NCBI RefSeq assembly: GCF_003600895.1
Contig: NZ_QYRP01000002.1
Location: 1,240,001 to 1,304,000, forward strand
Source of the DNA: Nocardioides cavernaquae
GTDB lineage: Bacteria; Actinomycetota; Actinomycetes; Propionibacteriales; Nocardioidaceae
Direction: 5' to 3'
DNA: 64,000 nt
This document shows positions 1-64,000 of this stretch, one piece after another (positions within the stretch are counted from its first letter, which is position 1; every line of letters begins with the position of its first letter). Both the position numbers and the translations under genes were made by a program. A model generated the notes under the pieces. The model had not been told where the DNA came from and did not search any database. It worked only from the letters and a program-made list of their open reading frames with translations.

Positions 1-1443
1 TGGCTTCTCGGCCTGCTGATCCCGGGCCTCGGCATCATCGCCGTCCTGGCCTACGCGCAGTTCGAGCTCGGCGTCGTGCTCTGGGCCGGCCCGATCCTGA
101 TCCTCGTGGTCGTCCCGATCCTCGACCTGATCTTCGGGCTCGACGCCTCCAACCCGCCTGACGACATCATCGAGGCGCTGGAGAACGACAAGTACTACCG
201 CTGGATCACCTACCTGTACCTGCCGATCCAGTACTTCGTGCTGATCGCTGCGATGTACATGGTCGTCGTCGGCAACCCGATCGCAGCGCTGGCCGATCTC
301 GTCGGCATCAAGGATGCGATCGACGGCAGTGCCTTCTCGCAGCTGGTCCGCGACTTCGACCTCGCGTTGTGGGAGAAGATCGGCCTGGCCCTGTCCGTCG
401 GCGCGATCGGCGGCATCGGCATCAACACCGCCCACGAGCTGGGCCACAAGAAGGAGGCCAACGAGCGTTGGCTCTCCAAGATCGCGCTGGCCCAGTCGGC
501 GTACGGTCACTTCTACATCGAGCACAACCGCGGCCACCACGTCCGCGTCGCGACCCCGGAGGACCCCGCGTCCTCGCGCCTGGGTGAGAGTTTCTACGCC
601 TTCTGGCCGCGCACGGTGTCCGGCTCGCTGAAGTCGGCCTGGGAGCTCGAGGCCAAGCGCTACCGCCGCAAGGGCACGCACCCGTTCCACTGGGGCAACG
701 ACGTCCTGAACGCCTGGCTGATGACCGTGGTGCTCTTCGGTGGCCTCACCCTGTGGCTCGGCGTCGGCGTCCTGCCGTTCCTCGCGCTCCAGGCCGTCAT
801 CGGGTTCTCGCTGCTGGAGGTCATCAACTACCTCGAGCACTACGGCATGAAGCGCCAGAAGGTCGGCCCTGAGGGCAAGCAGCGCTACGAGCGTGTCGCT
901 CCGCGCCACTCGTGGAACAGCAACAACATCCCGACCAACGTGGTGCTCTACCACCTGCAGCGTCACTCGGACCACCACGCCAACCCGGTCCGTCGCTACC
1001 AGGCGCTGCGCGACTTCGAGGAGTCCCCGACGCTGCCCACGGGCTACGCCGGCTCGCTGACGATCGCCCTGTTCCCGCCGCTGTGGCGCAAGGTCATGGA
1101 CCAGCGCGTCGTCGACCACCTCGGTGGGGACATCACGCTGGCCAACATCGCGCCGCGCAAGAAGGACAAGTACTACGCGAAGTACGGCGTGGAGCTCGAG
1201 GGCGCCTTTGTGATCGGCGAGGACGTCACCGCGCAGAGCTTCGACACCGAGGTGCTCGCAGCGAAGTGCCCGGGTTGCTCCTACGTCTACGAGGTCGCTG
1301 TCGGCAACGAGCACGAGGGCTTCGCCGCCGGCACCGCGTGGAATGAGATTCCGGCCGACTGGACGTGTCCTGACTGCGGTGTCCGGGAGAAGATGGACTT
1401 CATCCCGGTCAACCCTGAGACGCTGAAGGTGGAAACGCGATGA
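1..1443 (+). CDS. alkB: Alkane 1-monooxygenase fused to rubredoxin (5' partial)
   Basis: This membrane di-iron enzyme hydroxylates n-alkanes at the terminal carbon and carries its own electron donor. The frame is open from base 1, so the start lies outside the window. Histidine boxes HELGH (433-447), EHNRGHH (520-540) and LQRHSDHH (955-978) are the expected iron ligands and sit among hydrophobic segments. A C-terminal rubredoxin domain has CPGC (1267-1278) and CPDC (1366-1377), the four cysteines that hold one iron. AlkB-rubredoxin fusions are known from Nocardioides, Dietzia and relatives and are linked to growth on medium and long alkanes. The stop overlaps the ferredoxin start as ATGA, which implies coupled translation. 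Substrate range cannot be read from the sequence. Confidence 0.96.
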   Translation, partial: WLLGLLIPGLGIIAVLAYAQFELGVVLWAGPILILVVVPILDLIFGLDASNPPDDIIEALENDKYYRWITYLYLPIQYFVLIAAMYMVVVGNPIAALADLVGIKDAIDGSAFSQLVRDFDLALWEKIGLALSVGAIGGIGINTAHELGHKKEANERWLSKIALAQSAYGHFYIEHNRGHHVRVATPEDPASSRLGESFYAFWPRTVSGSLKSAWELEAKRYRRKGTHPFHWGNDVLNAWLMTVVLFGGLTLWLGVGVLPFLALQAVIGFSLLEVINYLEHYGMKRQKVGPEGKQRYERVAPRHSWNSNNIPTNVVLYHLQRHSDHHANPVRRYQALRDFEESPTLPTGYAGSLTIALFPPLWRKVMDQRVVDHLGGDITLANIAPRKKDKYYAKYGVELEGAFVIGEDVTAQSFDTEVLAAKCPGCSYVYEVAVGNEHEGFAAGTAWNEIPADWTCPDCGVREKMDFIPVNPETLKVETR

Positions 1444-1631
1444 AGATCGTCGTCGATCGCGACAAGTGCGAAGGACTCGGCATGTGCGAGTCCATGGCTC
1501 ACGAGTACTTTGAGGTGGATGACGACGACATGCTCGTCATCCACGACGAGAACCCGCCGGAGGAGGACCGCAAGATGGTCCTCGCCGCGGTCAACTCCTG
1601 CCCGGTCCTCGCGCTGACGCTGGAAGGCTGA
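1440..1631 (+). CDS. Small 3Fe-4S-type ferredoxin
   Basis: A 63-residue acidic ferredoxin with C10-x5-C16 and a C54-Pro motif, the three-cysteine pattern of single-cluster 3Fe-4S ferredoxins of actinobacteria. Such proteins usually pass electrons to cytochromes P450. Here the gene overlaps the AlkB-rubredoxin stop by four bases, so the two are made together. AlkB already has a fused rubredoxin, which makes a second electron carrier in the same transcript unexpected. It may serve as an alternative donor, or link the rubredoxin to a reductase encoded elsewhere. The assignment as a ferredoxin is secure; its partner is inferred. Confidence 0.9.
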   Translation: MKIVVDRDKCEGLGMCESMAHEYFEVDDDDMLVIHDENPPEEDRKMVLAAVNSCPVLALTLEG

Positions 1632-1636
1632 AGCCA

Positions 1637-1653
1637 GCAGCGCGAGGCGCTGC
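1637..1653 (+). terminator. Short GC hairpin between ferredoxin and TetR gene
   Basis: GCAGCGC and GCGCTGC form a perfect 7-bp stem with a GAG loop, six bases after the ferredoxin stop. No T tract follows. It could be a weak terminator or a processing site that lowers expression of the regulator. Confidence 0.35.
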
Positions 1654-1770
1654 AGGGCTGCGGGCTGACAGTGCCGGGTTCCGGCCCGTAATCTGTTCGC
1701 CAGGCGGAAACGCCGGGTGGGCGGAGCGGGCCGGAACCGCACGACCGCTGACTATCGAAAGGTGCCACCG

Positions 1771-2364
1771 TTGTCCGCCATGACCGTGGGGATCGCCGAG
1801 ACGGCCACGATCCGCGACCGCATCGTCGTGGCTGCGACCGAGGTGACCACGACCCAGGGCTGGTCATCGGTCACGATGTCCCGGCTGGCCGACGCGGTCG
1901 GCGTCAGCCGCCAGACCGTCTACAACGAGATCGGCACCAAGACCGCGCTGGCGGAGGCGATGATCCTCGGCGAGCTCGCTCGCTTCCTCGAGCGTGTCGA
2001 CGGCGCCTTCCTGGCTCACCCGGAGGACATCTTCACGGCCATCCGCGCCGCCGTGACGGGAGTGCTCGACCTCGCTGAGGGCAACGCGCTGATCAAGGCG
2101 ATCGTGAGCGCGACCCACGGCGCCGACACCGAGCTGCTGCCGCTGTTGACCACGCACTCCGGCACGCTCATGGAGACCGCCAAGCTGGTCATCGGAGAGC
2201 ACCTCGCCGCCTTCGCGCTCGACCTGGAGGACTGGCAGCTCGACGGCGTCATCGACGCGATCGTCCGTGTCGTGCTGAGCCACGTCATGCAGCCCTCCGG
2301 CAACGCCGAGGCAGTGGCCGACACCATCACCTGGATCGCGTCGCGCGTTCTTGGGTCAGTCTGA
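1771..2364 (+). CDS. TetR-family regulator of the alkane genes
   Basis: A TetR-type repressor of about 197 residues. The N-terminal helix-turn-helix includes SRLADAVGVSRQTVYNEIG, followed by an all-helical ligand-binding domain. A TTG at 1771 is preferred because GAAAGG lies 8 bases upstream; ATG at 1780 is the alternative. The gene follows alkB-rubredoxin and ferredoxin on the same strand. TetR genes placed after alkB-rubredoxin in Dietzia and other actinobacteria (AlkX type) repress the operon and are relieved by fatty acids, so the same role is likely here. The operator would lie upstream of alkB and is not in the window. Confidence 0.85.
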   Translation: MSAMTVGIAETATIRDRIVVAATEVTTTQGWSSVTMSRLADAVGVSRQTVYNEIGTKTALAEAMILGELARFLERVDGAFLAHPEDIFTAIRAAVTGVLDLAEGNALIKAIVSATHGADTELLPLLTTHSGTLMETAKLVIGEHLAAFALDLEDWQLDGVIDAIVRVVLSHVMQPSGNAEAVADTITWIASRVLGSV

Positions 2365-2444
2365 GACTGCTGGGATAGTCTCGGTTCCCAGAGGGAGAGA
2401 CACCTGGGGAGGGGTCTTTCGGGGATTCGGGAGAGAGCACTTTC

Positions 2445-3641
2445 ATGGCACGAGGTCTGGGCCGCGCACGGCGTACGACGGCAGGGTTGGCCGCCCTGGC
2501 CCTGTGCACCGTGATGGGTGCCTGTGGTGGTGAGGCGCCGAAGAAGACTGCCGCCAAGCCGAGCAGGACGCCGTCTCCGGCCGTCAGCGTGCCGGTCTTC
2601 GACGACGACCACTCCATGCCGCAGCCACCGGCGCTCGAGGGGGCCGTGGCGCGCGCGGACATCCTGATCTACGACACCGAGACCCTCTCCTCCTCGATGG
2701 TCAAGAGGATCGAGGGGATCGACGGGGTCTTTGCCACCGACGTCTTCTCGATGGCGAACACCCCGATCCAGGGCGACTACTACAACGTCGCGGCGGTCGA
2801 CCCGGCGACGTACCGACGCTTCACGCTCGCAGGCAAGCAGGACGCGATCTGGTCGCGCGTGGCGGCCGGAGAGATGGCCATCTCGAGTCCCATCGCGCCG
2901 AAGGTGGAGGACGAGGAGCACTTCGTCCCGGTCGGTGTCGGTGACGCTGCCCAGGACGTGCACGTCGGGGCCTACGTCGAGCACCCGAAGGGCATCGACC
3001 TCGTCGTCAACGAGGAGTGGGGCGAGGACCTGTTCAAGGTCGAGGGCAACGCGATGCTGATCTCGACGCTGAAGCGATCCCCCCAGTCGATCCGCAAGCC
3101 GCTCGAGAAGATCGTCGGCAAGGACGCCGCGATCCAGATGCTCGACATCGCATCGGTGCTCGGCCTGAACCCGGGGGCGCCGCAGGTCGCCATCGCGACC
3201 AGTGGCTCGGTCGGTGCCGCCATCGGCATCTACCGCTACCGCGTCGTCGGCAACCAGGTCATCCCCGAATCGAGCTGGACCGCCTCGCACCTGCGCACTG
3301 AGACCATGCCGCTGATCGGCCGCGTCACCTGCAACACCGCGATGCTTCCGCAGCTGCGGGCCGCGCTCAACGACGTGGTTGCCCAGGGCCTGAGTGAGCA
3401 CGTCTACCAGACCGCCGGCTGCTTCAACGCTCGCTTCATCGCAGGCTCGACCCGCCTGTCCAACCACGCCTTCGGCATGGCGATCGACCTCAACTCGCTG
3501 GAGAACGGTCGCGGCATCCGGGGCCAGATGAACCCGAGCGTGGTGAAGATCTTCGAGAAGTGGGGCTTTGCCTGGGGTGGCACGTGGAAGTACACCGACC
3601 CCATGCACTTCGAGCTGGTCCGCATCGTGAAGGTCGGCTGA
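2445..3641 (+). CDS. Lipoprotein with C-terminal M15-type D-Ala-D-Ala carboxypeptidase domain
   Basis: A 398-residue exported protein. The N terminus is a signal peptide with a lipobox-like VMGAC at about residue 27, followed by a Lys/Pro/Thr-rich linker. The last 130 residues match peptidase family M15 (VanY-like): NHAFGMAID supplies the Zn-binding His and Asp and DPMHFE the second His, after the typical KWGFAWGG segment. These enzymes trim peptidoglycan stem peptides. The middle 220 residues (about 60-290) match nothing I recognise. ATG 2445 is preceded by GGGAGAGAG. The gene stands alone, 80 bases after the TetR gene, and is followed by a polypyrimidine tract and repeat array. Confidence 0.85.
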   Translation: MARGLGRARRTTAGLAALALCTVMGACGGEAPKKTAAKPSRTPSPAVSVPVFDDDHSMPQPPALEGAVARADILIYDTETLSSSMVKRIEGIDGVFATDVFSMANTPIQGDYYNVAAVDPATYRRFTLAGKQDAIWSRVAAGEMAISSPIAPKVEDEEHFVPVGVGDAAQDVHVGAYVEHPKGIDLVVNEEWGEDLFKVEGNAMLISTLKRSPQSIRKPLEKIVGKDAAIQMLDIASVLGLNPGAPQVAIATSGSVGAAIGIYRYRVVGNQVIPESSWTASHLRTETMPLIGRVTCNTAMLPQLRAALNDVVAQGLSEHVYQTAGCFNARFIAGSTRLSNHAFGMAIDLNSLENGRGIRGQMNPSVVKIFEKWGFAWGGTWKYTDPMHFELVRIVKVG

Positions 3642-3646
3642 CCGCA

Positions 3647-3688
3647 CCCTTCCTTCCCTCCCCTCCCCTTCCCTTCCCTCCCTCCCCC
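3647..3688 (+). repeat. 42-base pure polypyrimidine tract
   Basis: Every base from 3647 to 3688 is C or T, in runs of CCTT and CCCTCC. Such mirror-like homopyrimidine DNA can form triplexes or arise by slippage. It lies between the M15 gene stop and the outer edge of the first 22-bp repeat array. Confidence 0.8.
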
Positions 3689-3689
3689 G

Positions 3690-3777
3690 CCGAAAGGCCA
3701 GGTTTGGTGGGCCGAAAGGCCGGGTTTGGTGGGCCCATCCGTCAGGTCTAGTGCGGCGAAGGGCCAGGAACGGCGTG
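3690..3777 (-). repeat. Array of four 22-bp repeats (locus A)
   Basis: Read on the minus strand, four head-to-tail 22-bp units fill 3777 to 3690. The two outer units (3690-3711 and 3712-3733) differ from each other at one base; the inner two (3734-3755, 3756-3777) match the family at about 16 and 18 of 22 positions. The family pattern is roughly CRCRCCARACCTGRCCTTTCGG. The array ends outward in CGGGG (minus strand, 3689-3685), as do the other three loci at 4794, 19831 and 38417. It faces the array at 4794-4881 in inverted orientation. Confidence 0.75.
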
Positions 3778-3839
3778 GTTATCCACAGGTCGGGCGACGG
3801 GCCGAGCGGGATGCTGCGCCGGCGTCGTACACCTGACGC

Positions 3840-4796
3840 ATGGAAATTCCTGACGGCCCATTCCTCTTCGGCACCGTCGCTGCGCTCGGCTGGAGCCGAC
3901 ACGACCTCCGATGCGCACTGACCGAGCGGCGCATCCGGCGGGTCCTCCACGGCGTCTACACGGGCGCGGATCTCGAGGACTCCCCGGCGCTCAGATTCGC
4001 GGCAGCCAAGCTGGTGCTGGCGCATCACGCGGTGGTGAGTGACCGCAGCGCCGCATGGTTGCACGGGATTGACGCGTTCGATCCCGGCGCGCTCGCGCAT
4101 CCGCCCCGACTCGAGGTGGTCTCGCCGGCGTCGGCCACGCGCGTACGTCGCGAAGGGGTGCTCGGCGGGAGCCGGGCCCTGCTTCGGGAGGACGTCCAGA
4201 TCATCGACGGTGTTGCGGTGACGACCCCGGTGAGGACGGCCGCCGACCTGGCCTGTCTCCGGGGACGTTCGGCGGCTTTCGCGGCGATGTGCGCCTTCGC
4301 GCGGCACCACGGGGTCAGTCGGGCGGACCTGGTGGCGATCGCCGAGCGCTATAAGGGGCGGCGCGGGGTCACCCAGCTGCGGGCGCTCGCTCCGTTGGTG
4401 ACTGGACAGTGCGAATCACCCCGGGAGGCGTGGACGCTGCTCGCCATCGTGGACGCGGGCCTCCCGATCCCGGAGCCTCAGGTCGAGATCGATGTGCCGG
4501 GTTACGGCCGCGTGCGTCTCGACCTTGCCTACCGCCTCGCTCGCATCGCGGTGGAGTACGACGGGGAGGAGCACCACAGCTCACCAGAGGAGCAAGTGCA
4601 CGATGAGGAACGCCGACAGGCGTTGCGTGACGCCGGCTGGGCCGTCATCGTCGTGCGAAAGGGACAGTTGTCCGGGCCCGCGCTCGATGGCTGGCTCGCT
4701 GAGCTGCGGGGCGCGTTGGATGCCACCCGTCCGAAGCAGGTCCGCGTGTCGGCTCGAGCACCACGTGAGATTCCCCGGCGTCAGGTCTGGCGCTGA
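3840..4796 (+). CDS. AbiEi-like / DUF559 (PD-(D/E)XK nuclease-like) protein
   Basis: A 318-residue protein with two parts. Residues 10-70 resemble the winged-helix N terminus of AbiEi-type antitoxin domain proteins (ERRIRRVLHGVYTG). Residues 205-290 are a DUF559 domain of the Vsr-like PD-(D/E)XK fold: RVRLDLAYRLARIAVEYDGEEHH supplies the acidic residues and WAVIVVRKGQL the last strand. Function is unproven; a DNA nicking or repeat-associated nuclease is an inference. No AbiEii toxin partner is adjacent. The gene lies inside inverted 22-bp repeat arrays, and its last codons and stop (TGA 4794-4796) belong to the right-hand array. Similar genes are common in several copies in Nocardioides and mycobacteria. 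Confidence 0.8.
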   Translation: MEIPDGPFLFGTVAALGWSRHDLRCALTERRIRRVLHGVYTGADLEDSPALRFAAAKLVLAHHAVVSDRSAAWLHGIDAFDPGALAHPPRLEVVSPASATRVRREGVLGGSRALLREDVQIIDGVAVTTPVRTAADLACLRGRSAAFAAMCAFARHHGVSRADLVAIAERYKGRRGVTQLRALAPLVTGQCESPREAWTLLAIVDAGLPIPEPQVEIDVPGYGRVRLDLAYRLARIAVEYDGEEHHSSPEEQVHDEERRQALRDAGWAVIVVRKGQLSGPALDGWLAELRGALDATRPKQVRVSARAPREIPRRQVWR

Positions 4797-4881
4797 ACCA
4801 GATCTGACGGGTGGGTGCGCCAGAGCTGACCCCTCGGGCCGCCATTACTGACCTCTCGGCACGCCGAACCTGGCCATTCGG
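4794..4881 (+). repeat. Array of four 22-bp repeats (locus B)
   Basis: Four direct 22-bp units (4794-4815, 4816-4837, 4838-4859, 4860-4881) run without gaps and end in CGGGG at 4882-4886. The first unit contains the TGA stop of the AbiEi/DUF559 gene. Units vary but keep the C(C/T)ARA(C/T)CTGAC or AACCTGGC core and the terminal TCGG. The array ends only six bases before the -10 box of the M13 peptidase gene. Confidence 0.75.
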
Positions 4882-4891
4882 CGGGGTTGGC

Positions 4892-4897
4892 TAGGGT
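4892..4897 (+). promoter_or_regulatory. -10 box TAGGGT, leaderless start of M13 peptidase
   Basis: TAGGGT ends six bases before GTG 4904, so transcription would begin at or next to the start codon. No Shine-Dalgarno sequence is present. Confidence 0.6.
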
Positions 4898-4903
4898 CGG
4901 AGC

Positions 4904-6844
4904 GTGAGCATTCTCGATGACGCGCGCGCGGGCATGGACCCGGCGATCCGCCCGCAGGACGACCTCTTCGGGCACCTCAACGGCCACTGGCTCGCGACGG
5001 AGGACATCCCGAGCGACCGATCGAGCTGGGGGCCCTTCGTCACGCTGAGCGACCAGGCGGAGGAGCACGTCCGGGAGATCATCGAGGAGCTGGCGGCGAC
5101 AGCACCCGAGCCGGGCACCGAGAACGGCAAGATCGCGGCCCTCTACGCGAGCTTCATGGACGAGGACGCCGTCGAGGCGCTCGGCATCGCGCCGGTGAAG
5201 CCGTTGCTCGACGCCGTGGCCGGCGTCCGCGACGTCCGCGACCTGGCCGCGCTGCTCGGCGAGCTCGAGCGGGTCGGCGGCGCGGGCCTGTTCGGGTCCT
5301 ATGTCGACAGCGACTCCAGGGACTCCGACCGATACCTCTTCCACATCACCCAGGGCGGCCTGGGGCTGCCGGACGAGAGCTACTACCGCGACGAGAAGTT
5401 CGCAGAGATCCGTGAGAAGTACGTCGCGTACCTCGCCACGATGCTGAGCCTCGCCGAGCAGGCAGACCCGCAGGGTGCCGCCGAGCGGATCATGGCGATC
5501 GACACGAAGATCGCCGCGGGCCACTGGGAGCGCGCGGAGACCCGCGACGTCCAGAAGACCTACAACCTGCTCACGAGTAATGAGCTGCAAGACCTGGCGC
5601 CGGCCTTCGACTGGGCGGCCTACGTGCGCAACCTCGGCGGAGCGCCGGGCGCCATCGACGAGGTCATCGTCCGCCAGCCGTCCTACCTCTCGCACCTCTC
5701 CACGGTCCTCACCGACACCCCGATCGAGCAGTGGCGCGAGTGGCTCACCAGCCGCGTGCTGCGCTCCGTCGCGCCGTACCTCCCGAAGGCGTTCGCCGAA
5801 ACCAACTTCGACTTCTACGGCCGCACACTGTCGGGCACGCCGGAGATGCGCGCCCGCTGGAAGCGCGGCGTCTCCCTCGTCGAGGGCGCGCTCGGCGAGG
5901 CCGTCGGCAAGGAGTACGTCGCGAGGCACTTCCCGCCGGTCGCCAAGGCGCTGATGGACGAGCTCGTCGACAACCTGCTCCGCGCCTACCGCTCCAGCAT
6001 CGAGAAGCTCGACTGGATGACGGACGAGACGAAGCAGAAGGCCTACGAGAAGCTCGACACCTTCCGGCCCAAGATCGGTTACCCCGAGACGTTCCGCGAC
6101 TACTCCGCGCTCGAGGTCACGGCCGACAACCTGGTGGCCAACGTGCAGGCCGCCGCGGCGTTCGAGACCGACCGGCAGCTCGGCAAGCTCGGTGGGCCGG
6201 TGGACCGCGACGAGTGGTTCATGCTGCCGCAGACGGTCAACGCCTACTACAACCCGGGCACCAACGAGATCTGCTTCCCCGCGGGCATCCTGCAGAAGCC
6301 GTTCTTCGCTGCGGACGCTCACGCGGCTGAGAACTACGGCGGTATCGGCGCGGTCATCGGGCACGAGATCGGGCACGGTTTCGACGACCAGGGCGCGCAG
6401 TACGACGGCCTGGGCAACCTCAACGACTGGTGGACCGCCGAGGACAAGGCCGCCTTCGAGGTGAAGTCGAAGGCCCTCATCGCTCAGTACGACGCGTTCT
6501 CGCCGCGCAACCTCCCCGGTGAGCACGTCAACGGTTCGCTGACCGTCGGCGAGAACATCGGCGACCTCGGTGGCCTGACGATCGGCCACACGGCGTACGC
6601 GATCTCGCGCGGCGGCACGGTCACGAAGGAGGAGAGCCAGACGCTGTTCTCCAACTGGGCCTACGTGTGGCGCACGAAGCGGCGCATCGAGCAGGAGCGG
6701 CAGTACCTCACGATCGACCCGCACAGCCCGCCGGAGTTCCGCGCGAACATCGTGCGCAACCTCGACGAGTTCCACGAGGCGTTCGAGACCCAGCCCGGCG
6801 ACGGCCTGTGGCTCGATCCTGCGGAGCGCGTCCGGATCTGGTGA
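4904..6844 (+). CDS. M13-family zinc metallopeptidase (neprilysin/PepO-like)
   Basis: A 646-residue peptidase of the neprilysin family, the usual length for bacterial PepO. HEIGH at residues 487-491 gives the two Zn-binding His and the catalytic Glu, and ENIGD at 550-554 gives the third ligand and the active-site Asp. Family landmarks NAYYNP and FPAGILQ lie just before HEIGH. No signal peptide is seen, so the enzyme should be cytoplasmic and act on oligopeptides. It is a single-gene unit with a leaderless GTG start. The RNA promoter touches the 22-bp repeat array, so the repeat may influence its expression. Confidence 0.95.
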   Translation: MSILDDARAGMDPAIRPQDDLFGHLNGHWLATEDIPSDRSSWGPFVTLSDQAEEHVREIIEELAATAPEPGTENGKIAALYASFMDEDAVEALGIAPVKPLLDAVAGVRDVRDLAALLGELERVGGAGLFGSYVDSDSRDSDRYLFHITQGGLGLPDESYYRDEKFAEIREKYVAYLATMLSLAEQADPQGAAERIMAIDTKIAAGHWERAETRDVQKTYNLLTSNELQDLAPAFDWAAYVRNLGGAPGAIDEVIVRQPSYLSHLSTVLTDTPIEQWREWLTSRVLRSVAPYLPKAFAETNFDFYGRTLSGTPEMRARWKRGVSLVEGALGEAVGKEYVARHFPPVAKALMDELVDNLLRAYRSSIEKLDWMTDETKQKAYEKLDTFRPKIGYPETFRDYSALEVTADNLVANVQAAAAFETDRQLGKLGGPVDRDEWFMLPQTVNAYYNPGTNEICFPAGILQKPFFAADAHAAENYGGIGAVIGHEIGHGFDDQGAQYDGLGNLNDWWTAEDKAAFEVKSKALIAQYDAFSPRNLPGEHVNGSLTVGENIGDLGGLTIGHTAYAISRGGTVTKEESQTLFSNWAYVWRTKRRIEQERQYLTIDPHSPPEFRANIVRNLDEFHEAFETQPGDGLWLDPAERVRIW

Positions 6845-6857
6845 CCCGCGCCGCGGC

Positions 6858-7262
6858 TCAGTAGCGGCGGCGGAACGACAGCGGGAGCAGGCAGCTCGCC
6901 GCGATGCCGGTCATCAGACCGGTGAGCAGGTGGATCCGGTGCGGGTCGTTGTCCTCGGTGTGCCCGCCGAGGACGACGCTGACGTACGCCGCGCCCACGG
7001 CGACGCCGATCAGCCCGCCGAGCGCGACGAAGCCCGGTCGTCCGCTGCGGAAGGACCGCGAGATCACGAAGAGCGGGACTCCAGCGATGACCAGCTGGAC
7101 CGCCAGGACCGTTGCCCCGTCAAGACTGCCGGTTCCGACGTTCCAGGCCTCCAGCGCCAGGAGGAGGAGAGCGACGCCAAGGATCTGCACGAGGAAATTG
7201 AAACAGCGGATCCCCTTCTCCGTATGGGGTTTTGCGTAGTTGGTCCCGCCTGTGGAGGGCAC
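6858..7262 (-). CDS. Small four-helix membrane protein, unknown function
   Basis: A 134-residue protein with about four hydrophobic segments (residues 24-44, 50-70, 78-100, 110-128) and an Arg-rich end (FRRRY). No family is recognised. The start is uncertain: ATG 7262 is used, but a GTG near 7192 just before the first hydrophobic segment is possible. It is transcribed away from recQ, with which it shares the 38-base region 7263-7300, and converges on the M13 gene 13 bases from its stop. Confidence 0.7.
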   Translation of the reverse strand: MPSTGGTNYAKPHTEKGIRCFNFLVQILGVALLLLALEAWNVGTGSLDGATVLAVQLVIAGVPLFVISRSFRSGRPGFVALGGLIGVAVGAAYVSVVLGGHTEDNDPHRIHLLTGLMTGIAASCLLPLSFRRRY

Positions 7263-7300
7263 AGCGCGCGTGGTCGGTGCCGGCTGGTAGACAGGTCGGC

Positions 7301-9424
7301 ATGAGCAGCGCCACCGTGACCGACCGCACCGCAGCCCGCGCCCGGGCCGAGGCGTCCCTGCGCGCGCTCGTGGGACGTGATGACGCCGTGCTGCGCGAGG
7401 ACCAGTGGACGGCGATCGAGGCCCTCGCGGTCGACCGCCGCCGTGCCCTCGTCGTGCAGCGCACCGGGTGGGGCAAGTCCGCGGTCTACTTCGTGGCCAC
7501 CGCTCTGCTGCGTGCCGAGGGGGCCGGCCCGACGGTGATCGTCAGCCCGTTGCTCGCGTTGATGCGCAACCAGATCGCCGCGGCCGACCGCGCCGGCATC
7601 CATGCCGTGACGATCAACTCCACCAACCCGGAGGACTGGACCCGCATCGAGGCGGACATCGCCGCGGGCAAGGTCGACGTCCTGCTGGTGAGTCCCGAGC
7701 GGCTCAACAACCCCGGGTTCCGCGACGAGGTGCTGCCCCGGCTCGCGGCCACTACCGGTCTGCTCGTGGTCGACGAGGCGCACTGCATCTCCGACTGGGG
7801 TCACGACTTCCGGCCGGACTACCGCCGGATCCGCTCGATGCTCTCCGAGCTGCGTCCGGGCATCCCCGTGCTCGCGACGACCGCCACGGCCAACGCGCGC
7901 GTCACCCGCGACGTCGCCGAGCAGCTGGCGCCGCCCGACGTCGCTGCCGGGAGCCTCGGTGATGTCCTCGTGCTCCGGGGCAGCCTCGATCGCGAGTCGC
8001 TCCGGCTCGGCGTCGTGCGGCTGCCCACGGCCGACCAGCGCCTGGCCTGGCTCGCCGATCACCTCGGCCAGCTGCCCGGCTCGGGCATCGTCTACTGCCT
8101 CACGGTTGCGGCCACCCAGGAGGTCGCGGCGTTCCTGCGCGACCGCGGGCATGTCGTCGCGGCGTACTCCGGGCAGACGGAGACCACCGAGCGCGAGGCG
8201 CTCGAAGGCGACCTCGCCGCCGGCCGGGTGAAGGCACTGATCGCGACCAGCGCCCTAGGCATGGGCTTCGACGCGACCCTTGGCTTCGTCATCAACCTGG
8301 GGGCGCCGTCGTCGCCGGTCAGCTACTACCAGCAGGTCGGCCGTGCCGGTCGTGGCACCGATGACGCCGTGGTGGTCTTGCTGCCGGGCATCGAGGACCG
8401 TGACATCTGGGCCTACTTCGCCTCGCTCGCCTTCCCGCGCGAGCAGCTCGTGCGGGACACGTTGGCCGCGCTGGCCGACGCCGGACGCCCGGTGTCCACG
8501 GCGGCGCTGGAGACCTACGTGGACCTCAACCGCAACCGGCTCGAGACGATGCTGAAGGTGCTCGACGTCGATGGCGCGGTGCGTCGGGTGTCGGGTGGAT
8601 GGGAGGCCACCGGGCAACCCTGGGCCTACGACGCGGAGCGCTACGCGCGCGTCGCGGAGGCGCGCGAGCGCGAGCAGCGCGCGATGCTCGACTACCTGAC
8701 CCACGAGGGCTGCCGCATGGCCTACCTGCGTGGCCAGCTCGATGACGAGGCGCCCGAGCGGTGCGGCCGCTGTGACAACTGCGGCGGGCTGCCTGTCGAC
8801 GCGGCCATCTCCGAGTCGGCTGCCTCGGACGCGCGGGCTGCGCTGGAGCGCCCGGGCGTGGTGGTTGCGCCGAGGCGCATGTGGCCGACGGCGCTGGCCA
8901 ATCTCGGCATCGAGCTGAAGGGCCGGATCAACGACGGCGCCGACGAGGGACGGGCCATCGCCCGTCTCACCGACCTCGGCCACGGCCAGCAGCTCCGCGA
9001 GCTCTTCCGCGAGACCAGTCCCGACGGTCCCGTGCCCATGCCGCTGATCCAGGCGATGGTGGCGGTCCTGCAGGAGTGGCGCCCCTCCGTGGACGTCATC
9101 GTCTATGTCGACTCCGCGACGCGCCCCGCTCTGGTGCGCGACCTGGCCGATGGACTCTCGCGGTTCCTCAAGGTCCCGATCGTGGGGCGCTGGTCGATCA
9201 CGGACCCGTCGGTGCAGCCGGGTCGGGGCGCCGCCAACTCCGCGCAGCGGGTGGCGGCCGTCGGGCGGCGCTATGCGCTCGAGGGTGAGGTGCCCGAGGG
9301 CGCCCGGGTCCTGCTCGTGGATGACATGGTCGTCAGTGGCTGGACCCTCACGCTCGCAGCGCGCGCCCTCAGGAGCTCCGGCGCTGCGCAGGTGCTGCCG
9401 CTGGTGCTGGCGGCACAGAGCTGA
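7301..9424 (+). CDS. recQ: RecQ-family DNA helicase with C-terminal phosphoribosyltransferase-like domain
   Basis: A 707-residue ATP-dependent 3'-5' helicase. Walker A TGWGKS has Lys at residue 59; the DEAH box (D158) lies in DEAHCISDWGHDFRPDY, a RecQ signature; TTATAN is motif III. A four-Cys zinc site (GC..., then CGRCDNC) follows at about 470-490. The last 130 residues (about 575-707) form a PRTase-like fold with VLLVDDMVVSGWT, the PRPP-binding motif of ComF-like proteins. Such helicase-PRTase fusions occur in actinobacteria; the PRTase role is unknown. ATG 7301 is used rather than upstream in-frame codons. The 3' end overlaps the convergent DUF6328 gene by 56 bases. Confidence 0.92.
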   Translation: MSSATVTDRTAARARAEASLRALVGRDDAVLREDQWTAIEALAVDRRRALVVQRTGWGKSAVYFVATALLRAEGAGPTVIVSPLLALMRNQIAAADRAGIHAVTINSTNPEDWTRIEADIAAGKVDVLLVSPERLNNPGFRDEVLPRLAATTGLLVVDEAHCISDWGHDFRPDYRRIRSMLSELRPGIPVLATTATANARVTRDVAEQLAPPDVAAGSLGDVLVLRGSLDRESLRLGVVRLPTADQRLAWLADHLGQLPGSGIVYCLTVAATQEVAAFLRDRGHVVAAYSGQTETTEREALEGDLAAGRVKALIATSALGMGFDATLGFVINLGAPSSPVSYYQQVGRAGRGTDDAVVVLLPGIEDRDIWAYFASLAFPREQLVRDTLAALADAGRPVSTAALETYVDLNRNRLETMLKVLDVDGAVRRVSGGWEATGQPWAYDAERYARVAEAREREQRAMLDYLTHEGCRMAYLRGQLDDEAPERCGRCDNCGGLPVDAAISESAASDARAALERPGVVVAPRRMWPTALANLGIELKGRINDGADEGRAIARLTDLGHGQQLRELFRETSPDGPVPMPLIQAMVAVLQEWRPSVDVIVYVDSATRPALVRDLADGLSRFLKVPIVGRWSITDPSVQPGRGAANSAQRVAAVGRRYALEGEVPEGARVLLVDDMVVSGWTLTLAARALRSSGAAQVLPLVLAAQS

Positions 9425-9920
9425 GCCGAGCCTCCTCGGCGTGCTCGCGGGCCGCCCGGCGGATCGAGGTGATCGGCAGCACGACCCAGAAGATCGACAC
9501 CAGCCCGACGTACAGCACGTCGATCACGATGGTCAGCATCAGACCGAAGAGGAAGTCGGTCAGCAGGGTCAGGATGCCGAGGATCGACAGGGCAACCAGG
9601 CCGACGGAGGCAAGCACCTGGTGGTTGCCCCGCACGACGATGCGTTCCTTGTCGTGCTTGCGGAAGGCGAGCCGGTGGTGGACGACGGGCGCGACAACGA
9701 CGATCGCGGAGATCCCCGTGACGAGCACCGTCAGGTAGTAGGCGACCTTCTGGAAGGTCGTCACCTCCTGGAATGCCGCGCTGAAGGCGATCACCAGCAG
9801 GAAGCCGATCATCAGCAGGATGCCGCCCTGAACGACGCGCAGCTCCTGGAGCAGCTCGTTGAGCTCGCGGTCGAGTCGCGACGCGTGTGCCGGCTTCGCC
9901 GCCTTGGTGCTCTTCCCCAT
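9369..9920 (-). CDS. DUF6328 family membrane protein
   Basis: A 183-residue protein with a charged cytoplasmic N terminus (RLDRELNELLQELRVVQGG, typical of DUF6328) and four hydrophobic segments, ending in a Pro/Ala-rich tail. Function is unknown. ATG 9920 is chosen because a TACGGT -10 box lies seven bases upstream. The last 56 bases are antisense to the end of recQ, so the two transcripts form a tail-to-tail overlap. Confidence 0.85.
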   Translation of the reverse strand: MGKSTKAAKPAHASRLDRELNELLQELRVVQGGILLMIGFLLVIAFSAAFQEVTTFQKVAYYLTVLVTGISAIVVVAPVVHHRLAFRKHDKERIVVRGNHQVLASVGLVALSILGILTLLTDFLFGLMLTIVIDVLYVGLVSIFWVVLPITSIRRAAREHAEEARLSSVPPAPAAAPAQRRSS

Positions 9921-9927
9921 GAGGCCG

Positions 9928-9933
9928 ACCGTA
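9928..9933 (-). promoter_or_regulatory. -10 box TACGGT, leaderless start of DUF6328 gene
   Basis: On the minus strand TACGGT is followed by seven bases and ATG 9920. It rules out the longer frame that opens at 9980. Confidence 0.55.
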
Positions 9934-10005
9934 GGGCAGGACGTGGGGCCAACGGAAGGCATTGGACACCTTCTGTTCACCGTGTGTTCATCGCGCCAAA
10001 GGGAG

Positions 10006-10037
10006 GGAGGCTCCCGGGTGCGAACCCGGGAGCCTCC
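10006..10037 (-). terminator. 14-bp GC hairpin after the MFS gene
   Basis: GGAGGCTCCCGGGT (10006-10019) pairs perfectly with 10024-10037 around a four-base GCGA loop. It lies 23 bases past the MFS stop. The T run after it on the minus strand is short. Confidence 0.75.
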
Positions 10038-10060
10038 GTCGTGTGCGCTGACCGCGTCGG

Positions 10061-11638
10061 TCAGTGGATCATCGCCGCGGGGTCGAGCGGGGCGACCTTG
10101 TGGCGCGGCAGGAACAGCGCCGGGATGAAGCAGAGCCCCACGAGGATCGTGCCGACCAGGAAGACCGAGCCGAACGCCTCGCCGAACGCGACGAGGCCGT
10201 CCGGGGTCGCGGCCACCAGCTGCTGGAGCAGTGACGGGTCCGCGCGCTCGGGGCCACCGGCCCTGGCGACCTCCTCGCCCAGCCCCATGAGCGTCACCGC
10301 CTCTTCACGCGCGACGAAGCCGTTGGTCAGGATGACCGCGAAGATCGCCGTGCCGATCGACGCCGCGACCTGCTGGGTCACGTTGAGCAGGGTCGAGCCC
10401 CGGGCGATGTGCTCGTGCCTCAGCGTGGCCAGGGCCGCGCTGAACATCGGCATCATCGTGCAACCCATGCCCAGGCCCATGATGAAGAGGCCCGCGAGGA
10501 TGCGCAGCGTCGACGGGTCAGCCCCGATGTTGATGAAGAACGCCAGGCCGATCGTGTCGAGCACGATGCCGGTGAGGACCACCTTGCCGGGACCGATCTT
10601 GTCGGAGAGCACGCCCGCGATCGGCATGGTCAGGACAGCACCGAGGCCCTGCGGGATCAGCAGGAGACCGGAGCCGAGGGCGTTCTCGCCGAGCACCTGC
10701 TGGAAGTACAACGGGAAGAGCAGGCCGGCACCGAAGAACGCCATGGCGAACAGGGCCATCGCCACGACCGCAACGGTCATCTGTCGGTCGCGGAAGAGGT
10801 GCAGGTCGATCAGCGGGTGCTTGTTCCTGCGGTTGAGCGCCCACGGCACGAACGCCGCGACGAGGAGTGCGCCGATGATGGTGAACGCCACGACCTCGGT
10901 GGTCCAGATGGTGCCGTGCTCCTGCTTCGCGCCGGGGATCGAGGAGACGCCGTAGAGCAGCGTCGCGAGGCCGGGGGAGAGCAGCAGCATGCCGAGGAAG
11001 TCGAAGGTCTCCGACGGCTCGACGTCGTCCTTGGGGAGCACCATCGAGGCGTAGATGATCGTGAGGACGCCGATCGGGACGTTGACCAGGAAGATCCAGT
11101 GCCAGCTGGCGCTGTCGACGAGCCAGCCGCCGAGGATCGGTCCACAGATCGGGCCGAGCATCATCGGGATGCCGAGGATGGCCATGACGCGACCGACGTT
11201 CTGTGGGCCAGCCTTGTGGGTCATGATCGTCATGCCGAGCGGCATCAGCATGCCGCCGCCCAGGCCCTGGAGCACGCGGAAGCCCACGAGGGTCTCCAGG
11301 TTGGGTGCCGATGCACACAGTGCCGAGCCAAGCGTGAACAGCAGGACCGCGAGGATGAACAGGCGCTTGGTGCCGAAGCGGTCGGCCGCCCAGCCGGTCA
11401 GCGGGATCACCGCGGCCAGCGCGAGTGTGTAGCCGGTCATCGTCCAGGCCACCTGCGCCGAGGTGGCGTTGAACGTCGTCTGGAACGTCTGCAGGGCCAC
11501 CGACACGACGGTGATGTCGAGGATGGACATGATGGCGCCGAGAACGACGACACCGGCGACGAGGAACGTGCCCGGGGGCAGCGCGTCAGAGGCCGGGCCG
11601 GACTCGGCGGGCGGGTCTTGGGTGAGGTCTGTGGTCAC
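10061..11638 (-). CDS. MFS multidrug exporter, DHA2 (EmrB/QacA) type
   Basis: A 525-residue permease with 14 predicted membrane spans, the DHA2 number. Motif A appears as GWAADRFGTKRLF after helix 2, and GFRVLQGLGGGMLMPLGMTI and GPILGGWLV match antiporter motifs B and C. Such proteins export drugs or metabolites by proton exchange. GTG 11638 is preferred because TAGCAT (11652-11647) sits eight bases before it; a TTG at 11647 would overlap that box. It stands alone, with a strong hairpin after it. The substrate cannot be predicted. Confidence 0.92.
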   Translation of the reverse strand: MTTDLTQDPPAESGPASDALPPGTFLVAGVVVLGAIMSILDITVVSVALQTFQTTFNATSAQVAWTMTGYTLALAAVIPLTGWAADRFGTKRLFILAVLLFTLGSALCASAPNLETLVGFRVLQGLGGGMLMPLGMTIMTHKAGPQNVGRVMAILGIPMMLGPICGPILGGWLVDSASWHWIFLVNVPIGVLTIIYASMVLPKDDVEPSETFDFLGMLLLSPGLATLLYGVSSIPGAKQEHGTIWTTEVVAFTIIGALLVAAFVPWALNRRNKHPLIDLHLFRDRQMTVAVVAMALFAMAFFGAGLLFPLYFQQVLGENALGSGLLLIPQGLGAVLTMPIAGVLSDKIGPGKVVLTGIVLDTIGLAFFINIGADPSTLRILAGLFIMGLGMGCTMMPMFSAALATLRHEHIARGSTLLNVTQQVAASIGTAIFAVILTNGFVAREEAVTLMGLGEEVARAGGPERADPSLLQQLVAATPDGLVAFGEAFGSVFLVGTILVGLCFIPALFLPRHKVAPLDPAAMIH

Positions 11639-11646
11639 GCCAACCA

Positions 11647-11652
11647 ATGCTA
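11647..11652 (-). promoter_or_regulatory. -10 box TAGCAT upstream of MFS gene
   Basis: TAGCAT on the minus strand ends eight bases before GTG 11638 and supports that start. Confidence 0.5.
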
Positions 11653-11723
11653 GGCGCGACCACTGACAAGTACATCCGACTTCTGGTCACCGGCTGGTGT
11701 GGACCGGGCCACAGCGAGCTGGG

Positions 11724-12209
11724 TCAGACGAGGGCTTCGAGCGCCGCGATCAGCTGCGGGTCGTCGGGCACGACGGTCGGGCTGAAGCGCGCGATGACCG
11801 CACCGTCGTGAGCGACGAGGAACTTCTCGAAGTTCCAGCGGATGTCGCCGGCTTCGCCCTGCTCGTTGGGCACGTGGGTCAGCGCCTTGTAGATCGGGTG
11901 GCGATCGTGGCCGTTGACCTCGACCTTCCCGGTCAGCGGGAACGTCACGCCGTACGTCGCGGAGCAGAACTCCGCGATCTCCTCCGAGGTGCCCGGCTCC
12001 TGGCCACCGAACTGGTTGCACGGGAAGCCGATGACGGTGAAGCCGCGCGCGGTGTACTTCTCGTGCAGGTCCTCGAGCGCGGAGTACTGCGAGGTGAGTC
12101 CGCACTTCGAGGCGACGTTCACCAGCAGGGCTGCACGCCCGGCCATGATGTCGCCGAGGGTCGTCGGCGTGCCGTCCAGGAGGGCGATGGGGTCCTCGAG
12201 AATGCTCAT
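11724..12209 (-). CDS. Glutathione peroxidase family protein
   Basis: A 161-residue peroxidase that reduces hydroperoxides. The peroxidatic Cys36 is in NVASKCGLT, and FPCNQFGGQEP and WNFEKFL give the Gln, second Cys and Trp/Asn of the catalytic tetrad. Actinobacteria lack glutathione, so thioredoxin or mycothiol is the likely reductant (inference). It has no selenocysteine codon. The start ATG 12209 has a TAGGCT box six bases upstream. Confidence 0.95.
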   Translation of the reverse strand: MSILEDPIALLDGTPTTLGDIMAGRAALLVNVASKCGLTSQYSALEDLHEKYTARGFTVIGFPCNQFGGQEPGTSEEIAEFCSATYGVTFPLTGKVEVNGHDRHPIYKALTHVPNEQGEAGDIRWNFEKFLVAHDGAVIARFSPTVVPDDPQLIAALEALV

Positions 12210-12215
12210 GCGTCG

Positions 12216-12221
12216 AGCCTA
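12216..12221 (-). promoter_or_regulatory. -10 box TAGGCT, leaderless glutathione peroxidase
   Basis: TAGGCT on the minus strand is six bases from ATG 12209. Confidence 0.55.
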
Positions 12222-12314
12222 CGTGAATGTCTTGTCGGTTCCTCGCGTTAGGTTCCCGGGTTAGGTTCGCAGTCCGATCCAGCCGCCCGCCGGCGACGAG
12301 TCAGGGGAGTCGCA

Positions 12315-15089
12315 GTGAGCTTTGTCCCCGTGACCGGCCCGGCCACCTTCCGGCTCGCCGAACCGCCACGAGACAGCGTGATCACCTTCAGCGCCGGCCC
12401 GCGGGGCGGCCGCACGGTCGAGCTCCCGATGCGCGCGGCGCTCCCGGTGCTCACGCGCGCCCGCACCGCCGAGGACGCGCACCCGAGTGTCGGCCTGCTC
12501 GCAGGCGCCGTGCTCCTGGCGATGCGGCTGGTCGCCGACGGCAAGTTCGAGCCGTCGCCGGACGGCCCGTGGTGGCAGCCCGCCGAGCTCGCTGCCGCCG
12601 ACCTGGACCGGCTCGAGCAGCTCGCGGCCGCGCGGGCCAACGAGCAGCTCGACGCGGCGACCGCCGAGGGACTGGCGAGGCGCGTGATCGCGGCGGTCGT
12701 CGATGCCATGCCACGCACGCCGCCGACGCCGGGCGCGACGTCGGCCGCCGCGAAGCAGCCGGGTGCGGTCCGGCCCATCGGCGCCCGCAGGTCGGTCAGC
12801 ACCCGCAATGGCGAACGCCAGGACTTCCAGGACCGGCTGCAGGATCGGCTCGCCCGCCTCCGCGCCGACGGGGTCCCGATCCCCGATGACCGACCCAACC
12901 TGGTCAACCTCTCGCTCCGGGTCGAGGCCGCCGAGGAAGAGCTCGTGGCCGGCGGCGTACGCCTTGTCCTTCAGGTGCACGACGAGCGCAACCCACTGCA
13001 CCTGTGCGACGCGGCACTACTGTGGACCGACCCCGAGACGAGCGGCTTCGGCGGGCGTGCGCGCACGCACGCGTCCCTGGCCCTGCGTGCCGCCGCCGAG
13101 GCATGGCCGGTGCTCGAGCGGCTCCAGGAGCTGCGGGTCCCCGACGAGATCACCCTCGACACCGACGAGCTGGTGAGCCTCCTCGACTCCGGGGTCGGAG
13201 CCCTGCGCGCGATGGGTGTCGACGTCCTCTGGCCCAAGGCCCTCGGGCGTGACCTCACGGCCTCGACGGTGCTGGAGCAGGCCCGGCCCGGTGCTGGCGC
13301 CCGCGGGGCGGGCGGCCGGCAGGAGGAGGCGCTGCAGGACGGGCTCTTCGGGCCGTCGTCGCTGTTCGAGTTCAACTGGCGGATCTCGCTCGCCGGCGAG
13401 CCGCTCAGCGACGACGAGATGGACCAGCTCGCGCACGCCGCGGCTCCGGTCATCCGGCTGCGTGACCAGTGGCTCATCGTCGATCCCGAGCTGGCGAAGA
13501 AGGCGAAGAAGCGCCTTGTCCGCACCGTGACAGCGCCCCAGGCGGTCGCCGCGGCCCTGACCGCGACGCTGGTCGTGGACGACACGAAGGTCGGGGTGGT
13601 CGTCGGTGCCTCGCTGGAGCGGGTGCGTTCGCAGCTGCGGACGGCGGCCACGCGTGATCCGATCCCCGTGCCGGCGGGGCTCGAGGCGACCTTGCGTGAC
13701 TACCAGCGCCACGGCCTGACCTGGCTCGCAGAGCTGACCTCGCTCGGGCTGGGCGCCTGTCTCGCCGACGACATGGGCCTGGGCAAGACCATCCAGGTGA
13801 TCGCCCTCCACCTGCACCGGGCCACGGTGCCGGGCGGCGGGCCCACCCTCGTCGTCTGCCCGACGTCGCTGCTCGGCAACTGGGAGGCCGAGGTACGACG
13901 CTTCGCGCCCGGTGTTCCCGTGCGCCGCTTTCACGGGGGCGGGCGATCGCTTGACGAGGTGTCCAGTGGCTTCGTGCTGACCACCTACGGCACGCTGCGC
14001 CGCTCGGCGTCCGAGCTGGCCGAGGTCGACTGGGACCTCGTGGTTGCCGATGAGGCCCAGCACGTCAAGAACGCCGCGACCTCGACCGCACGCGCACTGC
14101 GCGCCGTGCCGTCGACGGCTCGGGTGGCACTGACCGGCACCCCGATCGAGAACGAGCTCACCGAGCTGTGGGCGATCCTCGACTGGGCGACTCCTGGCCT
14201 CCTGGGCAGCCGGATGGCGTTCCGCAAGGCCTGGGCGCAGCCGATCGAGTCGGGCGTCGATCCCGACGTCACGCGGCGTTTCGCGGATCTCGTGGGTCCG
14301 TTCGTCCTCCGGCGCAAGAAGTCCGACCCGGGCATCGCGCCCGAGCTCCCGCCCAAGACCGAGACCGACCACCTGGTCGGGCTGACCCGCGAGCAGACGG
14401 TCCTCTACGAAGCCCTGGTCCGCGAGTCCATGGAGCGCATCGAGCGGGCCGATCCGGAGTCACGGCGCGGCCTGATCCTCGCGATGCTCACCGGCCTCAA
14501 GCAGATCTGCAACCACCCGGCGCACTACCTGCGCCAGTCCAACCCCAGGCTCGGCGGTCGTTCGGAGAAGTTCGACCTGCTCGACGAGCTGCTCGGCACG
14601 ATCCTCGCCGAAGATGGCGCCGTCCTCCTCTTCACCCAGTACGTCGCGATGGGGCGCCTGCTCGAGGCGCATCTCGTCCGGCTCGGAGTGCCGCACCTCT
14701 TCCTGCACGGGGCGTCGTCGGTCGGCGATCGTGAGCGGATGGTGCGGGAGTTCCAGGCCGGAGACACGCCGGTCTTCATCCTGTCGCTCAAGGCCGGTGG
14801 CACCGGACTCAACCTGACCAGGGCCGACCACGTCGTCCACGTCGACCGGTGGTGGAACCCCGCGGTCGAGGACCAGGCGACCGACCGTGCCTACCGGATT
14901 GGCCAGACCCGGCCGGTGCAGGTGCACCGGATCGTCGCCGAGGGCACCATCGAGGAGCGCATCGCGGAGCTGTTGGCCGGCAAGCGGGCGCTCGCCGAGG
15001 CCGTCATGTCGGGCGGGGAGACCGCGCTGACGGAGCTGTCCGACGCGGAGCTGCGCGACCTGGTCGAGCTGCGGCGGGAACGCTCGTGA
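12315..15089 (+). CDS. SNF2-family DNA-dependent ATPase
   Basis: A 924-residue Swi2/Snf2 helicase-like translocase. The C-terminal half has DDMGLGKT (Lys491), DEAQH (from 579), LTGTPIEN, and the motif VI segment DRAYRIGQTRPVQVHR. The N-terminal 450 residues match the helicase-associated region typical of bacterial SNF2 proteins (FEFNWRISLAGEPLSDDEMDQLA). The GTG start follows GGGGAG. The stop overlaps the start of a SWIM-finger protein as GTGA, a common bacterial pair. It probably remodels protein-DNA complexes or aids repair; direct evidence is lacking. Confidence 0.93.
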   Translation: MSFVPVTGPATFRLAEPPRDSVITFSAGPRGGRTVELPMRAALPVLTRARTAEDAHPSVGLLAGAVLLAMRLVADGKFEPSPDGPWWQPAELAAADLDRLEQLAAARANEQLDAATAEGLARRVIAAVVDAMPRTPPTPGATSAAAKQPGAVRPIGARRSVSTRNGERQDFQDRLQDRLARLRADGVPIPDDRPNLVNLSLRVEAAEEELVAGGVRLVLQVHDERNPLHLCDAALLWTDPETSGFGGRARTHASLALRAAAEAWPVLERLQELRVPDEITLDTDELVSLLDSGVGALRAMGVDVLWPKALGRDLTASTVLEQARPGAGARGAGGRQEEALQDGLFGPSSLFEFNWRISLAGEPLSDDEMDQLAHAAAPVIRLRDQWLIVDPELAKKAKKRLVRTVTAPQAVAAALTATLVVDDTKVGVVVGASLERVRSQLRTAATRDPIPVPAGLEATLRDYQRHGLTWLAELTSLGLGACLADDMGLGKTIQVIALHLHRATVPGGGPTLVVCPTSLLGNWEAEVRRFAPGVPVRRFHGGGRSLDEVSSGFVLTTYGTLRRSASELAEVDWDLVVADEAQHVKNAATSTARALRAVPSTARVALTGTPIENELTELWAILDWATPGLLGSRMAFRKAWAQPIESGVDPDVTRRFADLVGPFVLRRKKSDPGIAPELPPKTETDHLVGLTREQTVLYEALVRESMERIERADPESRRGLILAMLTGLKQICNHPAHYLRQSNPRLGGRSEKFDLLDELLGTILAEDGAVLLFTQYVAMGRLLEAHLVRLGVPHLFLHGASSVGDRERMVREFQAGDTPVFILSLKAGGTGLNLTRADHVVHVDRWWNPAVEDQATDRAYRIGQTRPVQVHRIVAEGTIEERIAELLAGKRALAEAVMSGGETALTELSDAELRDLVELRRERS

Positions 15090-15757
15090 GCCGTCACGCT
15101 CCGTTCGCGCCGCGTCGTGGAGGGGCTCGGGCGACCACCTGGTGGGGGCGGGCCTGGCTGCGCAGCGTCGAGGAGTCGGCGTACGGCGAGGGGGACCTGC
15201 GTGCGGGCCGCAGGCTGGCGCGCGCCGGTGTCGTGGGCGGGATCCTGGTCGAGCCGGGGCGGCTGGTCGCTTCGCTGGCGGTGCCGGAAGGGGGATCGGT
15301 CACTGCTTCGGTGGTGTTGCCAATCCTGGCGGCGGCGGAGCGGGACGCGTTGGTCGAGGTCGTCGGCGCCGAGGCGGGCCGGATCGCGGCGCTGCTCTCC
15401 GGTGACCTTCCCGAGGGACTCGCCGACCACCTGGAGGAGGCGGGGGTCGAGCTGATCCCGTCCTCGTTCGCGAGCTCGTGCACGTGCGACGCCTGGGTGC
15501 AGCCGTGCGGTCACGCGATCGCCTTGCTGACTCAGGTGGCGTGGCTGAGCGAGGCCGATCCGCTGGTGCTCCTCGCGCTGCACGGCGTGCCGCGCGAGGA
15601 GCTGCTGGCACAGCTGGCCGACCGCGTTGGTCCAGCGGACCGTGCGGGTGATGCCGGCGGGCAGGTCACCGCGGAGCCCGACCTCGATGCAGCCGAGGAC
15701 GCGGCCCGTTTCGCGGCGTACCTGCTGAGCCGCGTCGACCCGGATCAGGAGCGATAG
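15086..15757 (+). CDS. SWIM zinc-finger protein, partner of the SNF2 ATPase
   Basis: A 223-residue protein with the SWIM pattern C132-x-C134 then C141-x-H143 (CTCDAW...CGH), a small zinc-binding motif for DNA or protein contact. Its N terminus (PFAPRRGGARATTWWGRAWLRSVE) is the usual opening of the family. It starts at GTG 15086 inside the SNF2 stop, so the two are translated together. Its last 13 bases overlap the convergent methyltransferase gene. Confidence 0.9.
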   Translation: MSRHAPFAPRRGGARATTWWGRAWLRSVEESAYGEGDLRAGRRLARAGVVGGILVEPGRLVASLAVPEGGSVTASVVLPILAAAERDALVEVVGAEAGRIAALLSGDLPEGLADHLEEAGVELIPSSFASSCTCDAWVQPCGHAIALLTQVAWLSEADPLVLLALHGVPREELLAQLADRVGPADRAGDAGGQVTAEPDLDAAEDAARFAAYLLSRVDPDQER

Positions 15758-16335
15758 ACCGAGACCGCCCAGTCGGCGTCGGGAGTGAACGGGTCGAGCT
15801 GCCAGGTCGCCCATCGGCTCTCGAGCGCCCAGCCCGTCGCGGTGGCGTCCCGGTCGAGGTCGGCGACCGTGTAGTCGCGGTCGGTCGCGAAGCCGAAGAT
15901 CGCCCGGCCGCCCGGCACCAGCACCGAGGCGAGGGCAGCGAGGACGGCCCGCTCGGTCCCCGGCTCGAGATAGACCATCACGTTGCCCGCGCTGACGATC
16001 ACGTCGAAGTGCCCGAGGTTGGGGCTCACCTGGACCAGGTCGAGGCACTGCAGGGGCAGGCCCGGGTACTGCTGGCGCCCGGCCTTGATCAGCACAGGGT
16101 CGATGTCGACGCCGGCGGCCCGGTGCCCCTGCCCTGCGAGGTACGCCGCGACGCGGCCCGTGCCGCACCCGGCGTCGAGCACGCGACTGTTGCGGCCAGC
16201 GAGGGCGTCGACCATGCGTGCCTCGCCGTCGATGTCGACCCCGTCAGCGGCAAGCTTGCGGAACCGGTCGGCGTACTCGCTGCGCTGCTCGGGGGTCCAC
16301 TCGTCGAACCAGCGAGCGCCGGATGCATCGGTCAT
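15745..16335 (-). CDS. Class I SAM-dependent methyltransferase
   Basis: A 196-residue methyltransferase. VLDAGCGTGRVAAYLA is the SAM-binding motif I, VDIDPVLI motif II, and FDVIVSAGNVMVYL motif IV. The substrate is unknown. ATG 16335 (MTDASG) is used since residues upstream of it in the open frame show no homology-like pattern. The 3' end overlaps the SWIM gene by 13 bases. Confidence 0.88.
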   Translation of the reverse strand: MTDASGARWFDEWTPEQRSEYADRFRKLAADGVDIDGEARMVDALAGRNSRVLDAGCGTGRVAAYLAGQGHRAAGVDIDPVLIKAGRQQYPGLPLQCLDLVQVSPNLGHFDVIVSAGNVMVYLEPGTERAVLAALASVLVPGGRAIFGFATDRDYTVADLDRDATATGWALESRWATWQLDPFTPDADWAVSVYRS

Positions 16336-16375
16336 GGCGCCAGTCTTGCGGACGCAGGGCCCGGCTGTCGTGGCG

Positions 16376-16477
16376 TCAGCCGCTGCCACATCCGGTGACG
16401 AGGAGGCCGACGACCAGGCAGACGACGAGCGTCAGCAGAGGGGCAAGGAGGGGGTGGGGCCGTCCGAGAGTTCGCAT
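16376..16477 (-). CDS. 33-residue micro-lipoprotein
   Basis: A short frame from ATG 16477 to TGA encodes an Arg/His-containing start, one hydrophobic segment of about 18 residues and a C-terminal lipobox LVTGC followed by GSG. TAGCGT lies six bases before the ATG, the same promoter layout as its neighbours, and codon bias suits the genome. It resembles the very short entericidin-like lipoproteins in design only. No function is known. It sits between the methyltransferase and the TetR gene. Confidence 0.5.
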   Translation of the reverse strand: MRTLGRPHPLLAPLLTLVVCLVVGLLVTGCGSG

Positions 16478-16483
16478 GTCTCG

Positions 16484-16489
16484 ACGCTA
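16484..16489 (-). promoter_or_regulatory. -10 box TAGCGT before the micro-lipoprotein
   Basis: TAGCGT (minus strand) is six bases from ATG 16477, which argues that the short frame is real. Confidence 0.5.
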
Positions 16490-16502
16490 GGAAATTTCCC
16501 GA

Positions 16503-17066
16503 TCAGGCGTCGGCGGTTATCCACAGGGCCGCGAGGGCCATTTCGTGCAGCATCGAGCGCATCCGGCCGTCCGGGATCAGCGCGCTGTGCGGGGTGGAGT
16601 TCAGCAGGCCGAAGGCGGCGTGGACGCGCGCCTTGGCCTCGAGCGGCTTGAGGTCCTGATGGACGGCGCGCAAGGCGCGCGACCAGAGGTCGACGTACTT
16701 CCGCTGGAGGGTGCGGACCTGCTCGCGCGCCTCGTCGGGCAGTGCCGACCAGTCGCGGTCCTGGATCACGATCATCGACCGGTGCTCGAGGGCGAAGGAG
16801 ATGTGCCAGTCCACGAGGGCGGAGACGGCTTCGGCGGCGCCCGCGGCCTCGCGGACGCGCACCCGGCCCACCGCGAGCAGCTCCTCGCTCGTGGAGACCA
16901 GCATCTCGGCCAGCAGGGCGTCCTTGCCGGCGAAGTGCTTGTAGAGCGCGGGGCCGCTCATGCCGCAGGCGGCGCCGAGCTCGGCGACGGAGACACCGTG
17001 GAACCCGCGTGCAGCAAAGAGCTCCGCGGCGATGCCGAGGATTTCGTCGCGTCGTGTGCCGGCCAT
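16503..17066 (-). CDS. TetR-family repressor of the acyl-CoA carboxylase operon
   Basis: A 187-residue TetR protein; the helix-turn-helix is VSVAELGAACGMSGPALYKHFAGKD and the rest is a helical ligand domain. It is divergent from accD1 with 78 bases between the two starts. ATG 17066 is used, as TAGCGT lies six bases upstream; a GTG at 17072 would start inside that spacer. Two GTTA-N8-TAAC sites lie in the shared promoter region. In Mycobacterium tuberculosis a TetR gene (Rv2506, BkaR) controls the equivalent leucine-catabolic carboxylase genes, so an acyl-CoA-responsive repressor is the best guess. Confidence 0.88.
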   Translation of the reverse strand: MAGTRRDEILGIAAELFAARGFHGVSVAELGAACGMSGPALYKHFAGKDALLAEMLVSTSEELLAVGRVRVREAAGAAEAVSALVDWHISFALEHRSMIVIQDRDWSALPDEAREQVRTLQRKYVDLWSRALRAVHQDLKPLEAKARVHAAFGLLNSTPHSALIPDGRMRSMLHEMALAALWITADA

Positions 17067-17072
17067 GCGCAC

Positions 17073-17078
17073 ACGCTA
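17073..17078 (-). promoter_or_regulatory. -10 box TAGCGT of the TetR gene
   Basis: TAGCGT on the minus strand with six bases to ATG 17066; the first operator (17088-17103) covers its -35 region. Confidence 0.55.
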
Positions 17079-17087
17079 GCCGCTCCG

Positions 17088-17130
17088 GTTAATGACCGCT
17101 AACCTTGAGGGCGAGTTAATGAACGTTAAC
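17088..17130. promoter_or_regulatory. Paired operators GTTAATGAnCGnTAAC
   Basis: Two 16-base sites, 17088-17103 and 17115-17130, agree at 14 positions and start 27 bases apart. Each is an imperfect palindrome (GTTA...TAAC; the second GTTAA-N6-TTAAC). They lie between the divergent TetR and accD1 starts, the expected place for the TetR dimer to repress both. Confidence 0.65.
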
Positions 17131-17144
17131 CACTGGAGGATGTC

Positions 17145-18703
<1,559 letters not shown>

Positions 18704-18707
<4 letters not shown>

Positions 18708-20776
18708 CCATGACTGCCTTCGAAACCCTCCTCGTCGCCAACCGCGGCGAGATCGCCCGCCGGGTCATCCGCTCGGCCCGCGCGCTCGGCCTGCGCACCG
18801 TTGCCGTCTACACGGACGCCGATGCCGAGGCCATCCACGTGCGCGAGGCGGACCGCGCGGTGTGGATCCCCAGCTATCTGGACGTCGCTGCCATCGTTGC
18901 TGCGGCCACCCACAGCGCGGACCCGTTCTCCACAGGCCTTCCGGGTGCGGCGCCCTCGGTGGCGGTCCACCCCGGCTACGGCTTCCTCTCCGAACGGGCC
19001 GACCTGCCGCGCGCTCTCGCCGAGGCGGGTGTCGCCTTCGTCGGCCCCACCGGCGAGGTCATGGATGCGATGGGCCGCAAGGACCGGGCCCGCGAGATCG
19101 CCAGTGCCGCGGGTGTCCCCGTGGTCCCGAACTGGACGGCCGACGACGCCCTCGAGGCGGCCGACTTCCCGGTGCTCGTGAAGGCGGCCGCGGGCGGCGG
19201 CGGCAAGGGCATGCGTGTCGTGCGCTCGGCCGACGAGCTCGCCGAAGCACAGGCGGCCGCGGCCCGCGAAGCCGCCAAGGCGTTCGGCGACGACACCCTC
19301 CTGCTGGAGAAGTACGTCGAGCGCGGACGCCACATCGAGGTCCAGGTCTTCGGTGACACCCACGGCAACGTGGTGCACCTCTTCGAGCGCGACTGCTCCA
19401 CGCAGCGGCGCCACCAGAAGGTCCTCGAGGAGGCCCCGGCCCCGACGCTCTCGGCCGAGCAGCGGGCGCTCGTCACCCGCAGCGCGGTCGCGCTGGCCCA
19501 GTCAGTCGGCTACACCGGCGCGGGCACTGTCGAGTTCCTGCTCGACGACGCCACGGGCGAGGCGTACTTCCTGGAGATGAACACCCGCCTCCAGGTCGAG
19601 CACCCGGTCACCGAGGAGGTGATCCGGGTCCGCGGCGAGCGCATCGACCTCGTCGAGCTGCAGCTCCACATCGCAGCAGGCGAGACCCTCGGGTTCGCGC
19701 AGAGCGACGTGACCGTGGCCGGGCATGCGATCGAGGCACGGGTCTATGCCGAGGACGCGTGGCACGGGTTCCTGCCACAGGCCGGCACCGCGTCGTACGT
19801 CGCCTGGCCGGGCCGGGATCGACCTCTCGGCGCACCAGACCTGACCTTTCGGCGCACCAGAGCTGGCCTTTCGGCGGGGGTTGGGGCGGGGGTTCGGGTG
19901 GACCACGCGCTGGAGTCGGGTCAGGTCGTCAGCACGAGCTTCGACCCGATGCTGGGCAAGGTGATCGCCGTCGGCCCCGACCGCGAGCAGGCCCGCCGGG
20001 TCCTCGTGACCGCTCTGGGCGACACCGCGATCTTCGGGCTGATCACCAACGTCGGGTTCCTGCGCGAGCTCGCCGCCTCGGATGCTTTCCGTGACGCGGC
20101 GATCGACACCGCCTGGCTGGACCGCACCGAGATCCACGACCCGATGGTGCACGAGGGGGCCCAGGTCGCCGCAGCGTGGATCGAGCACCGCGTCGCGGTC
20201 GAGTCGACGCCGGGGCCGCTCGCACCGGACGGATGGCGCGACGGTGGGGCGCCGGCTCCGATCAAGTACGGCGAGACCTGGCTGACTGAGGTGACCGAGC
20301 GCTCGGCACGGGCGAGCGGATTCACCTTCCGCGAGATCGAGCGCCAGCAACTCACCCCGGAGATCCACCGCGTCGAGTTCACCCTGGCCGCACACCACCT
20401 CGAGGACCGCGGCGTCCAGTCGGGCGGCGAGCGCCAGGTCGCCCACGTCCGGCTCGGGAGCGACGAGATCGAAGTGGTCGGCAACGGTCACCGGTTCGGG
20501 TTCGACCGGCCGGGTGCCCACCGCGACCACATCGCCGACGCGAGCGACGGGAGCGTGCTCGCGCCGATGCCGGGCACCGTGCTCGACGTGCGCGTGCGGG
20601 AGGGTGACGTCGTGGTCGCCGGCCAGGTGCTCGGAGTGATGGAGGCGATGAAGATGGAGCTCACCCTCACCGCGCCGTACGACGGGACCGTGGCCGCCGT
20701 CGAGACCGAGACGGGCGCGCAGGTCGTGCTCGGGGCCCGGCTCTTCCACGTGGATGGGGCAGAATCCTCGGCATGA
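18704..20776 (+). CDS. accA1: Acyl-CoA carboxylase alpha subunit (biotin carboxylase + biotin carrier) with repeat-derived insert
   Basis: A 690-residue chain that carboxylates and carries biotin for the AccD1 partner. The ATP-grasp biotin carboxylase spans about 1-460 ([27 protein letters not shown]) and the carrier domain at the end has MEAMKME with biotinyl-Lys650. GTG 18704 overlaps the accD1 stop; ATG 18710 is equally plausible. Unusually, about 24 residues near 373-396 (from [10 protein letters not shown] to AGVGAG) break the conserved WPG...[14 protein letters not shown] segment; they are encoded by two 22-bp repeats plus flanks inserted in frame. The insert probably forms a loop in the C-terminal part of the carboxylase domain. 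Confidence 0.93.
19831..19874 (+). repeat. Two 22-bp repeats inside accA1 (locus C)
   Basis: Units 19831-19852 and 19853-19874 differ at only two positions and match the repeats at 3690 and 4794. A further degenerate unit precedes them (to 19830, ending ACCTCTCGG) and the usual CGGGG end follows at 19875-19879. The whole insertion keeps the accA1 frame open. Confidence 0.8.
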
Positions 20777-21873
20777 CCCGTGCCGACCACCCGGTGACTC
20801 CGGCCCGGGCCCGTGCCTGGGTCCAGCACCTCCGACAGGGTGGCAGCACTCCCTGGCTCGACTTCCCCGACGACGCGGCAGCCCCCGGTTCGTCGGTGGA
20901 GCTGCCCGGCGTCGCCCAGCTGGAGCTCGCGCGGCGGCTCAACCAGGGCGCCGGTCACCGCACCGGCCGGGCGCACGGCGACCTGATCGATCGGGTCCTC
21001 GTCGCCGGGTCGCCCGGACGCGGGCAGCAGGTCCGTTCGCTGCTCGACGCGCGTCCGGTCGATCCTTCGGCAGTCTCCGACTCCGAGCTGGTGCGGGTCG
21101 CCGTCGGTGTCCTCGCGGACATCGTCACCGAGCACGACCCCGGCGCCGTTCACGAGCCGACCGCGAAGCGCCGCGGCATCGTCGTGCTCGGCCCACCGCT
21201 CGCGGTCGCCGCCACCCTTGCCACCAACGCGCTCCCGGCCAGGCCGCCGGCTCGCCCGGGCAAGGTCGTCGTCCTTGCCGACGAGCTGGATCGCGGGCTG
21301 GCTGACGTGTGGGCCGGCCGGGTCCGTGACGGCTCCACGCAGACGTGGTCCGGATTCGTGGCCGCCATGCGCGGCCGCGACCGCCTGCCGCCGCGGACGA
21401 ACGCCGCCGCGATCGCCGAGCGCTGGGCCGCCCGGGTCGGCCCTGACCGCGTGCACCTGGTCTTCGGTCCGGGGCTGGTCCACGGCATCAGGCGCAAGCC
21501 CTTCGCCGCGGCGTACCCCGTGCCGGTGGCATCGGCTCACGACCTCGTGCGCGAGGTCAACGCGGTCCTGCGCATCCTCCGCGACGAGCAGACCCATCGG
21601 CGTCTCATCGACCAGGTGCTCTGGCCGATGGTGGCTGCCACGTCCGGTCCGCCGCCCCGTCTCGACGCCGCGGGCCACGCGTGGTTGCACGCGCGCGGGG
21701 AGCGGATGCGCGACGCGATCCGTTCCGGTGGCTACGCTCTGCACGGCGATCCGGGCCATGTGGTGCCCGTCAACCCTGCCGAGCGCGACCCCGAGCGGGA
21801 CGCGGCCGGGCGGTCGACGGTCCTGGATGTCGCTGTGAGCACCCTGCTCGGCACCCGCGAGGAGAACCTGTGA
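20773..21873 (+). CDS. Conserved hypothetical protein, third gene of the carboxylase operon
   Basis: A 366-residue soluble protein that I do not recognise. It has an N-terminal stretch rich in Arg and Gly, a hydrophobic strand RGIVVLGPPLAVAATLATNAL near residue 138, and alternating strand/helix pattern thereafter, ending in VLDVAVSTLLGTREENL. Its ATG overlaps the accA1 stop (ATGA) and its own stop overlaps the sulfotransferase start (GTGA). Being locked between these genes suggests work with the sulfotransferase rather than with the carboxylase. Confidence 0.75.
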   Translation: MTRADHPVTPARARAWVQHLRQGGSTPWLDFPDDAAAPGSSVELPGVAQLELARRLNQGAGHRTGRAHGDLIDRVLVAGSPGRGQQVRSLLDARPVDPSAVSDSELVRVAVGVLADIVTEHDPGAVHEPTAKRRGIVVLGPPLAVAATLATNALPARPPARPGKVVVLADELDRGLADVWAGRVRDGSTQTWSGFVAAMRGRDRLPPRTNAAAIAERWAARVGPDRVHLVFGPGLVHGIRRKPFAAAYPVPVASAHDLVREVNAVLRILRDEQTHRRLIDQVLWPMVAATSGPPPRLDAAGHAWLHARGERMRDAIRSGGYALHGDPGHVVPVNPAERDPERDAAGRSTVLDVAVSTLLGTREENL

Positions 21874-23096
21874 CCGACGCTCGTCCGACCGGGCCCACCA
21901 AGGGCCCGATCCTGCTGCACGTCGGCACCCCCAAGACCGGCACGTCGTACCTCCAGGACGTGCTCTTCCGGAACCGTGACCGCCTTGCGGCGCAGGGGTT
22001 GCTCTATCCGGCGGAGCGGTTCGACGGACAGTTCCTCGCCGCTCTCGACCTGATGCGACTGCCGTGGGGCGGACTGGAGAAGCAGGCGGTCGGCGCCTGG
22101 GCGGAGCTGGCCGAGAAGGCCCGTGCCTGGGAGGGCACGGTGATCATCAGCCACGAGATCCTGGCGACCGCCCAGCGTGGGGACATCCGCCGCGCGCTCG
22201 AGTCGCTGGGCCACCCCGAGCGTGAGGTCCGCGTCGTGCTCTCCGTCCGCGACCTGGTCCGCCAGATCCCCGCGGAGTGGCAGGAGAACGTCAAGCACCG
22301 GCGCACGCTGCGCTACTCCAAGTTCCTCGACCAGATCCAGCACCCCGATCGCCCCGGCAAGGTGGCGCCGTGGTTCTGGGGTGCACAGGACGTCCCCGAC
22401 ATCCTCTCGCGCTGGGCTGCCGACATCGACCCGTCGCTGGTCACCCTCGTCACGGTGCCCCCCTCGGGTGCGCCGCGCGACCTGCTCTGGGAGCGGTTCG
22501 TCGAGGCCTTCGGCCTGGACCGTTACCGCTACGACCTCCACACCGAGCGCGCCAACCCCTCGATGGGCGTGCCCGAGACCGCGCTGATGCGCCGGATCAA
22601 CCGCCGCGCCAACGCCGTCGTCCCGCCGGCCGACTACCGCCCGCTGGTCCGCGAGCTGCTCGGGCACCAGACGCTCGCGCTCCGTTCCGGCTCGCCGCGC
22701 CTCTCGGTCCCGCCGCACGTGTGGTCGTGGGCTGACGAGCTCGCCACGACCTGGATCACCGAGCTCCGTTCCCGCGGCTACGGAGTCGTGGGTTCCTTCG
22801 ACGACCTGTCCCCGGCCCCGCTCACCGCTGAGTACGCCGACCCGGACCACCCCAAGGAACGCCAGGTGGCGAGCGCCGCCGTCGAGGCGATCACCGCGCT
22901 CCTGGTCGAAGGTGCCCGGCAGCGCGAGGTCGAGGCGCAACTGCGTCTGGAGCTTGCCGCCGCCAACGCCGCTCTCGACAGCTCGCGCGGGTTCAAGCAG
23001 CGGGTGAAGGGGCGGGTCTACCGCTATGCGGCCGGCCGCAAGTGGGGCCGCAAGGCGATCGAGCGCCACAAGCAGCGGCGCTCGCCCCGGATCTGA
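21870..23096 (+). CDS. Sulfotransferase-family protein
   Basis: A 408-residue protein with HVGTPKTGTSYLQDVLFRN near the N terminus, the PAPS 5'-phosphosulfate loop of sulfotransferases, and VVLSVRDLVRQIPAEWQ, which resembles the 3'-phosphate-binding region. The C terminus is basic with a short coiled-coil-like helix. GTG 21870 overlaps the previous stop. The acceptor is unknown; a cell-surface lipid or glycan is a reasonable guess. The stop codon lies within a run of 14-bp repeats. Confidence 0.85.
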   Translation: MTDARPTGPTKGPILLHVGTPKTGTSYLQDVLFRNRDRLAAQGLLYPAERFDGQFLAALDLMRLPWGGLEKQAVGAWAELAEKARAWEGTVIISHEILATAQRGDIRRALESLGHPEREVRVVLSVRDLVRQIPAEWQENVKHRRTLRYSKFLDQIQHPDRPGKVAPWFWGAQDVPDILSRWAADIDPSLVTLVTVPPSGAPRDLLWERFVEAFGLDRYRYDLHTERANPSMGVPETALMRRINRRANAVVPPADYRPLVRELLGHQTLALRSGSPRLSVPPHVWSWADELATTWITELRSRGYGVVGSFDDLSPAPLTAEYADPDHPKERQVASAAVEAITALLVEGARQREVEAQLRLELAAANAALDSSRGFKQRVKGRVYRYAAGRKWGRKAIERHKQRRSPRI

Positions 23097-23156
23097 CCAG
23101 CCGGATCTGACCAGCCGGATCTGACCAGCCGGATCTGACCGGCCGGATCTGACCAG
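23087..23156 (+). repeat. Five 14-bp tandem repeats
   Basis: CCGGATCTGACCAG is repeated five times (starts 23087, 23101, 23115, 23129, 23143), with one change in the fourth copy. The first copy contains the sulfotransferase stop and the array ends 6 bases before the convergent ecsC-like stop. Each unit has CTGACCAG, reminiscent of the 22-bp family, but the period differs. Confidence 0.9.
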
Positions 23157-23161
23157 CCGGG

Positions 23162-23833
23162 TCAGGCCTTCTTGAACTCCGTCGCGGCGTAGCGACCGAG
23201 CTGCCAGGTGGCGTAGCCGTCAGCGGTCATGCCGACGACGCCGCCGAGCACCGGGATCCGCTTGCCGACGGTGGTCGCGAGGCGCTTGCCGGCGACCCGG
23301 GTGATCAGCTCGGTCGCGACCTCCGTGTTGACGGCCTTCTCGATCGCCGGGTCGTAGGCCTCGTGGGTGGCCAGACCGAGCGGGCTCGCGGGAAGGCGGC
23401 CCTTCTTGACCGCCTTGCGGACCGTCTCCTCGCCGAGGAGGGAGGTGACCACGGCAGCGCGGACGCGCGGGTCGTCGAGGTCGTGGCCGTGAAGGTGGGC
23501 GATCGCGGCGATCATGCGCACCTGCACCAGCGTCAGGCCGGTGATGTTGGCGGGGACCGCCGCCAGTGCGGTCATGAGGCCGCCGAGGTTGGTCAGGAAG
23601 CCCTGCGCGCTCGCGTAGGCGACGTGCAGTCGCACGACGTCCCGGATCGCCCCGTCGACGTCGCCCTTCTCGTCCTTCAGCTGCTTCTCCGCGCTCACGC
23701 GGACGGGCCGCAGCGGCCCGACCCCGGTGATGGCCTTGACCATCGCCTCACGCACGAAGTTGTGTGCCGCCTGCGGCGCGAGCTTCTGCACACGCGGGGC
23801 GAGGCGACGGCCGACGATGCTTCCGAGTCCCAT
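23162..23833 (-). CDS. EcsC family protein
   Basis: A 223-residue protein of the EcsC family. The central segment (AQGFLTNLGGLMTALAAVPANITGLTLVQVRMIAAIAHLHG) is the hallmark, with amphipathic and hydrophobic helices that suggest membrane association. In Bacillus, EcsC is encoded beside an ABC transporter; here no transporter is near. ATG 23833 is chosen because TAGGAT lies seven bases before it, which excludes the ATG at 23842 that overlaps the box. Confidence 0.88.
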   Translation of the reverse strand: MGLGSIVGRRLAPRVQKLAPQAAHNFVREAMVKAITGVGPLRPVRVSAEKQLKDEKGDVDGAIRDVVRLHVAYASAQGFLTNLGGLMTALAAVPANITGLTLVQVRMIAAIAHLHGHDLDDPRVRAAVVTSLLGEETVRKAVKKGRLPASPLGLATHEAYDPAIEKAVNTEVATELITRVAGKRLATTVGKRIPVLGGVVGMTADGYATWQLGRYAATEFKKA

Positions 23834-23840
23834 GGCGGTC

Positions 23841-23846
23841 ATCCTA
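23841..23846 (-). promoter_or_regulatory. -10 box TAGGAT of ecsC-like gene
   Basis: Minus-strand TAGGAT ends seven bases before ATG 23833. Confidence 0.55.
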
Positions 23847-23864
23847 GGCAGACGCTCCGGCTTC

Positions 23865-23870
23865 TACGAT
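23865..23870 (+). promoter_or_regulatory. -10 box TACGAT of aat
   Basis: TACGAT ends seven bases before GTG 23878. Confidence 0.55.
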
Positions 23871-23877
23871 CAGCAAT

Positions 23878-24567
23878 GTGCCCCCGCCCCAGGAGTTGCC
23901 GCCGGTCGAGCCCCCCGTCTCGCCGTGGCACTTTCCCGACCCCCGAGGCATCGACGACGACCTGATCGCGATCGGGGCCGACCTGGCGCCGGGCACCCTG
24001 CTCGCGGCATACCGGGCGGGGCTGTTCCCGATGCCGCTCGACGACGACCCGACCGGATGGTTCTCTCCGGTACGACGCGGCGTACTCCCGCTTGGCGGAC
24101 TCAAGGTCTCCAAGTCGCTGCGCCGGTCGTTCCGCGACTATGAGATCCGGGTGGACACGGCGTTCTCCGAAGTGATCTCCGCGTGCGCGGATCCCGCTCG
24201 CGATGGCGGCTGGATCGACGAGGAGATCCAGCATGCTTATGGGGTCCTGCACGAGCTGGGCTGGGCACACTCGGTCGAGGCGTGGCACGAGGGATCACTC
24301 GAGGGCGGTCTCTATGGCATCGCGATCGGCGGGCTCTTCGCCGGGGAGTCGATGTTCCACCGGCGGCGTGATGCGTCGAAGGCTGCGCTCGTGGGCCTGG
24401 TGGGACTCCTGGCCGACGGCCATGCCGAGCGGCGGTTGCTCGACGTCCAGTGGCGCACCGACCACCTGGCGTCGCTGGGAGTGGTGGAGATCCCGAGGCG
24501 CGAGTATCTCGACCGGCTGCGCCAGGCGCTCACCCTGCCGCTACCGGCCGCGTTTCACCGGACCTGA
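23878..24567 (+). CDS. aat: Leucyl/phenylalanyl-tRNA--protein transferase
   Basis: A 229-residue transferase that adds Leu or Phe from aminoacyl-tRNA to proteins with N-terminal Arg or Lys, marking them for ClpS/ClpAP-type degradation (bacterial N-degron pathway). WFSPVRRGVLP and GGLYGIAIGGLFAGESMFHRRRDASKAAL are the family signatures. The leaderless GTG 23878 start follows the TACGAT box. It is divergent from the EcsC gene. Confidence 0.95.
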   Translation: MPPPQELPPVEPPVSPWHFPDPRGIDDDLIAIGADLAPGTLLAAYRAGLFPMPLDDDPTGWFSPVRRGVLPLGGLKVSKSLRRSFRDYEIRVDTAFSEVISACADPARDGGWIDEEIQHAYGVLHELGWAHSVEAWHEGSLEGGLYGIAIGGLFAGESMFHRRRDASKAALVGLVGLLADGHAERRLLDVQWRTDHLASLGVVEIPRREYLDRLRQALTLPLPAAFHRT

Positions 24568-24668
24568 GCCGCGCAGCGTTGCGGCCATCGGTGCGGTGCG
24601 CACGCGCCGCCGGGGTGAGTTCCTCGCCTGCTTGGTGTTGGCGGGTCGGCGGTCGGGTCGGCGTGGGG

Positions 24669-25001
24669 TCAGACCACCTGCGGAGGCACGCCGTTCTCGC
24701 TCACCATCGGGCGCCCGGCGGCCTCCCAGTCGAGCATGCCGCCATCGAGGTTGACGACCTCGCGACCCTGCTGCGCCAGCCATGCGGTGACCTGCGCGGA
24801 GCGGCCGCCGACCTTGCAGACGACCAGCGTCTGCTCCGTCGGCACCTCATCGAGGCGGTCGACGAGCTGCGACATCGGGATGTGCAGCGCGCCCTCGATG
24901 TGTCCGTGGTCCCACTCGATCTGCTCGCGCACATCCAGGACCGGAAGCCCGGACGGCAGCGGGTGGGGGACCTGGTCGATCGAGACGGTGGGAACGCGCA
25001 T
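24669..25001 (-). CDS. Single-domain rhodanese-like sulfurtransferase
   Basis: A 110-residue rhodanese domain with catalytic Cys62 in the loop CKVGGRS and the LDVRE motif near the N terminus. Such proteins carry sulfane sulfur to acceptor proteins or detoxify persulfide. TAGGAT six bases upstream of ATG 25001 indicates leaderless transcription. It is divergent from the Fpg/Nei gene. Confidence 0.92.
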   Translation of the reverse strand: MRVPTVSIDQVPHPLPSGLPVLDVREQIEWDHGHIEGALHIPMSQLVDRLDEVPTEQTLVVCKVGGRSAQVTAWLAQQGREVVNLDGGMLDWEAAGRPMVSENGVPPQVV

Positions 25002-25007
25002 GCCCCC

Positions 25008-25013
25008 ATCCTA
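25008..25013 (-). promoter_or_regulatory. -10 box TAGGAT of rhodanese gene
   Basis: Minus-strand TAGGAT with six bases to ATG 25001. Confidence 0.55.
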
Positions 25014-25043
25014 AGGACCGTGCCATCCGGCAAGCGGCGCTTC

Positions 25044-25049
25044 TAGGAT
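25044..25049 (+). promoter_or_regulatory. -10 box TAGGAT of Fpg/Nei gene
   Basis: TAGGAT ends six bases before GTG 25056; it mirrors the rhodanese promoter 31 bases away. Confidence 0.55.
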
Positions 25050-25055
25050 GGGTCC

Positions 25056-25922
25056 GTGCCTGAGCTGCCCGAGGTGGAAGCCCTCGCCCTCGACCTGAAG
25101 GGGCGACTGGACGGCCGCGCCATCGTGCGGATCGACCTCGCCGCATTCATGGCGCTGAAGACCTTCGACCCGCCGCTCCAGGCACTCGAGGGCACGTTCG
25201 TCGACGACGTGACGCGGCACGGCAAGTTCCTCGACATCAGCGTCGGCGGGCTGCACCTCTGCCTCCACCTGGCCCGTGCCGGCTGGGTGCGCTGGAAGGA
25301 CCAGGTCCCGGCTGCTCCCGCCAGACCCAACGGCAAGTCACCGCTCGCGGCACGCATCGTCCTCGACAACGAGACATGTCTCGACATCACCGAGGCCGGC
25401 ACGAAGAAGAGCCTCGCCCTGTACGTCGTGCGGGACCCGCTCGACGTGCCCGGCATAGCGAGTCTCGGTCCCGACCCGCTCGCTGACGAGTTCACGCCGG
25501 CGATGCTCGCCGGCATCCTCGAGTCAGAGGGCCGCAAGCAGCTCAAGGGCGTGCTGCGCCACCAGGGCACGATCGCGGGCATCGGCAACGCGTACTCCGA
25601 CGAGATCCTGCATGCCGCCCGGATGAGCCCCTTCAAGCCGGCCAGCAGCCTCGACGAAGCCGAGCTGGCCACTCTCTACAACGCGATCCGCGACACGCTC
25701 GGTGACGCCGTCGATCGCTCGCGCGGCCTGGCGGCATCCGAGCTCAAGGGCGAGAAGAAGACCAACATGGCCGTCCACGGCCGCACCGGTCAGCCCTGCC
25801 CGGTCTGCGGTGACGCCGTGCGTGAGGTGTCGTTCGCGGACTCGTCACTGCAGTACTGCGCCACCTGCCAGACCGGCGGCCGGCCGCTGGCCGACCGCCG
25901 GATGAGCAGGCTCCTGAAGTAG
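25056..25922 (+). CDS. Fpg/Nei family DNA glycosylase
   Basis: A 288-residue bifunctional glycosylase/AP lyase of base-excision repair. It begins MPELPEVE, so Pro2 is the Schiff-base nucleophile and Glu3 the catalytic acid; RHGKFLDI has the conserved Lys. The helix-two-turn-helix is GVLRHQGTIAGIGNAYSDEIL and the zinc finger is CPVC...CATC at the end. It is closer to the Fpg-like branch found beside other actinobacterial repair genes than to canonical MutM, so the preferred lesion is open. Its stop is one base from the convergent lipoprotein stop. Confidence 0.92.
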   Translation: MPELPEVEALALDLKGRLDGRAIVRIDLAAFMALKTFDPPLQALEGTFVDDVTRHGKFLDISVGGLHLCLHLARAGWVRWKDQVPAAPARPNGKSPLAARIVLDNETCLDITEAGTKKSLALYVVRDPLDVPGIASLGPDPLADEFTPAMLAGILESEGRKQLKGVLRHQGTIAGIGNAYSDEILHAARMSPFKPASSLDEAELATLYNAIRDTLGDAVDRSRGLAASELKGEKKTNMAVHGRTGQPCPVCGDAVREVSFADSSLQYCATCQTGGRPLADRRMSRLLK

Positions 25923-25923
25923 C

Positions 25924-26349
25924 TCAGCGTGCCTCGAGGTTCACCACCAGCGCGTCGGTGTGGTGGTCCTCGACCTCGACGACACCGGGACGGTTGATCG
26001 TGAAGTCGAGTGTGGTGACGCCCGCCTTGTAGTCCAGCGAGTGCTCCGGATCGGAGTGCACGTGGAGCTCACCGGAGGAGTCAGCGGTGACGCGGAGGGT
26101 GATGGTCCGGCCCACCTCCACCCGCTCGGTCGTGCCCGACGGGGAGACCTTGCCGTCCTTGACGGTCACCTCGATCACCTGCGAGCTGACGGCGGGCGCC
26201 GAGCTTGTGGGCGAGCCGGAGGTGGTCGGCGCGGAGGCCATTGACTCGGTGGGCTCAGGAGCCGTCTCGGTGCTGGTGGCGCACCCGGTCAGGGCGAGCA
26301 CAGCGGCGACGGGGGCAGCGAACAGGGCTGCGGGGAGGGTCATGCGCAT
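25924..26349 (-). CDS. Lipoprotein with cupredoxin-like domain
   Basis: A 141-residue exported lipoprotein: lipobox LTGCA, a Thr/Ser/Pro-rich linker, then a beta-rich domain (VTVKDGKVSPSGTTERVEVG...LHVHSDPEHSLDYKAG) like the cupredoxin-like domain seen in EfeO-type proteins. His-x-His and a late EDHHTD may bind metal. It is the last gene of a three-gene minus-strand unit with the PepSY protein and a membrane protein, which points to copper or iron handling at the envelope (inference). Confidence 0.8.
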   Translation of the reverse strand: MRMTLPAALFAAPVAAVLALTGCATSTETAPEPTESMASAPTTSGSPTSSAPAVSSQVIEVTVKDGKVSPSGTTERVEVGRTITLRVTADSSGELHVHSDPEHSLDYKAGVTTLDFTINRPGVVEVEDHHTDALVVNLEAR

Positions 26350-26370
26350 GGGGTGATCCTTACGTAGAGG

Positions 26371-27828
26371 TCAAGCGACGTTGAAGAAGTTCCGGAGCGG
26401 GGCGACCCGCCGGAGCACGAGTTGGTCGAGGGCGAAGACGGCGACCAGCGAGGCACCGAAGAGTGGCAACCCGACGCCCAGCGCGATCAGGCCGACGACA
26501 GCGACCGGACCGGCCTTCAGGCTGAGCCGGCCGCGCGGTGCGCCCATGGAGGCGCCCTTCGGACGACGGCGCCACCACATCAGCGGCCCGGCCACGCACA
26601 TGAACATCACGGCGACGCAGAAGAGCCCCGACACCACCATGTTGGCCGTGCCGAACCGGCGTCCTTCGTGCAGGGCGATGCCCTGGCCGACCACCTTGGC
26701 GAGTGCGCCGTACTGGTCGTAGCCGAACTCCGCGACGGGCTTGCCCGTGAACTGGTCGATGTGGAGCGCCGACTCGTGTCCCGGCTCGTTGAAGGCGTAG
26801 CCGATGACGGAGTAGACCCCCTTCTCGTCGGCCGGCGGAATGACGGTCATCGGGTGGTGCAGGCCCCGCACGTTGGCTGTCTCGATTGCTCCGTCGAATC
26901 CGATCTGGTCCGCAGTCGACCTGGAAGCCGCCGTCCCCTCGGACGTGGGGACCGTGCTCTTGCCCTCGCCCCAGGGCACGGCGTGGCTGTGCGGGACCGA
27001 TGCGTCCAGCGTTGGCGCGGATGACTGGGCACCGGGATCCTCCGACCAGAACGACGTGCCCTGCGACGTGGCGAGCTCCTGCGCCTTCGCGCCCCACCAG
27101 ATCGTCCACGGCAGCCCGCTCGCGACCAGGGCGAGCAGCCCGACGCCAACGAAGAGGCCGATCGTCGCGTGCTTGTGGCGAAGGGCAGCGCCCGCGGCCC
27201 TGGCAGCCTTGCGCCGAGCCCGCGCAGCCCGACCTCGCCAGTACATGTAGTAGCCGGTGATCGCCATGACGATCGCCCAGCAGGCTCCGAGCTCCATCAC
27301 GTAGGCGCCGAGGTCGCCGGCCATGAAGTTGGAGTGCAGGTTCTTCGCATAGCCGCTGACGGTCTTGTTGGGGTCGAGCTCGCCGAGCACCTCGCCGGTG
27401 TACGGGTTCACGTACACCTCCCGGATGGTGTCGTCCTCCCAGCTCGGCGTGCCGGGCGCGGCGGTCGAGAGCGAGAAGTCGGTCGAACGGTCTGCATCGG
27501 ACGGCTCGAGGACCGCCGCGATCCGGCCGTCGGGATACGCCTTCAGCAGCGACGCTGCCTGGGCGTCGTACGACAGGCGGGTGCCGCTGCTGGGCACGTC
27601 GACCTTCATCAGGTCGGCGTGGAGCAGCGGCTCGATCTGGAACCGCAGCAGGTAGACCAGTCCGGTGCTGGCCAGCACCAGCAGGACCGGGATGACAAGG
27701 AAGCTGGCGTAGAAGTGCCAGCGCCAGAAGGTGCGGAACAGGCCGCCGCCTCCGGATCTGGCCGCCTTCTTGTCCGGGCGTGAGCGTTGGTCGACGGATT
27801 CGGGGTCGACGGTAGTTGTGTCGGTCAT
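26371..27828 (-). CDS. PepSY-associated transmembrane protein
   Basis: A 485-residue membrane protein of the PepSY_TM family. WRWHFYASFLVIPVLLVLASTGLVYLL is helix 1; VYVNPYTGEVLGE and LHIDQFTGKPVAEFGYDQYG are PepSY-like repeats outside the membrane; LHSNFMAGDLGAYVMELGACWAIVMAITGYYMYWRGR, ALRHKHATIGL and LHEGRRFGTANMVVSGLF are the remaining spans with conserved His. Relatives act in siderophore-iron reduction. ATG 27828 is used because GGAGGAG lies just upstream; the longer frame from 27879 lacks one. It sits between the membrane protein and the lipoprotein genes. Confidence 0.9.
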   Translation of the reverse strand: MTDTTTVDPESVDQRSRPDKKAARSGGGGLFRTFWRWHFYASFLVIPVLLVLASTGLVYLLRFQIEPLLHADLMKVDVPSSGTRLSYDAQAASLLKAYPDGRIAAVLEPSDADRSTDFSLSTAAPGTPSWEDDTIREVYVNPYTGEVLGELDPNKTVSGYAKNLHSNFMAGDLGAYVMELGACWAIVMAITGYYMYWRGRAARARRKAARAAGAALRHKHATIGLFVGVGLLALVASGLPWTIWWGAKAQELATSQGTSFWSEDPGAQSSAPTLDASVPHSHAVPWGEGKSTVPTSEGTAASRSTADQIGFDGAIETANVRGLHHPMTVIPPADEKGVYSVIGYAFNEPGHESALHIDQFTGKPVAEFGYDQYGALAKVVGQGIALHEGRRFGTANMVVSGLFCVAVMFMCVAGPLMWWRRRPKGASMGAPRGRLSLKAGPVAVVGLIALGVGLPLFGASLVAVFALDQLVLRRVAPLRNFFNVA

Positions 27829-27927
27829 GAGGGCTCCTCCGAGATCGTTCACGTGCGCGCCGACCCGAGGGGTCTGCACGTGAACAGGGGCTGCGCTTGG
27901 ACGGGCTTCGTGCGCCGCCCGGAGTGG

Positions 27928-28566
27928 CTAGGCAGCGCGGAGGGAGACCGGTGGCCCACGCCGCGCGTGGGTGTCACCGAGCAGGACCTGCAGGTGGAGG
28001 ACCGGGAGGTGACCGGCGTCGATGCGCCGGGGGATCGTTGTCGCGGCAGGCAGGGGCACACGGCGTACGACGAGGAGCAGCGCGGCGTCGGCGGCCCTGG
28101 CCACGAGCCGCAGCGCGTTCCACAGCAGCCGCTCGCCGTGGGCCAGGACGAGCCCGGCGAGGGCGGCAGCGACGAGGTGGGCGAGTGCCATCGGAGCGTG
28201 CGTCGGGGTCAGGTCGGCAGCCAGGTGACCCAGGGCATCGCGGAGCGCACCAGCGACTCCGGTCGGGTCTGCCCCGATCGGCTCGCCGTGGCCCGAGAGC
28301 GCGGTCATCGCCACGTGGATGCTGGTCTGGCCGACGATGAGGAGACCGGCGATCGTCAGCCGGGAGGCCTCGCGGTCCAGCCACATCGCGGCGCTCATCG
28401 TGCAGAGCAGGAGCATCAGCGGGAGGGTCCACAGCGCCGGCACCAGGCCGCCCGCGCTGACGTGGGCGGCGACCGCGAGCAGCAGTGAGACGAGCGAGGT
28501 GATGAAGGCGCGCGACACCGTCAGAGCGGTGCCTGCCCGAGTCGCCACGGCAACATCATGAGGCAT
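27928..28566 (-). CDS. Integral membrane protein, first gene of the PepSY unit
   Basis: A 212-residue protein with about five hydrophobic segments between residues 15 and 170 and a basic, Arg-rich C-terminal tail. No firm family match. His-rich loop residues (LTPTHAPMALAHLVAA) may bind metal. It lies 99 bases upstream of the PepSY gene on the same strand and is divergent from the B12 riboswitch. Confidence 0.7.
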   Translation of the reverse strand: MPHDVAVATRAGTALTVSRAFITSLVSLLLAVAAHVSAGGLVPALWTLPLMLLLCTMSAAMWLDREASRLTIAGLLIVGQTSIHVAMTALSGHGEPIGADPTGVAGALRDALGHLAADLTPTHAPMALAHLVAAALAGLVLAHGERLLWNALRLVARAADAALLLVVRRVPLPAATTIPRRIDAGHLPVLHLQVLLGDTHARRGPPVSLRAA

Positions 28567-28640
28567 GACGGTGACTTTGCGGGTGCTCGGCGACCGTGCC
28601 GAGGCTCGATGCCCGTGACGTGCGCCTCACGCTGAGCCTC

Positions 28641-28670
28641 TTGTGGTCCGTGATCCCGCGCACCTAGATT
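28641..28670 (+). promoter_or_regulatory. Promoter of the B12 riboswitch transcript
   Basis: TTGTGG (28641-28646) and TAGATT (28665-28670) are 18 bases apart, about 15 bases before the riboswitch. The rest of 28567-28640 shows no other feature. Confidence 0.55.
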
Positions 28671-28684
28671 GCGCAGCGAGTCAG

Positions 28685-28845
28685 TCCCACCTCCTCCGGG
28701 AGGTGAAGGGAATCCGGTGAGAATCCGGAACTGTCGCGCAGCGGTGAGGGCGACGAGCGAAGCAACAAAGCCACTGGATCTTCGGGTCTGGGAAGGCGCT
28801 TCGTTCGCTTGACCCCGAGTCCGAAGACCTGCTGGCTCGCTGTGT
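28685..28845 (+). ncRNA. Cobalamin riboswitch
   Basis: The conserved AdoCbl-aptamer elements appear in order: GGGAATCCGGTGAGAATCCGG near 28708, ACTGTCGCGCAGCGGTGA near 28730, AGCCACTGG near 28769, TGGGAAGGCG near 28789 and AGTCCGAAGACCTGC near 28819. GAAGACCT (28823-28830) is complementary to AGGTCTTC (28881-28888), which holds the ribosome-binding site just before the TTG start at 28891. This indicates translational control of btuCDF by B12. Confidence 0.92.
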
Positions 28846-28890
28846 CCACAGCGCTTCGCGATCTGAGCGCCTGACTCCAGAGGTCTTCCT

Positions 28891-29958
28891 TTGCATGAAG
28901 TTGATGCCGTCTCCCGTCGGCAGAACGCGCGACGTCTTTCGGTGCCCTTGCTCGTGGCAGTGCTGCTGCCGCTGGCCTGCGTCACCGTTGTCCTCGCGAC
29001 CGGGTTCGGCGCTGAGCCACTGCCGGCGCACGTCGTCGTCGACGCCCTGAGGGGCCGCTTCGGTGGCGCACCCGTCGACACGGCGTACGACGCGATCGTC
29101 TGGGAGATCCGGCTCCCGCGGACGCTGCTCGGCCTGGTCGTCGGGGCCGGCCTGGCGATCGCGGGCGCGGCCGTGCAGACCCTGGTCCGCAACCCCCTCG
29201 CCGATCCCTACCTGCTCGGCGTCTCGTCAGGAGCGAGCGTCGGCGCGACAGCCGTGATCACGCTCGGCGTGCTCTCCAGCGCCGGGCTCTGGGCGCTCTC
29301 TCTCGGAGCTCTGGCGGGCGCGCTGCTCGCGTCGCTCATGGTCTTCGGGATCGCGATGCTGCAGGGCGGGCTCACCCCGCTGCGGCTGGTGCTGACCGGC
29401 ACGGTGCTGTCCGCGGCGTTCTCATCGATGGCGAGCTTCCTGGTCTTCCGGAGCGCTGAGCCGCAGGCCGCGCAATCGGTGCTGTTCTGGTTGCTGGGCT
29501 CACTCTCGGGCGCGACCTGGGACCACCTCTGGCTCCCCGTTGCTGTCGTGGCGATCGCGTTCGTCCTGCTGATGGCGGCTAGTGGCTGGCTCGATGCGCT
29601 CGCGGTCGGGCCGGACACGGCCGCTGCCCTCGGCGTACCGGTGCGGGCGCTGCGCACCGGGCTCTTCGTGCTGACGGCGGTCCTCGTCGGCGTCCTCGTC
29701 GCGGTGGCCGGTGGCATCGGATTCGTCGGACTCGTGCTGCCGCACCTGGCGCGGCTCCTCGTCGGTCCGCGCCACCGCGCCTCGCTTCCGGTAGCGGCGC
29801 TGGCTGGCGGGGTCTTCCTGGTCTGGGTCGACGTCGTCACCCGCATCGCGGTCCGGCCGACCGAGATCCCGCTGAGCGTGGTCACGGGCCTCATCGGGGC
29901 TCCCGTCTTCCTGATCCTGCTCGGCCGTCGCACCTATCGCTTCGGAGGCGAGTCATGA
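28891..29958 (+). CDS. btuC: Cobalamin ABC transporter permease (FecCD/BtuC family)
   Basis: A 355-residue permease with nine to ten membrane spans; LPRTLLGLVVGAGLAIAGAAVQTLVRNPLADPYLLGVSSGAS is the family hallmark and GGIGFVGLVLPHLARLLVG the ATPase-contact loop. The start used is TTG 28891 with CAGAGG six bases upstream, the element masked by the riboswitch. The stop overlaps the ATPase start (ATGA). The B12 riboswitch assigns this otherwise siderophore-like system to corrinoid uptake. Confidence 0.93.
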   Translation: MHEVDAVSRRQNARRLSVPLLVAVLLPLACVTVVLATGFGAEPLPAHVVVDALRGRFGGAPVDTAYDAIVWEIRLPRTLLGLVVGAGLAIAGAAVQTLVRNPLADPYLLGVSSGASVGATAVITLGVLSSAGLWALSLGALAGALLASLMVFGIAMLQGGLTPLRLVLTGTVLSAAFSSMASFLVFRSAEPQAAQSVLFWLLGSLSGATWDHLWLPVAVVAIAFVLLMAASGWLDALAVGPDTAAALGVPVRALRTGLFVLTAVLVGVLVAVAGGIGFVGLVLPHLARLLVGPRHRASLPVAALAGGVFLVWVDVVTRIAVRPTEIPLSVVTGLIGAPVFLILLGRRTYRFGGES

Positions 29959-30785
29959 CGATCACCGCACCCCACGTCGTCGGCACGACCCCTGCACTCG
30001 CAGCCTCCGGCGTCGCCTGCAAGGCCGGACCGCGCACGGTCCTGTCCGGTGTTGACCTCGACGTCCGGCCGGGCGAGGTGCTCGGGCTGATCGGCTCCAA
30101 CGGCACGGGCAAGTCGACACTGCTCCGCGTCCTCGCCGGCGTGCGGCCCGCGTCGGCCGGAGAGGTCCTGCTGGCTGGTCGTCCGCTCGGCGCCATCAGG
30201 TCACGCGAGCGCGCCCGCCAGATCGCGTTCGTCGCGCAGGAGGAGGCCGCGCCCTCGGACCTGCTCGTCTCCGAGATGGTCGCGCTGGGGCGCGTGCCGC
30301 ACGCCCGCGCCTGGGGCGGCATCGACGAGGCGTCGCGGCTCGCCGTCACGGAGGCGCTGCACCTGGTCGACCTCGAGTACGCCGCGCAGCAGTCCATGGA
30401 CCGCCTCTCCGGCGGCGAACGCCGCCGGGCCCTGATCGCTCGCGGCCTCGCCCAGGAGGCCCCGCTGCTGCTCCTCGATGAGCCGACCAACCACCTCGAC
30501 ATCAAGCACCAGCTCGCCCTGATGCGCCTGGTCCGCCGGCTCTGCCGGGACCTGGACCGGACCGCCGTGGTGGCCCTCCATGACCTCGACCTCGCGGCCA
30601 CCTTCTGCGACCGCATCGCAGTCCTGCACGCCGGCGGACTCTTCGCTCTCGGAACACCCGACGAGGTGCTCACCCCGTCGGTTCTCCACGACGCGTTCGG
30701 TGTCCTCGCAACCCGTGTCACCCACCCCCTCACCGGCCGGACGCACCTGCTGTTCAGCCACGATGAAAGAGAGATCCACCCATGA
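29955..30785 (+). CDS. btuD: Cobalamin ABC transporter ATP-binding protein
   Basis: A 276-residue ATPase. Walker A is GSNGTGKST, signature LSGGERRR, Walker B LLLLDEPTNHLD and the switch His is in VVALHDLDLAA. It powers corrinoid import with BtuC. Start and stop overlap neighbours by four bases each, so btuC, btuD and btuF form one coupled operon. Confidence 0.94.
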   Translation: MTITAPHVVGTTPALAASGVACKAGPRTVLSGVDLDVRPGEVLGLIGSNGTGKSTLLRVLAGVRPASAGEVLLAGRPLGAIRSRERARQIAFVAQEEAAPSDLLVSEMVALGRVPHARAWGGIDEASRLAVTEALHLVDLEYAAQQSMDRLSGGERRRALIARGLAQEAPLLLLDEPTNHLDIKHQLALMRLVRRLCRDLDRTAVVALHDLDLAATFCDRIAVLHAGGLFALGTPDEVLTPSVLHDAFGVLATRVTHPLTGRTHLLFSHDEREIHP

Positions 30786-31786
30786 AGACGCGCAACAAGT
30801 ACGGCGTGCTTGCGGCCGCAGCAGTCCTTGGCCTCTCCGGTTGTGGCGGTGCGACGAAGGCTGCCCCCGCGGCGGGCGGCACCGTGACGGTCACCAACTG
30901 CGGCACGAAGGTGGACTTCCCGGCTCCCGCGAAGAAGCTCTTCGTCAACGACAGCAACCTGATCTCGATGGTGTTGGCCCTGGGTGCGGAGAAGCAGGTC
31001 GGCGCCGTCTCCAGCATCGGTCGTGACGAGTTGGTGCTGACCGAGCACTACGGCGCCGCCGTGGCCGGGCTCAACCAGGTCTCCGACGACTACCCCGGCC
31101 TGGAGACGGTGATCGCGGCGAAGCCGGACGTCATGGTGGCGGGCTGGAACTACGGCTACGACGAGACCAAGCAGCTCACGCCGGACGCGCTCGCCGAGCG
31201 CGGCATCGCGGCGTACATCCTGACGGAGTCGTGCCGCCAGGAGGGATCGAGTGCCCGCGGCATCGTCGACCCGTGGACCGCGCTGCGTGACGACATGACC
31301 AACCTGGGCGAGATCACCGGCCGCACGGAGGCGGCGGCGGCGGTCGTCGCCGACTTCGACCAGCGGCTGGCCGCGCTCGATGAGGCGCCGAAGGCCGACG
31401 AACGCCCGGTGCTCTTCGTGTTCGACAGCGGCGACAAGGCGGTCTTCACCTCCGGTGCCTTCGGGGCTCCGCAGGCCGTCATCGAGGCCGGTGGTGGGCA
31501 CAACGCGATGGCCGACCTGAAGGACACCTGGACCGAGGTCTCGTGGGAGCGCCTCGCCGCTTCGAAGCCCGACGCGTTCGTCTTCGTCGACTACCCGGGC
31601 CAGAGCTTCGAGCAGAAGGTCGCCGTGCTCCGCGCGAACCCCGCGACGCGGAACCTGCCGGCGGTCAGGGAAGGCCGGTTCCTGAACCTGCCCTACGCGA
31701 TGTGGACCAGTGGCCCGCTCAACATCGACGCGGCCGAGGAGGTCCGGACGGCCCTGGAGAAGTGGGGCCTCGTGCCGAAGGGCTGA
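30782..31786 (+). CDS. btuF: Cobalamin-binding lipoprotein (BtuF-like)
   Basis: A 334-residue class III substrate-binding protein. Lipobox LSGC at about residue 21 anchors it; residues 45-330 form two Rossmann-like lobes (RDELVLTEHYGAAVAGL, LETVIAAKPDVMVAGWNYGYDE, SWERLAASKPDAFVFVDYP). It captures the corrin outside the membrane for BtuCD. The family also binds iron-siderophores; the riboswitch upstream favours cobalamin. Confidence 0.9.
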   Translation: MKTRNKYGVLAAAAVLGLSGCGGATKAAPAAGGTVTVTNCGTKVDFPAPAKKLFVNDSNLISMVLALGAEKQVGAVSSIGRDELVLTEHYGAAVAGLNQVSDDYPGLETVIAAKPDVMVAGWNYGYDETKQLTPDALAERGIAAYILTESCRQEGSSARGIVDPWTALRDDMTNLGEITGRTEAAAAVVADFDQRLAALDEAPKADERPVLFVFDSGDKAVFTSGAFGAPQAVIEAGGGHNAMADLKDTWTEVSWERLAASKPDAFVFVDYPGQSFEQKVAVLRANPATRNLPAVREGRFLNLPYAMWTSGPLNIDAAEEVRTALEKWGLVPKG

Positions 31787-31825
31787 TCGGTGGCGCTCTC
31801 ACCGGGTCGGGCGCATGATGGAACG

Positions 31826-32086
31826 GTGACTCCCACCCCGCTGCCGCTGACGGGCGAGATCTATCTCGACGCCCGCAGTCCGTCGCGCGCGCTGCGGGTC
31901 ACCTGGCACCACGAGTCCGGCCTGGTCGTCCTCTCGCTGTGGCGCGAGAACGTCTGCACCGGCACGTTCCGGCTCGCCATCGACGAGGTGCCCGACCTGA
32001 TCGACGTGCTGCGCGCCGGCCTCGACGCGTCGTACTCCGTCGCGGTCGAGCGACGACGGGCCGACCGGCTCTCCGACGCCGGCTGA
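31826..32086 (+). CDS. Conserved hypothetical 86-residue protein
   Basis: A small soluble protein with a beta-rich pattern (GEIYLDARSPSRALRVTWHHESGLVVLSLWRENVCTGTFRLA) and a C-terminal helix. Similar short proteins are widespread in Nocardioides, but I know of no function. GTG 31826 is chosen because CATGAT lies six bases upstream and the homologous-looking part starts there, not at 31790. Confidence 0.75.
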   Translation: MTPTPLPLTGEIYLDARSPSRALRVTWHHESGLVVLSLWRENVCTGTFRLAIDEVPDLIDVLRAGLDASYSVAVERRRADRLSDAG

Positions 32087-32120
32087 CGTCGTCCAGGGAC
32101 TCGATCAGACACGCTAGCCA

Positions 32121-32142
32121 AATCTAGGGCTGCGACTAGATT
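32121..32142. promoter_or_regulatory. Palindrome AATCTAG-N8-CTAGATT
   Basis: Perfect 7-base arms at 32121-32127 and 32136-32142 lie over the -35 region of the ATPase gene that follows. This placement suits a repressor operator. Confidence 0.5.
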
Positions 32143-32148
32143 GCTCGA

Positions 32149-32154
32149 TACCGT
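32149..32154 (+). promoter_or_regulatory. -10 box TACCGT of AAA ATPase gene
   Basis: TACCGT ends six bases before GTG 32161. Confidence 0.5.
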
Positions 32155-32160
32155 TCAATC

Positions 32161-33375
32161 GTGGACCCGATCCGTAATCCCTATGCCCCCGGCGCCGGTC
32201 AGCGACCGCCCGAGCTGGCCGGTCGCGACGAGCAGCTCGGCGCGTTCGACGTCGTGCTCGAGCGGGTGTCGCGCGGGCGCCCCGAGCGGTCGCTGGTCCT
32301 CACCGGACTCCGCGGCGTGGGCAAGACCGTCCTGCTCAACGCGTTGCGCTCGGCTGCGGTCCGTCGCCAGTGGGGGACCGGCAAGCTGGAGGCGCGCCCC
32401 GACCAGGGCCTGCGCCGGCCGCTGAGCAGCGCGCTGCACCAGGCGATCCGGGAGCTCGGGCACCCCGAGCGCGAGCAGGTCGACCACGTCCTCGGCGTGC
32501 TCAAGGCGTTCGCCCAGCGCGATGCCGGGCCGAAGGCGACGCTCAAGGAGATGTGGAACCCCGGCATCGACGTCGCTGCCGCGCGTGGCCGTGCGGACTC
32601 GGGTGACATCGAGATCGACCTGGTCGAGCTCTTCACCGACATCGGCGGGCTCGCCCAGGACATGGGCCGCGGCATCGCGGTCTTCATCGACGAGATGCAG
32701 GACCTCGGCGCCGACGACGTGTCCGCGCTGTGCGCTGCCTGTCACGAGCTCAGCCAGTCCGGCCTGCCGTTGATCGTCGTGGGTGCCGGTCTGCCGCACC
32801 TGCCCGCGGTCCTGTCCGCGAGCAAGTCCTACTCCGAGCGGCTGTTCCGCTACCAGCGCATCGACCGTCTCTCTCGTGAGGCCGCGGACCGCGCCCTCAC
32901 GGCCCCCGCCGAGGACGAGGACGCGGCCTACACAGATGACGCGCTTGCCGCGATGTACGCCGCAACGGGCGGCTACCCGTACTTCATCCAGGCCTACGGC
33001 AAGGCGGTCTGGGACCTCGCGCCACAGTCGCCGATCACCGCGGACGACGTGAAGGTGGCGGCACCGGAGGCCGAGGAGGAGCTGGCCGTCGGCTTCTTCG
33101 GATCCCGTTACGAGCGGGCGACGCCCGGTGAGAGGGAGTACCTCCGCGCGATGGCCGACGTCGCCGTCGAGATGGCCGTGACCGGTCAGGGTCGCATCGA
33201 CGACATCGGCTCGGTGTCCACCGCGGACGTGGCGATCCAGCTCGCCAAGAAGCCGCAGTCGCTTTCGCCGGCGCGCGATGCGTTGCTGAAGAAGGGCCTG
33301 ATCTACTCCGCCGAGCGGGGTTTGATCGCCTTCACGGTGCCCCACTTCGGACGGTATCTCCGCGACCACGCCTGA
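32161..33375 (+). CDS. AAA-type ATPase (archaeal-ATPase/Orc1-like)
   Basis: A 404-residue ATPase. Walker A GLRGVGKT has Lys55, Walker B is GIAVFIDEMQDL near residue 178, and a C-terminal winged-helix-like part (SPARDALLKKGLIYSAERGLIAFTVPHFGRYLRDH) follows. The arrangement resembles archaeal-type ATPase_2/Orc1-Cdc6 relatives often seen in actinobacteria as lone genes. The role is unknown; DNA-linked signalling or defence are possible. A 22-bp palindrome lies over its promoter. Confidence 0.85.
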   Translation: MDPIRNPYAPGAGQRPPELAGRDEQLGAFDVVLERVSRGRPERSLVLTGLRGVGKTVLLNALRSAAVRRQWGTGKLEARPDQGLRRPLSSALHQAIRELGHPEREQVDHVLGVLKAFAQRDAGPKATLKEMWNPGIDVAAARGRADSGDIEIDLVELFTDIGGLAQDMGRGIAVFIDEMQDLGADDVSALCAACHELSQSGLPLIVVGAGLPHLPAVLSASKSYSERLFRYQRIDRLSREAADRALTAPAEDEDAAYTDDALAAMYAATGGYPYFIQAYGKAVWDLAPQSPITADDVKVAAPEAEEELAVGFFGSRYERATPGEREYLRAMADVAVEMAVTGQGRIDDIGSVSTADVAIQLAKKPQSLSPARDALLKKGLIYSAERGLIAFTVPHFGRYLRDHA

Positions 33376-33402
33376 CCCCCGTCGGACCAGGCGTGGTCGC
33401 GG
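33360..33402. terminator. 15-bp hairpin between convergent genes
   Basis: CCGCGACCACGCCTG (33360-33374) pairs perfectly with 33388-33402. It includes the ATPase stop and ends three bases before the carrier gene, so it can serve both directions. No T tract. Confidence 0.75.
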
Positions 33403-33405
33403 TGA

Positions 33406-34704
33406 TCAGTCAAGGTTGTCGGCCGCCTCGAACTGGTCCTTGAACTCGTCGAGGTCGATCTCGTCCGCGACGACGGTCTTGTCGCCGTTGTAGACGTCGC
33501 GGTCGATCTCGTCGGTGGCGTTGGCGACGAGCATCGCGACGACCGTGTCACCGTTGACGTTGAGGAACGTCCGGAAGATGCCGGTGAACCAGTCGACGGC
33601 GATGAGCAGGCCGACGGCCTCGAAGGGCAGGCCGAGCGAGGTGGCGAGGAACATCGCCACGACGGGGAACCCGCCGGGGACCGTGATCGTGCCGATGTTC
33701 AGCAGGATCGCGAGCACCATGGCGAGGACGATCTGGCCGATGCTGAGCTCGACCGCGCCCGCCTGGGCGAGGAACATCACGACGATCACGTAGTTCAGGA
33801 CGGCGCCGCACGACCCCATGGTCATGCCGATGCTGAGCGTGAAGTTCGCGACCCGCTGGCTGACGCCGACCTTCTCGACGGTGTTGCGGAGCACCGTGGG
33901 GAAGGTGACCGCGGAGCTGGTCGTCGTCACGGCGACCACCGTCTGCTCCAGCAGCTTGGCCGGGAGCAGCAGCGGGTTGAGCCGGGTCACCACCGAGACG
34001 ACCACGACGAACACGGCTGCCATGAGTACGACGCCGAGCAGTGTGGTGCCCAGGTAGGCGAGTGCAGTGGTGACCACCGAGAAGCCCACCGTGCCCGCGA
34101 GGTTGGCGAGCAGCGCGAACACGCCCAGCGGGGCGATGAACATGACGTACCGGATCATCGTCAGGACGACCTGCTGCACCTGCTCGGCGAAATCGAGCAC
34201 GGTCCGGTTGCCGGACTTGGCCACGACGCTGTTGAGGGCGAGGCCGAAGAGCAACGAGAAGACGATGATCGGGACCATGGTCGCGGTCGACATCGATCCG
34301 ATGATGTTGGTCGAGACGAACTCGGTCAGGGTGGCCTGCCAGCCGGCGACGGTCGAGGCGGATTCCTCGAGGGAGGGATCGAGATCACCCTCGAACGACA
34401 TGCCGCTGCCGGGGGTGAGCAGCGTGCTGAGCACCCAGCCCAGTGTTGCCGCGACGACGGAGAACCCGAGGATCCACCCGAACGTGCGTCCCATCAGCTT
34501 GCCGGTGCCGCGCCCCGTCATGGCGCCGGTCGCGACGATGACCGACGACATCACCAGGGGCACGATCGCCATCTGGATCAGGCGGATGAAGATGTCTCCG
34601 ATGAACTTGACGTTGCTGGCCCAGTCGCCGACGACCAGGCCGAAGATGATGCCTGTGACCGCGCCGGCTGCGATCTGCAGGGCGGGGCTTCTCAGGATTC
34701 TCAT
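33406..34704 (-). CDS. DAACS-family dicarboxylate/amino-acid:cation symporter, divergent
   Basis: A 432-residue carrier with eight spans and two re-entrant loops. HP1 is TTTSSAVTFPTVL. The TM7 NMDGT motif of glutamate and C4-dicarboxylate carriers is replaced by TMGSCGA, and in the TM8 segment the position that holds Asp394 in GltPh (which binds the substrate amino group) is Gly, while the Arg-Thr and NxxGD motif (RTFLNVNGD) are kept. This fits transport of a carboxylate without an amino group, perhaps with altered Na coupling. ATG 34704 follows GGAGGAGC; the upstream open frame is not used. Confidence 0.88.
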   Translation of the reverse strand: MRILRSPALQIAAGAVTGIIFGLVVGDWASNVKFIGDIFIRLIQMAIVPLVMSSVIVATGAMTGRGTGKLMGRTFGWILGFSVVAATLGWVLSTLLTPGSGMSFEGDLDPSLEESASTVAGWQATLTEFVSTNIIGSMSTATMVPIIVFSLLFGLALNSVVAKSGNRTVLDFAEQVQQVVLTMIRYVMFIAPLGVFALLANLAGTVGFSVVTTALAYLGTTLLGVVLMAAVFVVVVSVVTRLNPLLLPAKLLEQTVVAVTTTSSAVTFPTVLRNTVEKVGVSQRVANFTLSIGMTMGSCGAVLNYVIVVMFLAQAGAVELSIGQIVLAMVLAILLNIGTITVPGGFPVVAMFLATSLGLPFEAVGLLIAVDWFTGIFRTFLNVNGDTVVAMLVANATDEIDRDVYNGDKTVVADEIDLDEFKDQFEAADNLD

Positions 34705-34876
34705 GAACCTTGCTCCTCCGAATGGGATGTGGCCCGGCGCAGGGTCGCCGGCCGGGCGGACAAGGGACGCTAGGTCCGGCACGCTGCGTGCCGATTTCCG
34801 AGCGGTTCGGGGCAGGTAACGGATCGCATATATGTTTCGCGGCGCTGATTTGAGGGCGCGGGGCGTCGGCGGATGC

Positions 34877-34882
34877 CATGAT
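34877..34882 (+). promoter_or_regulatory. -10 box CATGAT of GDPD gene
   Basis: CATGAT ends seven bases before ATG 34890 and overlaps the alternative ATG 34878, which is therefore unlikely to be used. Confidence 0.45.
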
Positions 34883-34889
34883 CCGTGGC

Positions 34890-35666
34890 ATGCAGGTCGT
34901 TGCCCACCGCGGTGCCAGCGCCGAGAAGGCCGAGCACACGCTCGGTGCCTACCTCGCCGCGCTGGAGGCGGGAGCCGATGCACTCGAGTGCGATGTGCGG
35001 CTCACGGCCGACCAGCACCTGGTCTGCGTGCACGACCGGACACTCGCGCGCACAGCGGCGAACCCGGGCCTGGTCTCCACGATGGAGCTGCGTGATCTCG
35101 CCGAGCTGGACTTCGCAGCCTGGAAGCACCCGTGGTCCGAGCTGGATGACGAGGCCCCGGACATGGACCCGGAGCTCGGCAAGGTCCTGACCCTGCGCAA
35201 GCTGCTCGAGACCGTGGCCGACTACGACCGCCGGGTGGAGCTGGCGATCGAGACCAAGCACCCGACCCGGTTCGGCGGACTGGTCGAGCGCCGTCTGGTC
35301 GAGATGCTGGCGGAGTTCGGCTGGACCGGCCCCGATGCCCCGGTGCGGATCATGAGCTTCTCGTTCACGGCGCTCCAGCGCGTGCAGCGACTGGCGCCGG
35401 ACCTGCCGTTGGTCATGCTCATGGACAAGGCCCACCACTGGCCGATGCTGCGCCGGCTGGTCGATCCGGACTGGATCATCGGCCCCGGCATCAAGGAGCT
35501 GAAGGCCCATCCCGGATTTGGACGGCGGCTGCACCAGAGCGGCCGCCGGATCCACGTGTGGACCGTCAACACCAAGGCCAACCTCGAGCTGTGCCAGTCG
35601 CTCGGAGTTGAGGCCGTTATTACGGACAAACCAGACACGATGTTGCGACTTCTGGGACGGAAGTGA
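34890..35666 (+). CDS. Glycerophosphodiester phosphodiesterase
   Basis: A 258-residue GDPD that releases glycerol 3-phosphate from phospholipid head groups. HRG at residues 6-8, ALECDVRLTAD and HDRT supply the catalytic His pair and metal-binding Glu/Asp; ELAIETKHP gives the third acidic residue. No signal peptide, so it is cytoplasmic. The start is set at 34890 by the -10 box and by the usual position of the HRG motif. Confidence 0.94.
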   Translation: MQVVAHRGASAEKAEHTLGAYLAALEAGADALECDVRLTADQHLVCVHDRTLARTAANPGLVSTMELRDLAELDFAAWKHPWSELDDEAPDMDPELGKVLTLRKLLETVADYDRRVELAIETKHPTRFGGLVERRLVEMLAEFGWTGPDAPVRIMSFSFTALQRVQRLAPDLPLVMLMDKAHHWPMLRRLVDPDWIIGPGIKELKAHPGFGRRLHQSGRRIHVWTVNTKANLELCQSLGVEAVITDKPDTMLRLLGRK

Positions 35667-35711
35667 CCGCACATGTTGCGGTCGAGAGCGCCGTCAACTA
35701 TCTTTTCATTG

Positions 35712-35755
35712 CCAGGTCGTTGTTGTATCCCCCGTCGACAACGACCTGGCTTTTT
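35712..35755 (+). terminator. Rho-independent terminator with T tract
   Basis: CCAGGTCGTTGT (35712-35723) pairs with 35738-35749 and is followed by CTTTTTC. It is one of few classical terminators in the window and ends the GDPD transcript. Confidence 0.85.
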
Positions 35756-35810
35756 CTATTTCGGTATAGAACCGTTATTGAACCGTGATCTGAGGCGCCG
35801 GGGTGAGCGC

Positions 35811-36437
35811 TCAGGTCAGCAGCTCGGCCAGGGTCAGACCGGCCAGCAGCAGGCACATCCCGCCGCCGATGTAGTGCAGCGTGGCCAGCTGGATGCGGGC
35901 CAGCAGCCACCGGCCCAGCAGCACGGCCAGGCCACTCACGGCGAGCAGGCCGGCCAGGGCTCCGGCGAAGACGCTCAGCGGCTCGTCGTACTTCGCCGCG
36001 AGCGAGAGGATCAGCAGCTGCGAGAGGTCGCCCCACTCGGCCGCGAAGAGGACCAGGAAGCTGGTCAGCACTGCCGTGAGCGCTGAACGACGCCCCGCCT
36101 GACCCGATCCGGCCGCCTTGTCCGCGCGTGCGGCGAACTCCGCCTCGGTGGCCGCCTCCTCGCTGTCGGCGTTGCGGGCCTCGCGCAGCAGCAGGAACGC
36201 GCCGACCAGGAAGAGCACGGCGGCACCGATCCGGACCCAGGTGACCGGGAGCAGTGAGACGGCCTGTCCCAGTCCCACCGCGATCGCAGTCTGCAGCGCG
36301 AAGGCGATGCCGACGCCGAGCCAGACCAGCAGCGGCCGGAACCGGGTGCTCAGCACCAGGGTGGCGATGAACGTCTTGTCGGGGAGCTCCACGAGGAAGA
36401 CGGTTCCGAAGGTGAGCGCAACGACGAGCAGGTCCAT
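35811..36437 (-). CDS. GDT1/UPF0016-family divalent cation (Mn/Ca) transporter
   Basis: A 208-residue membrane protein with six spans in two halves. Each half has the acidic signature: ELPDKT in the first and EWGDLSQ in the second, which form the ion path in TMEM165/GDT1 proteins. Bacterial members export Mn(II). A charged, Glu/Ala-rich linker (about 105-135) separates the halves. No yybP-ykoY Mn riboswitch is visible upstream. Confidence 0.9.
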   Translation of the reverse strand: MDLLVVALTFGTVFLVELPDKTFIATLVLSTRFRPLLVWLGVGIAFALQTAIAVGLGQAVSLLPVTWVRIGAAVLFLVGAFLLLREARNADSEEAATEAEFAARADKAAGSGQAGRRSALTAVLTSFLVLFAAEWGDLSQLLILSLAAKYDEPLSVFAGALAGLLAVSGLAVLLGRWLLARIQLATLHYIGGGMCLLLAGLTLAELLT

Positions 36438-36533
36438 GGTGTGCGCAAGTGTATCGGGGCTCCTGGCCGGCGCCGGATCCCGAACCGGACGGCCCGTCCC
36501 GCGGGGCTAACCGGTCGCGCCCCGGCCCCGCAC

Positions 36534-36539
36534 TAGGCT
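36534..36539 (+). promoter_or_regulatory. -10 box TAGGCT of DUF4446 gene
   Basis: TAGGCT ends six bases before GTG 36546. Confidence 0.55.
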
Positions 36540-36545
36540 GCTCCC

Positions 36546-36947
36546 GTGCTGATCGTCGCCGTTCTCGCCCTGGTCGTTGCCCTTGCTGCGCTCGCGATTG
36601 CGGTGTCCGCGCTTCGCCGTGGCGCTTCGACTGGTGGCGTTGCGGGCGGACCGGCCCCGCTTCCCGAGGACGTCCAGGGACTCCGCCAGGAGGTGGCGGC
36701 CCTTCGCGCCGAGGCTGGGTTCGCGCTCAAGCACCTCGCGGTCGTCCGCTACGACGCGTTCGGGGACATGGGCGGGCACCTGTCGTGGTCGCTCGCCGTG
36801 CTCGATGACGACGGCAACGGCGTCGTCCTGACCTCGATCCACGGCCGCAGCGAGGCACGCACCTACGCCAAGAGCGTCAGCGAGTGGAAGAGCGAGCAGC
36901 AGCTTTCGCCGGAAGAGGACGAGGCGCTCGGCGCCGCTCGCCCCTGA
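36546..36947 (+). CDS. DUF4446 family membrane-anchored protein
   Basis: A 133-residue protein with one N-terminal membrane helix, a short helix (LPEDVQGLRQEVAALRAE) and the DUF4446 core HLAVVRYDAFGDMGGHLSWSLAVLDDDGNGVVLTSIHGRSEARTYAKSV. Found in actinobacteria and Firmicutes; function unknown. A 7-bp hairpin (36951-36957 with 36973-36979) follows the stop. Confidence 0.9.
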   Translation: MLIVAVLALVVALAALAIAVSALRRGASTGGVAGGPAPLPEDVQGLRQEVAALRAEAGFALKHLAVVRYDAFGDMGGHLSWSLAVLDDDGNGVVLTSIHGRSEARTYAKSVSEWKSEQQLSPEEDEALGAARP

Positions 36948-37074
36948 CGCCTCCGCCGGACGTCATACGGATGGCGGAGCAACCTCGAGGCCTGCCGCGC
37001 GTCTGTATCTGTGACGGACGTTCCCCACCCGGGGAAGGGCAGACCATGGCGCACTGCGCCGCAGGGGGTATCTG

Positions 37075-37572
37075 ATGGGCACTGTGCTCGCCAGCGACGA
37101 ACTCGCTGACCTCTACGCCGCCCAGCGGCTCAGCCTGGTCAGACTCGCGGTCCTCCTCGTCGACGACCTCGCCTCGGCCGAGGACGTCGTGCAGGACGCG
37201 TTCGCTGCCTTCGCAGCCTACCCGGAGCTGCGCCACCGCGACGCAGCCGTGGGCTACCTGCGCACGGCGGTCGTCAACAGGTCCCGCTCGGCCCTGCGCC
37301 GACGGCGTACGGCGCGGACCTATGTCGCCCCGCACGACGCCGCACCCCCTGCTCCGGACGACCGCTACCTGCTCGCCGACGAGCACCGCGAGGTGCTCTC
37401 CGCCCTGGACCAGCTCGCCCCGCGACAGCGTGAGGTGCTGGTGCTCCGCTACTGGTCGGAGTTGTCCGAGGCCGAGATCGCCGAGGCGCTCGGGATCAGC
37501 CGTGGTGCCGTGAAGTCCACCGCCAGCCGCGCGATCGACGCGCTCGAGAAGATCCTGGAGGCCACGCGATGA
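37075..37572 (+). CDS. ECF RNA polymerase sigma factor
   Basis: A 165-residue sigma factor with only regions 2 and 4: AEDVVQDAFAAFAAY (region 2) and LAPRQREVLVLRYWSELSEAEIAEALGISRGAVKSTASRAI (region 4). It resembles the SigE-like ECF group of Streptomyces and Nocardioides. ATG 37075 follows GGGGG with a short leader. The stop overlaps the next gene, a membrane protein likely to be its anti-sigma factor. Confidence 0.93.
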   Translation: MGTVLASDELADLYAAQRLSLVRLAVLLVDDLASAEDVVQDAFAAFAAYPELRHRDAAVGYLRTAVVNRSRSALRRRRTARTYVAPHDAAPPAPDDRYLLADEHREVLSALDQLAPRQREVLVLRYWSELSEAEIAEALGISRGAVKSTASRAIDALEKILEATR

Positions 37573-38408
37573 CGGGCACCGAAGACCGGCTGACCCAGGC
37601 GCTGCGCGCACGGACCGACCTGATCACGCACGACCGGTTGACTCCGGCCGCTCCGCCGGTTGCGGCCCGTCCGCGGTCGCCGTGGCGCCGCCCGGCCCTC
37701 TACGCCCTCGCGGCGGCCGCCTGCGCGGGAGCGATCGCGCTGCCCTTCGCGCTCAACATCGGCGACGGGCAGGAGCCGGGACCGGTTCAGCCCCCGACGA
37801 CCACGGCCACGACCCCGGCGGCACCGTCGCCGACGAAGTCGGTCAACGCCACCGAAACGCCCAACCCGGCGCTGCCGCCGTTCGTGGACGAGAACGCGGC
37901 CGGGACGATCCTGCCCGGCGAAGCCGCTCGGCTCTCAGGCAACCGCTGGGACGTCGAGACGCTCGCCCTGGAGATGTCGGAGGGGGCTGACGTCCTGAGC
38001 GTCACGTGGGCGGATGGGGAAACCGCTGCGATCGACCTCCCGGACGAGGGTGAGTGGGTGCCGCAGGTGTCCACCACGCTCGTCACCGGCGACAACCCCG
38101 GAGTGCTCGTGACCTGGGAGCAGCAGGACGGCGCCGTCCAGCGGGTCTACAGCACGGCCGGGCGTCGGCTGGCCGAGATCGTCCCGCAGAGTGCGTTCGG
38201 CCTGACCGCGAGTGAGGACGGCGGCAACCCACGCTCCGTCCTCGGCCTCGACGGCACGATCTACACACTCGTCGAGGCTGGTGGTCCGACGAAGGTGTAC
38301 GTCTACGAGTGGAGCGCCGGAGACGACAACCTGCTGCTCGCCAACGAGGGGCGCAACGTCGGCACCTGGTGCCTGGTCAACGAAGCGGGAACCTGGGAGC
38401 CCTGCTGA
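37569..38408 (+). CDS. Membrane-anchored probable anti-sigma factor
   Basis: A 279-residue single-span protein: short cytoplasmic part (1-40), membrane helix at about 43-65, Pro/Thr-rich linker and an extracytoplasmic domain of about 180 residues with a late Cys pair (TWCLVNEAGTWEPC). Coupled to the ECF sigma gene by ATGA, the usual sigma/anti-sigma layout. The cytoplasmic part is short and lacks a zinc ZAS motif, so anti-sigma activity is inferred from position only. Its stop lies at the edge of 22-bp repeat locus D. Confidence 0.7.
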   Translation: MTGTEDRLTQALRARTDLITHDRLTPAAPPVAARPRSPWRRPALYALAAAACAGAIALPFALNIGDGQEPGPVQPPTTTATTPAAPSPTKSVNATETPNPALPPFVDENAAGTILPGEAARLSGNRWDVETLALEMSEGADVLSVTWADGETAAIDLPDEGEWVPQVSTTLVTGDNPGVLVTWEQQDGAVQRVYSTAGRRLAEIVPQSAFGLTASEDGGNPRSVLGLDGTIYTLVEAGGPTKVYVYEWSAGDDNLLLANEGRNVGTWCLVNEAGTWEPC

Positions 38409-38416
38409 CGGCTCGG

Positions 38417-38460
38417 CACGCCAAACCTGGCGGCTCGGCACGCCAAACCTGGCGGCTCGG
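38417..38460 (+). repeat. Two 22-bp repeats (locus D)
   Basis: Two identical 22-bp units follow a partial unit (38406-38416) that begins with the TGA stop of the anti-sigma gene. They end in CGGGG (38461-38465) like the other loci, and lie between convergent genes with no associated nuclease gene. Confidence 0.85.
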
Positions 38461-38471
38461 CGGGGTGGGGG

Positions 38472-40052
38472 TCAGCGGGGGACGCGGACCAGGAGTCGGC
38501 CGTGGACGGTCTCGCAGGTCAGCTCGCTGCCGGACGCGATGATGTCGCCGTCGATCTGGCGGGGTACGTCGACCGCGGAGCGCACGACGACCTTCGAGCC
38601 CGTGAAACGGGTGATGGTGGTGTCGCTGCGCTTCTGCTTCGTGAGGACGCGGACTGCGAGCGGGATCCAGCTGAGGAACTTCTTCGGGTAGAGGATCACC
38701 ACGTCGAGCTGGCCGTCGTCGATCGAGGCGTTCGGGATCAGCGGCATGCCGCCCTGGAGGTAGCCGACGTTGCCCACGACGAGGGTGCGCGCGCGGTGCT
38801 TGGTGAACGGCCCGTCGTCGATGGAGACCTCGAGCTTCATCGTCGGGAACATCAGAGCCTTCAGCGCGGAGAGGACGTAGGCGATCCAGCCGACCTTCTT
38901 CTTGATGTCCTCGTTGACGCCCTCCATGATCGCGGCGTCGAAGCCCATGCCCGCCATCACCAGGAACGACGTCTCCTCGACGCCGTCGCCGGAGATGCGG
39001 ACCATGTCGATCGCGCGGTCCTGGCCGTTGAGGGCCACGTCGATCGCGGAGCGGAAGTAGAGCGGCAGCGACAGGTTGCGGCCGAGCAGGTTGCCGGTGC
39101 CGGCAGGGACGATGCCGACCGGGATGCCGGTGCCGGCGAGCTCGGTGCAGACCTCGCGGACCGTGCCGTCGCCACCGCAGACCAGCACCAGGTCGGCGCC
39201 GTCGATGGCGGCCTGGTGGGCCTGGCCGGTGCCGGGGTCCTCGACCGTCGTGTAGTGCCACGTGGGCTCGGACCAGCCGGACTCGATCGCCATCTGGGTG
39301 ACGACGCTGCGGAACTGGGACAGGTCCTCGACCTTGATCGGGTTGAGCACGACGGCGAGGTCGCGCTTGCCGTGCGGCACGCTCACCACGAGCGGGCGCG
39401 CCGACACGGCGTGACCACGCGGGATCGGTGAGTAGAGCGCGAGCACGACCAGCACCCAGAACCCGCCGAGGAGCATGCCTCCCGCGACGTCGGTCACGAA
39501 GTGGCGGCCGAGCAGGAGCCGGTCTGCGCCGATGGCCAGGACGGCCAGGAGCAACGCGGCGTACGCGAGCTTCCGCATGGGTGCCTTGCGCACCAGCATC
39601 GAGACCAGGACGGCGAGGCTGCCCAGGATGGACGCTGCCCAGGCAGCGTGGCCCGATGGGTAGGAACCGTTGTGCAGCAGGCGTTCTGCGATCTGCCACT
39701 CCGGGCGGTCACGGTCGAAGAGCGGCTTGAGGACCTGGACCGAGAGGATCGTCGCCGCGTTGACCAGCGCGAAGTAGACGCCCGCGCGAGGGTGCCCCTT
39801 CCACCACAGCAGCAGAGCGATGGCGACGGTGGCGAGCTCGGCGGCGAGCGTGCCGGTGGCGAGCTCGAACCAGCGCAGGCCGGTGATCACGTGGGCGTGG
39901 TCAGCCACGGCGTCCGCGAAAGGTCGCGACAGCGCGCGGTCCGCATCGAGGAGCGGGGACCATCCGGCGGTCACGAGGATGCCGAGGATCAGGAACAGGC
40001 CCGAGAGGGCGGCTGCCCAGCTCAGCAGCCACAGGCGGGGGCGATCGGTCAC
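38472..40052 (-). CDS. PAP2 phosphatase fused to diacylglycerol kinase catalytic domain
   Basis: A 526-residue bifunctional lipid enzyme. Residues 1-205 are a six-helix PAP2 phosphatase with KPLFDRDRP, PSGHA and GRHFVTDV. Residues 225-526 are a DAGK/lipid kinase domain with VVLNPIK, CGGDGTVREV and GTGNLLGRNL. The first would dephosphorylate phosphatidate or prenyl phosphates, the second phosphorylate diacylglycerol or a related lipid, so the protein may cycle a lipid head group at the membrane. The fused layout is frequent in actinobacteria. Confidence 0.93.
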   Translation of the reverse strand: MTDRPRLWLLSWAAALSGLFLILGILVTAGWSPLLDADRALSRPFADAVADHAHVITGLRWFELATGTLAAELATVAIALLLWWKGHPRAGVYFALVNAATILSVQVLKPLFDRDRPEWQIAERLLHNGSYPSGHAAWAASILGSLAVLVSMLVRKAPMRKLAYAALLLAVLAIGADRLLLGRHFVTDVAGGMLLGGFWVLVVLALYSPIPRGHAVSARPLVVSVPHGKRDLAVVLNPIKVEDLSQFRSVVTQMAIESGWSEPTWHYTTVEDPGTGQAHQAAIDGADLVLVCGGDGTVREVCTELAGTGIPVGIVPAGTGNLLGRNLSLPLYFRSAIDVALNGQDRAIDMVRISGDGVEETSFLVMAGMGFDAAIMEGVNEDIKKKVGWIAYVLSALKALMFPTMKLEVSIDDGPFTKHRARTLVVGNVGYLQGGMPLIPNASIDDGQLDVVILYPKKFLSWIPLAVRVLTKQKRSDTTITRFTGSKVVVRSAVDVPRQIDGDIIASGSELTCETVHGRLLVRVPR

Positions 40053-40129
40053 GGCGCTCAGTATGCAGGTCGGAGGCCCCGGAACCCTGCGGATGTGATG
40101 GGGCCCGCACGCGCCTATAGCCTGTGTCC

Positions 40130-41398
40130 ATGATTGACCCGCGCATCCTCCGCGACGAACCCGACCGTGTCCGCGCCTCGCAGGCCAAGCGTGGACTCGA
40201 CTCCGCCGTGGTCGACCTCGCGCTCGTGGCCGACGCCCGCCGGCGCGCTGCGATCGTCGAGTTCGAGGCCAAGCGGGCCGAGCAGAAGCAGATGGGCGCC
40301 CAGGTCGCGAAGGCGTCGGCCGAGGACCGTCCCGCGATCCTCGCGCGCACCAAGGAGGTCGCCGCCGAGGTCAAGGCGCTCGAGGAGGCCAACCGCGAGG
40401 CCGAGGCCGCCTGGGAGCAGGCGCTCAAGGCGATCCCCAACGTCACCGACGAGGCGACCCCGGCCGGCGGCGAGGACGACTCCGTCGTCATCGAGACCAT
40501 CGGCACGCCGCGCGACTTCGCCGCCGAGGGCTTCGAGCCGCGCGACCACGTCGAGCTCGGCAAGCTGCTCGGTGCGATCGACCTCGACCGTGGCGCCAAG
40601 GTCTCCGGTTCGCGGTTCTACTTCCTGACCGGTGTCGGCGCGCAGCTGGAGTTCGCGCTGATCAACCTGGCGCTCGAGCAGGCCCGGCTGGCCGGCTTCA
40701 CCCAGGTCATCGCACCGGCACTCGTGCGCGCCGAGGCCATGGCCGGCACCGGCTTCCTCGACCAGGTCGACGAGGGCGTCTACAAGGTCGATGACCTCTA
40801 CCTCGTCGGGACCTCCGAGGTCCCGATGGCGGCGTACCACTCCGAGGAGATCCTCGACGCGGCCAAGCTGCCGCTGCGCTACGCGGCGTTCTCGTCCTGC
40901 TTCCGCAAGGAAGCCGGCTCGGCAGGCAAGGACACCAAGGGCATCATCCGGGTCCACCAGTTCGAGAAGGTCGAGATGTTCGTCTACACCTCGATCGAGG
41001 AGGCGCCGGCCGAGCACCAGCGTCTGCTCGAGTGGGAGAAGGCCTTCCTCGACAAGCTCGAGCTGGCCTACCAGGTGGTCGACATCGCGGCGGGTGACCT
41101 CGGGTCGTCCGCGGTGCGGAAGTTCGACTGCGAGGCGTGGATCCCGACCCAGGGCAAGTACCGCGAGCTCACCTCGACCTCCAACTGCACCGAGTTCCAG
41201 AGCCGTCGACTGAACATCCGCGAGCGCACCGACAAGGGCACGCGGCCGGTGGCGACGCTCAACGGCACGCTCACCGCAGTCACCCGCGCCATCGTGGCGA
41301 TCCTCGAGACGCACCAGCAGGCCGACGGCTCGGTCCGTGTGCCCCAGGCGCTCGTCCCGTGGATGGGTGGCCTCGAGGTGCTCACCCCCATCGGATAG
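40130..41398 (+). CDS. serS: Seryl-tRNA synthetase
   Basis: A 422-residue class II synthetase. A long antiparallel coiled coil (residues 30-100) that grips the tRNA-Ser long arm precedes the catalytic domain; motif 2 is [27 protein letters not shown] and motif 3 [19 protein letters not shown] 40130 is used, eight bases after TATAGC. Two tRNA-Ser genes are 12 kb downstream. The stop is within the left arm of a nested hairpin. Confidence 0.97.
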
Positions 41399-41456
41399 TC
41401 CCCGACAGGAGGACTGTTTGGCGGGCGAACAACAGTCCGCAGGTTGGGGACTATCC
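41393..41456 (+). terminator. Nested inverted repeats after serS
   Basis: GGATAGTCCCC (41393-41403) pairs with 41446-41456, and within it GGACTGTT (41411-41418) pairs with 41431-41438. The outer arm contains the serS TAG stop. It lies 17 bases before the next promoter and could end serS transcription. Confidence 0.7.
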
Positions 41457-41472
41457 CGGTTGCCGGGGTCGC

Positions 41473-41478
41473 TAGTGT
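41473..41478 (+). promoter_or_regulatory. -10 box TAGTGT of HAD gene
   Basis: TAGTGT ends seven bases before GTG 41486. Confidence 0.5.
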
Positions 41479-41485
41479 CGTGACT

Positions 41486-42313
41486 GTGGATCGGGTGGAC
41501 GAGGGCTGGCGGCCGAAGCTGGTCGTGCTCGACATTGACGGCACCCTGCTCCAGTGGATCGAGGGGTCCGGGCAGACGCTCGAGGAGATCTCCCCGGCTG
41601 TCCGCGAAGCGGTTCACCGCGCGATGGACGCTGGCGCGCACGTCGTGCTCGCCTCCGGGCGATCGATGCACGGCATGACCCGGGTGATCGACCTCCTCGG
41701 CCTGCACCGCGGTGAGCGGTTGTGGGGCGTGGCCTCCAACGGCGCGGTGGTTTTCCGCTACCCGCCGGCCGAGGTGGTCTTCGAGGAGACCTTCGATGCC
41801 TCCGAGGCCGTGCGTGAGGTGCTCGCCGAGCACCCGACGGCGCTCGTTGCCGTCGAGGAACGCGGCATCGGCTACCGCGTGACCGGCGAGTTCCCGATCG
41901 GCGAGCTGAGCGGAGAGATGACGGTGACGACCGTCGACGAGCTCGTCGGGGAGCCGGTCAGCCGCGTGATCATCCGCGACCCGTCAGCGACGCCTGAGGA
42001 CTTCGTGGCCCTCGGCCGCCGCCTGGGCCTGCACGGCACCGACTACGTCGTCGGCTGGACCGCCTGGATGGACCTGTCCCCGATCGGCGTCTCCAAGGCC
42101 TCAGGCCTGGCCCGCGTCGCGGCCGACCTGGGCGTCGGGGCGCACGACGCGCTCGCGATCGGCGACGGGCGCAACGACCTCGAGATGCTGCGCTGGGTGG
42201 CTCGCGGCGTAGCGATGGGGCAGGCGATCGACGAGGTCAGGGCCGTCGCCGACGACGTCACGGCCACCGTCGAGCAGGACGGCGTCGCCGTCGAGCTGGC
42301 CCGCTGGTTCTGA
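41486..42313 (+). CDS. HAD-superfamily hydrolase, Cof type
   Basis: A 275-residue phosphatase of the Cof/YidA subfamily. Motif I is LDIDGTLL, motif II SGRS, motif III the Lys in GVSKASGL, and motif IV GDGRNDLEML. A C2B cap lies between. Substrates are usually sugar phosphates or nucleotide-related phosphates. GTG 41486 is set by the upstream TAGTGT. A second HAD gene of the same class follows 3.6 kb later beyond two sulfatase genes. Confidence 0.9.
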   Translation: MDRVDEGWRPKLVVLDIDGTLLQWIEGSGQTLEEISPAVREAVHRAMDAGAHVVLASGRSMHGMTRVIDLLGLHRGERLWGVASNGAVVFRYPPAEVVFEETFDASEAVREVLAEHPTALVAVEERGIGYRVTGEFPIGELSGEMTVTTVDELVGEPVSRVIIRDPSATPEDFVALGRRLGLHGTDYVVGWTAWMDLSPIGVSKASGLARVAADLGVGAHDALAIGDGRNDLEMLRWVARGVAMGQAIDEVRAVADDVTATVEQDGVAVELARWF

Positions 42314-42327
42314 CCGGCCGCCCGGGT

Positions 42328-42362
42328 CACCCCGGCCGCACGACACGCCGCGTGCCGGGGTG
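42328..42362. terminator. Hairpin between convergent HAD and sulfatase genes
   Basis: CACCCCGGC (42328-42336) pairs with GCCGGGGTG (42354-42362), with additional GCAC/GTGC pairing inside. It lies in the 54-base gap of the convergent pair. Confidence 0.6.
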
Positions 42363-42367
42363 AGGGC

Positions 42368-44047
42368 TCAGCCGTAGTAGCGGGCCGTTGCGGTGGCCAT
42401 GGTCGTCCGCAGCCCCCTCGTGGTCGCGAAGTCGGTCTGCAGCGACCGGTCGAGGGTGACCTGGCACGACGCCCCGGCGCAGGCCTGGAATGCGTTCCAG
42501 GCCTGGTCGAGCGCGCGCCGCGCGTCGGTGTACGCCGGGTCCCGGGCGACCGAGCGCAGCTGGTTCGGGTCGCGGTGGAGGTCGAAGAGCTCGCTCTCGC
42601 CGTTGCTGTAGCGAACGTAGAAGTACCCCGCCGTGCGGATGCCGATCGCGCTCCGCGGACCGCGCGTGAACCCGGGCCGGTCGTGGTCGTTGCGGATGCT
42701 CGGGATGAAGGACTCGTAGCCGACGGCCCGCGTCCAGCCCTCCTTCGCGCCGATGTCGGGGAGGAACGAGCGGCCGTCCGCGCCGGCCAGCTGCGCGCCC
42801 GCCCAGTCGAGCACCGTCGCGGAGAGGTCGACCGTGGTCACGGGGGAGACTTGCGAGGCACCAGCAGGGATGCCGGGACCTGCGATCAGCAGCGGCACGC
42901 GGTACGCCGGCTCGAAACCGATCACCTTGCCGCTCTGCCACCGGTGCTCGCCCTCCATGTAGCCGTTGTCGGAGGTGAACGCCACGACGGTCCTCGAGAG
43001 CTGTCCGCTCGCCTTGAGCTTCGCGAAGACCCGCGCCAGCTGGAGGTCCAGGACGTAGAGGGTCTCGGCCCGCTGGCGCGCCTCGGCGCGGATCGCGCGC
43101 CGTTCGCGGTCGCCGAGCTTCGGGCGCAGGCGGGTGATCCGCGCCTTGTCGGAGATGTCGGGCTCCGGCTGGCCGCTGGCCGGCACGCCCGGGCCGCGTG
43201 TGATCACGGAGTTGAACTTGCCCTTGACCCAGTTGGGGCGGGCCGGCGTCACGAGGTACGGGTCGTCGCGCTCGACCGGTCCACCGTGGTGCGGTGCCAG
43301 CGAGTTGATCTGGAGATACCAGGGCTTGCTGCTGCGGGTGAACCTGTCGAGCACCTTGATGCCCTCGTTGGCCAGCACCTTGGAGTTGTAGACGCCCTGG
43401 TGGCCCTCGAGCCGGCCGTTGTTGTTCACGGTCGTGTCGAAGTAGCGGTAGGTGCTGCCGGCGCGCGGGTCCGACTCGGGCAGCGACCCGGTCGAGTCCG
43501 GAGTCGCCCGCCAGTCCGTCCAGCCGTCCGGCACGAAGGTCGCCGGGTTGTGGTTGGGCGCTGCCTTCGGGCGCATCCGGCCGTAGCCGTTGAGGTACTT
43601 GCCGACGTACCCGGTCTGGTAACCGGCCGACTGCAGCGCCGTGGCGAGCGAGCGGCGGTCATCGAACGAGCCGTAGCCCCACGGGGCGTCGTGCCACCAC
43701 ACCTTGTGGTTGTGGGCGTACTTCCCGGTCAGGTACGACGTGCGGTTGGGGCAGCAGAGGGGAGTGGGGGCGAACATGTTGCGGAAGTCCGTGCCGCGCG
43801 ACTGGATGAACTGGCGAACGTGCGGCATGTACTTCACGTCGTCGTGCCGCATGTCGTCGGTCATCACCAGCAGTACGTTCGGCTTCGTCCCGCTCGCGGC
43901 GGACTGTCCTGCCAGTCCCGCGGCGACCGCGCTGAGCTGCTGCGTGGCGGCCGGCCGGGCCTGGGTCTCCTGGTTCAACGCGCCCGCTGCGGGCACGGCG
44001 ACCACGAGGGCCGCCAGGCCGGCCAGCAGCTTTGAGGTCCGCTTCAT
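42368..44047 (-). CDS. Exported sulfatase 1
   Basis: A 559-residue arylsulfatase-type hydrolase with a signal peptide (GLAALVVAVPAAGA). VLLVMTDDMR supplies metal-binding Asp residues, and PLCCPNRTSYLTG carries the C-x-P-x-R formylglycine motif. The family removes sulfate esters outside the cell. It is the second of two tandem genes whose products share long identical stretches (for example LCCPNR, WGYGSFDD, GYVGKYLN). The start follows GGGAGGGG. No formylglycine-generating enzyme gene is in the window. Confidence 0.93.
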   Translation of the reverse strand: MKRTSKLLAGLAALVVAVPAAGALNQETQARPAATQQLSAVAAGLAGQSAASGTKPNVLLVMTDDMRHDDVKYMPHVRQFIQSRGTDFRNMFAPTPLCCPNRTSYLTGKYAHNHKVWWHDAPWGYGSFDDRRSLATALQSAGYQTGYVGKYLNGYGRMRPKAAPNHNPATFVPDGWTDWRATPDSTGSLPESDPRAGSTYRYFDTTVNNNGRLEGHQGVYNSKVLANEGIKVLDRFTRSSKPWYLQINSLAPHHGGPVERDDPYLVTPARPNWVKGKFNSVITRGPGVPASGQPEPDISDKARITRLRPKLGDRERRAIRAEARQRAETLYVLDLQLARVFAKLKASGQLSRTVVAFTSDNGYMEGEHRWQSGKVIGFEPAYRVPLLIAGPGIPAGASQVSPVTTVDLSATVLDWAGAQLAGADGRSFLPDIGAKEGWTRAVGYESFIPSIRNDHDRPGFTRGPRSAIGIRTAGYFYVRYSNGESELFDLHRDPNQLRSVARDPAYTDARRALDQAWNAFQACAGASCQVTLDRSLQTDFATTRGLRTTMATATARYYG

Positions 44048-44120
44048 TGCGTCCCCTCCCGAGTCATCAAATGTATGTCGAGTAAGAAACTAGACTATGA
44101 CGATGCGGTGACGCGAATCA

Positions 44121-44139
44121 GGGCAGCGTGTCGCTGCCC
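44121..44139 (-). terminator. 8-bp hairpin after sulfatase 2
   Basis: GGGCAGCG (44121-44128) pairs with 44132-44139 around a three-base loop, just past the stop of the upstream sulfatase. The next 60 bases are AT-richer and likely hold the promoter of sulfatase 1. Confidence 0.6.
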
Positions 44140-44145
44140 ACAGCG

Positions 44146-45819
44146 TCAGTCGCCGTAGAACTCGCGGGTGCTCGTCTGCAGGCGGTTCCGGAGCTCGGTG
44201 GCCCGGTCTTCATCCGCGCTGAGGGAGGGCGGCAGGGCGATGTCGCAGTGCGCTCCCGCACAGTCATGGAACTTCCGCCAGGCGGCGTTGAGGTCACGGC
44301 GTACGTCGGCGTAGGCGGGGTCGTCGGCGCGTGACTCCATCTCGAGCGGATCGCGCTCGAGATCGAAGAGCTCCACCTCGCCGCTGCTGTACTTCACGTA
44401 GAAGTACTGCGCCGTGCGGATGCCGATGGCGGTCTGCGGCCCGTCGAAGCCGCGGACGTCGTGCAGGTTCGCGATGCTGGGCAGGTAGGACTCGTAGCCG
44501 ATCGCTCGGGTCCAGCCGGACGATCCCTCGAGGTCGTCGACGAACGAGATGCCGTCAGCCTTGCGCAGGCGTGCGTCCGCCCAGTCGAGGATCGATGCCG
44601 TCAGGTCCACCGTGGTCACCGGATCGACCCGTTCACCGGCCGGCACGCCGGGTCCGGCGATCAGCAAAGGCACGCGGTAGGACGGTTCGAAGCCGATCAC
44701 CTTGCCGCTGACCCAGCGGTGCTCGCCGAGCAGGTAGCCGTTGTCGGAGGTGAAGACGACGACCGTGTCGTCGTACTCGCCGGAGGCCTTGAGCTCGCGG
44801 AAGAGCCGGGCCAGGTGCCGGTCGAGGGCGAAGAGCGACTCGGCCCGCTGCCGGGCGGTCTCCCGGACCGCGTGCTGGGCTCCGGGGCCCGGATCACGGT
44901 GCCGCGACGTGATCTCGGCCTTGTCCGACACGTCGGCTTCGGGGCTCACCCCGTTGGGCGGGATGCCCGGCGCGCGCGGGATCTCGGCGTCGAAGCGGTC
45001 CTTCACCCAGTCCGGCCGCGCCGGGGTCTCCAGGAACGGGTCGTCCGGCTCAAAGGGCGCACCGTGGTGCGGCGCCAGCGAGTTGATCTGGAGGAACCAG
45101 GGCTCGGTGCCTCCCGCGAACCGGTCGAGCACGTCGATGCCCTCGTTCACCAGGACCTGCGAGCTGTACTCCCCCTGGTGCGGCTCGAGGGTGCCGTTCA
45201 CGTTCACGGTGGTGTCGAAGTAGTCGTAGGTGCTGCCGGCCAGCGGGTCCCAGCTCGGCACCGGCACGGCGTCCGGCGTCGCGCGCCACTCGTCCCAGCC
45301 CGCCGGAACGTACGTCGACGGCGCGGCGCCGGGCGCTGCCTTCGGAGCTGCTATGCCGTAGCGGTTCAGGTACTTCCCGACGTATCCGGTGGAGTAGCCG
45401 GCGTGCTGCAGGGCACCGGCGAGGGTGCGGCTGTCGTCGAAGGAGCCGTAGCCCCACGGTTCTTCGTGCCACCAGACGCCGTGGTTGTGCGGGAACTCGC
45501 CGGTCAGGAACGAGGCACGGTTCGGGCAGCAGAGCGGCGTCGGCGCGAAGGAGTTGGTGAAGTCGGTGCCGCGGTCCGCGATGAACTCGCGGACGTGAGG
45601 GAGGTAGCGGAGCTCGTCGTACCTCATGTCATCGGTCATGACCATGAGCACGTTCGGCTGCCCCGCGCGCTCGACGGGTGGAACGGTGACCTCGCCGGGC
45701 GCCGGCCGCGCCGCTGGCTCCGGCGCGATCGCGACCTCCGGAGCGCCGCACGCCGCGAGCAACGGCAGGGCACAGACCAGTGCGGCTGCTCGCTGGAGCC
45801 GACTTCCCCTGCTGTTCAC
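44146..45819 (-). CDS. Exported lipoprotein sulfatase 2
   Basis: A 557-residue paralogue of sulfatase 1. It has a lipobox (LLAACG) instead of a plain signal peptide, so it is probably anchored. VLMVMTDDMR and PLCCPNRASFLTG give the metal and formylglycine sites. GTG 45819 follows AAGGGGGAG. The 98-base gap to sulfatase 1 contains a hairpin, so the two are probably transcribed separately. Tandem duplication followed by different anchoring is the simplest history. Confidence 0.93.
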   Translation of the reverse strand: MNSRGSRLQRAAALVCALPLLAACGAPEVAIAPEPAARPAPGEVTVPPVERAGQPNVLMVMTDDMRYDELRYLPHVREFIADRGTDFTNSFAPTPLCCPNRASFLTGEFPHNHGVWWHEEPWGYGSFDDSRTLAGALQHAGYSTGYVGKYLNRYGIAAPKAAPGAAPSTYVPAGWDEWRATPDAVPVPSWDPLAGSTYDYFDTTVNVNGTLEPHQGEYSSQVLVNEGIDVLDRFAGGTEPWFLQINSLAPHHGAPFEPDDPFLETPARPDWVKDRFDAEIPRAPGIPPNGVSPEADVSDKAEITSRHRDPGPGAQHAVRETARQRAESLFALDRHLARLFRELKASGEYDDTVVVFTSDNGYLLGEHRWVSGKVIGFEPSYRVPLLIAGPGVPAGERVDPVTTVDLTASILDWADARLRKADGISFVDDLEGSSGWTRAIGYESYLPSIANLHDVRGFDGPQTAIGIRTAQYFYVKYSSGEVELFDLERDPLEMESRADDPAYADVRRDLNAAWRKFHDCAGAHCDIALPPSLSADEDRATELRNRLQTSTREFYGD

Positions 45820-45905
45820 GCACTCCCCCTTGACCGCGAGAGCGTTTCACGCCGTGGGGGTCTCCCGTGGCGGAATTCCGGTATTCCCGGGGTGGGCTGG
45901 GGCAC

Positions 45906-45911
45906 TAGGTT
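45906..45911 (+). promoter_or_regulatory. -10 box TAGGTT of second HAD gene
   Basis: TAGGTT ends seven bases before ATG 45919, and rules out the long open frame that extends upstream through the sulfatase gene. Confidence 0.55.
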
Positions 45912-45918
45912 CGACCTC

Positions 45919-46725
45919 ATGCCGAACCCGGGATCCGCACTCGTCGCGACGGACCTCGATGGCACCCTGCTGCACACCGACGGCACCGTCACGGCGTACA
46001 CCCGCAGCGTCCTCGAGGCCCTCGATGCGCACGGCGTACCCGTCGTCTTCGTGACCGGTCGCCCGATCCGCTGGATGGACTCGCTGTGGGACGCGGTGGG
46101 CGGTCACGGGCTCGCGATCTGCTCCAACGGCGGCATCGTGTACGACGTCGCGCGCCACGAGGTCCGCAACGCGCTGACCATCGACCCGGACGTGTGCGTC
46201 CAGGTCGGCCGGATCCTGCGCAAGGCGATCCCGGGCACGACGTTCGCGCTCGAGAAGACCGGCGGGTTCGCGATCGAGGACACCTTCCGTCCCCGCGCCG
46301 GTGCGCCCCTCGACATCCACACCGGTTCGCTCGAGGAGATCGTCGACGGCTCGGTCGTGAAGCTGCTCGCCCACCACCACGAGCTTGCGCCCGAGGCGTT
46401 CTGGCACCTCGTCGAGGAGAACGTCGGCTCGCTCGTCACCACCACCTGGTCGTCGGTCGGTGCCCTCGTGGAGATGAGCGGCGCTGGCGTCACGAAGGCC
46501 AGCACGCTGGCCCGGCTGGCCAGCGAGCTCGGCGTCGCGCAGGCCGATGTCATCGCCTTCGGCGACATGCCCAACGACATCGACATGCTGCTGTGGGCCG
46601 GACGCGACTACGCGATGACCAACGCGCACCCGAGCGTCCGGCGCATCGCGAGCGCGCTCGCACCGCCGAACGACGAGGACGGTGTCGCGGTCACGCTCGC
46701 CGGCCTCTTCGACCTGCCGGTCTGA
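45919..46725 (+). CDS. HAD-superfamily hydrolase, Cof type (second copy)
   Basis: A 268-residue Cof-type phosphatase with TDLDGTLL, VTGRP, GVTKASTL and FGDMPNDIDML as motifs I-IV. It shares architecture with the protein at 41486, and the pair flanks the two sulfatases, which suggests joint function in sulfated or phosphorylated sugar metabolism or an old segmental duplication. The open frame upstream of ATG 45919 is a shadow of the sulfatase gene. Confidence 0.9.
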   Translation: MPNPGSALVATDLDGTLLHTDGTVTAYTRSVLEALDAHGVPVVFVTGRPIRWMDSLWDAVGGHGLAICSNGGIVYDVARHEVRNALTIDPDVCVQVGRILRKAIPGTTFALEKTGGFAIEDTFRPRAGAPLDIHTGSLEEIVDGSVVKLLAHHHELAPEAFWHLVEENVGSLVTTTWSSVGALVEMSGAGVTKASTLARLASELGVAQADVIAFGDMPNDIDMLLWAGRDYAMTNAHPSVRRIASALAPPNDEDGVAVTLAGLFDLPV

Positions 46726-46793
46726 CGCCGTCACCGCCCTGCGTGGGATGGTGGACCCGACACACACAGATCCAACACCGGAGGAGGAGTCCG

Positions 46794-47393
46794 ATGCGGC
46801 GCCTGCTGCTCGCCCTGCTCGCGCTCGGGTTCCTGGTCGTGCCTGCCGTCCTGAGCGCGCCGGCCTCCGCGGCCGCCTGTGCTGCGGGACCGCTCCCGGC
46901 TGACCTTCGCGCCGCGAGTCTCGTGGTCACCGGCAAGGTCACCGCGATCGAGGCACTGGCCAATCGGCAGGTCTACTCCGTCACGGTCCTGCGGGTCTAC
47001 CAGGGCCGTGCTCCGAAGACGATCACGGTGCAGGGACCCACTGCCGAACGCCCGTGCGCCCTCGCCCCCCAGGTCGGGCAGTCCTGGCTCCTGGTCAGCC
47101 AGGGTGCCGCCTCGACCCCGGTCGTCCGGGGTGACTGGGGTTCGCAGAAGCTGAGCGCCGAGGTCGCCGCCACGGTCGCCGACACGCTCGGGAGTGGCAA
47201 GGCCCCCAGCGCTGCGGCTGCGCCGGTCCCCGCCGACGTCGACCTCACGCGGGTCGATGACTCCCGACCCTACGGCTACTGGCAGCTGGCATTCCCGGGA
47301 GCAGTCCTCGTGGCCGGCGGGCTGCTGATCCTGCTGCTCGCCCGCGCCCTGGGTGGCCCGAAGGCCGCCTCGTCGGTGAACGCACGCCCATGA
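46794..47393 (+). CDS. Exported NTR/TIMP-like protein 1
   Basis: A 199-residue surface protein: signal peptide ending at ASAAACAAG, a beta-rich domain (LVVTGKVTAIEALANRQVYSVTVLRVYQGRAPKTITVQGPTAERPCAL), and a C-terminal membrane helix (LAFPGAVLVAGGLLILLLA). The opening Cys after cleavage and the VxGxV pattern resemble netrin/TIMP-like folds. A perfect GGAGGAGG lies upstream. Coupled (ATGA) to a second copy. Function unknown. Confidence 0.75.
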   Translation: MRRLLLALLALGFLVVPAVLSAPASAAACAAGPLPADLRAASLVVTGKVTAIEALANRQVYSVTVLRVYQGRAPKTITVQGPTAERPCALAPQVGQSWLLVSQGAASTPVVRGDWGSQKLSAEVAATVADTLGSGKAPSAAAAPVPADVDLTRVDDSRPYGYWQLAFPGAVLVAGGLLILLLARALGGPKAASSVNARP

Positions 47394-47986
47394 TCCGCCG
47401 GGTGGCCGGTCTCGTCGGCGTCCTGGGCGTCCTGCTCAGCACGCTCGTGCTCCTGGGCACCGGTCCCGCCTTTGCCTGTTCCTGCGTTGCCGCGGACACG
47501 GCCGAGCACATCGCACAGGCGGACGTCGTCCTCACCGGTCAGGTGGCCTCCATCGACCGCGACCGCCAGCTCGCGACGTACTCCGTCCGCGCGGACCGGG
47601 TCTTCAAGGGCACCCTGCCCTCGGCTGACGTGGAGATCGGCACCAGCGCGCAGGCCAGCGCCTGCGGCGTCGACCTCCCCGAGTCCACCGAGGCGGTCTT
47701 CTTCGCGACCGGTTCCGGCGACGGGCTGCACATGAGCTCCTGCGGCGGCACGACGCTGCTGACCGCCGACCTCGTGGACGAGGTCACCGCGGTGCTTGGT
47801 GCCGGTCAGCCGGCCTCCCAGGCGACCGATCCTGCGGCAGGGGTGCCGGGTGACAAGGACGCGGCGACCGGGAGCAAAGCCTCGGACAGCGACGGCGAGC
47901 TCGCGCTGGCCGTCGGGGCGGGGATCCTGGCATTGGTGGCGGCCGCCGTCGCCGGTGTGGTCCTCACCCGCCGTCGCCGCGCCTGA
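47390..47986 (+). CDS. Exported NTR/TIMP-like protein 2
   Basis: A 198-residue protein with signal peptide, mature start CSCV (the Cys-x-Cys N terminus of TIMP proteins, where the free amino group and Cys chelate metal in animal TIMPs), a beta domain (DVVLTGQVASIDRDRQLATYSVRADRVFKG), a Gly/Ala/Asp-rich stalk and a C-terminal membrane helix followed by RRRR-like basic tail. The ATG overlaps the stop of the first copy. Confidence 0.78.
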   Translation: MIRRVAGLVGVLGVLLSTLVLLGTGPAFACSCVAADTAEHIAQADVVLTGQVASIDRDRQLATYSVRADRVFKGTLPSADVEIGTSAQASACGVDLPESTEAVFFATGSGDGLHMSSCGGTTLLTADLVDEVTAVLGAGQPASQATDPAAGVPGDKDAATGSKASDSDGELALAVGAGILALVAAAVAGVVLTRRRRA

Positions 47987-48005
47987 CCGCCCCGCCGGTG
48001 GCCGG

Positions 48006-48557
48006 CTAGAGATACATCCCGCCTGAGCCGCCGGGCGGCCCGGGCTCCGGCTGCTGGGGCCCCTCGTGCGAGCCGTGCGGAGCGCCGTGATGACCCTCGC
48101 CCGGGTGGAGGCCCGGCGGCAGCGCGCGGCGCATCTGCTCGAGCTGGGCGCGAGCGGCCATCTGCTGTGCGTAGATCGCGGTCTGGATGCCGTGGAAGAG
48201 TCCTTCGAGCCAGCCCACCAGCTGGGCCTGGGCGATGCGCAGCTCGGCCTCGGTCGGGGTGCCGCTCTCGAAGGGCTCGATCAGCCGGTCCAGCTCCTCG
48301 TCGAGCTCGGGAGCCAGTCCGGTCTTGAGCTCCTTGATCGAGGTCTCGAGGATGCCGGCGAGGCGCGCACGGCTGGCCTCGTCGAGGGGCGCGGACTTCA
48401 CCTCTTCGAGCAGCTGCCGGATCATGCTGCCGATGCGCATGACCTTCGCCGGCTGCTCCACCAGGTCGGTGATGTTGCCGCCCTCGTCATCATCCGACGC
48501 GTTGCCGAGGATGATGACCTGCTCGTCCGGTGCCTGTCCGGATGCCTGCTCGCTCAT
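48006..48557 (-). CDS. bpa: Bacterial proteasome activator Bpa (DUF2587)
   Basis: A 183-residue helical protein that forms a dodecameric ring and opens the 20S proteasome gate without ATP. The core ITDLVEQPAKVMRIGSMIRQLLEEVKSAPLDEASRARL and LVGWLEGLFHGIQTAIYAQQMAARAQLEQM are typical. The C-terminal docking motif, GQYL in Mycobacterium, is GGMYL here, so the Tyr-Leu end is kept. ATG 48557 is set by TAGGGT seven bases upstream. A Gly/His/Pro-rich segment precedes the tail. Confidence 0.93.
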   Translation of the reverse strand: MSEQASGQAPDEQVIILGNASDDDEGGNITDLVEQPAKVMRIGSMIRQLLEEVKSAPLDEASRARLAGILETSIKELKTGLAPELDEELDRLIEPFESGTPTEAELRIAQAQLVGWLEGLFHGIQTAIYAQQMAARAQLEQMRRALPPGLHPGEGHHGAPHGSHEGPQQPEPGPPGGSGGMYL

Positions 48558-48564
48558 GGCGCCC

Positions 48565-48570
48565 ACCCTA
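48565..48570 (-). promoter_or_regulatory. -10 box TAGGGT of bpa
   Basis: Minus-strand TAGGGT ends seven bases before ATG 48557. Confidence 0.55.
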
Positions 48571-48597
48571 GTCAGGCGGGCCCAGTCCGGTCAGCCG

Positions 48598-49566
48598 TCA
48601 GAGGGTGAGCAGGATCTTGCCGGTGTGCTCGCCCGAGTCGATCAGGCGGTGCGCCTCCGCTGCCTGCTCGAGCGGGAGCACGGCGTGGATGATCGGCACG
48701 ACCTGTCCGTCCGCGACGAGCGGCCAGACGTTCTCGACGACGTCGGCACAGATCAGCGCCTTGTCCTCGGTGGGTCGTGAGCGCAGGGACGTGGCGTGCA
48801 CCGACCCGCGCTTGCCGAGCAGCCGGGCGATGTCGAGCTCGCCCTTGACGCCGCCCTGCATGCCGATGATCACCAGCCGGCCCTCGGTGGCGAGCGCATC
48901 GACGTTGCGGCTGAGGTACTTCGCGCCCATGTTGTCCAGGATGACGTCGGCCCCGCGGCGCTCCTTCAGGACGGCGACGAAGTCCTCGTCGCGGTAGTTG
49001 ATGGTCACGTCAGCGCCCAGCTGTGCGCACAGCGCGAGCTTCTCGGGCGATCCGGCGGTGGCGTACACCTCCGCGCCGAGCGCGCTGGCGATCTGGATGG
49101 CGAAGGTGCCGATGCCGCCGGCGCCGCCGTGCACCAGGAACCGCTCACCCGCTTCGAGGCCAGCCAGCATGAAGACGTTGGACCACACCGTGCACGCGAC
49201 CTCGGGCAGCGCCGCGGCCTCCACGAGCCCGACGCCGGAAGGGATGGGCATGAGCTGGCCTGCAGGCACCACGACGTACGACGCGTAGCCGCCACCCGCG
49301 AGCAGCGCGCAGACCTCGTCGCCGACCTGCCACCCCGTGACGCCTTCTCCGAGCGCGGCCACCGTGCCGCTGCACTCGAGGCCGATGATGGCGGAGGCAC
49401 CGCGCGGGGGCGGGTAGAAGCCCATCCGCTGCAGGACGTCCGCCCGGTTGACCGCGGTGGCGGCAACGCGCATCAGCACCTCGCCGGGTCCGGCCACCGG
49501 ATCGGGCAGCTCGCGGATCTCGAGGACCTCAGGTCCTCCGGGCTCGATGGCTTCGACGGCACGCAT
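48598..49566 (-). CDS. NAD(P)H:quinone oxidoreductase (zeta-crystallin/QOR family)
   Basis: A 322-residue medium-chain reductase without structural zinc. GWQVGDEVCAL, VHGGAGGIGTFAIQIASALGA (NADPH-binding glycine loop) and LPLEQAAEAHRLIDSGEHTGKILLTL are the PIG3/QOR signatures. It reduces quinones one electron or 2-alkenals; cytoplasmic. TAGCCT seven bases before ATG 49566 marks the start. Confidence 0.93.
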   Translation of the reverse strand: MRAVEAIEPGGPEVLEIRELPDPVAGPGEVLMRVAATAVNRADVLQRMGFYPPPRGASAIIGLECSGTVAALGEGVTGWQVGDEVCALLAGGGYASYVVVPAGQLMPIPSGVGLVEAAALPEVACTVWSNVFMLAGLEAGERFLVHGGAGGIGTFAIQIASALGAEVYATAGSPEKLALCAQLGADVTINYRDEDFVAVLKERRGADVILDNMGAKYLSRNVDALATEGRLVIIGMQGGVKGELDIARLLGKRGSVHATSLRSRPTEDKALICADVVENVWPLVADGQVVPIIHAVLPLEQAAEAHRLIDSGEHTGKILLTL

Positions 49567-49573
49567 GCCACGC

Positions 49574-49579
49574 AGGCTA
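49574..49579 (-). promoter_or_regulatory. -10 box TAGCCT of QOR gene
   Basis: Minus-strand TAGCCT ends seven bases before ATG 49566. Confidence 0.5.
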
Positions 49580-49590
49580 GCCGGGAGGGT

Positions 49591-49923
49591 TCAGGCGTCC
49601 TCGAGGGTGTCGGCGGAGTGGTCGACCATGCTGTCGTCCGGCACCTCGACCTCGACCGCGACCTCCTCGGGGTCGGGTGCGCCGGCCGGCCGCTCCCAGC
49701 TCTCCGCCAGCAGGGTCGCGCGGGCGGCGAGCTGTTCGACGGTGACCTCGTCCGCGTCGGATGCGCCCGCGGCGTACCCGAGCAGGAAGGTCGTGATCGG
49801 CGCGGCCACCTTCGTCACCTGGTGTGAGGAGATCCGGGCGAGGTCGAGCACGAGCGCTTCGTCCACTTCCACCTCGACGTCGAGGACGTCGCAGAGTTCG
49901 TCGATCCAGTCGTGCAGGTTCAC
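49591..49923 (-). CDS. DUF6457 domain protein
   Basis: A 110-residue acidic protein starting MNLHDWIDELCDVL, the DUF6457 opening. DUF6457 is often fused to or encoded next to MobA-like transferases, as here (48 bases downstream of mobA on the same strand). GTG 49923 is used since the domain begins there. It probably assists molybdenum cofactor maturation; the mechanism is unknown. Confidence 0.85.
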   Translation of the reverse strand: MNLHDWIDELCDVLDVEVEVDEALVLDLARISSHQVTKVAAPITTFLLGYAAGASDADEVTVEQLAARATLLAESWERPAGAPDPEEVAVEVEVPDDSMVDHSADTLEDA

Positions 49924-49971
49924 GCATCCCACATTGGTCCCGGTCGCGCCCGATGGCAAGGGGTATGCGGG

Positions 49972-50547
49972 TCAGGACTCGCGGAGGTCGCGCAGGTCCG
50001 CGAAGGTGTCGACGTCGCGGGTCTCGCCCTCCACGGCCGGGACCGCGGCGAGGTCCATGTCGCCGAGCAGCGTGCGCATCGACATGCCGAACTCGTCGCC
50101 GTACGCCGGACGCCTGGCCGCCACGACCTCGGTGTCGAGGACGTAGGCAAGGCTGCGCCGGCCGCTGCCGTCGACCAGCACCGCGCCGTCGCGGAGGTGG
50201 GCCGCGTCGCGGAGCCGGGCGATCGTGTCGAGGGTGACCCGGGGCATGTCGACGGCGAGTACGACGAGCTGCCGGGGCGGAGCGATGAACGCGTCGAGCC
50301 CGGCGAGGACACCAGCAGCGGGCCCGCCCAGCGGCGGGTCCTCGCGCGTGAACGTGACCGGCCGGTTGGTCGGCACCCACTCGCCGACGACCACGACCTC
50401 GCCGGCGTCCATGACGGCATCGAGTGCGTACTCCAGCAGGGTCCGGCCGTGGATCTCGATCGACGCCTTGTCGGCGCCGGCAAGCCGCACGGCCGTGCCG
50501 CCGGACAGGATGACGGCTCCGAGGGCGGTCGCTGGACGGTTGCTCAC
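49972..50547 (-). CDS. mobA: MobA-like molybdenum cofactor nucleotidyltransferase
   Basis: A 191-residue NTP transferase. GAVILSGGTAVRLAGADKASIEIHGRTLLEYAL is the nucleotide-binding segment (LSGG instead of the common LAGG) and VLAVDMPRV the metal-binding Asp strand. It attaches GMP or CMP to molybdopterin. GTG 50547 has CAGACT six bases upstream. It is divergent from the nitrilase gene with only 25 bases between starts. Confidence 0.87.
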   Translation of the reverse strand: MSNRPATALGAVILSGGTAVRLAGADKASIEIHGRTLLEYALDAVMDAGEVVVVGEWVPTNRPVTFTREDPPLGGPAAGVLAGLDAFIAPPRQLVVLAVDMPRVTLDTIARLRDAAHLRDGAVLVDGSGRRSLAYVLDTEVVAARRPAYGDEFGMSMRTLLGDMDLAAVPAVEGETRDVDTFADLRDLRES

Positions 50548-50572
50548 CTGACCAGTCTGGCAGTCTGGGTCC

Positions 50573-51358
50573 ATGCCTGCCGAGCAGCTCACCGTCACCG
50601 CGCTCCAGTGGCCGGCCGCGCTCGAGCCCGCCGCCAACCGGGACGCGCTGGGCGGCTTCCACGGGAGCGCTGACCTCGTCGTGCTGCCCGAGGCCTTCGC
50701 CCGCGACTTCGGCCCGGTCACCGACCCCCTCGGTCCGTACGCCGAGGAGCAGGGCGGCGCGTTCGACATCGCGTTGACCGCGCTCGCCGGTCGCACGGGC
50801 GGAGCCGTCGTCGCGGGGATGTTCGAGAGCTCGGGTGATCCGGAGCGACCGCACAACACGCTGTTGGTGCGCGGCAGCTGCCACGCGGCATACCGGAAGG
50901 TGCACCTCTACGACTCCTTCGGCTACCGCGAGTCCGACCGGCTCACGGCGGGTCCCTGGAAGCCGACCGTCGTCGAGATCGGCGGCTGGCAGGTCGGCCT
51001 GCTCACCTGTTACGACCTGCGCTTTCCCGAGCTGGCGCGCGATCTGGTCACAGCGGGTGCCGAAGCCCTCGTCGTTCCTGCCGCGTGGGTGCCGGGCCGC
51101 ACGCCTGAGGAGCACGCGCGCAAGGTCGACCACTGGCGCACGCTGGTCCGTGCCCGTGCCATCGAGAACGTCTCCTGGGTCGTGGCGGTCGGCCAGCCCG
51201 CGCCGCGCTACACCGGCCACTCGATGGTCGTGGACCCAAACGGCACCGTCGTCGCGGAAGCGGGTGCCGACCGGACCGAGCTGAGCGCGGTCCTCGAGCG
51301 GAGCACGTTGATCGAGGCCCGCGCCACGAACCCGTCCCTCACCAATCGCGTCCACTGA
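50573..51358 (+). CDS. Carbon-nitrogen hydrolase (nitrilase superfamily)
   Basis: A 261-residue amidase of the NIT2-like branch. The catalytic triad is visible: Glu in LVVLPEAF, Lys in YRKVHLYD and Cys in LLTCYDLRFPE. Members hydrolyse omega-amides or damaged glutathione-like amides. ATG 50573 is a leaderless-type start after CAGTCT. Intracellular, single gene. Confidence 0.93.
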   Translation: MPAEQLTVTALQWPAALEPAANRDALGGFHGSADLVVLPEAFARDFGPVTDPLGPYAEEQGGAFDIALTALAGRTGGAVVAGMFESSGDPERPHNTLLVRGSCHAAYRKVHLYDSFGYRESDRLTAGPWKPTVVEIGGWQVGLLTCYDLRFPELARDLVTAGAEALVVPAAWVPGRTPEEHARKVDHWRTLVRARAIENVSWVVAVGQPAPRYTGHSMVVDPNGTVVAEAGADRTELSAVLERSTLIEARATNPSLTNRVH

Positions 51359-51379
51359 GGTGTCGTCACCCGCGGCGGC

Positions 51380-51385
51380 TAACCT
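51380..51385 (+). promoter_or_regulatory. -10 box TAACCT of membrane protein gene
   Basis: TAACCT ends seven bases before GTG 51393, excluding the longer frame from 51360. Confidence 0.5.
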
Positions 51386-51392
51386 TCCGGAC

Positions 51393-52385
51393 GTGAAGCC
51401 CTCGCCCTACCCGATGCCGCTGTTCTGGGCCCTGGGCGGCTCGCTGCTGATCTCGGCCACCCTGCTGGGACTGGCGATCGGCCGCGTGGGGCCGGGCTGG
51501 CTGGACCAGGCCGGAGCGGTCGGCGTCGCCACGGCGTACACGATCGCGCTGTCGCTGCGCACCGGTGGCCGGCCCGTTGTCTTCGGCCTGCTCGCGCTCG
51601 CGGTCGGGCTCCTGGCGGTGCTGGGACCACATAAGGAGCCCTTCGGCGACGCACGCGTCGGCGCTGCTGTCATGACGGCCAGCGTGACTGCGGTCCTCGC
51701 GGTGATGATCACCGTGCCCGCGGTCCGTGCTGCGGTTGCCGTGCGCGAGGTGCTGATCGCCATTGCGATCTCGGCGCTGGGCGCCGTCGCTGCGGTGGGG
51801 TTCCGCGCGGAGGTGCAGGTCGAGCGGTTCGACTACGCCGCGCTGCTCGTGGCGTTCGCGCTCGGCTTCGGGCTGGTCTTCCGGCTCGGGGCAGGCTGGC
51901 ACGGCCTCGGCCGTCGCGGCGTACTCGTGGTGCTGGCCGGCTCTGCCGCCCTCGCCGTCTCCATCGCGTACGCCGAGATGCTGCGCCGCTACGGCTCGAC
52001 CCACATGGTCGACCTGGTCTTCGACGCCGTGCGGTGGGTCCGCGACACCATCGGGGCGGTTCCGCGGCCGATGCAGGTGCTCGTCGGGATCCCGGCCCTG
52101 CTCTGGGGCTGCCACATGCGCGCCCGGCGCCGTCAAGGCTGGTGGGTCTGCGTCTTCGGCTGCGCGGCGACCGCGTCGGTTGCCGGCACGCTGGTCAACC
52201 CGGGCACGGGCTGGCTCGAGGCGGCCCTCATCACGGCGTACTCACTCGTGCTGGGACTGGCCGTCGGCTACGCGCTGATCCGGCTGGACCTCGCGCTCTC
52301 CGGCTCCCGTGGCTCCCGCGCGCGTCAGGAAGAGCAGCTGGGCGCCGTGCGGCCCGAGCCGTCGCGCCTGCAGCCGCTCCTGTGA
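51393..52385 (+). CDS. Multi-span membrane protein, unknown function
   Basis: A 330-residue protein with about nine hydrophobic segments and a basic C-terminal tail. No family is recognised. Segments ALLVAFALGFGLVFRLGAGWHGLGRRG and VGIPALLWGCHMRARRRQGWW suggest cytoplasmic basic loops. It starts 34 bases after the nitrilase gene but from its own -10 box. tRNA-Ser(TGA) converges on it. Confidence 0.8.
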   Translation: MKPSPYPMPLFWALGGSLLISATLLGLAIGRVGPGWLDQAGAVGVATAYTIALSLRTGGRPVVFGLLALAVGLLAVLGPHKEPFGDARVGAAVMTASVTAVLAVMITVPAVRAAVAVREVLIAIAISALGAVAAVGFRAEVQVERFDYAALLVAFALGFGLVFRLGAGWHGLGRRGVLVVLAGSAALAVSIAYAEMLRRYGSTHMVDLVFDAVRWVRDTIGAVPRPMQVLVGIPALLWGCHMRARRRQGWWVCVFGCAATASVAGTLVNPGTGWLEAALITAYSLVLGLAVGYALIRLDLALSGSRGSRARQEEQLGAVRPEPSRLQPLL

Positions 52386-52395
52386 CACTTCTCGG

Positions 52396-52480
52396 CAGAG
52401 AGGGCGGGATTCGAACCCGCGGTAGGTCTCCCTACGACCGCTTTCAAGGCGGTTCCGATAGGCCACTCCGGCACCTCTCC
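52396..52480 (-). tRNA. serT: tRNA-Ser(TGA)
   Basis: An 85-base cloverleaf with long variable arm typical of tRNA-Ser. Acceptor GGAGAGG pairs with CCTCTCT (G1-U72), T-arm GGGTTCGAATCCC, anticodon loop CTTGAAA with anticodon TGA. CCA is not encoded. Confidence 0.95.
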
Positions 52481-52526
52481 ACGCCTTCGCGGGCGAACCT
52501 GCGAAGACGGTGCCGAGTCTAGAGCG

Positions 52527-52901
52527 CTACTCGGATCCGCCGAAGTCCACCTCGGCCTCGTCCCAGGTGACGTCCTGCATGCGCTGGCGGTGGCGGTCGA
52601 TGTCGTGGAGCAGCCGCTTGATCTCGGTGCGGATGCCCTCGGGCTCGGGCGCATCGAGGATGCGCGGCGAGATGATCGCCAGACGGGTCAGCAGACGCTG
52701 GCGCTCGCGGAGGACCGCACGCTCGCGCGCGACCGCCCAGCCCGCTCGTGCCTGGGGGTGCTCGGCGGCCAGGCCGTCGCGGACGGTGCCCAGTCGTTGA
52801 CGCACCGTGAACCGCCAGACGCCCAGCTGGGCACCCTGCGGTCGGGGCGCATCGAGGGCCACGGCCAGTCCGGCCATCGCTGCCTGCAACGAATCGTTCA
52901 T
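52527..52901 (-). CDS. Hypothetical 124-residue helical protein
   Basis: A charged, mostly helical protein (RQRLGTVRDGLAAEHPQARAGWAVARERAVLRERQRLLTRLA) with an acidic C terminus. No known family. ATG 52901 follows GGAGGTGGGG. It lies between tRNA-Ser(TGA) and the PH-like gene, which is divergent. Similar short proteins occur in related actinobacteria. Confidence 0.75.
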   Translation of the reverse strand: MNDSLQAAMAGLAVALDAPRPQGAQLGVWRFTVRQRLGTVRDGLAAEHPQARAGWAVARERAVLRERQRLLTRLAIISPRILDAPEPEGIRTEIKRLLHDIDRHRQRMQDVTWDEAEVDFGGSE

Positions 52902-52989
52902 CCCCACCTCCGACCTGAGTGTGACGTGGAACACGTTCGTGGGACAAGACCCCCCACGCGCCCGTGGACGGTCTTGGCAGAATCAGGGG

Positions 52990-53433
52990 GTGCAGACCGA
53001 CTATCGCCTCGCCCCGCAGTTCACCGCTCGCCTCTTCGGTCTTGCCCTGATGATCGGGGGGTTGCTGCTGGTGCTCGTCACGGTGCTCGTTGCGACCCTG
53101 CGCGTGTCCCCTGACCTGATCGTGGTGATGGCGCTCGTGATCATCGTGCTCGTCTTCGTCTCCGGGGCCATGGTGAGCCGCGGGGCGTACGTCGTCCGGC
53201 TGAGCGCCGATGGCTATCGCGTGCGGTTCGTGCGCGGTGCCGGGGTGAAGCAGGCCCGCTGGTCGGATGTCGCGGACGCGGTCACGACCGAGGTCGCCGG
53301 CTCGCCCTGCGTCGTACTCCGGCTCAAGGACGGGCGCTCGACGACCATCCCGGTCGAGGTGATGGCGGGCGACCGCGAGGAGTTCGTGCGCGAGCTCCGG
53401 ACCCACCTGGGCCGCGGCGGCACGTCGCGCTGA
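52990..53433 (+). CDS. PH-domain-like membrane protein
   Basis: A 147-residue protein with two adjacent membrane helices (about 15-60) followed by a bacterial PH-like beta domain (AYVVRLSADGYRVRFVRGAGVKQARWSDVADAVTTEV...CVVLRLKDGRSTTIPVEV). GTG 52990 has CAGAAT six bases upstream. Function unknown; such proteins sit at the inner membrane. Confidence 0.85.
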   Translation: MQTDYRLAPQFTARLFGLALMIGGLLLVLVTVLVATLRVSPDLIVVMALVIIVLVFVSGAMVSRGAYVVRLSADGYRVRFVRGAGVKQARWSDVADAVTTEVAGSPCVVLRLKDGRSTTIPVEVMAGDREEFVRELRTHLGRGGTSR

Positions 53434-53522
53434 TCCCCTCGTGGATCAGTCGGCCGATCGTCGGGTTGCGGACCGATTCCACGCTCCGGGGTCGGGTTCG
53501 GTAACCTGTGCCGCGCACCACT

Positions 53523-53613
53523 GGAGGCGTCGCCTAGTCCGGTCTATGGCGCCCGCCTGCTAAGCGGGTTTGGAGCTAAAACTCCATCGAGGGTTCAAAT
53601 CCCTCCGCCTCCG
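53523..53613 (+). tRNA. serV: tRNA-Ser(GCT)
   Basis: A 91-base tRNA with long variable arm, acceptor GGAGGCG/CGCCTCC, anticodon GCT in CTGCTAA and T-arm GGTTCAAATCC. GCCA follows the stem (discriminator G, CCA encoded 53614-53616). Confidence 0.97.
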
Positions 53614-53622
53614 CCAGTGTCC

Positions 53623-53655
53623 GAAGGCCCCCGTCGCAATGCGACGGGGGCCTTC
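53623..53655 (+). terminator. 15-bp hairpin after tRNA-Ser(GCT)
   Basis: GAAGGCCCCCGTCGC (53623-53637) pairs perfectly with 53641-53655 around AAT. It ends the tRNA transcript and separates it from the peptide locus. Confidence 0.85.
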
Positions 53656-53682
53656 GTCGTTCGGCCGTCTGGACGAAATGGG

Positions 53683-53760
53683 CAATTCTGCAGGTCTATG
53701 CAATGCATGTTTCTGCAAATCAGATCAGTGGCTGTCTGGCTGCACAGACCGGCAGAATTG
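53683..53760 (+). promoter_or_regulatory. Long inverted repeat upstream of the peptide gene
   Basis: CAATTCTGCAGGTCT (53683-53697) and AGACCGGCAGAATTG (53746-53760) pair over 9 + 5 bases with one mismatch, closing a 48-base inner region that has a second short stem (CAGAT/GTCTG). The region is AT-richer than its surroundings. It also holds the 11-mer GGCTGTCTGGC (53730-53740) found in the promoter of the nearby regulator gene. RNA leader or operator cannot be told apart from sequence alone. Confidence 0.5.
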
Positions 53761-53816
53761 GGATTCGAGGAAGCAGCCGTTGCCAGGCTCGGGCGGCAAA
53801 CTTAGGGAGACCCACC

Positions 53817-53939
53817 GTGAAGTCCAAGATCCTTCGTGGCATCGCCACGGCGATGACCGTCCTGGCCCTGTCTGTGGGCGCGGCGGCATCCTTCGACGCG
53901 CCCACCACGCACCCGGCTGCCGACACCGGCTGGCCGTGA
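53817..53939 (+). CDS. Small exported peptide precursor (40 residues)
   Basis: GTG 53817, with AGGGA eight bases upstream, opens a 40-codon frame. It has a basic start (MKSKILRG), a hydrophobic signal-like segment (TAMTVLALSVGAAAS) and a short polar tail (FDAPTTHPAADTGWP) that would be about 15 residues after cleavage near AAAS. It lies tail-to-tail with a LuxR/TrmB-type regulator and amid strong RNA structure. A secreted signal peptide is the attractive reading; a tiny orphan membrane peptide is the alternative. Confidence 0.55.
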   Translation: MKSKILRGIATAMTVLALSVGAAASFDAPTTHPAADTGWP

Positions 53940-53944
53940 GCCCC

Positions 53945-54037
53945 GGCGCCTCACGGAGGCGCCACCACTGATCTGAGACGAGGACCAGCCACCCCCACTG
54001 TTCGGTCCCTAGACCAATCCCCCCAGGTTCGTCTCAG
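53945..54037 (+). ncRNA. Structured 3' region of the peptide transcript
   Basis: Directly after the peptide stop, GGCGCCT/AGGCGCC forms a hairpin (53945-53963). Then CTGAGACGA (53973-53981) pairs with TCGTCTCAG (54029-54037), enclosing GGACC/GGTCC (53982-53986 with 54004-54008) and CCT/AGG stems, a multi-branched fold. It may be a small RNA or a stabilising 3' UTR. Confidence 0.45.
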
Positions 54038-54038
54038 A

Positions 54039-54075
54039 ACGCGAGGACAGCAGCCCGTCGTTGCTGTCCTCGCGT
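54039..54075. terminator. 14-bp hairpin between peptide and regulator genes
   Basis: ACGCGAGGACAGCA (54039-54052) pairs perfectly with 54062-54075. It lies between convergent genes and can stop transcription from either side. Confidence 0.8.
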
Positions 54076-54097
54076 TGCATTTCGGGGCGGGCGTGGT

Positions 54098-55081
54098 TCA
54101 GTCACCCTCGGCATCGCGACGCGCCGCTTCGAGGCCCATGCGGTAGCCGAGCTGGAAGCGCGTCTGCGCCTCGTAGGCGATCTTCAGATCGGCCAGGTAC
54201 GCCGCGTACGTCCGGTCGCTGACACCCATCCGCTTGGCGCTCGCCGTGTCCGGGTGGCCCTCGATGAGCATGCGCGAGGCCATGGCCCGCTGCTCCTTCG
54301 CGATCTCGGAGACGGGATCGGTGTGCGCGAGCGTGAACGGCCGGCCGCGGTCCCAGTTCCGCTCGAACATGTCGACCAGGTAGGCGACCAGGTTGGGGTC
54401 ACGGATGACGAGCGCGCCGCGGTGTCCGCCGGCCGCCGGGATCAGGGCCACGCGCCGGTCGACGACGATCAGCCGGTTGAAGAACTCGTCGAGCGTGCGC
54501 ACCTCGGCACCGATCGCGGTCACCTTCGCGACGTACTGCCGCTGGAAGCGGGCTCGTCGCGCGGCGTGCTGGTAGATCGTCCGCATCTGTACGCCGCGCT
54601 GCAGCGCAGCGGTGTCGCGCGCCGTGGCCGCCTTGAGGGCGACTGCATTCCGCCCGAGCTGCGGCTGCGCCGTGAGCAGCTCCTCGCGGGCGTCGGCCAG
54701 CAACTCCTCGAGGAACCGGTCGATCTGGTCGCCGTGGAGCTCGCTGATCGGCCCCTTCTCGGTGGCCGGGGAGCGCCGGTAGGTCTGCGCCAGCTCGGTG
54801 AACGCGTTGGCCCACGAGCTGGTCTCGGCGATCAGCTGTGATGCGCGCTGGCCCATCGGAGCGACAGTGGCGCTCTGGACCATCTGCGGGTCGACGACGA
54901 CGTACTGTCCCGGCGAGTGCTCGCGGAGCAGCCCGAGACGCTGCAGCAGCGTCGTTTCCGCGGCGGCCTTCGTGACCAGCGGGTCGTCCGCTGCGACGCC
55001 CCCACGCACGGCGATCTCGGCGAACAACTGGCCAGCCGTCGACTCCAGGAGCTGCAGTTGTTCTGGACCCACGTTCCCCAT
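54098..55081 (-). CDS. LuxR/TrmB-type helix-turn-helix regulator
   Basis: A 327-residue regulator. The N-terminal 60 residues form a TrmB-like winged helix (QLLESTAGQLFAEIAVRGGVAADDPLV...LLQRLGLLREHSPGQYVVVDP); the centre (ARRARFQRQYVAKVTAIGAEVRTLDEFFNRLIVVDRRVALIPA) is the phospholipase-D-like sensor part seen in this group; the C terminus (EGHPDTASAKRMGVSDRTYAAYLADLKIAYEAQTRFQLGYRMGL) is a LuxR-like HTH. The family is abundant in Streptomyces and other actinobacteria with few known ligands. ATG 55081 follows GGGAAGGGG. Its promoter contains an inverted repeat related to one in front of the peptide gene. Confidence 0.82.
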   Translation of the reverse strand: MGNVGPEQLQLLESTAGQLFAEIAVRGGVAADDPLVTKAAAETTLLQRLGLLREHSPGQYVVVDPQMVQSATVAPMGQRASQLIAETSSWANAFTELAQTYRRSPATEKGPISELHGDQIDRFLEELLADAREELLTAQPQLGRNAVALKAATARDTAALQRGVQMRTIYQHAARRARFQRQYVAKVTAIGAEVRTLDEFFNRLIVVDRRVALIPAAGGHRGALVIRDPNLVAYLVDMFERNWDRGRPFTLAHTDPVSEIAKEQRAMASRMLIEGHPDTASAKRMGVSDRTYAAYLADLKIAYEAQTRFQLGYRMGLEAARRDAEGD

Positions 55082-55113
55082 GACGCCCCTTCCCTCCCCG
55101 TCGCGGTGATCAT

Positions 55114-55139
55114 GCCAGACAGCCGATTTCAGGTCTGGC
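55114..55139. promoter_or_regulatory. Inverted repeat GCCAGAC-N12-GTCTGGC
   Basis: Perfect 7-base arms at 55114-55120 and 55133-55139, about 19 bases centre to centre, lie upstream of the regulator start (55081). GCCAGACAGCC (55114-55124) is the reverse complement of the 11-mer at 53730-53740. A LuxR-type dimer site for autoregulation is likely. Confidence 0.55.
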
Positions 55140-55190
55140 TCGCGCTTCGGCTATTCTCTTCCAGTCCTCGCGGTGAACGCCGCGAGATGG

Positions 55191-55263
55191 GCGCCTGTAG
55201 CTCAACGGATAGAGCATCTGACTACGGATCAGAAGGTTTGGGGTTCGAATCCCTACAGGCGCA
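55191..55263 (+). tRNA. argV: tRNA-Arg(ACG)
   Basis: A 73-base tRNA: acceptor GCGCCTG/CAGGCGC, D-arm GCTCAACGGATAGAGC, anticodon ACG in CTACGGA, T-arm GGGTTCGAATCCC. CCA not encoded. Confidence 0.97.
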
Positions 55264-55270
55264 CAGACGA

Positions 55271-55300
55271 AAACGGCCCGGTCTTCTGACCGGGCCGTTT
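55271..55300 (+). terminator. 13-bp terminator after tRNA-Arg
   Basis: AAACGGCCCGGTC (55271-55283) pairs with 55288-55300 around TTCT, ending in TTT. Confidence 0.88.
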
Positions 55301-55432
55301 CGCATTTCTCGCCGCCCCACGCTGCGATGACCCGGGCGCCGGCAAATCGCTGGCCGGGTCGACCCCCTCCCCTTAGCGTTGGAGGTGCGCGGGCCCCAAC
55401 TGGGGGTTCTGCGACCGAGGAAGGACAGCGAC

Positions 55433-55609
55433 GTGCCCAGGTCCTGCAGCCTCAGCACCACGCCCCGCGGTTTCGCGGATCGTGCGACGCGTGCTGCCTT
55501 CGCCGGCTCTGGCTGCGAGCAGGCCGCCGCGATCGCCGTCCTCGGCACCGAGTCGACCGAGCGCCACCTGGTGCGGCCGTCGGACTCCCTGGAGCTGCCC
55601 GTGATCTAG
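55433..55609 (+). CDS. Hypothetical 58-residue small protein
   Basis: GTG 55433 follows GAGGAAGGAC at good spacing and opens 58 codons with two Cys and no membrane segment (MPRSCSLSTTPRGFADRATR start, SLELPVI end). A TAGCGT box (55374-55379) upstream could also give a leaderless start at GTG 55385. A strong terminator 30 bases after the stop supports a real transcript. No family is recognised. Confidence 0.45.
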   Translation: MPRSCSLSTTPRGFADRATRAAFAGSGCEQAAAIAVLGTESTERHLVRPSDSLELPVI

Positions 55610-55639
55610 GTGCACCATGCACCCGGACCCACACACGGG

Positions 55640-55686
55640 AAGGGCCGCTCCAGCCGAGGCAGACGTCTCGCAGGAGCGGCCCTTTT
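55640..55686 (+). terminator. Rho-independent terminator
   Basis: AAGGGCCGCTCC (55640-55651) pairs with GGAGCGGCCCTT (55673-55684), followed by TT. It ends the small-protein transcript just before the tRNA-His-like element. Confidence 0.85.
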
Positions 55687-55700
55687 GCTGCGCGGACCAC

Positions 55701-55774
55701 GTGGCCGAAGGAAAAACGGTGCGCCGCCTGACTGTGGCTCAGGTGTTTAGCGGGTTCGACTCCCGTCGGTCACC
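55701..55774 (+). tRNA. tRNA-His(GTG)-like element with degenerate D-arm
   Basis: The 74 bases fold as acceptor GTGGCCG/CGGTCAC (one G-U), anticodon stem CCTGA/TCAGG with loop CTGTGGC (anticodon GTG, U33 kept) and T-arm GCGGG-TTCGACT-CCCGT, with C73. The parts match actinobacterial tRNA-His closely. However the D-arm region (AAGGAAAAACGGTGCGCC) cannot form the usual four-bp stem, position 8 is A instead of U, the base before G1 is C where tRNA-His needs G-1, and the variable loop has six bases. It is either an unusual tRNA, a pseudo-tRNA, or a tRNA mimic in the leader of the HNH gene. Confidence 0.5.
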
Positions 55775-55825
55775 TCAGGTTAATCAGCACAGGAGAGCAT
55801 GATGGAGAGGAAGGAGGTGTCAGCG

Positions 55826-56290
55826 ATGACTGAAGCCGCCGCGTTCCACGGCAGCGTCATGCTGCTGAACGCCTCCTACGAGCCCATGGGCAAGGTGTCG
55901 TTCAAGCAGGCGGTGCGGATGGTTGCCCGCAAGGTTGCAGCGATCGAGGAGTCCGTCGAGGGCCGTATGGCGGGTCCCTGGCCCTGGCCGCGCGTCATCC
56001 GGCTGCTGCGCTACATCAGCCCGAAGTGGCTCTACCGTCCGGCGCCGTGGCACCGGGGTGGAGTGTTCATCCGGGACGGGCACCGGTGCGCCTACTGCTC
56101 CGCGAAGGCGACGACCATCGACCACATCCTTCCGCGTTCGCGTGGCGGCGAGTGGTCGTGGCTGAACTGCGTCGCGGCGTGCCAACCGTGCAACGGCAAG
56201 AAGGGCAACCGCACTCCCCGGGAGGCCGGGATGGCGCTGCGCATCCAGCCCCGTGTCCCGACACGGGCGCAGCTGGCTGCGCTGGCCTGA
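55826..56290 (+). CDS. HNH endonuclease family protein
   Basis: A 154-residue protein with the conserved actinobacterial opening VMLLNASYEPMGKVSFKQAVRMV and a C-terminal HNH domain: CAYCSAKATTIDHILPRSRGGEWSWLNCVAACQPCNGKKGNRTP, with two Cys pairs for structural zinc and the His-Asn-His active site. Start ATG 55826 is preferred over 55799 because AAGGAGG lies eight bases before it. It is a widely conserved chromosomal HNH gene rather than a phage one; its substrate is unknown. A tRNA-His-like element lies 51 bases upstream. Confidence 0.9.
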   Translation: MTEAAAFHGSVMLLNASYEPMGKVSFKQAVRMVARKVAAIEESVEGRMAGPWPWPRVIRLLRYISPKWLYRPAPWHRGGVFIRDGHRCAYCSAKATTIDHILPRSRGGEWSWLNCVAACQPCNGKKGNRTPREAGMALRIQPRVPTRAQLAALA

Positions 56291-56329
56291 CCCGCCGGAT
56301 TGCTGTCCGTCGCCTCGGCCCGGCGGATC

Positions 56330-56746
56330 TCAGGCGACGGACAGCTCGACCTCGATGTTGCCGCGGGTGGCGTTGGAGTACGGGCACACCTCGTGGGCGG
56401 CCTTGACGAGGACCAGCGCTGCCTCGTGATCCATCGCCGGCAGGGTGACCTCGAGGGCGACGGCGAGGCCGAAACCGCCGCCAGCGTTGGCGTGGAGGCT
56501 CACGTCGGCGACCACTTCGGAGTCGGTGGTGTCGCCACCGAGCTGGCCGGCGACCAGCTTCAGCGCGGAGTGGAAGCAGGCGGCGTAGCCCGCGGCGAAG
56601 AGCTGCTCCGGGTTGGTGGCACCGCCGGGGCCGCCGAGCTCCTTCGGCATGCGGACGTCGGCGTCGAGCAGCCCGTCGGTGGACTGGACGTGGCCGTTGC
56701 GGCCGTCTCCGGTGGCAACGGCAGAGGCAGTGTAGAGAGATGTCAT
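56330..56746 (-). CDS. ohr: Organic hydroperoxide resistance protein Ohr
   Basis: A 138-residue OsmC/Ohr peroxidase with the two catalytic Cys in AACFHSAL and HEVCPYS. It reduces organic and lipid hydroperoxides with lipoyl-protein electrons. The ATG 56746 lies within one of two TGTGCACA operators, and the gene is divergent from ohrR. Confidence 0.95.
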   Translation of the reverse strand: MTSLYTASAVATGDGRNGHVQSTDGLLDADVRMPKELGGPGGATNPEQLFAAGYAACFHSALKLVAGQLGGDTTDSEVVADVSLHANAGGGFGLAVALEVTLPAMDHEAALVLVKAAHEVCPYSNATRGNIEVELSVA

Positions 56747-56770
56747 GTGCACAACTGTATTGTGCACAAT
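56744..56770. promoter_or_regulatory. Two OhrR operators (TGTGCACA)
   Basis: TGTGCACA occurs at 56746-56753, over the ohr start, and at 56761-56768 in the perfect 12-base palindrome ATTGTGCACAAT (56759-56770). Their centres are 15 bases apart between ohr and ohrR. Confidence 0.75.
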
Positions 56771-56794
56771 GGAATGACGCAAGAGGGACAGATG

Positions 56795-56800
56795 TAGGCT
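56795..56800 (+). promoter_or_regulatory. -10 box TAGGCT of ohrR
   Basis: TAGGCT ends six bases before GTG 56807. Confidence 0.5.
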
Positions 56801-56806
56801 TCCTGC

Positions 56807-57265
56807 GTGGCCACTTCGTCGTACCCGCAGCTGCAGCTCGACCGGCAGCTCTGCTTCCCGCTGTACGCCACCACGCGCGCGGTGACGAAGCAGTACAACG
56901 CGCTGCTCGGCGACCTCGGCCTGACCTATCCGCAGTACCTCGTGCTCCTCGTTCTCTGGGGAGCTGAGGCACCGCTCGCGGTCAGCGAGCTCGGCGCGGA
57001 GCTCCGGCTCGACTCGGGCACGCTGACGCCGCTGCTCAAGCGCCTCGAGGCGATGGGGTACGTCGACCGGTCGCGCGACGCGCACGACGAACGGCGCGTG
57101 CTGGTCCAGACCACGCCCGACGGGGCCGCTCTCCAGGCCAAGGTCGCTGACGTGCCGACGCGGCTGTTCGCCGCGATGGGCGTCAGCGAGGCCGAGGCAC
57201 GCGATCTCCGCGATCGCCTCACGGCCCTGATGGCGAACCTCGACGCGAGCGTCGGGCTCGACTGA
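56807..57265 (+). CDS. ohrR: MarR-family peroxide sensor OhrR
   Basis: A 152-residue winged-helix repressor. Cys16 in LDRQLCFPLYA is the reactive residue oxidised by organic peroxides, and YDRSRDAHDERRVLV-like segment (VDRSRDAHDERRVLVQ) is the wing. Oxidation releases DNA and induces ohr. It would bind the TGTGCACA pair between the divergent starts. Confidence 0.95.
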   Translation: MATSSYPQLQLDRQLCFPLYATTRAVTKQYNALLGDLGLTYPQYLVLLVLWGAEAPLAVSELGAELRLDSGTLTPLLKRLEAMGYVDRSRDAHDERRVLVQTTPDGAALQAKVADVPTRLFAAMGVSEAEARDLRDRLTALMANLDASVGLD

Positions 57266-57268
57266 GCC

Positions 57269-58249
57269 TCAGCTCGTCCAGCGGGGCTGGCGGTCCTTGT
57301 CGACCAGCGCGGCGCGGACGCCCTCGATGAAGTCGGGGCTGGTGATCACCCGATCGGCGGCCGCGAGCTCCATGTCCAGGCAGTCGGCAAGCGAGAGCTC
57401 CCGTCCGCGTGCGAGCAGGTCGAGGGTCACGGCCAGGCTGGCGGGGGAGGCGTTGTCCAGCATCGCGAGCGCCTCCTCAGCCCAGCCACCCCCGACTTGG
57501 CGCAGCCGCTCTCGGATCCCGTCGGGACCGTCGAGCGCTGACGGCGCGAAGCAGTGGGCGATGGCATCCCGGTGCTCGGCGATCGGGCTGGGGCCGAGGT
57601 CGGCCGGTGCGAGCTCGCGCAGCAGCGAGTCGATGGGCGCGTCGTGCTCCGCGAGCAGATCAGGGATCGTGCCCAGCACCTCGCGCTCGCAGCTGTGCGT
57701 CGCCATGCCGATCGCCATCGCGTCCGCCGCGCCGAAGCGTGCTCCGGTGAGCGCCAGGTAGCGGCCGACTTCGCCGGGGAGACGCGGCAGGAAGTGGGAG
57801 CCGCCGACGTCGGGGAAGAACCCGATCTGCGTCTCCGGCATCGCGAAGACGGCATTCTCCGTGACCACGTGGAACGCGCCGTGGACGCTGAGCCCGAGCC
57901 CGCCGCCCATGCAGATCCCGTCGATCAGCGCCACCACCGGGACGGGGTACGAGCCGAGCAGCAGGTTCACGGCGTACTCGGTGGAGAAGAAGCGATGCGC
58001 TGCATCCGGGTTGCCGTCGAGCACGTCCTGACGCACCTGCCGGATGTCGCCGCCCGCGCAGAACGCCCGCTCCGAGGTCGACTCGATCGTCACGGCGCGC
58101 AGGTCCTGGCCAGCCCAACCGTCCAGCGCTGCCCTGATCGTCTCGACCATGTCGAGCGTGAGGGCGTTGAGGGCGTGGTCCCGGGTCAGCACGATCCGGC
58201 CGACGCGGCCGGTCCGGGTGATGCGGACGTCGGCGGAAGGGGTGGTCAT
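57269..58249 (-). CDS. 3-Hydroxyisobutyryl-CoA hydrolase (crotonase superfamily)
   Basis: A 326-residue crotonase-fold enzyme. AFCAGGDIRQV and DGICMGGGLGLSVHGAFHVVTENAVFAMPETQIGFFPDVGGSHFLPRLPG form the oxyanion hole and acidic site characteristic of HIBYL-CoA hydrolases of valine breakdown, rather than enoyl-CoA hydratase. ATG 58249 is used (CATCCT six bases upstream); the longer open frame is not. It complements the leucine-type carboxylase genes at 17-21 kb, but is not linked to them. Confidence 0.9.
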   Translation of the reverse strand: MTTPSADVRITRTGRVGRIVLTRDHALNALTLDMVETIRAALDGWAGQDLRAVTIESTSERAFCAGGDIRQVRQDVLDGNPDAAHRFFSTEYAVNLLLGSYPVPVVALIDGICMGGGLGLSVHGAFHVVTENAVFAMPETQIGFFPDVGGSHFLPRLPGEVGRYLALTGARFGAADAMAIGMATHSCEREVLGTIPDLLAEHDAPIDSLLRELAPADLGPSPIAEHRDAIAHCFAPSALDGPDGIRERLRQVGGGWAEEALAMLDNASPASLAVTLDLLARGRELSLADCLDMELAAADRVITSPDFIEGVRAALVDKDRQPRWTS

Positions 58250-58274
58250 CAGGTCAGGATGGCAGGACCGGCGG

Positions 58275-59441
58275 TCAGTCCCGGCCGTAGATGTCGCGCG
58301 TGTAGACCTTGTCCGGGACGTCGTCGAGCACATCGGTGCGCCGGTTGGCGATGATCACGTCGGCGCGCTTCTTGAACTCGTCGAGGTCGCTGATCACCTC
58401 GGAGCGGAAGAACTCGGGGTCGGTCAGTGCCGGCTCGTAGATCACGATCTCGACGCCCTTGGCCTTGAGCCGCTTCATCACGCCCTGGATCGAGGACATG
58501 CGGAAGTTGTCGGAGCCGGCCTTCATGATCAGGCGGTAGATGCCGACCGTGGTCGGGTTGCGACGCAGGATGTCCTCGGCGATGAAGTCCTTGCGCGTCG
58601 TGTTCGACGACACGATCGCGCTGATCAGGTTCTGCGGCACGGCCTCGTAGTTGGCCTGCAGCTGCTTGGTGTCCTTGGGTAGGCAGTAGCCGCCGTAGCC
58701 GAAGGACGGGTTGTTGTAGTGCGACCCGATGCGCGGGTCGAGGCCGACGCCCTCGATGATCTGCGAGGTGTCGAGGCCGTGGACCGCGGCGTAGGTGTCG
58801 AGCTCGTTGAAGTACGCCACGCGCAGCGCGAGGTAGGTGTTGGCGAAGAGCTTGATCGCCTCAGCCTCGGTGGAGCCGGTGAACAGCACCGGGACGTCGG
58901 TCTTGACCGCACCCTCGACCAGCAGGTCGGCGAACCGGCGGCCCTCGGGGGTGTCCGACCCCACGATGATGCGGCTCGGGTTCAGGTTGTCGAAGAGCGC
59001 CCGGCCCTCGCGGAGGAACTCGGGGGAGAAGATGATCTTCGTGCCGGGGTGCTGCTCGCGCATGCGGCCGGTGAAACCGACGGGGATCGTCGACTTGATG
59101 ACCATCGTCGCGTCCGCGTTCACGGCGAGGACGTCGCGGATGACGGACTCGACGGTCGACGTGTTGAAGTAGTTGGACTTCGGGTCGTAGTCGGTCGGGG
59201 TCGCGATGATGACGAACTCCGCGTCGGTGTACGCCGCGGCCCGGTCGGTCGTCGCGCTCAGGCTCAGCGGCTTGTTCGCGAGGTAGTCCTCGAGCTCGAC
59301 GTCCTCGATCGGTGACTTCTTCTGGTTGACGAGGTCGACCTTGGCCTGGTCGATGTCGACGGCGACCACATCGTGGTGCTGTGCGAGCAGGACGGCGTTG
59401 GACAGACCCACGTAACCAGTGCCGGCAATGGCGATCTTCAT
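58275..59441 (-). CDS. ugd: UDP-glucose 6-dehydrogenase
   Basis: A 388-residue dehydrogenase that oxidises UDP-glucose twice to UDP-glucuronate for polysaccharides. [14 protein letters not shown] is the NAD loop, [12 protein letters not shown] binds the sugar, and Cys253 in GGYCLPKDT is the thioester nucleophile. The length fits the short Klebsiella/E. coli type. It is a single gene 25 bases from the HIBYL-CoA hydrolase gene on the same strand. Confidence 0.95.
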
Positions 59442-59482
59442 GGGGTGACGGTATCGACTGCAGGTGAACGCATGGTTTCCGG

Positions 59483-60640
59483 TCAGTCCGAAAGGATGTC
59501 GACGTCGTCCGCGGCCAGCATCACCGCGCCGAGCAGCGAGGCGCGGTCGCCCAGCGCTGCCGCAACCACCGGGGTGCCGGCGACGTCGGCCAGCGCGTGC
59601 CGGCGAAGGCCGATCCGTGTGGGCGCGAGCAGGAGCTCACCGGCGCGGGCCATGTCGCCGCCGACGACCACCACGGCCGGATTGAGCAGGTTGACGATGG
59701 CAGCCATGCCCCAGCCCAGGTGGAGGCCGGCATCCTCGAAGAGTCTCCGCGCGGACACATTGCCTTCCTCTGCCGCGGCGATGACCTCCGCCAGCGTTGC
59801 GCCGGGGAGCTGGGCGGAGACCAGCCCGAGTGCGGATCCGGTGGATGCATACGCCTCGAGGCAGCCGCGGCTCCCGCAGCGGCACAGCGGACCCTCCTCG
59901 TCGAGGGTCAGGTGTCCGATCTCGCCCGCGGTGCCGTCCGCTCCCCGAAAGAGCTGGTCGTTGATGATCACGCCGCCACCGACGCCGGAGGAGACCTTCA
60001 CGTAGAACGCGGAGTGGTGGCCGCGGGCGGCGCCGACCTGGTGCTCGGCGAGCACGCCGAGGTTCGCGTCGTTCTCGATGAGCACCGGCAGGCCGAAGTG
60101 CTCGCTGGCGACGCGGCGGGCGTTGACCCCGACCCAACCGGGCAGGATCGCCGAGGAGCGCACGAGGTCGTCGCTGACGGGAGCGGGCAGGCCCAGCCCG
60201 ATCGCGCGGATCTCGCCGGGGCTCGCGGCAGCCTCCGCCGAGGCCTGCTCCAGCAGGGTGGTCGCCTGCGCCAGGCCGTCGGCGTACGCGTGATCGGGGG
60301 AGGACGGCGCGCGTGCCTCGCCCAGGATGCGACCGGAGAGGTCGGCGACGGCGACGGCGACGTGGGTGTGGCCGAAGTCGATGCCCGCCACCAGCCCAGC
60401 GGCGCGGGCCAGGCGCACGACGGTGCCTCGGCGGCCGCTGCCCGGGTCGGTCTCGACGAGCCCGGCTGCGGACAGCTCGCGGACGATGTTGGAGACCGTC
60501 GCCCCGGCGAGCCCGGTCCTCCGGGCGATCTCGGCCTGGGTGAGGTCGTCCGAGGGACGTGCCCGAAGCAGCGCGACGACGCGTCGCTGGTTGGCCGGCC
60601 GCAGCGAAGCGGTTGACCCGGGGGCGGACGTCGACGGCAT
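59483..60640 (-). CDS. ROK-family transcriptional regulator
   Basis: A 385-residue repressor: N-terminal winged helix ([30 protein letters not shown]) and a ROK sugar-kinase-like domain with [11 protein letters not shown] and the zinc motif [15 protein letters not shown] regulators sense sugars. It is divergent from a pentose-type ABC importer, with a symmetric low-GC operator region between, so it most likely represses that importer and is released by the sugar. Confidence 0.92.
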
Positions 60641-60670
60641 GGCAGCACTCTCGACCAGCGGGTGCTAGTA

Positions 60671-60734
60671 GTCAAGAACAAACACAAAGGGATCTCGAAC
60701 GCCCGATATCGAATTGTTGTGTTCAACTCTTGAC
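60671..60734. promoter_or_regulatory. Symmetric operator between ROK and ABC genes
   Basis: GTCAAGAACAAACACAA (60671-60687) and its diverged inverse TTGTTGTGTTCAACTCTTGAC (60714-60734) flank CCCGATATCG. GTCAAGA...ACAC is shared by both arms. AT-rich symmetric sites of this sort are typical ROK operators. Confidence 0.6.
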
Positions 60735-60814
60735 GACAATGGTGTGACGTCCGACACTCGAAAAAGACCGCCCCGCAGTGGGGCCGGTCCTCACCCCTCA
60801 TCCAGGAGGCACCC

Positions 60815-61882
60815 GTGTCTGCACCCGTCCGCCGTGTCATCACCCTCGGCGTAGCCGCTGTCATCGGCGCGGCCGGCCTCAGCGCCTGCGCTGCCAACGA
60901 CGCCCAGGAGGGCGGCGACAAGGACGCGAAGACCATCGCGCTGCTGCTGCCCGAGTCGAAGACGACGCGCTACGAGGCCTTCGACAAGCCTTTGTTCGAG
61001 AAGAAGGTCGCCGAGCTGTGCTCGGACTGCAACGTCGACTACTACAACGCCGACCAGGATGAGGCCAAGCAGGCCCAGCAGGTCGACAGTGCCGTGTCCA
61101 AGGGCGCCGACGTGATCGTGCTCGACCCGGTGAACGGCGCCGGAGCCGGCGGCATGGTCCAGACCGCGCAGGACGCAGGCGCGACCGTCGTCGCCTACGA
61201 CCGGTTCATCGACAAGGCCGACTACTACCTCTCCTTCGACAACGAGACGGTCGGCCGGATGCAGGGCGAGGCACTGGTCAAGGCGATGGGCGACAAGGGT
61301 GGCCTGCTGATGCTCAACGGTTCGCCCAGCGACCCGAACGCCGCACAGTTCAAGGCCGGTGCACACAGCGCGCTCGACAAGGCCGGAGTCAAGATCCTGG
61401 CTGAGTACGACAACCCGGACTGGAGCCCGGACAACGCCCAGAAGTGGACCGGCGACCAGCTCGCCAAGTACGACGCCAGCGAGATCAAGGGCGTCTACGC
61501 CGCCAACGACGGCCAGGCGGGTGGCGTGGTCGCCGCCCTCACCGGCGCCGGCGTCGCCGAGGACGCGCTGCCCCCGATCACCGGTCAGGACGCCGAGCTC
61601 GCCGCGATCCAGCGCATCGTCGCCGGCCAGCAGGAGATGACCATCTACAAGCCGATCAAGATCGAGGCCGACAAGGCCGCCGAGCTCGCGGTCGCCCTCG
61701 TCAACGGCGAGACGCCCTCGGACACCACCGACTTCCGCGGCGTCGCCTCCTACATCTTCGACCCGATCGTCGTCACCCAGGACAACGTCGCGGAGACCGT
61801 GGTCAAGGACGGCTTCTACTCGGTCGAGGACATCTGCACCGACGAGTACGCCGCGGCCTGCGAAGCCGCCGGCATCAGCTGA
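60815..61882 (+). CDS. Sugar ABC transporter substrate-binding lipoprotein (XylF-like)
   Basis: A 355-residue periplasmic-binding-type lipoprotein (lipobox LSAC at about 26). The domain is PBP type I with KGADVIVLDPVNGAGAGGMVQTAQDAGATVVAYDRFI, as in D-xylose and ChvE-like binders. GTG 60815 follows GGAGG. It is the first gene of an importer operon; xylose or another pentose is the likely ligand (inference). Confidence 0.9.
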   Translation: MSAPVRRVITLGVAAVIGAAGLSACAANDAQEGGDKDAKTIALLLPESKTTRYEAFDKPLFEKKVAELCSDCNVDYYNADQDEAKQAQQVDSAVSKGADVIVLDPVNGAGAGGMVQTAQDAGATVVAYDRFIDKADYYLSFDNETVGRMQGEALVKAMGDKGGLLMLNGSPSDPNAAQFKAGAHSALDKAGVKILAEYDNPDWSPDNAQKWTGDQLAKYDASEIKGVYAANDGQAGGVVAALTGAGVAEDALPPITGQDAELAAIQRIVAGQQEMTIYKPIKIEADKAAELAVALVNGETPSDTTDFRGVASYIFDPIVVTQDNVAETVVKDGFYSVEDICTDEYAAACEAAGIS

Positions 61883-61896
61883 CGGGCGGACGGTCA

Positions 61897-62698
<802 letters not shown>

Positions 62699-62706
<8 letters not shown>

Positions 62707-63952
62707 GGTCAAGGAAGCCGTCAACGGAGTCCCCGCTGACCTGCTCGACGAGCGGCTGATCCGCGACGAGGGGCTCAAGGGCTACGTCCACGTCTTCTGG
62801 AACCGACTCCGTGGCGGCGAGCTCGGCAGCCTGCCCGTCGTCATCGGACTGATCGCGATCTGCGCGGTCTTCTACGCGCAGGACCCGCGGTTCCTGTCGT
62901 CGTACACGCTGGTCTCGATGACGCAGTTCGCTGCGCCGGTCGGCATCATCGCGCTCGGCATCGTGCTGGTCCTGCTGCTCGGCGAGATCGACCTGTCGGT
63001 CGGGTCGGTGTCCGGATTCGGTGCGGCCTGCATGGCCGTCTTCGTCGTCGACCAGGGCCACGCCATGCTGCTCGGCCTGCTGGCGGGCATCGCCGTGGGC
63101 GCCGCGATCGGCGTCGTCTACGCCGTCCTCTACATCAAGCTCGGCGTGCCGAGCTTCGTGTTCTCGCTGGCCGGCCTGCTGGCCTTCCAGGGTGGACTCC
63201 TCTACGTCCTCGGCAGCCACGGCACGATCAATCTCCCCAGCGACTCGGGCCTGGTGCAGTTCGCGAAGTTCGGCTTCGTCCCGGACGCCCTCTCCTACGT
63301 CATCGTCTCCGCGCTGGTGCTGGCGTCGCTCGGCGCGCAGCTGCTCGGTCGGGGGCGCCGCACGAAGGCCGGACTCTCGACCGGCTCGCTCGGCGTGGTG
63401 CTGGTCCGCACCGGCCTGCTGGGTGCCGGCCTGCTCTGGCTCACGTCGTACCTCAACATCGACCGTGGCTGGAGCTACGTGTGGGTCCTCTTCGCTGCCC
63501 TCGTGGTCGTCTTCGACCTGCTGCTGCGCAAGACCAGCTGGGGACGGCACCTGTTCGCGGTCGGCGGCAACGAGGAGGCCGCGCGGCGCTCGGGCATCCG
63601 GGTCGGCCGGACCTACCTGTCGGTGTTCGTGCTCTGCTCGACGCTGGCTGCGTTCGGCGGCCTGATGAGCGCCGGCCTGCTGACGTCGGTCTCGCAGTCG
63701 AGTGGCACGACCGACACCAACCTGACAGCGATCGCAGCGGCGGTCATCGGCGGCACGAGCCTCTTCGGCGGCCGCGGATCGGCGTACGCCGCGATGCTCG
63801 GCATCATCGTGCTGCAGGCCATCCAGACCGGCCTGAACATCGTGAACGTGGACTCCTCGGTCCGCTTCATGGTGACCGGCGGCGTGCTCCTGCTCGCGGT
63901 CGCGATCGACTCCGTGTCGCGCCGGGCGCGCGCGAGCAGTGGACGCGGCTAG
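62699..63952 (+). CDS. Sugar ABC transporter permease (XylH-like)
   Basis: A 417-residue permease of the BPD_transp_2 family with about ten to twelve spans; GEIDLSVGSVSGFGAACMAVF is the hallmark and GGNEEAARRSGIRVGRTYLSVFVLC the coupling loop. ATG 62699 lies inside the ATPase gene end. The remaining 48 bases (63953-64000) show no start of a further gene. Confidence 0.92.
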
Positions 63953-64000
63953 CGCGGCGTCGTCGGCGGGGGAGCCTTCCGTGCCGTCGTACGCCGTGGG

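Follow-up and report, generated by a model that had tools for sequence, protein, structure and literature searches.

A 40-codon gene for an apparently exported peptide and the adjacent gene for a 327-residue regulator in Nocardioides cavernaquae probably make up a peptide pheromone circuit, in which the signal is read by a cytosolic receptor of the PLD/TrmB type. The pair lies within a stretch of 64,000 nucleotides (here called the window, to which all coordinates refer unless another locus is named). A preliminary description of this DNA had proposed that a secreted peptide was paired with a dedicated regulator. That proposal is supported by the conserved pairing of the two genes, by identical core repeats within the precursors, by an operator with its targets and by a change in the PLD-like domain which is linked to the core.

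The peptide gene

The pro-pheromone gene (MKSKILRGIATAMTVLALSVGAAASFDAPTTHPAADTGWP; 53817-53939, forward strand) was called as an open reading frame of 40 codons with a GTG start, and a ribosome-binding site, AGGGAG, can be read from the sequence at 53804-53809 on the same strand. Its product possesses a hydrophobic leader with basic residues and terminates in AADTGWP; the codons for the signal core DTGWP, recognized from the D-x-x-W core common to 152 peptides, occupy 53922-53936 (forward strand). The precursor leaders consist of a basic n-region and a hydrophobic stretch, as judged by a rule-based hydrophobicity score and not by SignalP, and secretion of the peptide is predicted from this leader. 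The regulator gene (54098-55081, reverse strand) lies tail-to-tail with the mini-gene, 158 nt separating the two stop codons, which confirms the arrangement originally described, a signal-peptide mini-gene ending in ADTGWP opposite a regulator. It had also been noted that no exporter or importer gene stands beside the pair, and indeed no transporter gene adjoins it. A perfect hairpin, seen by eye at 54038-54076, is probably a terminator common to both convergent genes, and tRNA genes are present on both flanks of the pair. The window peptide had no match in NCBIfam, and a protein search with it alone returned a single, identical protein, a 40-residue query being too short for a word-based search.

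Distribution and conservation of the pair

A regulator match of some kind was found in 97 of 98 genomes of the genus. In 93, that of N. cavernaquae included, it was a close orthologue (E ≤ 1.5e-47); four possessed only distant paralogues and one nothing. At E ≤ 1e-20 homologues were present in 61 of 120 genomes of the family (9 of 26 genera) and 104 of 394 of the class, and phage records searched with the window regulator gave no match. The best named orthologues, among which the nearest records may be left out, are those of Nocardioides phosphati (71%), N. jejuensis (67%) and N. donggukensis (64%). Within its own genome (3.47 Mb) the regulator matches only itself.

The 3' side of the 93 close orthologues was scanned for leader-bearing ORFs in which the leader is followed by D-x(1,2)-W. 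A leader-bearing mini-gene with a D-x-x-W core was found at 86 of these loci, the window included. A stricter scan retained it at 81, as against 0/93 at each of three control positions (one on the other strand and two on the 5' side) and 1 in 930 dinucleotide shuffles. Among the seven loci without a called peptide, L091 and L093 are at contig ends, L074 carries a variant (...SDWPCAACK), the ORF at L009 terminates in ...ARGDTSWG but its leader is poor, and the 3'-side scan found no mini-gene at L005, L060 and L071. In a set of named loci, many of whose genomes overlap the 93-locus set, the mini-gene is present at 76 of 80, that of L213 having an uncertain start. None was called at L162, which carries the variant ATSWGCGG, at L167, at L208, where the contig extends for 0.4 kb on the side in question, or at L222. 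In other genera of the family it occurs at 10 of 11 loci, and each of these precursors has at least two copies of the core; at the eleventh locus the contig extends for only 0.4 kb on the relevant side. Loss of the small ORF beside orthologous regulators had been named in advance as the observation that would overturn the pairing; the attempt at refutation failed in all three sets, and these comparisons make a conserved peptide/regulator pair nearly certain. Like the window peptide, those of the nearest named relatives end at the core (N. phosphati ...AGDTSWG, N. jejuensis ...AADTSWT).

At three of 17 fetched loci of distant paralogues (ca. 30% identity) a leader-bearing mini-gene also lies nearby (L094:2281-2445, L096:1931-2119 and L097:3615-3746), with the ends DAFDWE, QDWGWE or GGFSWPSTPRP. 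These are perhaps further peptide classes of a wider receptor family.

The peptide core

The first core in the 152 unique precursors is one of 19 four-letter words, the commonest being DTSW (49), DTGW (31), DSSW (24) and DTTW (15), and is followed by G in 114 and by P in 17 precursors. Core positions 2, 3 and 5 are each specified by several codons; the aspartate is encoded by GAC in 151 of 152. Precursor length is 38-100 residues in 151 cases and 109 in one. A single core copy is present in 126 precursors, with two copies in 14, three in nine, four in two and six in one. Cores vary from species to species, but within each of the 26 multi-copy precursors every copy is the same, the probability that two different precursors share a word being 0.18; since D and W were fixed by the search, only the two middle letters are informative in this comparison.

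Covariation between core and regulator was assessed in 71 non-overlapping close pairs, 23 of which have different cores. Pairs with different cores show more differences in the PLD-like domain; the identity-stratified p values are 0.026 for this domain, 0.89 for the N-terminal part and 0.53 for the helix-turn-helix, neither of which shows the effect. The unstratified test gave stronger values (residue 152, maximum-test p 0.01), but the stratified one is preferred because greater divergence of a pair accompanies a difference in core. The best single column reached p 0.12 in the stratified maximum test, so that none survived it, and the choice of helix 145-161 was made once the data had been inspected.

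The regulator

The proposed peptide receptor was defined by ORF calling, Pfam and homologue searches. A structure model and Foldseek place a PLD-like (TrmB-type) domain, the proposed site of peptide binding, at residues 106-250 (54332-54766, reverse strand). The model also contains a C-terminal helix-turn-helix at residues 256-302 (54176-54316, reverse strand), where Pfam HTH_23 matches residues 263-294 below its cut-off. Pfam TbsP_N is matched above its cut-off; Regulator_TrmB lies below, at 12.6 bits against a cut-off of 22.2. At E ≤ 1 there is no TPR match, the confident model showing a PLD-like domain, and no match to GerE/LuxR. The earlier label "LuxR/TrmB-type" is therefore roughly right: its TrmB half gains a TbsP_N match though Regulator_TrmB falls short, and its LuxR half, meant for the DNA-binding part, finds no support in Pfam, which gives no GerE match in the window protein (GerE is seen in paralogues of the Streptomyces type).

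Foldseek matched the N-terminal part plus the PLD-like domain of the model to 5bpd, 5box, 3qph and 2f5t, and the identity to solved relatives is 10-18%. A sequence search of the PDB with the regulator profile gave two matches, neither of them plausible. Active members of the phospholipase D family possess the catalytic motif HxKx4D. At this position the regulator has the conserved residues F201-x-R203-x4-D208, which depart from that motif, and the domain, without the HKD catalytic residues, is predicted to be catalytically dead. A PLD-like effector domain is a trait of the TrmB family, and the likeness of the window protein to the archaeal regulators TrmB and TrmBL2 and to haloarchaeal TbsP covers the N-terminal part plus this domain, together with the TbsP_N match. 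It differs from them in being bacterial, in its extra C-terminal helix-turn-helix and in its proposed ligand, a peptide.

Upstream elements and the predicted operator

The elaborate sequence reported upstream of the peptide gene is real, in that an inverted repeat of 20 nt (53683-53760) has arms at 53683-53702 and 53741-53760 which are 90% complementary. The 11-mer GGCTGTCTGGC, which had been noted in both upstream regions, is indeed present at 53730-53740 and, inverted, at 55114-55124. It occurs three times in the genome, however, the third copy reading as inside a coding region, and in 44 other pairs (of 151 other unique ones) the longest word common to the two upstream regions is only 7-10 bases, so that the 11-mer is probably not a functional element. 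It was rejected as an operator and finds no support as part of the circuit. The palindrome CCAGAC-N14-GTCTGG was likewise rejected, since at ≤2 mismatches its 177 matches in the genome were outnumbered by the 217 of the control.

A motif search upstream of non-redundant peptide genes yielded TGCA-N6-TGCA-N-TGCA-N6-TGCA. The window holds an exact match to this predicted 29-bp palindromic operator at 53689-53717 (TGCAGGTCTATGCAATGCATGTTTCTGCA), overlapping the left arm of the inverted repeat. With up to three mismatches in the 16 fixed bases, the palindrome is found within 200 bp of 69 of 86 peptide genes of the genus, a count which is not independent, as the motif was derived from the same sequences, and in none of 1720 mononucleotide shuffles; in 68 of the 69 genes it is centred 91-130 bp before the start codon. 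It was found upstream of none of the 86 regulator genes, and is absent from the remaining 17 peptide genes as well as from those of N. phosphati and N. jejuensis. The Nocardioides peptide genes at L040, L047, L049, L051, L053 and L054, and further ones at L056, L059, L063, L064 and L073, lack the palindrome and are mostly of the DTGWGW type. The promoters of such genes may use another site. Regulators with and without the operator have almost identical recognition helices, apart from a D-to-E change in 15 of 24 of those without it and 7 of 116 of those with it (12 regulators missed by the pattern were dropped from this comparison).

Genome-wide sites and candidate targets

At ≤1 mismatch the genome of N. 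cavernaquae contains three sites, one at the peptide gene (exact), one before a protease gene, and one in the gap between DUF4439 and proS genes (exact). When up to three mismatches are allowed, five places match, as compared with two for a reversed control. The protease site is 93 bp before the start of a secreted matrixin-like protease (PF00413, 34.0 bits; cut-off 24). Exact sites occur in 27 of 96 genomes of the genus and exact control sites in none. At ≤2 mismatches 73 forward matches, in 31 genomes, compare with 56 for the reversed control; this background is real, so single sites mean little, and we have relied upon conserved places. In five named genomes the palindrome has 16 forward matches at ≤2 mismatches against two for the control.

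The matrixin-like protease gene is preceded by the site at ca. 83 bp in N. phosphati (1 mismatch), at ca. 81 bp in N. jejuensis (2 mismatches) and at 77 bp in one further genome (2 mismatches); N. phosphati and N. jejuensis also carry an exact palindrome at the DUF4439 gap. In four further genomes the palindrome is located 86-96 bp before a gene for an M4-type protease (0-1 mismatch). At L255, L262 and L267 the site is 208-264 bp before the M4 gene, and on account of the intervening hairpin these were not counted as M4 targets. At these three Nocardioides loci and at L247, L258 and L270 (position 1501) the operator lies between the stop codon of a DUF3263 gene and a strong hairpin, and an M4 protease gene adjoins this operator at three of the six.

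A palindrome beside DUF4439 is found at no fewer than 18 of the 47 loci fetched with a site, a selection in which weak sites and peptide genes are also represented. It lies in the gap to convergent proS/HAD genes (L242:1501-1529, i.e. G000:C2:124091-124119; also, for example, L317, L335, L344 and L345), and is present even in clades which have lost the operator of the peptide gene. No leader-bearing small ORF was called at this operator in ten loci, and Rfam at gathering thresholds found only two tRNAs in 13 loci, eight or nine of which cover the DUF4439/proS gap. In three of six loci for which three frames were read (L317, L330 and L335), and also in L337, one frame is open beyond the site. 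The element may be a small gene, a small RNA or an antisense RNA.

At ≤2 mismatches no site was found in three complete genomes that lack a close orthologue (controls 2, 0 and 3), which speaks weakly for a link between regulator and operator; two incomplete genomes of this kind have one site each. In view of the 17 peptide genes (of 86) that lack the operator although the helix is nearly unchanged, we rate binding of the 29-bp palindrome by the adjacent regulator only as probable.

Homologues of the Streptomyces type

Forty listed homologue places at the class level, several of them from the same genome, were fetched, of which 34 come from one family and six from others. We take the former, referred to as Streptomyces-type, to be Streptomycetaceae, in part on the basis of plasmid records, as 117 of the 122 with a regulator homologue belong to Streptomyces. 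Large genomes of this type contain up to five regulator matches each (five being the most candidates scored per genome), and many of their several paralogous putative receptors are paired with different words. A divergent, leader-bearing D-x-x-W precursor is present at 21 of the 40 loci, as against 0/40 at every one of the three control positions. The 21 are confined to the 34 Streptomyces-type loci, with none among the six from other families. Copy numbers are high: DSTW is repeated ten and nine times (at paralogous loci), DIAW nine times, and DSGW and DVGW seven times each. A single word is used in 16 of 17 multi-copy precursors, the exception, L287, having four DPGW and one DPSW. Four sample precursors had no Pfam match above cut-off. 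A block conserved in 17 of the intergenic regions, at a distance of some 85-115 bp from the start of the peptide, has a consensus containing the half-site TGCAGGAAC.

At seven of these loci, nine ORFs in the neighbourhood proved to be parts of DnaJ (three), GerE regulators (four, one just at the cut-off) or without a match (two). L274, L278 and L280 are near dnaJ. At L283, L292 and L302 further regulator genes of GerE/PLD type adjoin the peptide-linked one, an arrangement suggestive of clustered duplication of receptor genes.

Among five named Streptomyces loci from the 122 plasmid records, two have a leader-bearing D-x-x-W ORF: L340, where it is downstream and ends ...GDSAWG, and L354, where it lies 1.6 kb away and ends ...GDTEWTNP. 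A third, L353, has an annotated divergent small gene ending ...DDEWHVGCP, and the remaining two have none. The homologue at L340 (NZ_CP107895.1, 183515-189438) adjoins genes for a 2-ketoarginine methyltransferase and for beta-methylarginine biosynthesis, a setting hinting at control of a specialised-metabolite cluster; here the GDSAWG ORF is annotated as a hypothetical protein. At L353 (NZ_CP108444.1, 240477-246457) the homologue adjoins an AfsA-related gene of the butyrolactone synthase type, so that two signal systems possibly stand side by side.

The proposed circuit and its alternatives

In the proposed circuit the mini-gene would give rise to a Sec-exported precursor, which signal peptidase and further trimming would convert into a short peptide built on D-T-G-W-P (in general, D-x-x-W-x); candidate ligands are DTGWP, ADTGWP and FDAPTTHPAADTGWP. 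The peptide would accumulate outside the cell and be re-imported, probably through an oligopeptide permease of the Opp type (the genome contains two OppA-type genes, PF00496). It would then bind to the PLD-like domain of the adjacent regulator and alter, by activation or repression, the action of the helix-turn-helix at the 29-bp palindrome, which is centred ca. 90-130 bp ahead of the start codons both of the peptide gene, providing feedback, and of the secreted metalloproteases. Processing, import, binding to the PLD-like domain and operator binding are all inferred. More broadly, we consider it fairly likely that this is a peptide language spanning the class Actinobacteria and independent of RRNPP in origin, with Sec-exported D-x-x-W-x precursors of 1-10 copies, a separate dead PLD/TrmB-type cytosolic receptor for each word, several private channels in Streptomyces-type genomes, and control of secreted metalloproteases and of a conserved element beside DUF4439/proS in Nocardioides; few peptide languages are known in this group of bacteria.

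The alternative to which we give most weight, though still an unlikely one, holds that the palindrome is the site of another regulator, under whose control the peptide gene also stands, and that the adjacent protein senses the peptide but binds elsewhere. Its estimate was raised slightly in view of the background palindrome counts (73 against 56), and it gains from the operator being missing at 17 of 86 peptide genes with hardly any change in the recognition helix, and from its absence before the regulator gene. Against this, clades without the operator at the peptide gene keep the site elsewhere, at a conserved place, and the half-site recurs in the Streptomyces-type block at a similar distance from the peptide gene; the lack of sites in the three complete orthologue-free genomes points the same way, weakly, the background being of the same order. 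We give roughly half as much credence to the idea that the mini-genes specify a multi-core secreted product, a RiPP or an antimicrobial, whose production the regulator merely controls. Repeated identical cores do occur in some RiPP precursors, and one of three Streptomyces-type precursors examined has a weak match to the NCBIfam thiovarsolin model (21.9 bits; cut-off 35), the other two having none. No modification enzyme is seen by eye beside the pair in the window, however, nor is there a YcaO, radical-SAM or P450 protein among the nine neighbouring ORFs; the precursors carry Sec-type leaders by rule; and changes in the core track changes in the PLD-like domain, which a pure product would not need.

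A slightly less probable reading still is that the peptide serves its own cell as a sensor of the capacity for secretion, proteolysis or import, and is no population signal. The same anatomy would be expected in that case, and single-copy precursors, the window's included, yield one peptide per molecule; up to ten core copies and operators before secreted proteases are better suited to a signal that accumulates outside the cell. That a chance ORF fell beside an unrelated regulator is conceivable in GC-rich DNA, with its many short ORFs, but is refuted by the counts of the stricter scan against its control positions and shuffles, and we give it practically no credence. The pheromone circuit is preferred to all of these.

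Relation to known systems and significance

Several known systems resemble parts of this circuit. The alpha-factor precursor of yeast contains several copies of the pheromone, as do the multi-copy precursors described here, but it is eukaryotic and its receptor is G-protein-coupled. The gamma-butyrolactone systems of Streptomyces also have a cytosolic DNA-binding receptor in actinobacteria; their signal, in contrast, is an enzyme-made small molecule and their receptor is of the unrelated TetR type. In Bacillus, NprR-NprX and PlcR-PapR are peptide sensors controlling secreted proteases, a likeness in function, while their TPR receptors have another fold. The RRNPP/RRNPPA systems of the Firmicutes (Rap, Rgg, NprR, PlcR, PrgX, AimR) share the small leader-bearing precursor and the adjacent DNA-binding receptor; they differ from the window pair, which is actinobacterial with a PLD/TrmB-like receptor bearing a C-terminal helix-turn-helix, and from its relatives, whose precursors hold up to ten core copies. 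In the available part of a 2023 survey (PMC10075063) RRNPP systems are recognized by a propeptide of 10-100 residues, Sec export, a receptor of 250-500 residues with TPRs, and adjacent genes. The window pair agrees in the size of its propeptide and of its receptor and in adjacency, Sec export is indicated by rule only, and the receptor lacks TPRs. Judged against the available parts of PMC10075063 and PMC12700828, the circuit would by analogy work like an RRNPP system without being a member of that group.

The excerpts of the 2023 survey (PMC10075063) describe the signals of Actinomycetota as typically enzyme-made small molecules and those of Bacillota as oligopeptides, and those of a 2016 review (PMC4748050) list cyclic or modified peptides and butyrolactones for Actinobacteria. 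No comparable system is described in the available portions of these two papers or of PMC13220807, PMC12700828 and PMC10434017, and a full-text literature search, covering few subscription papers and no preprints, retrieved no description of one. If the reading is true, a conserved family of peptide receptors shared by Nocardioides, related genera and genomes of the Streptomyces type would alter the picture of actinobacterial signalling and bring a new fold to the receptors of peptide pheromones, and synthetic pentapeptides would offer a direct handle on regulation in antibiotic producers.
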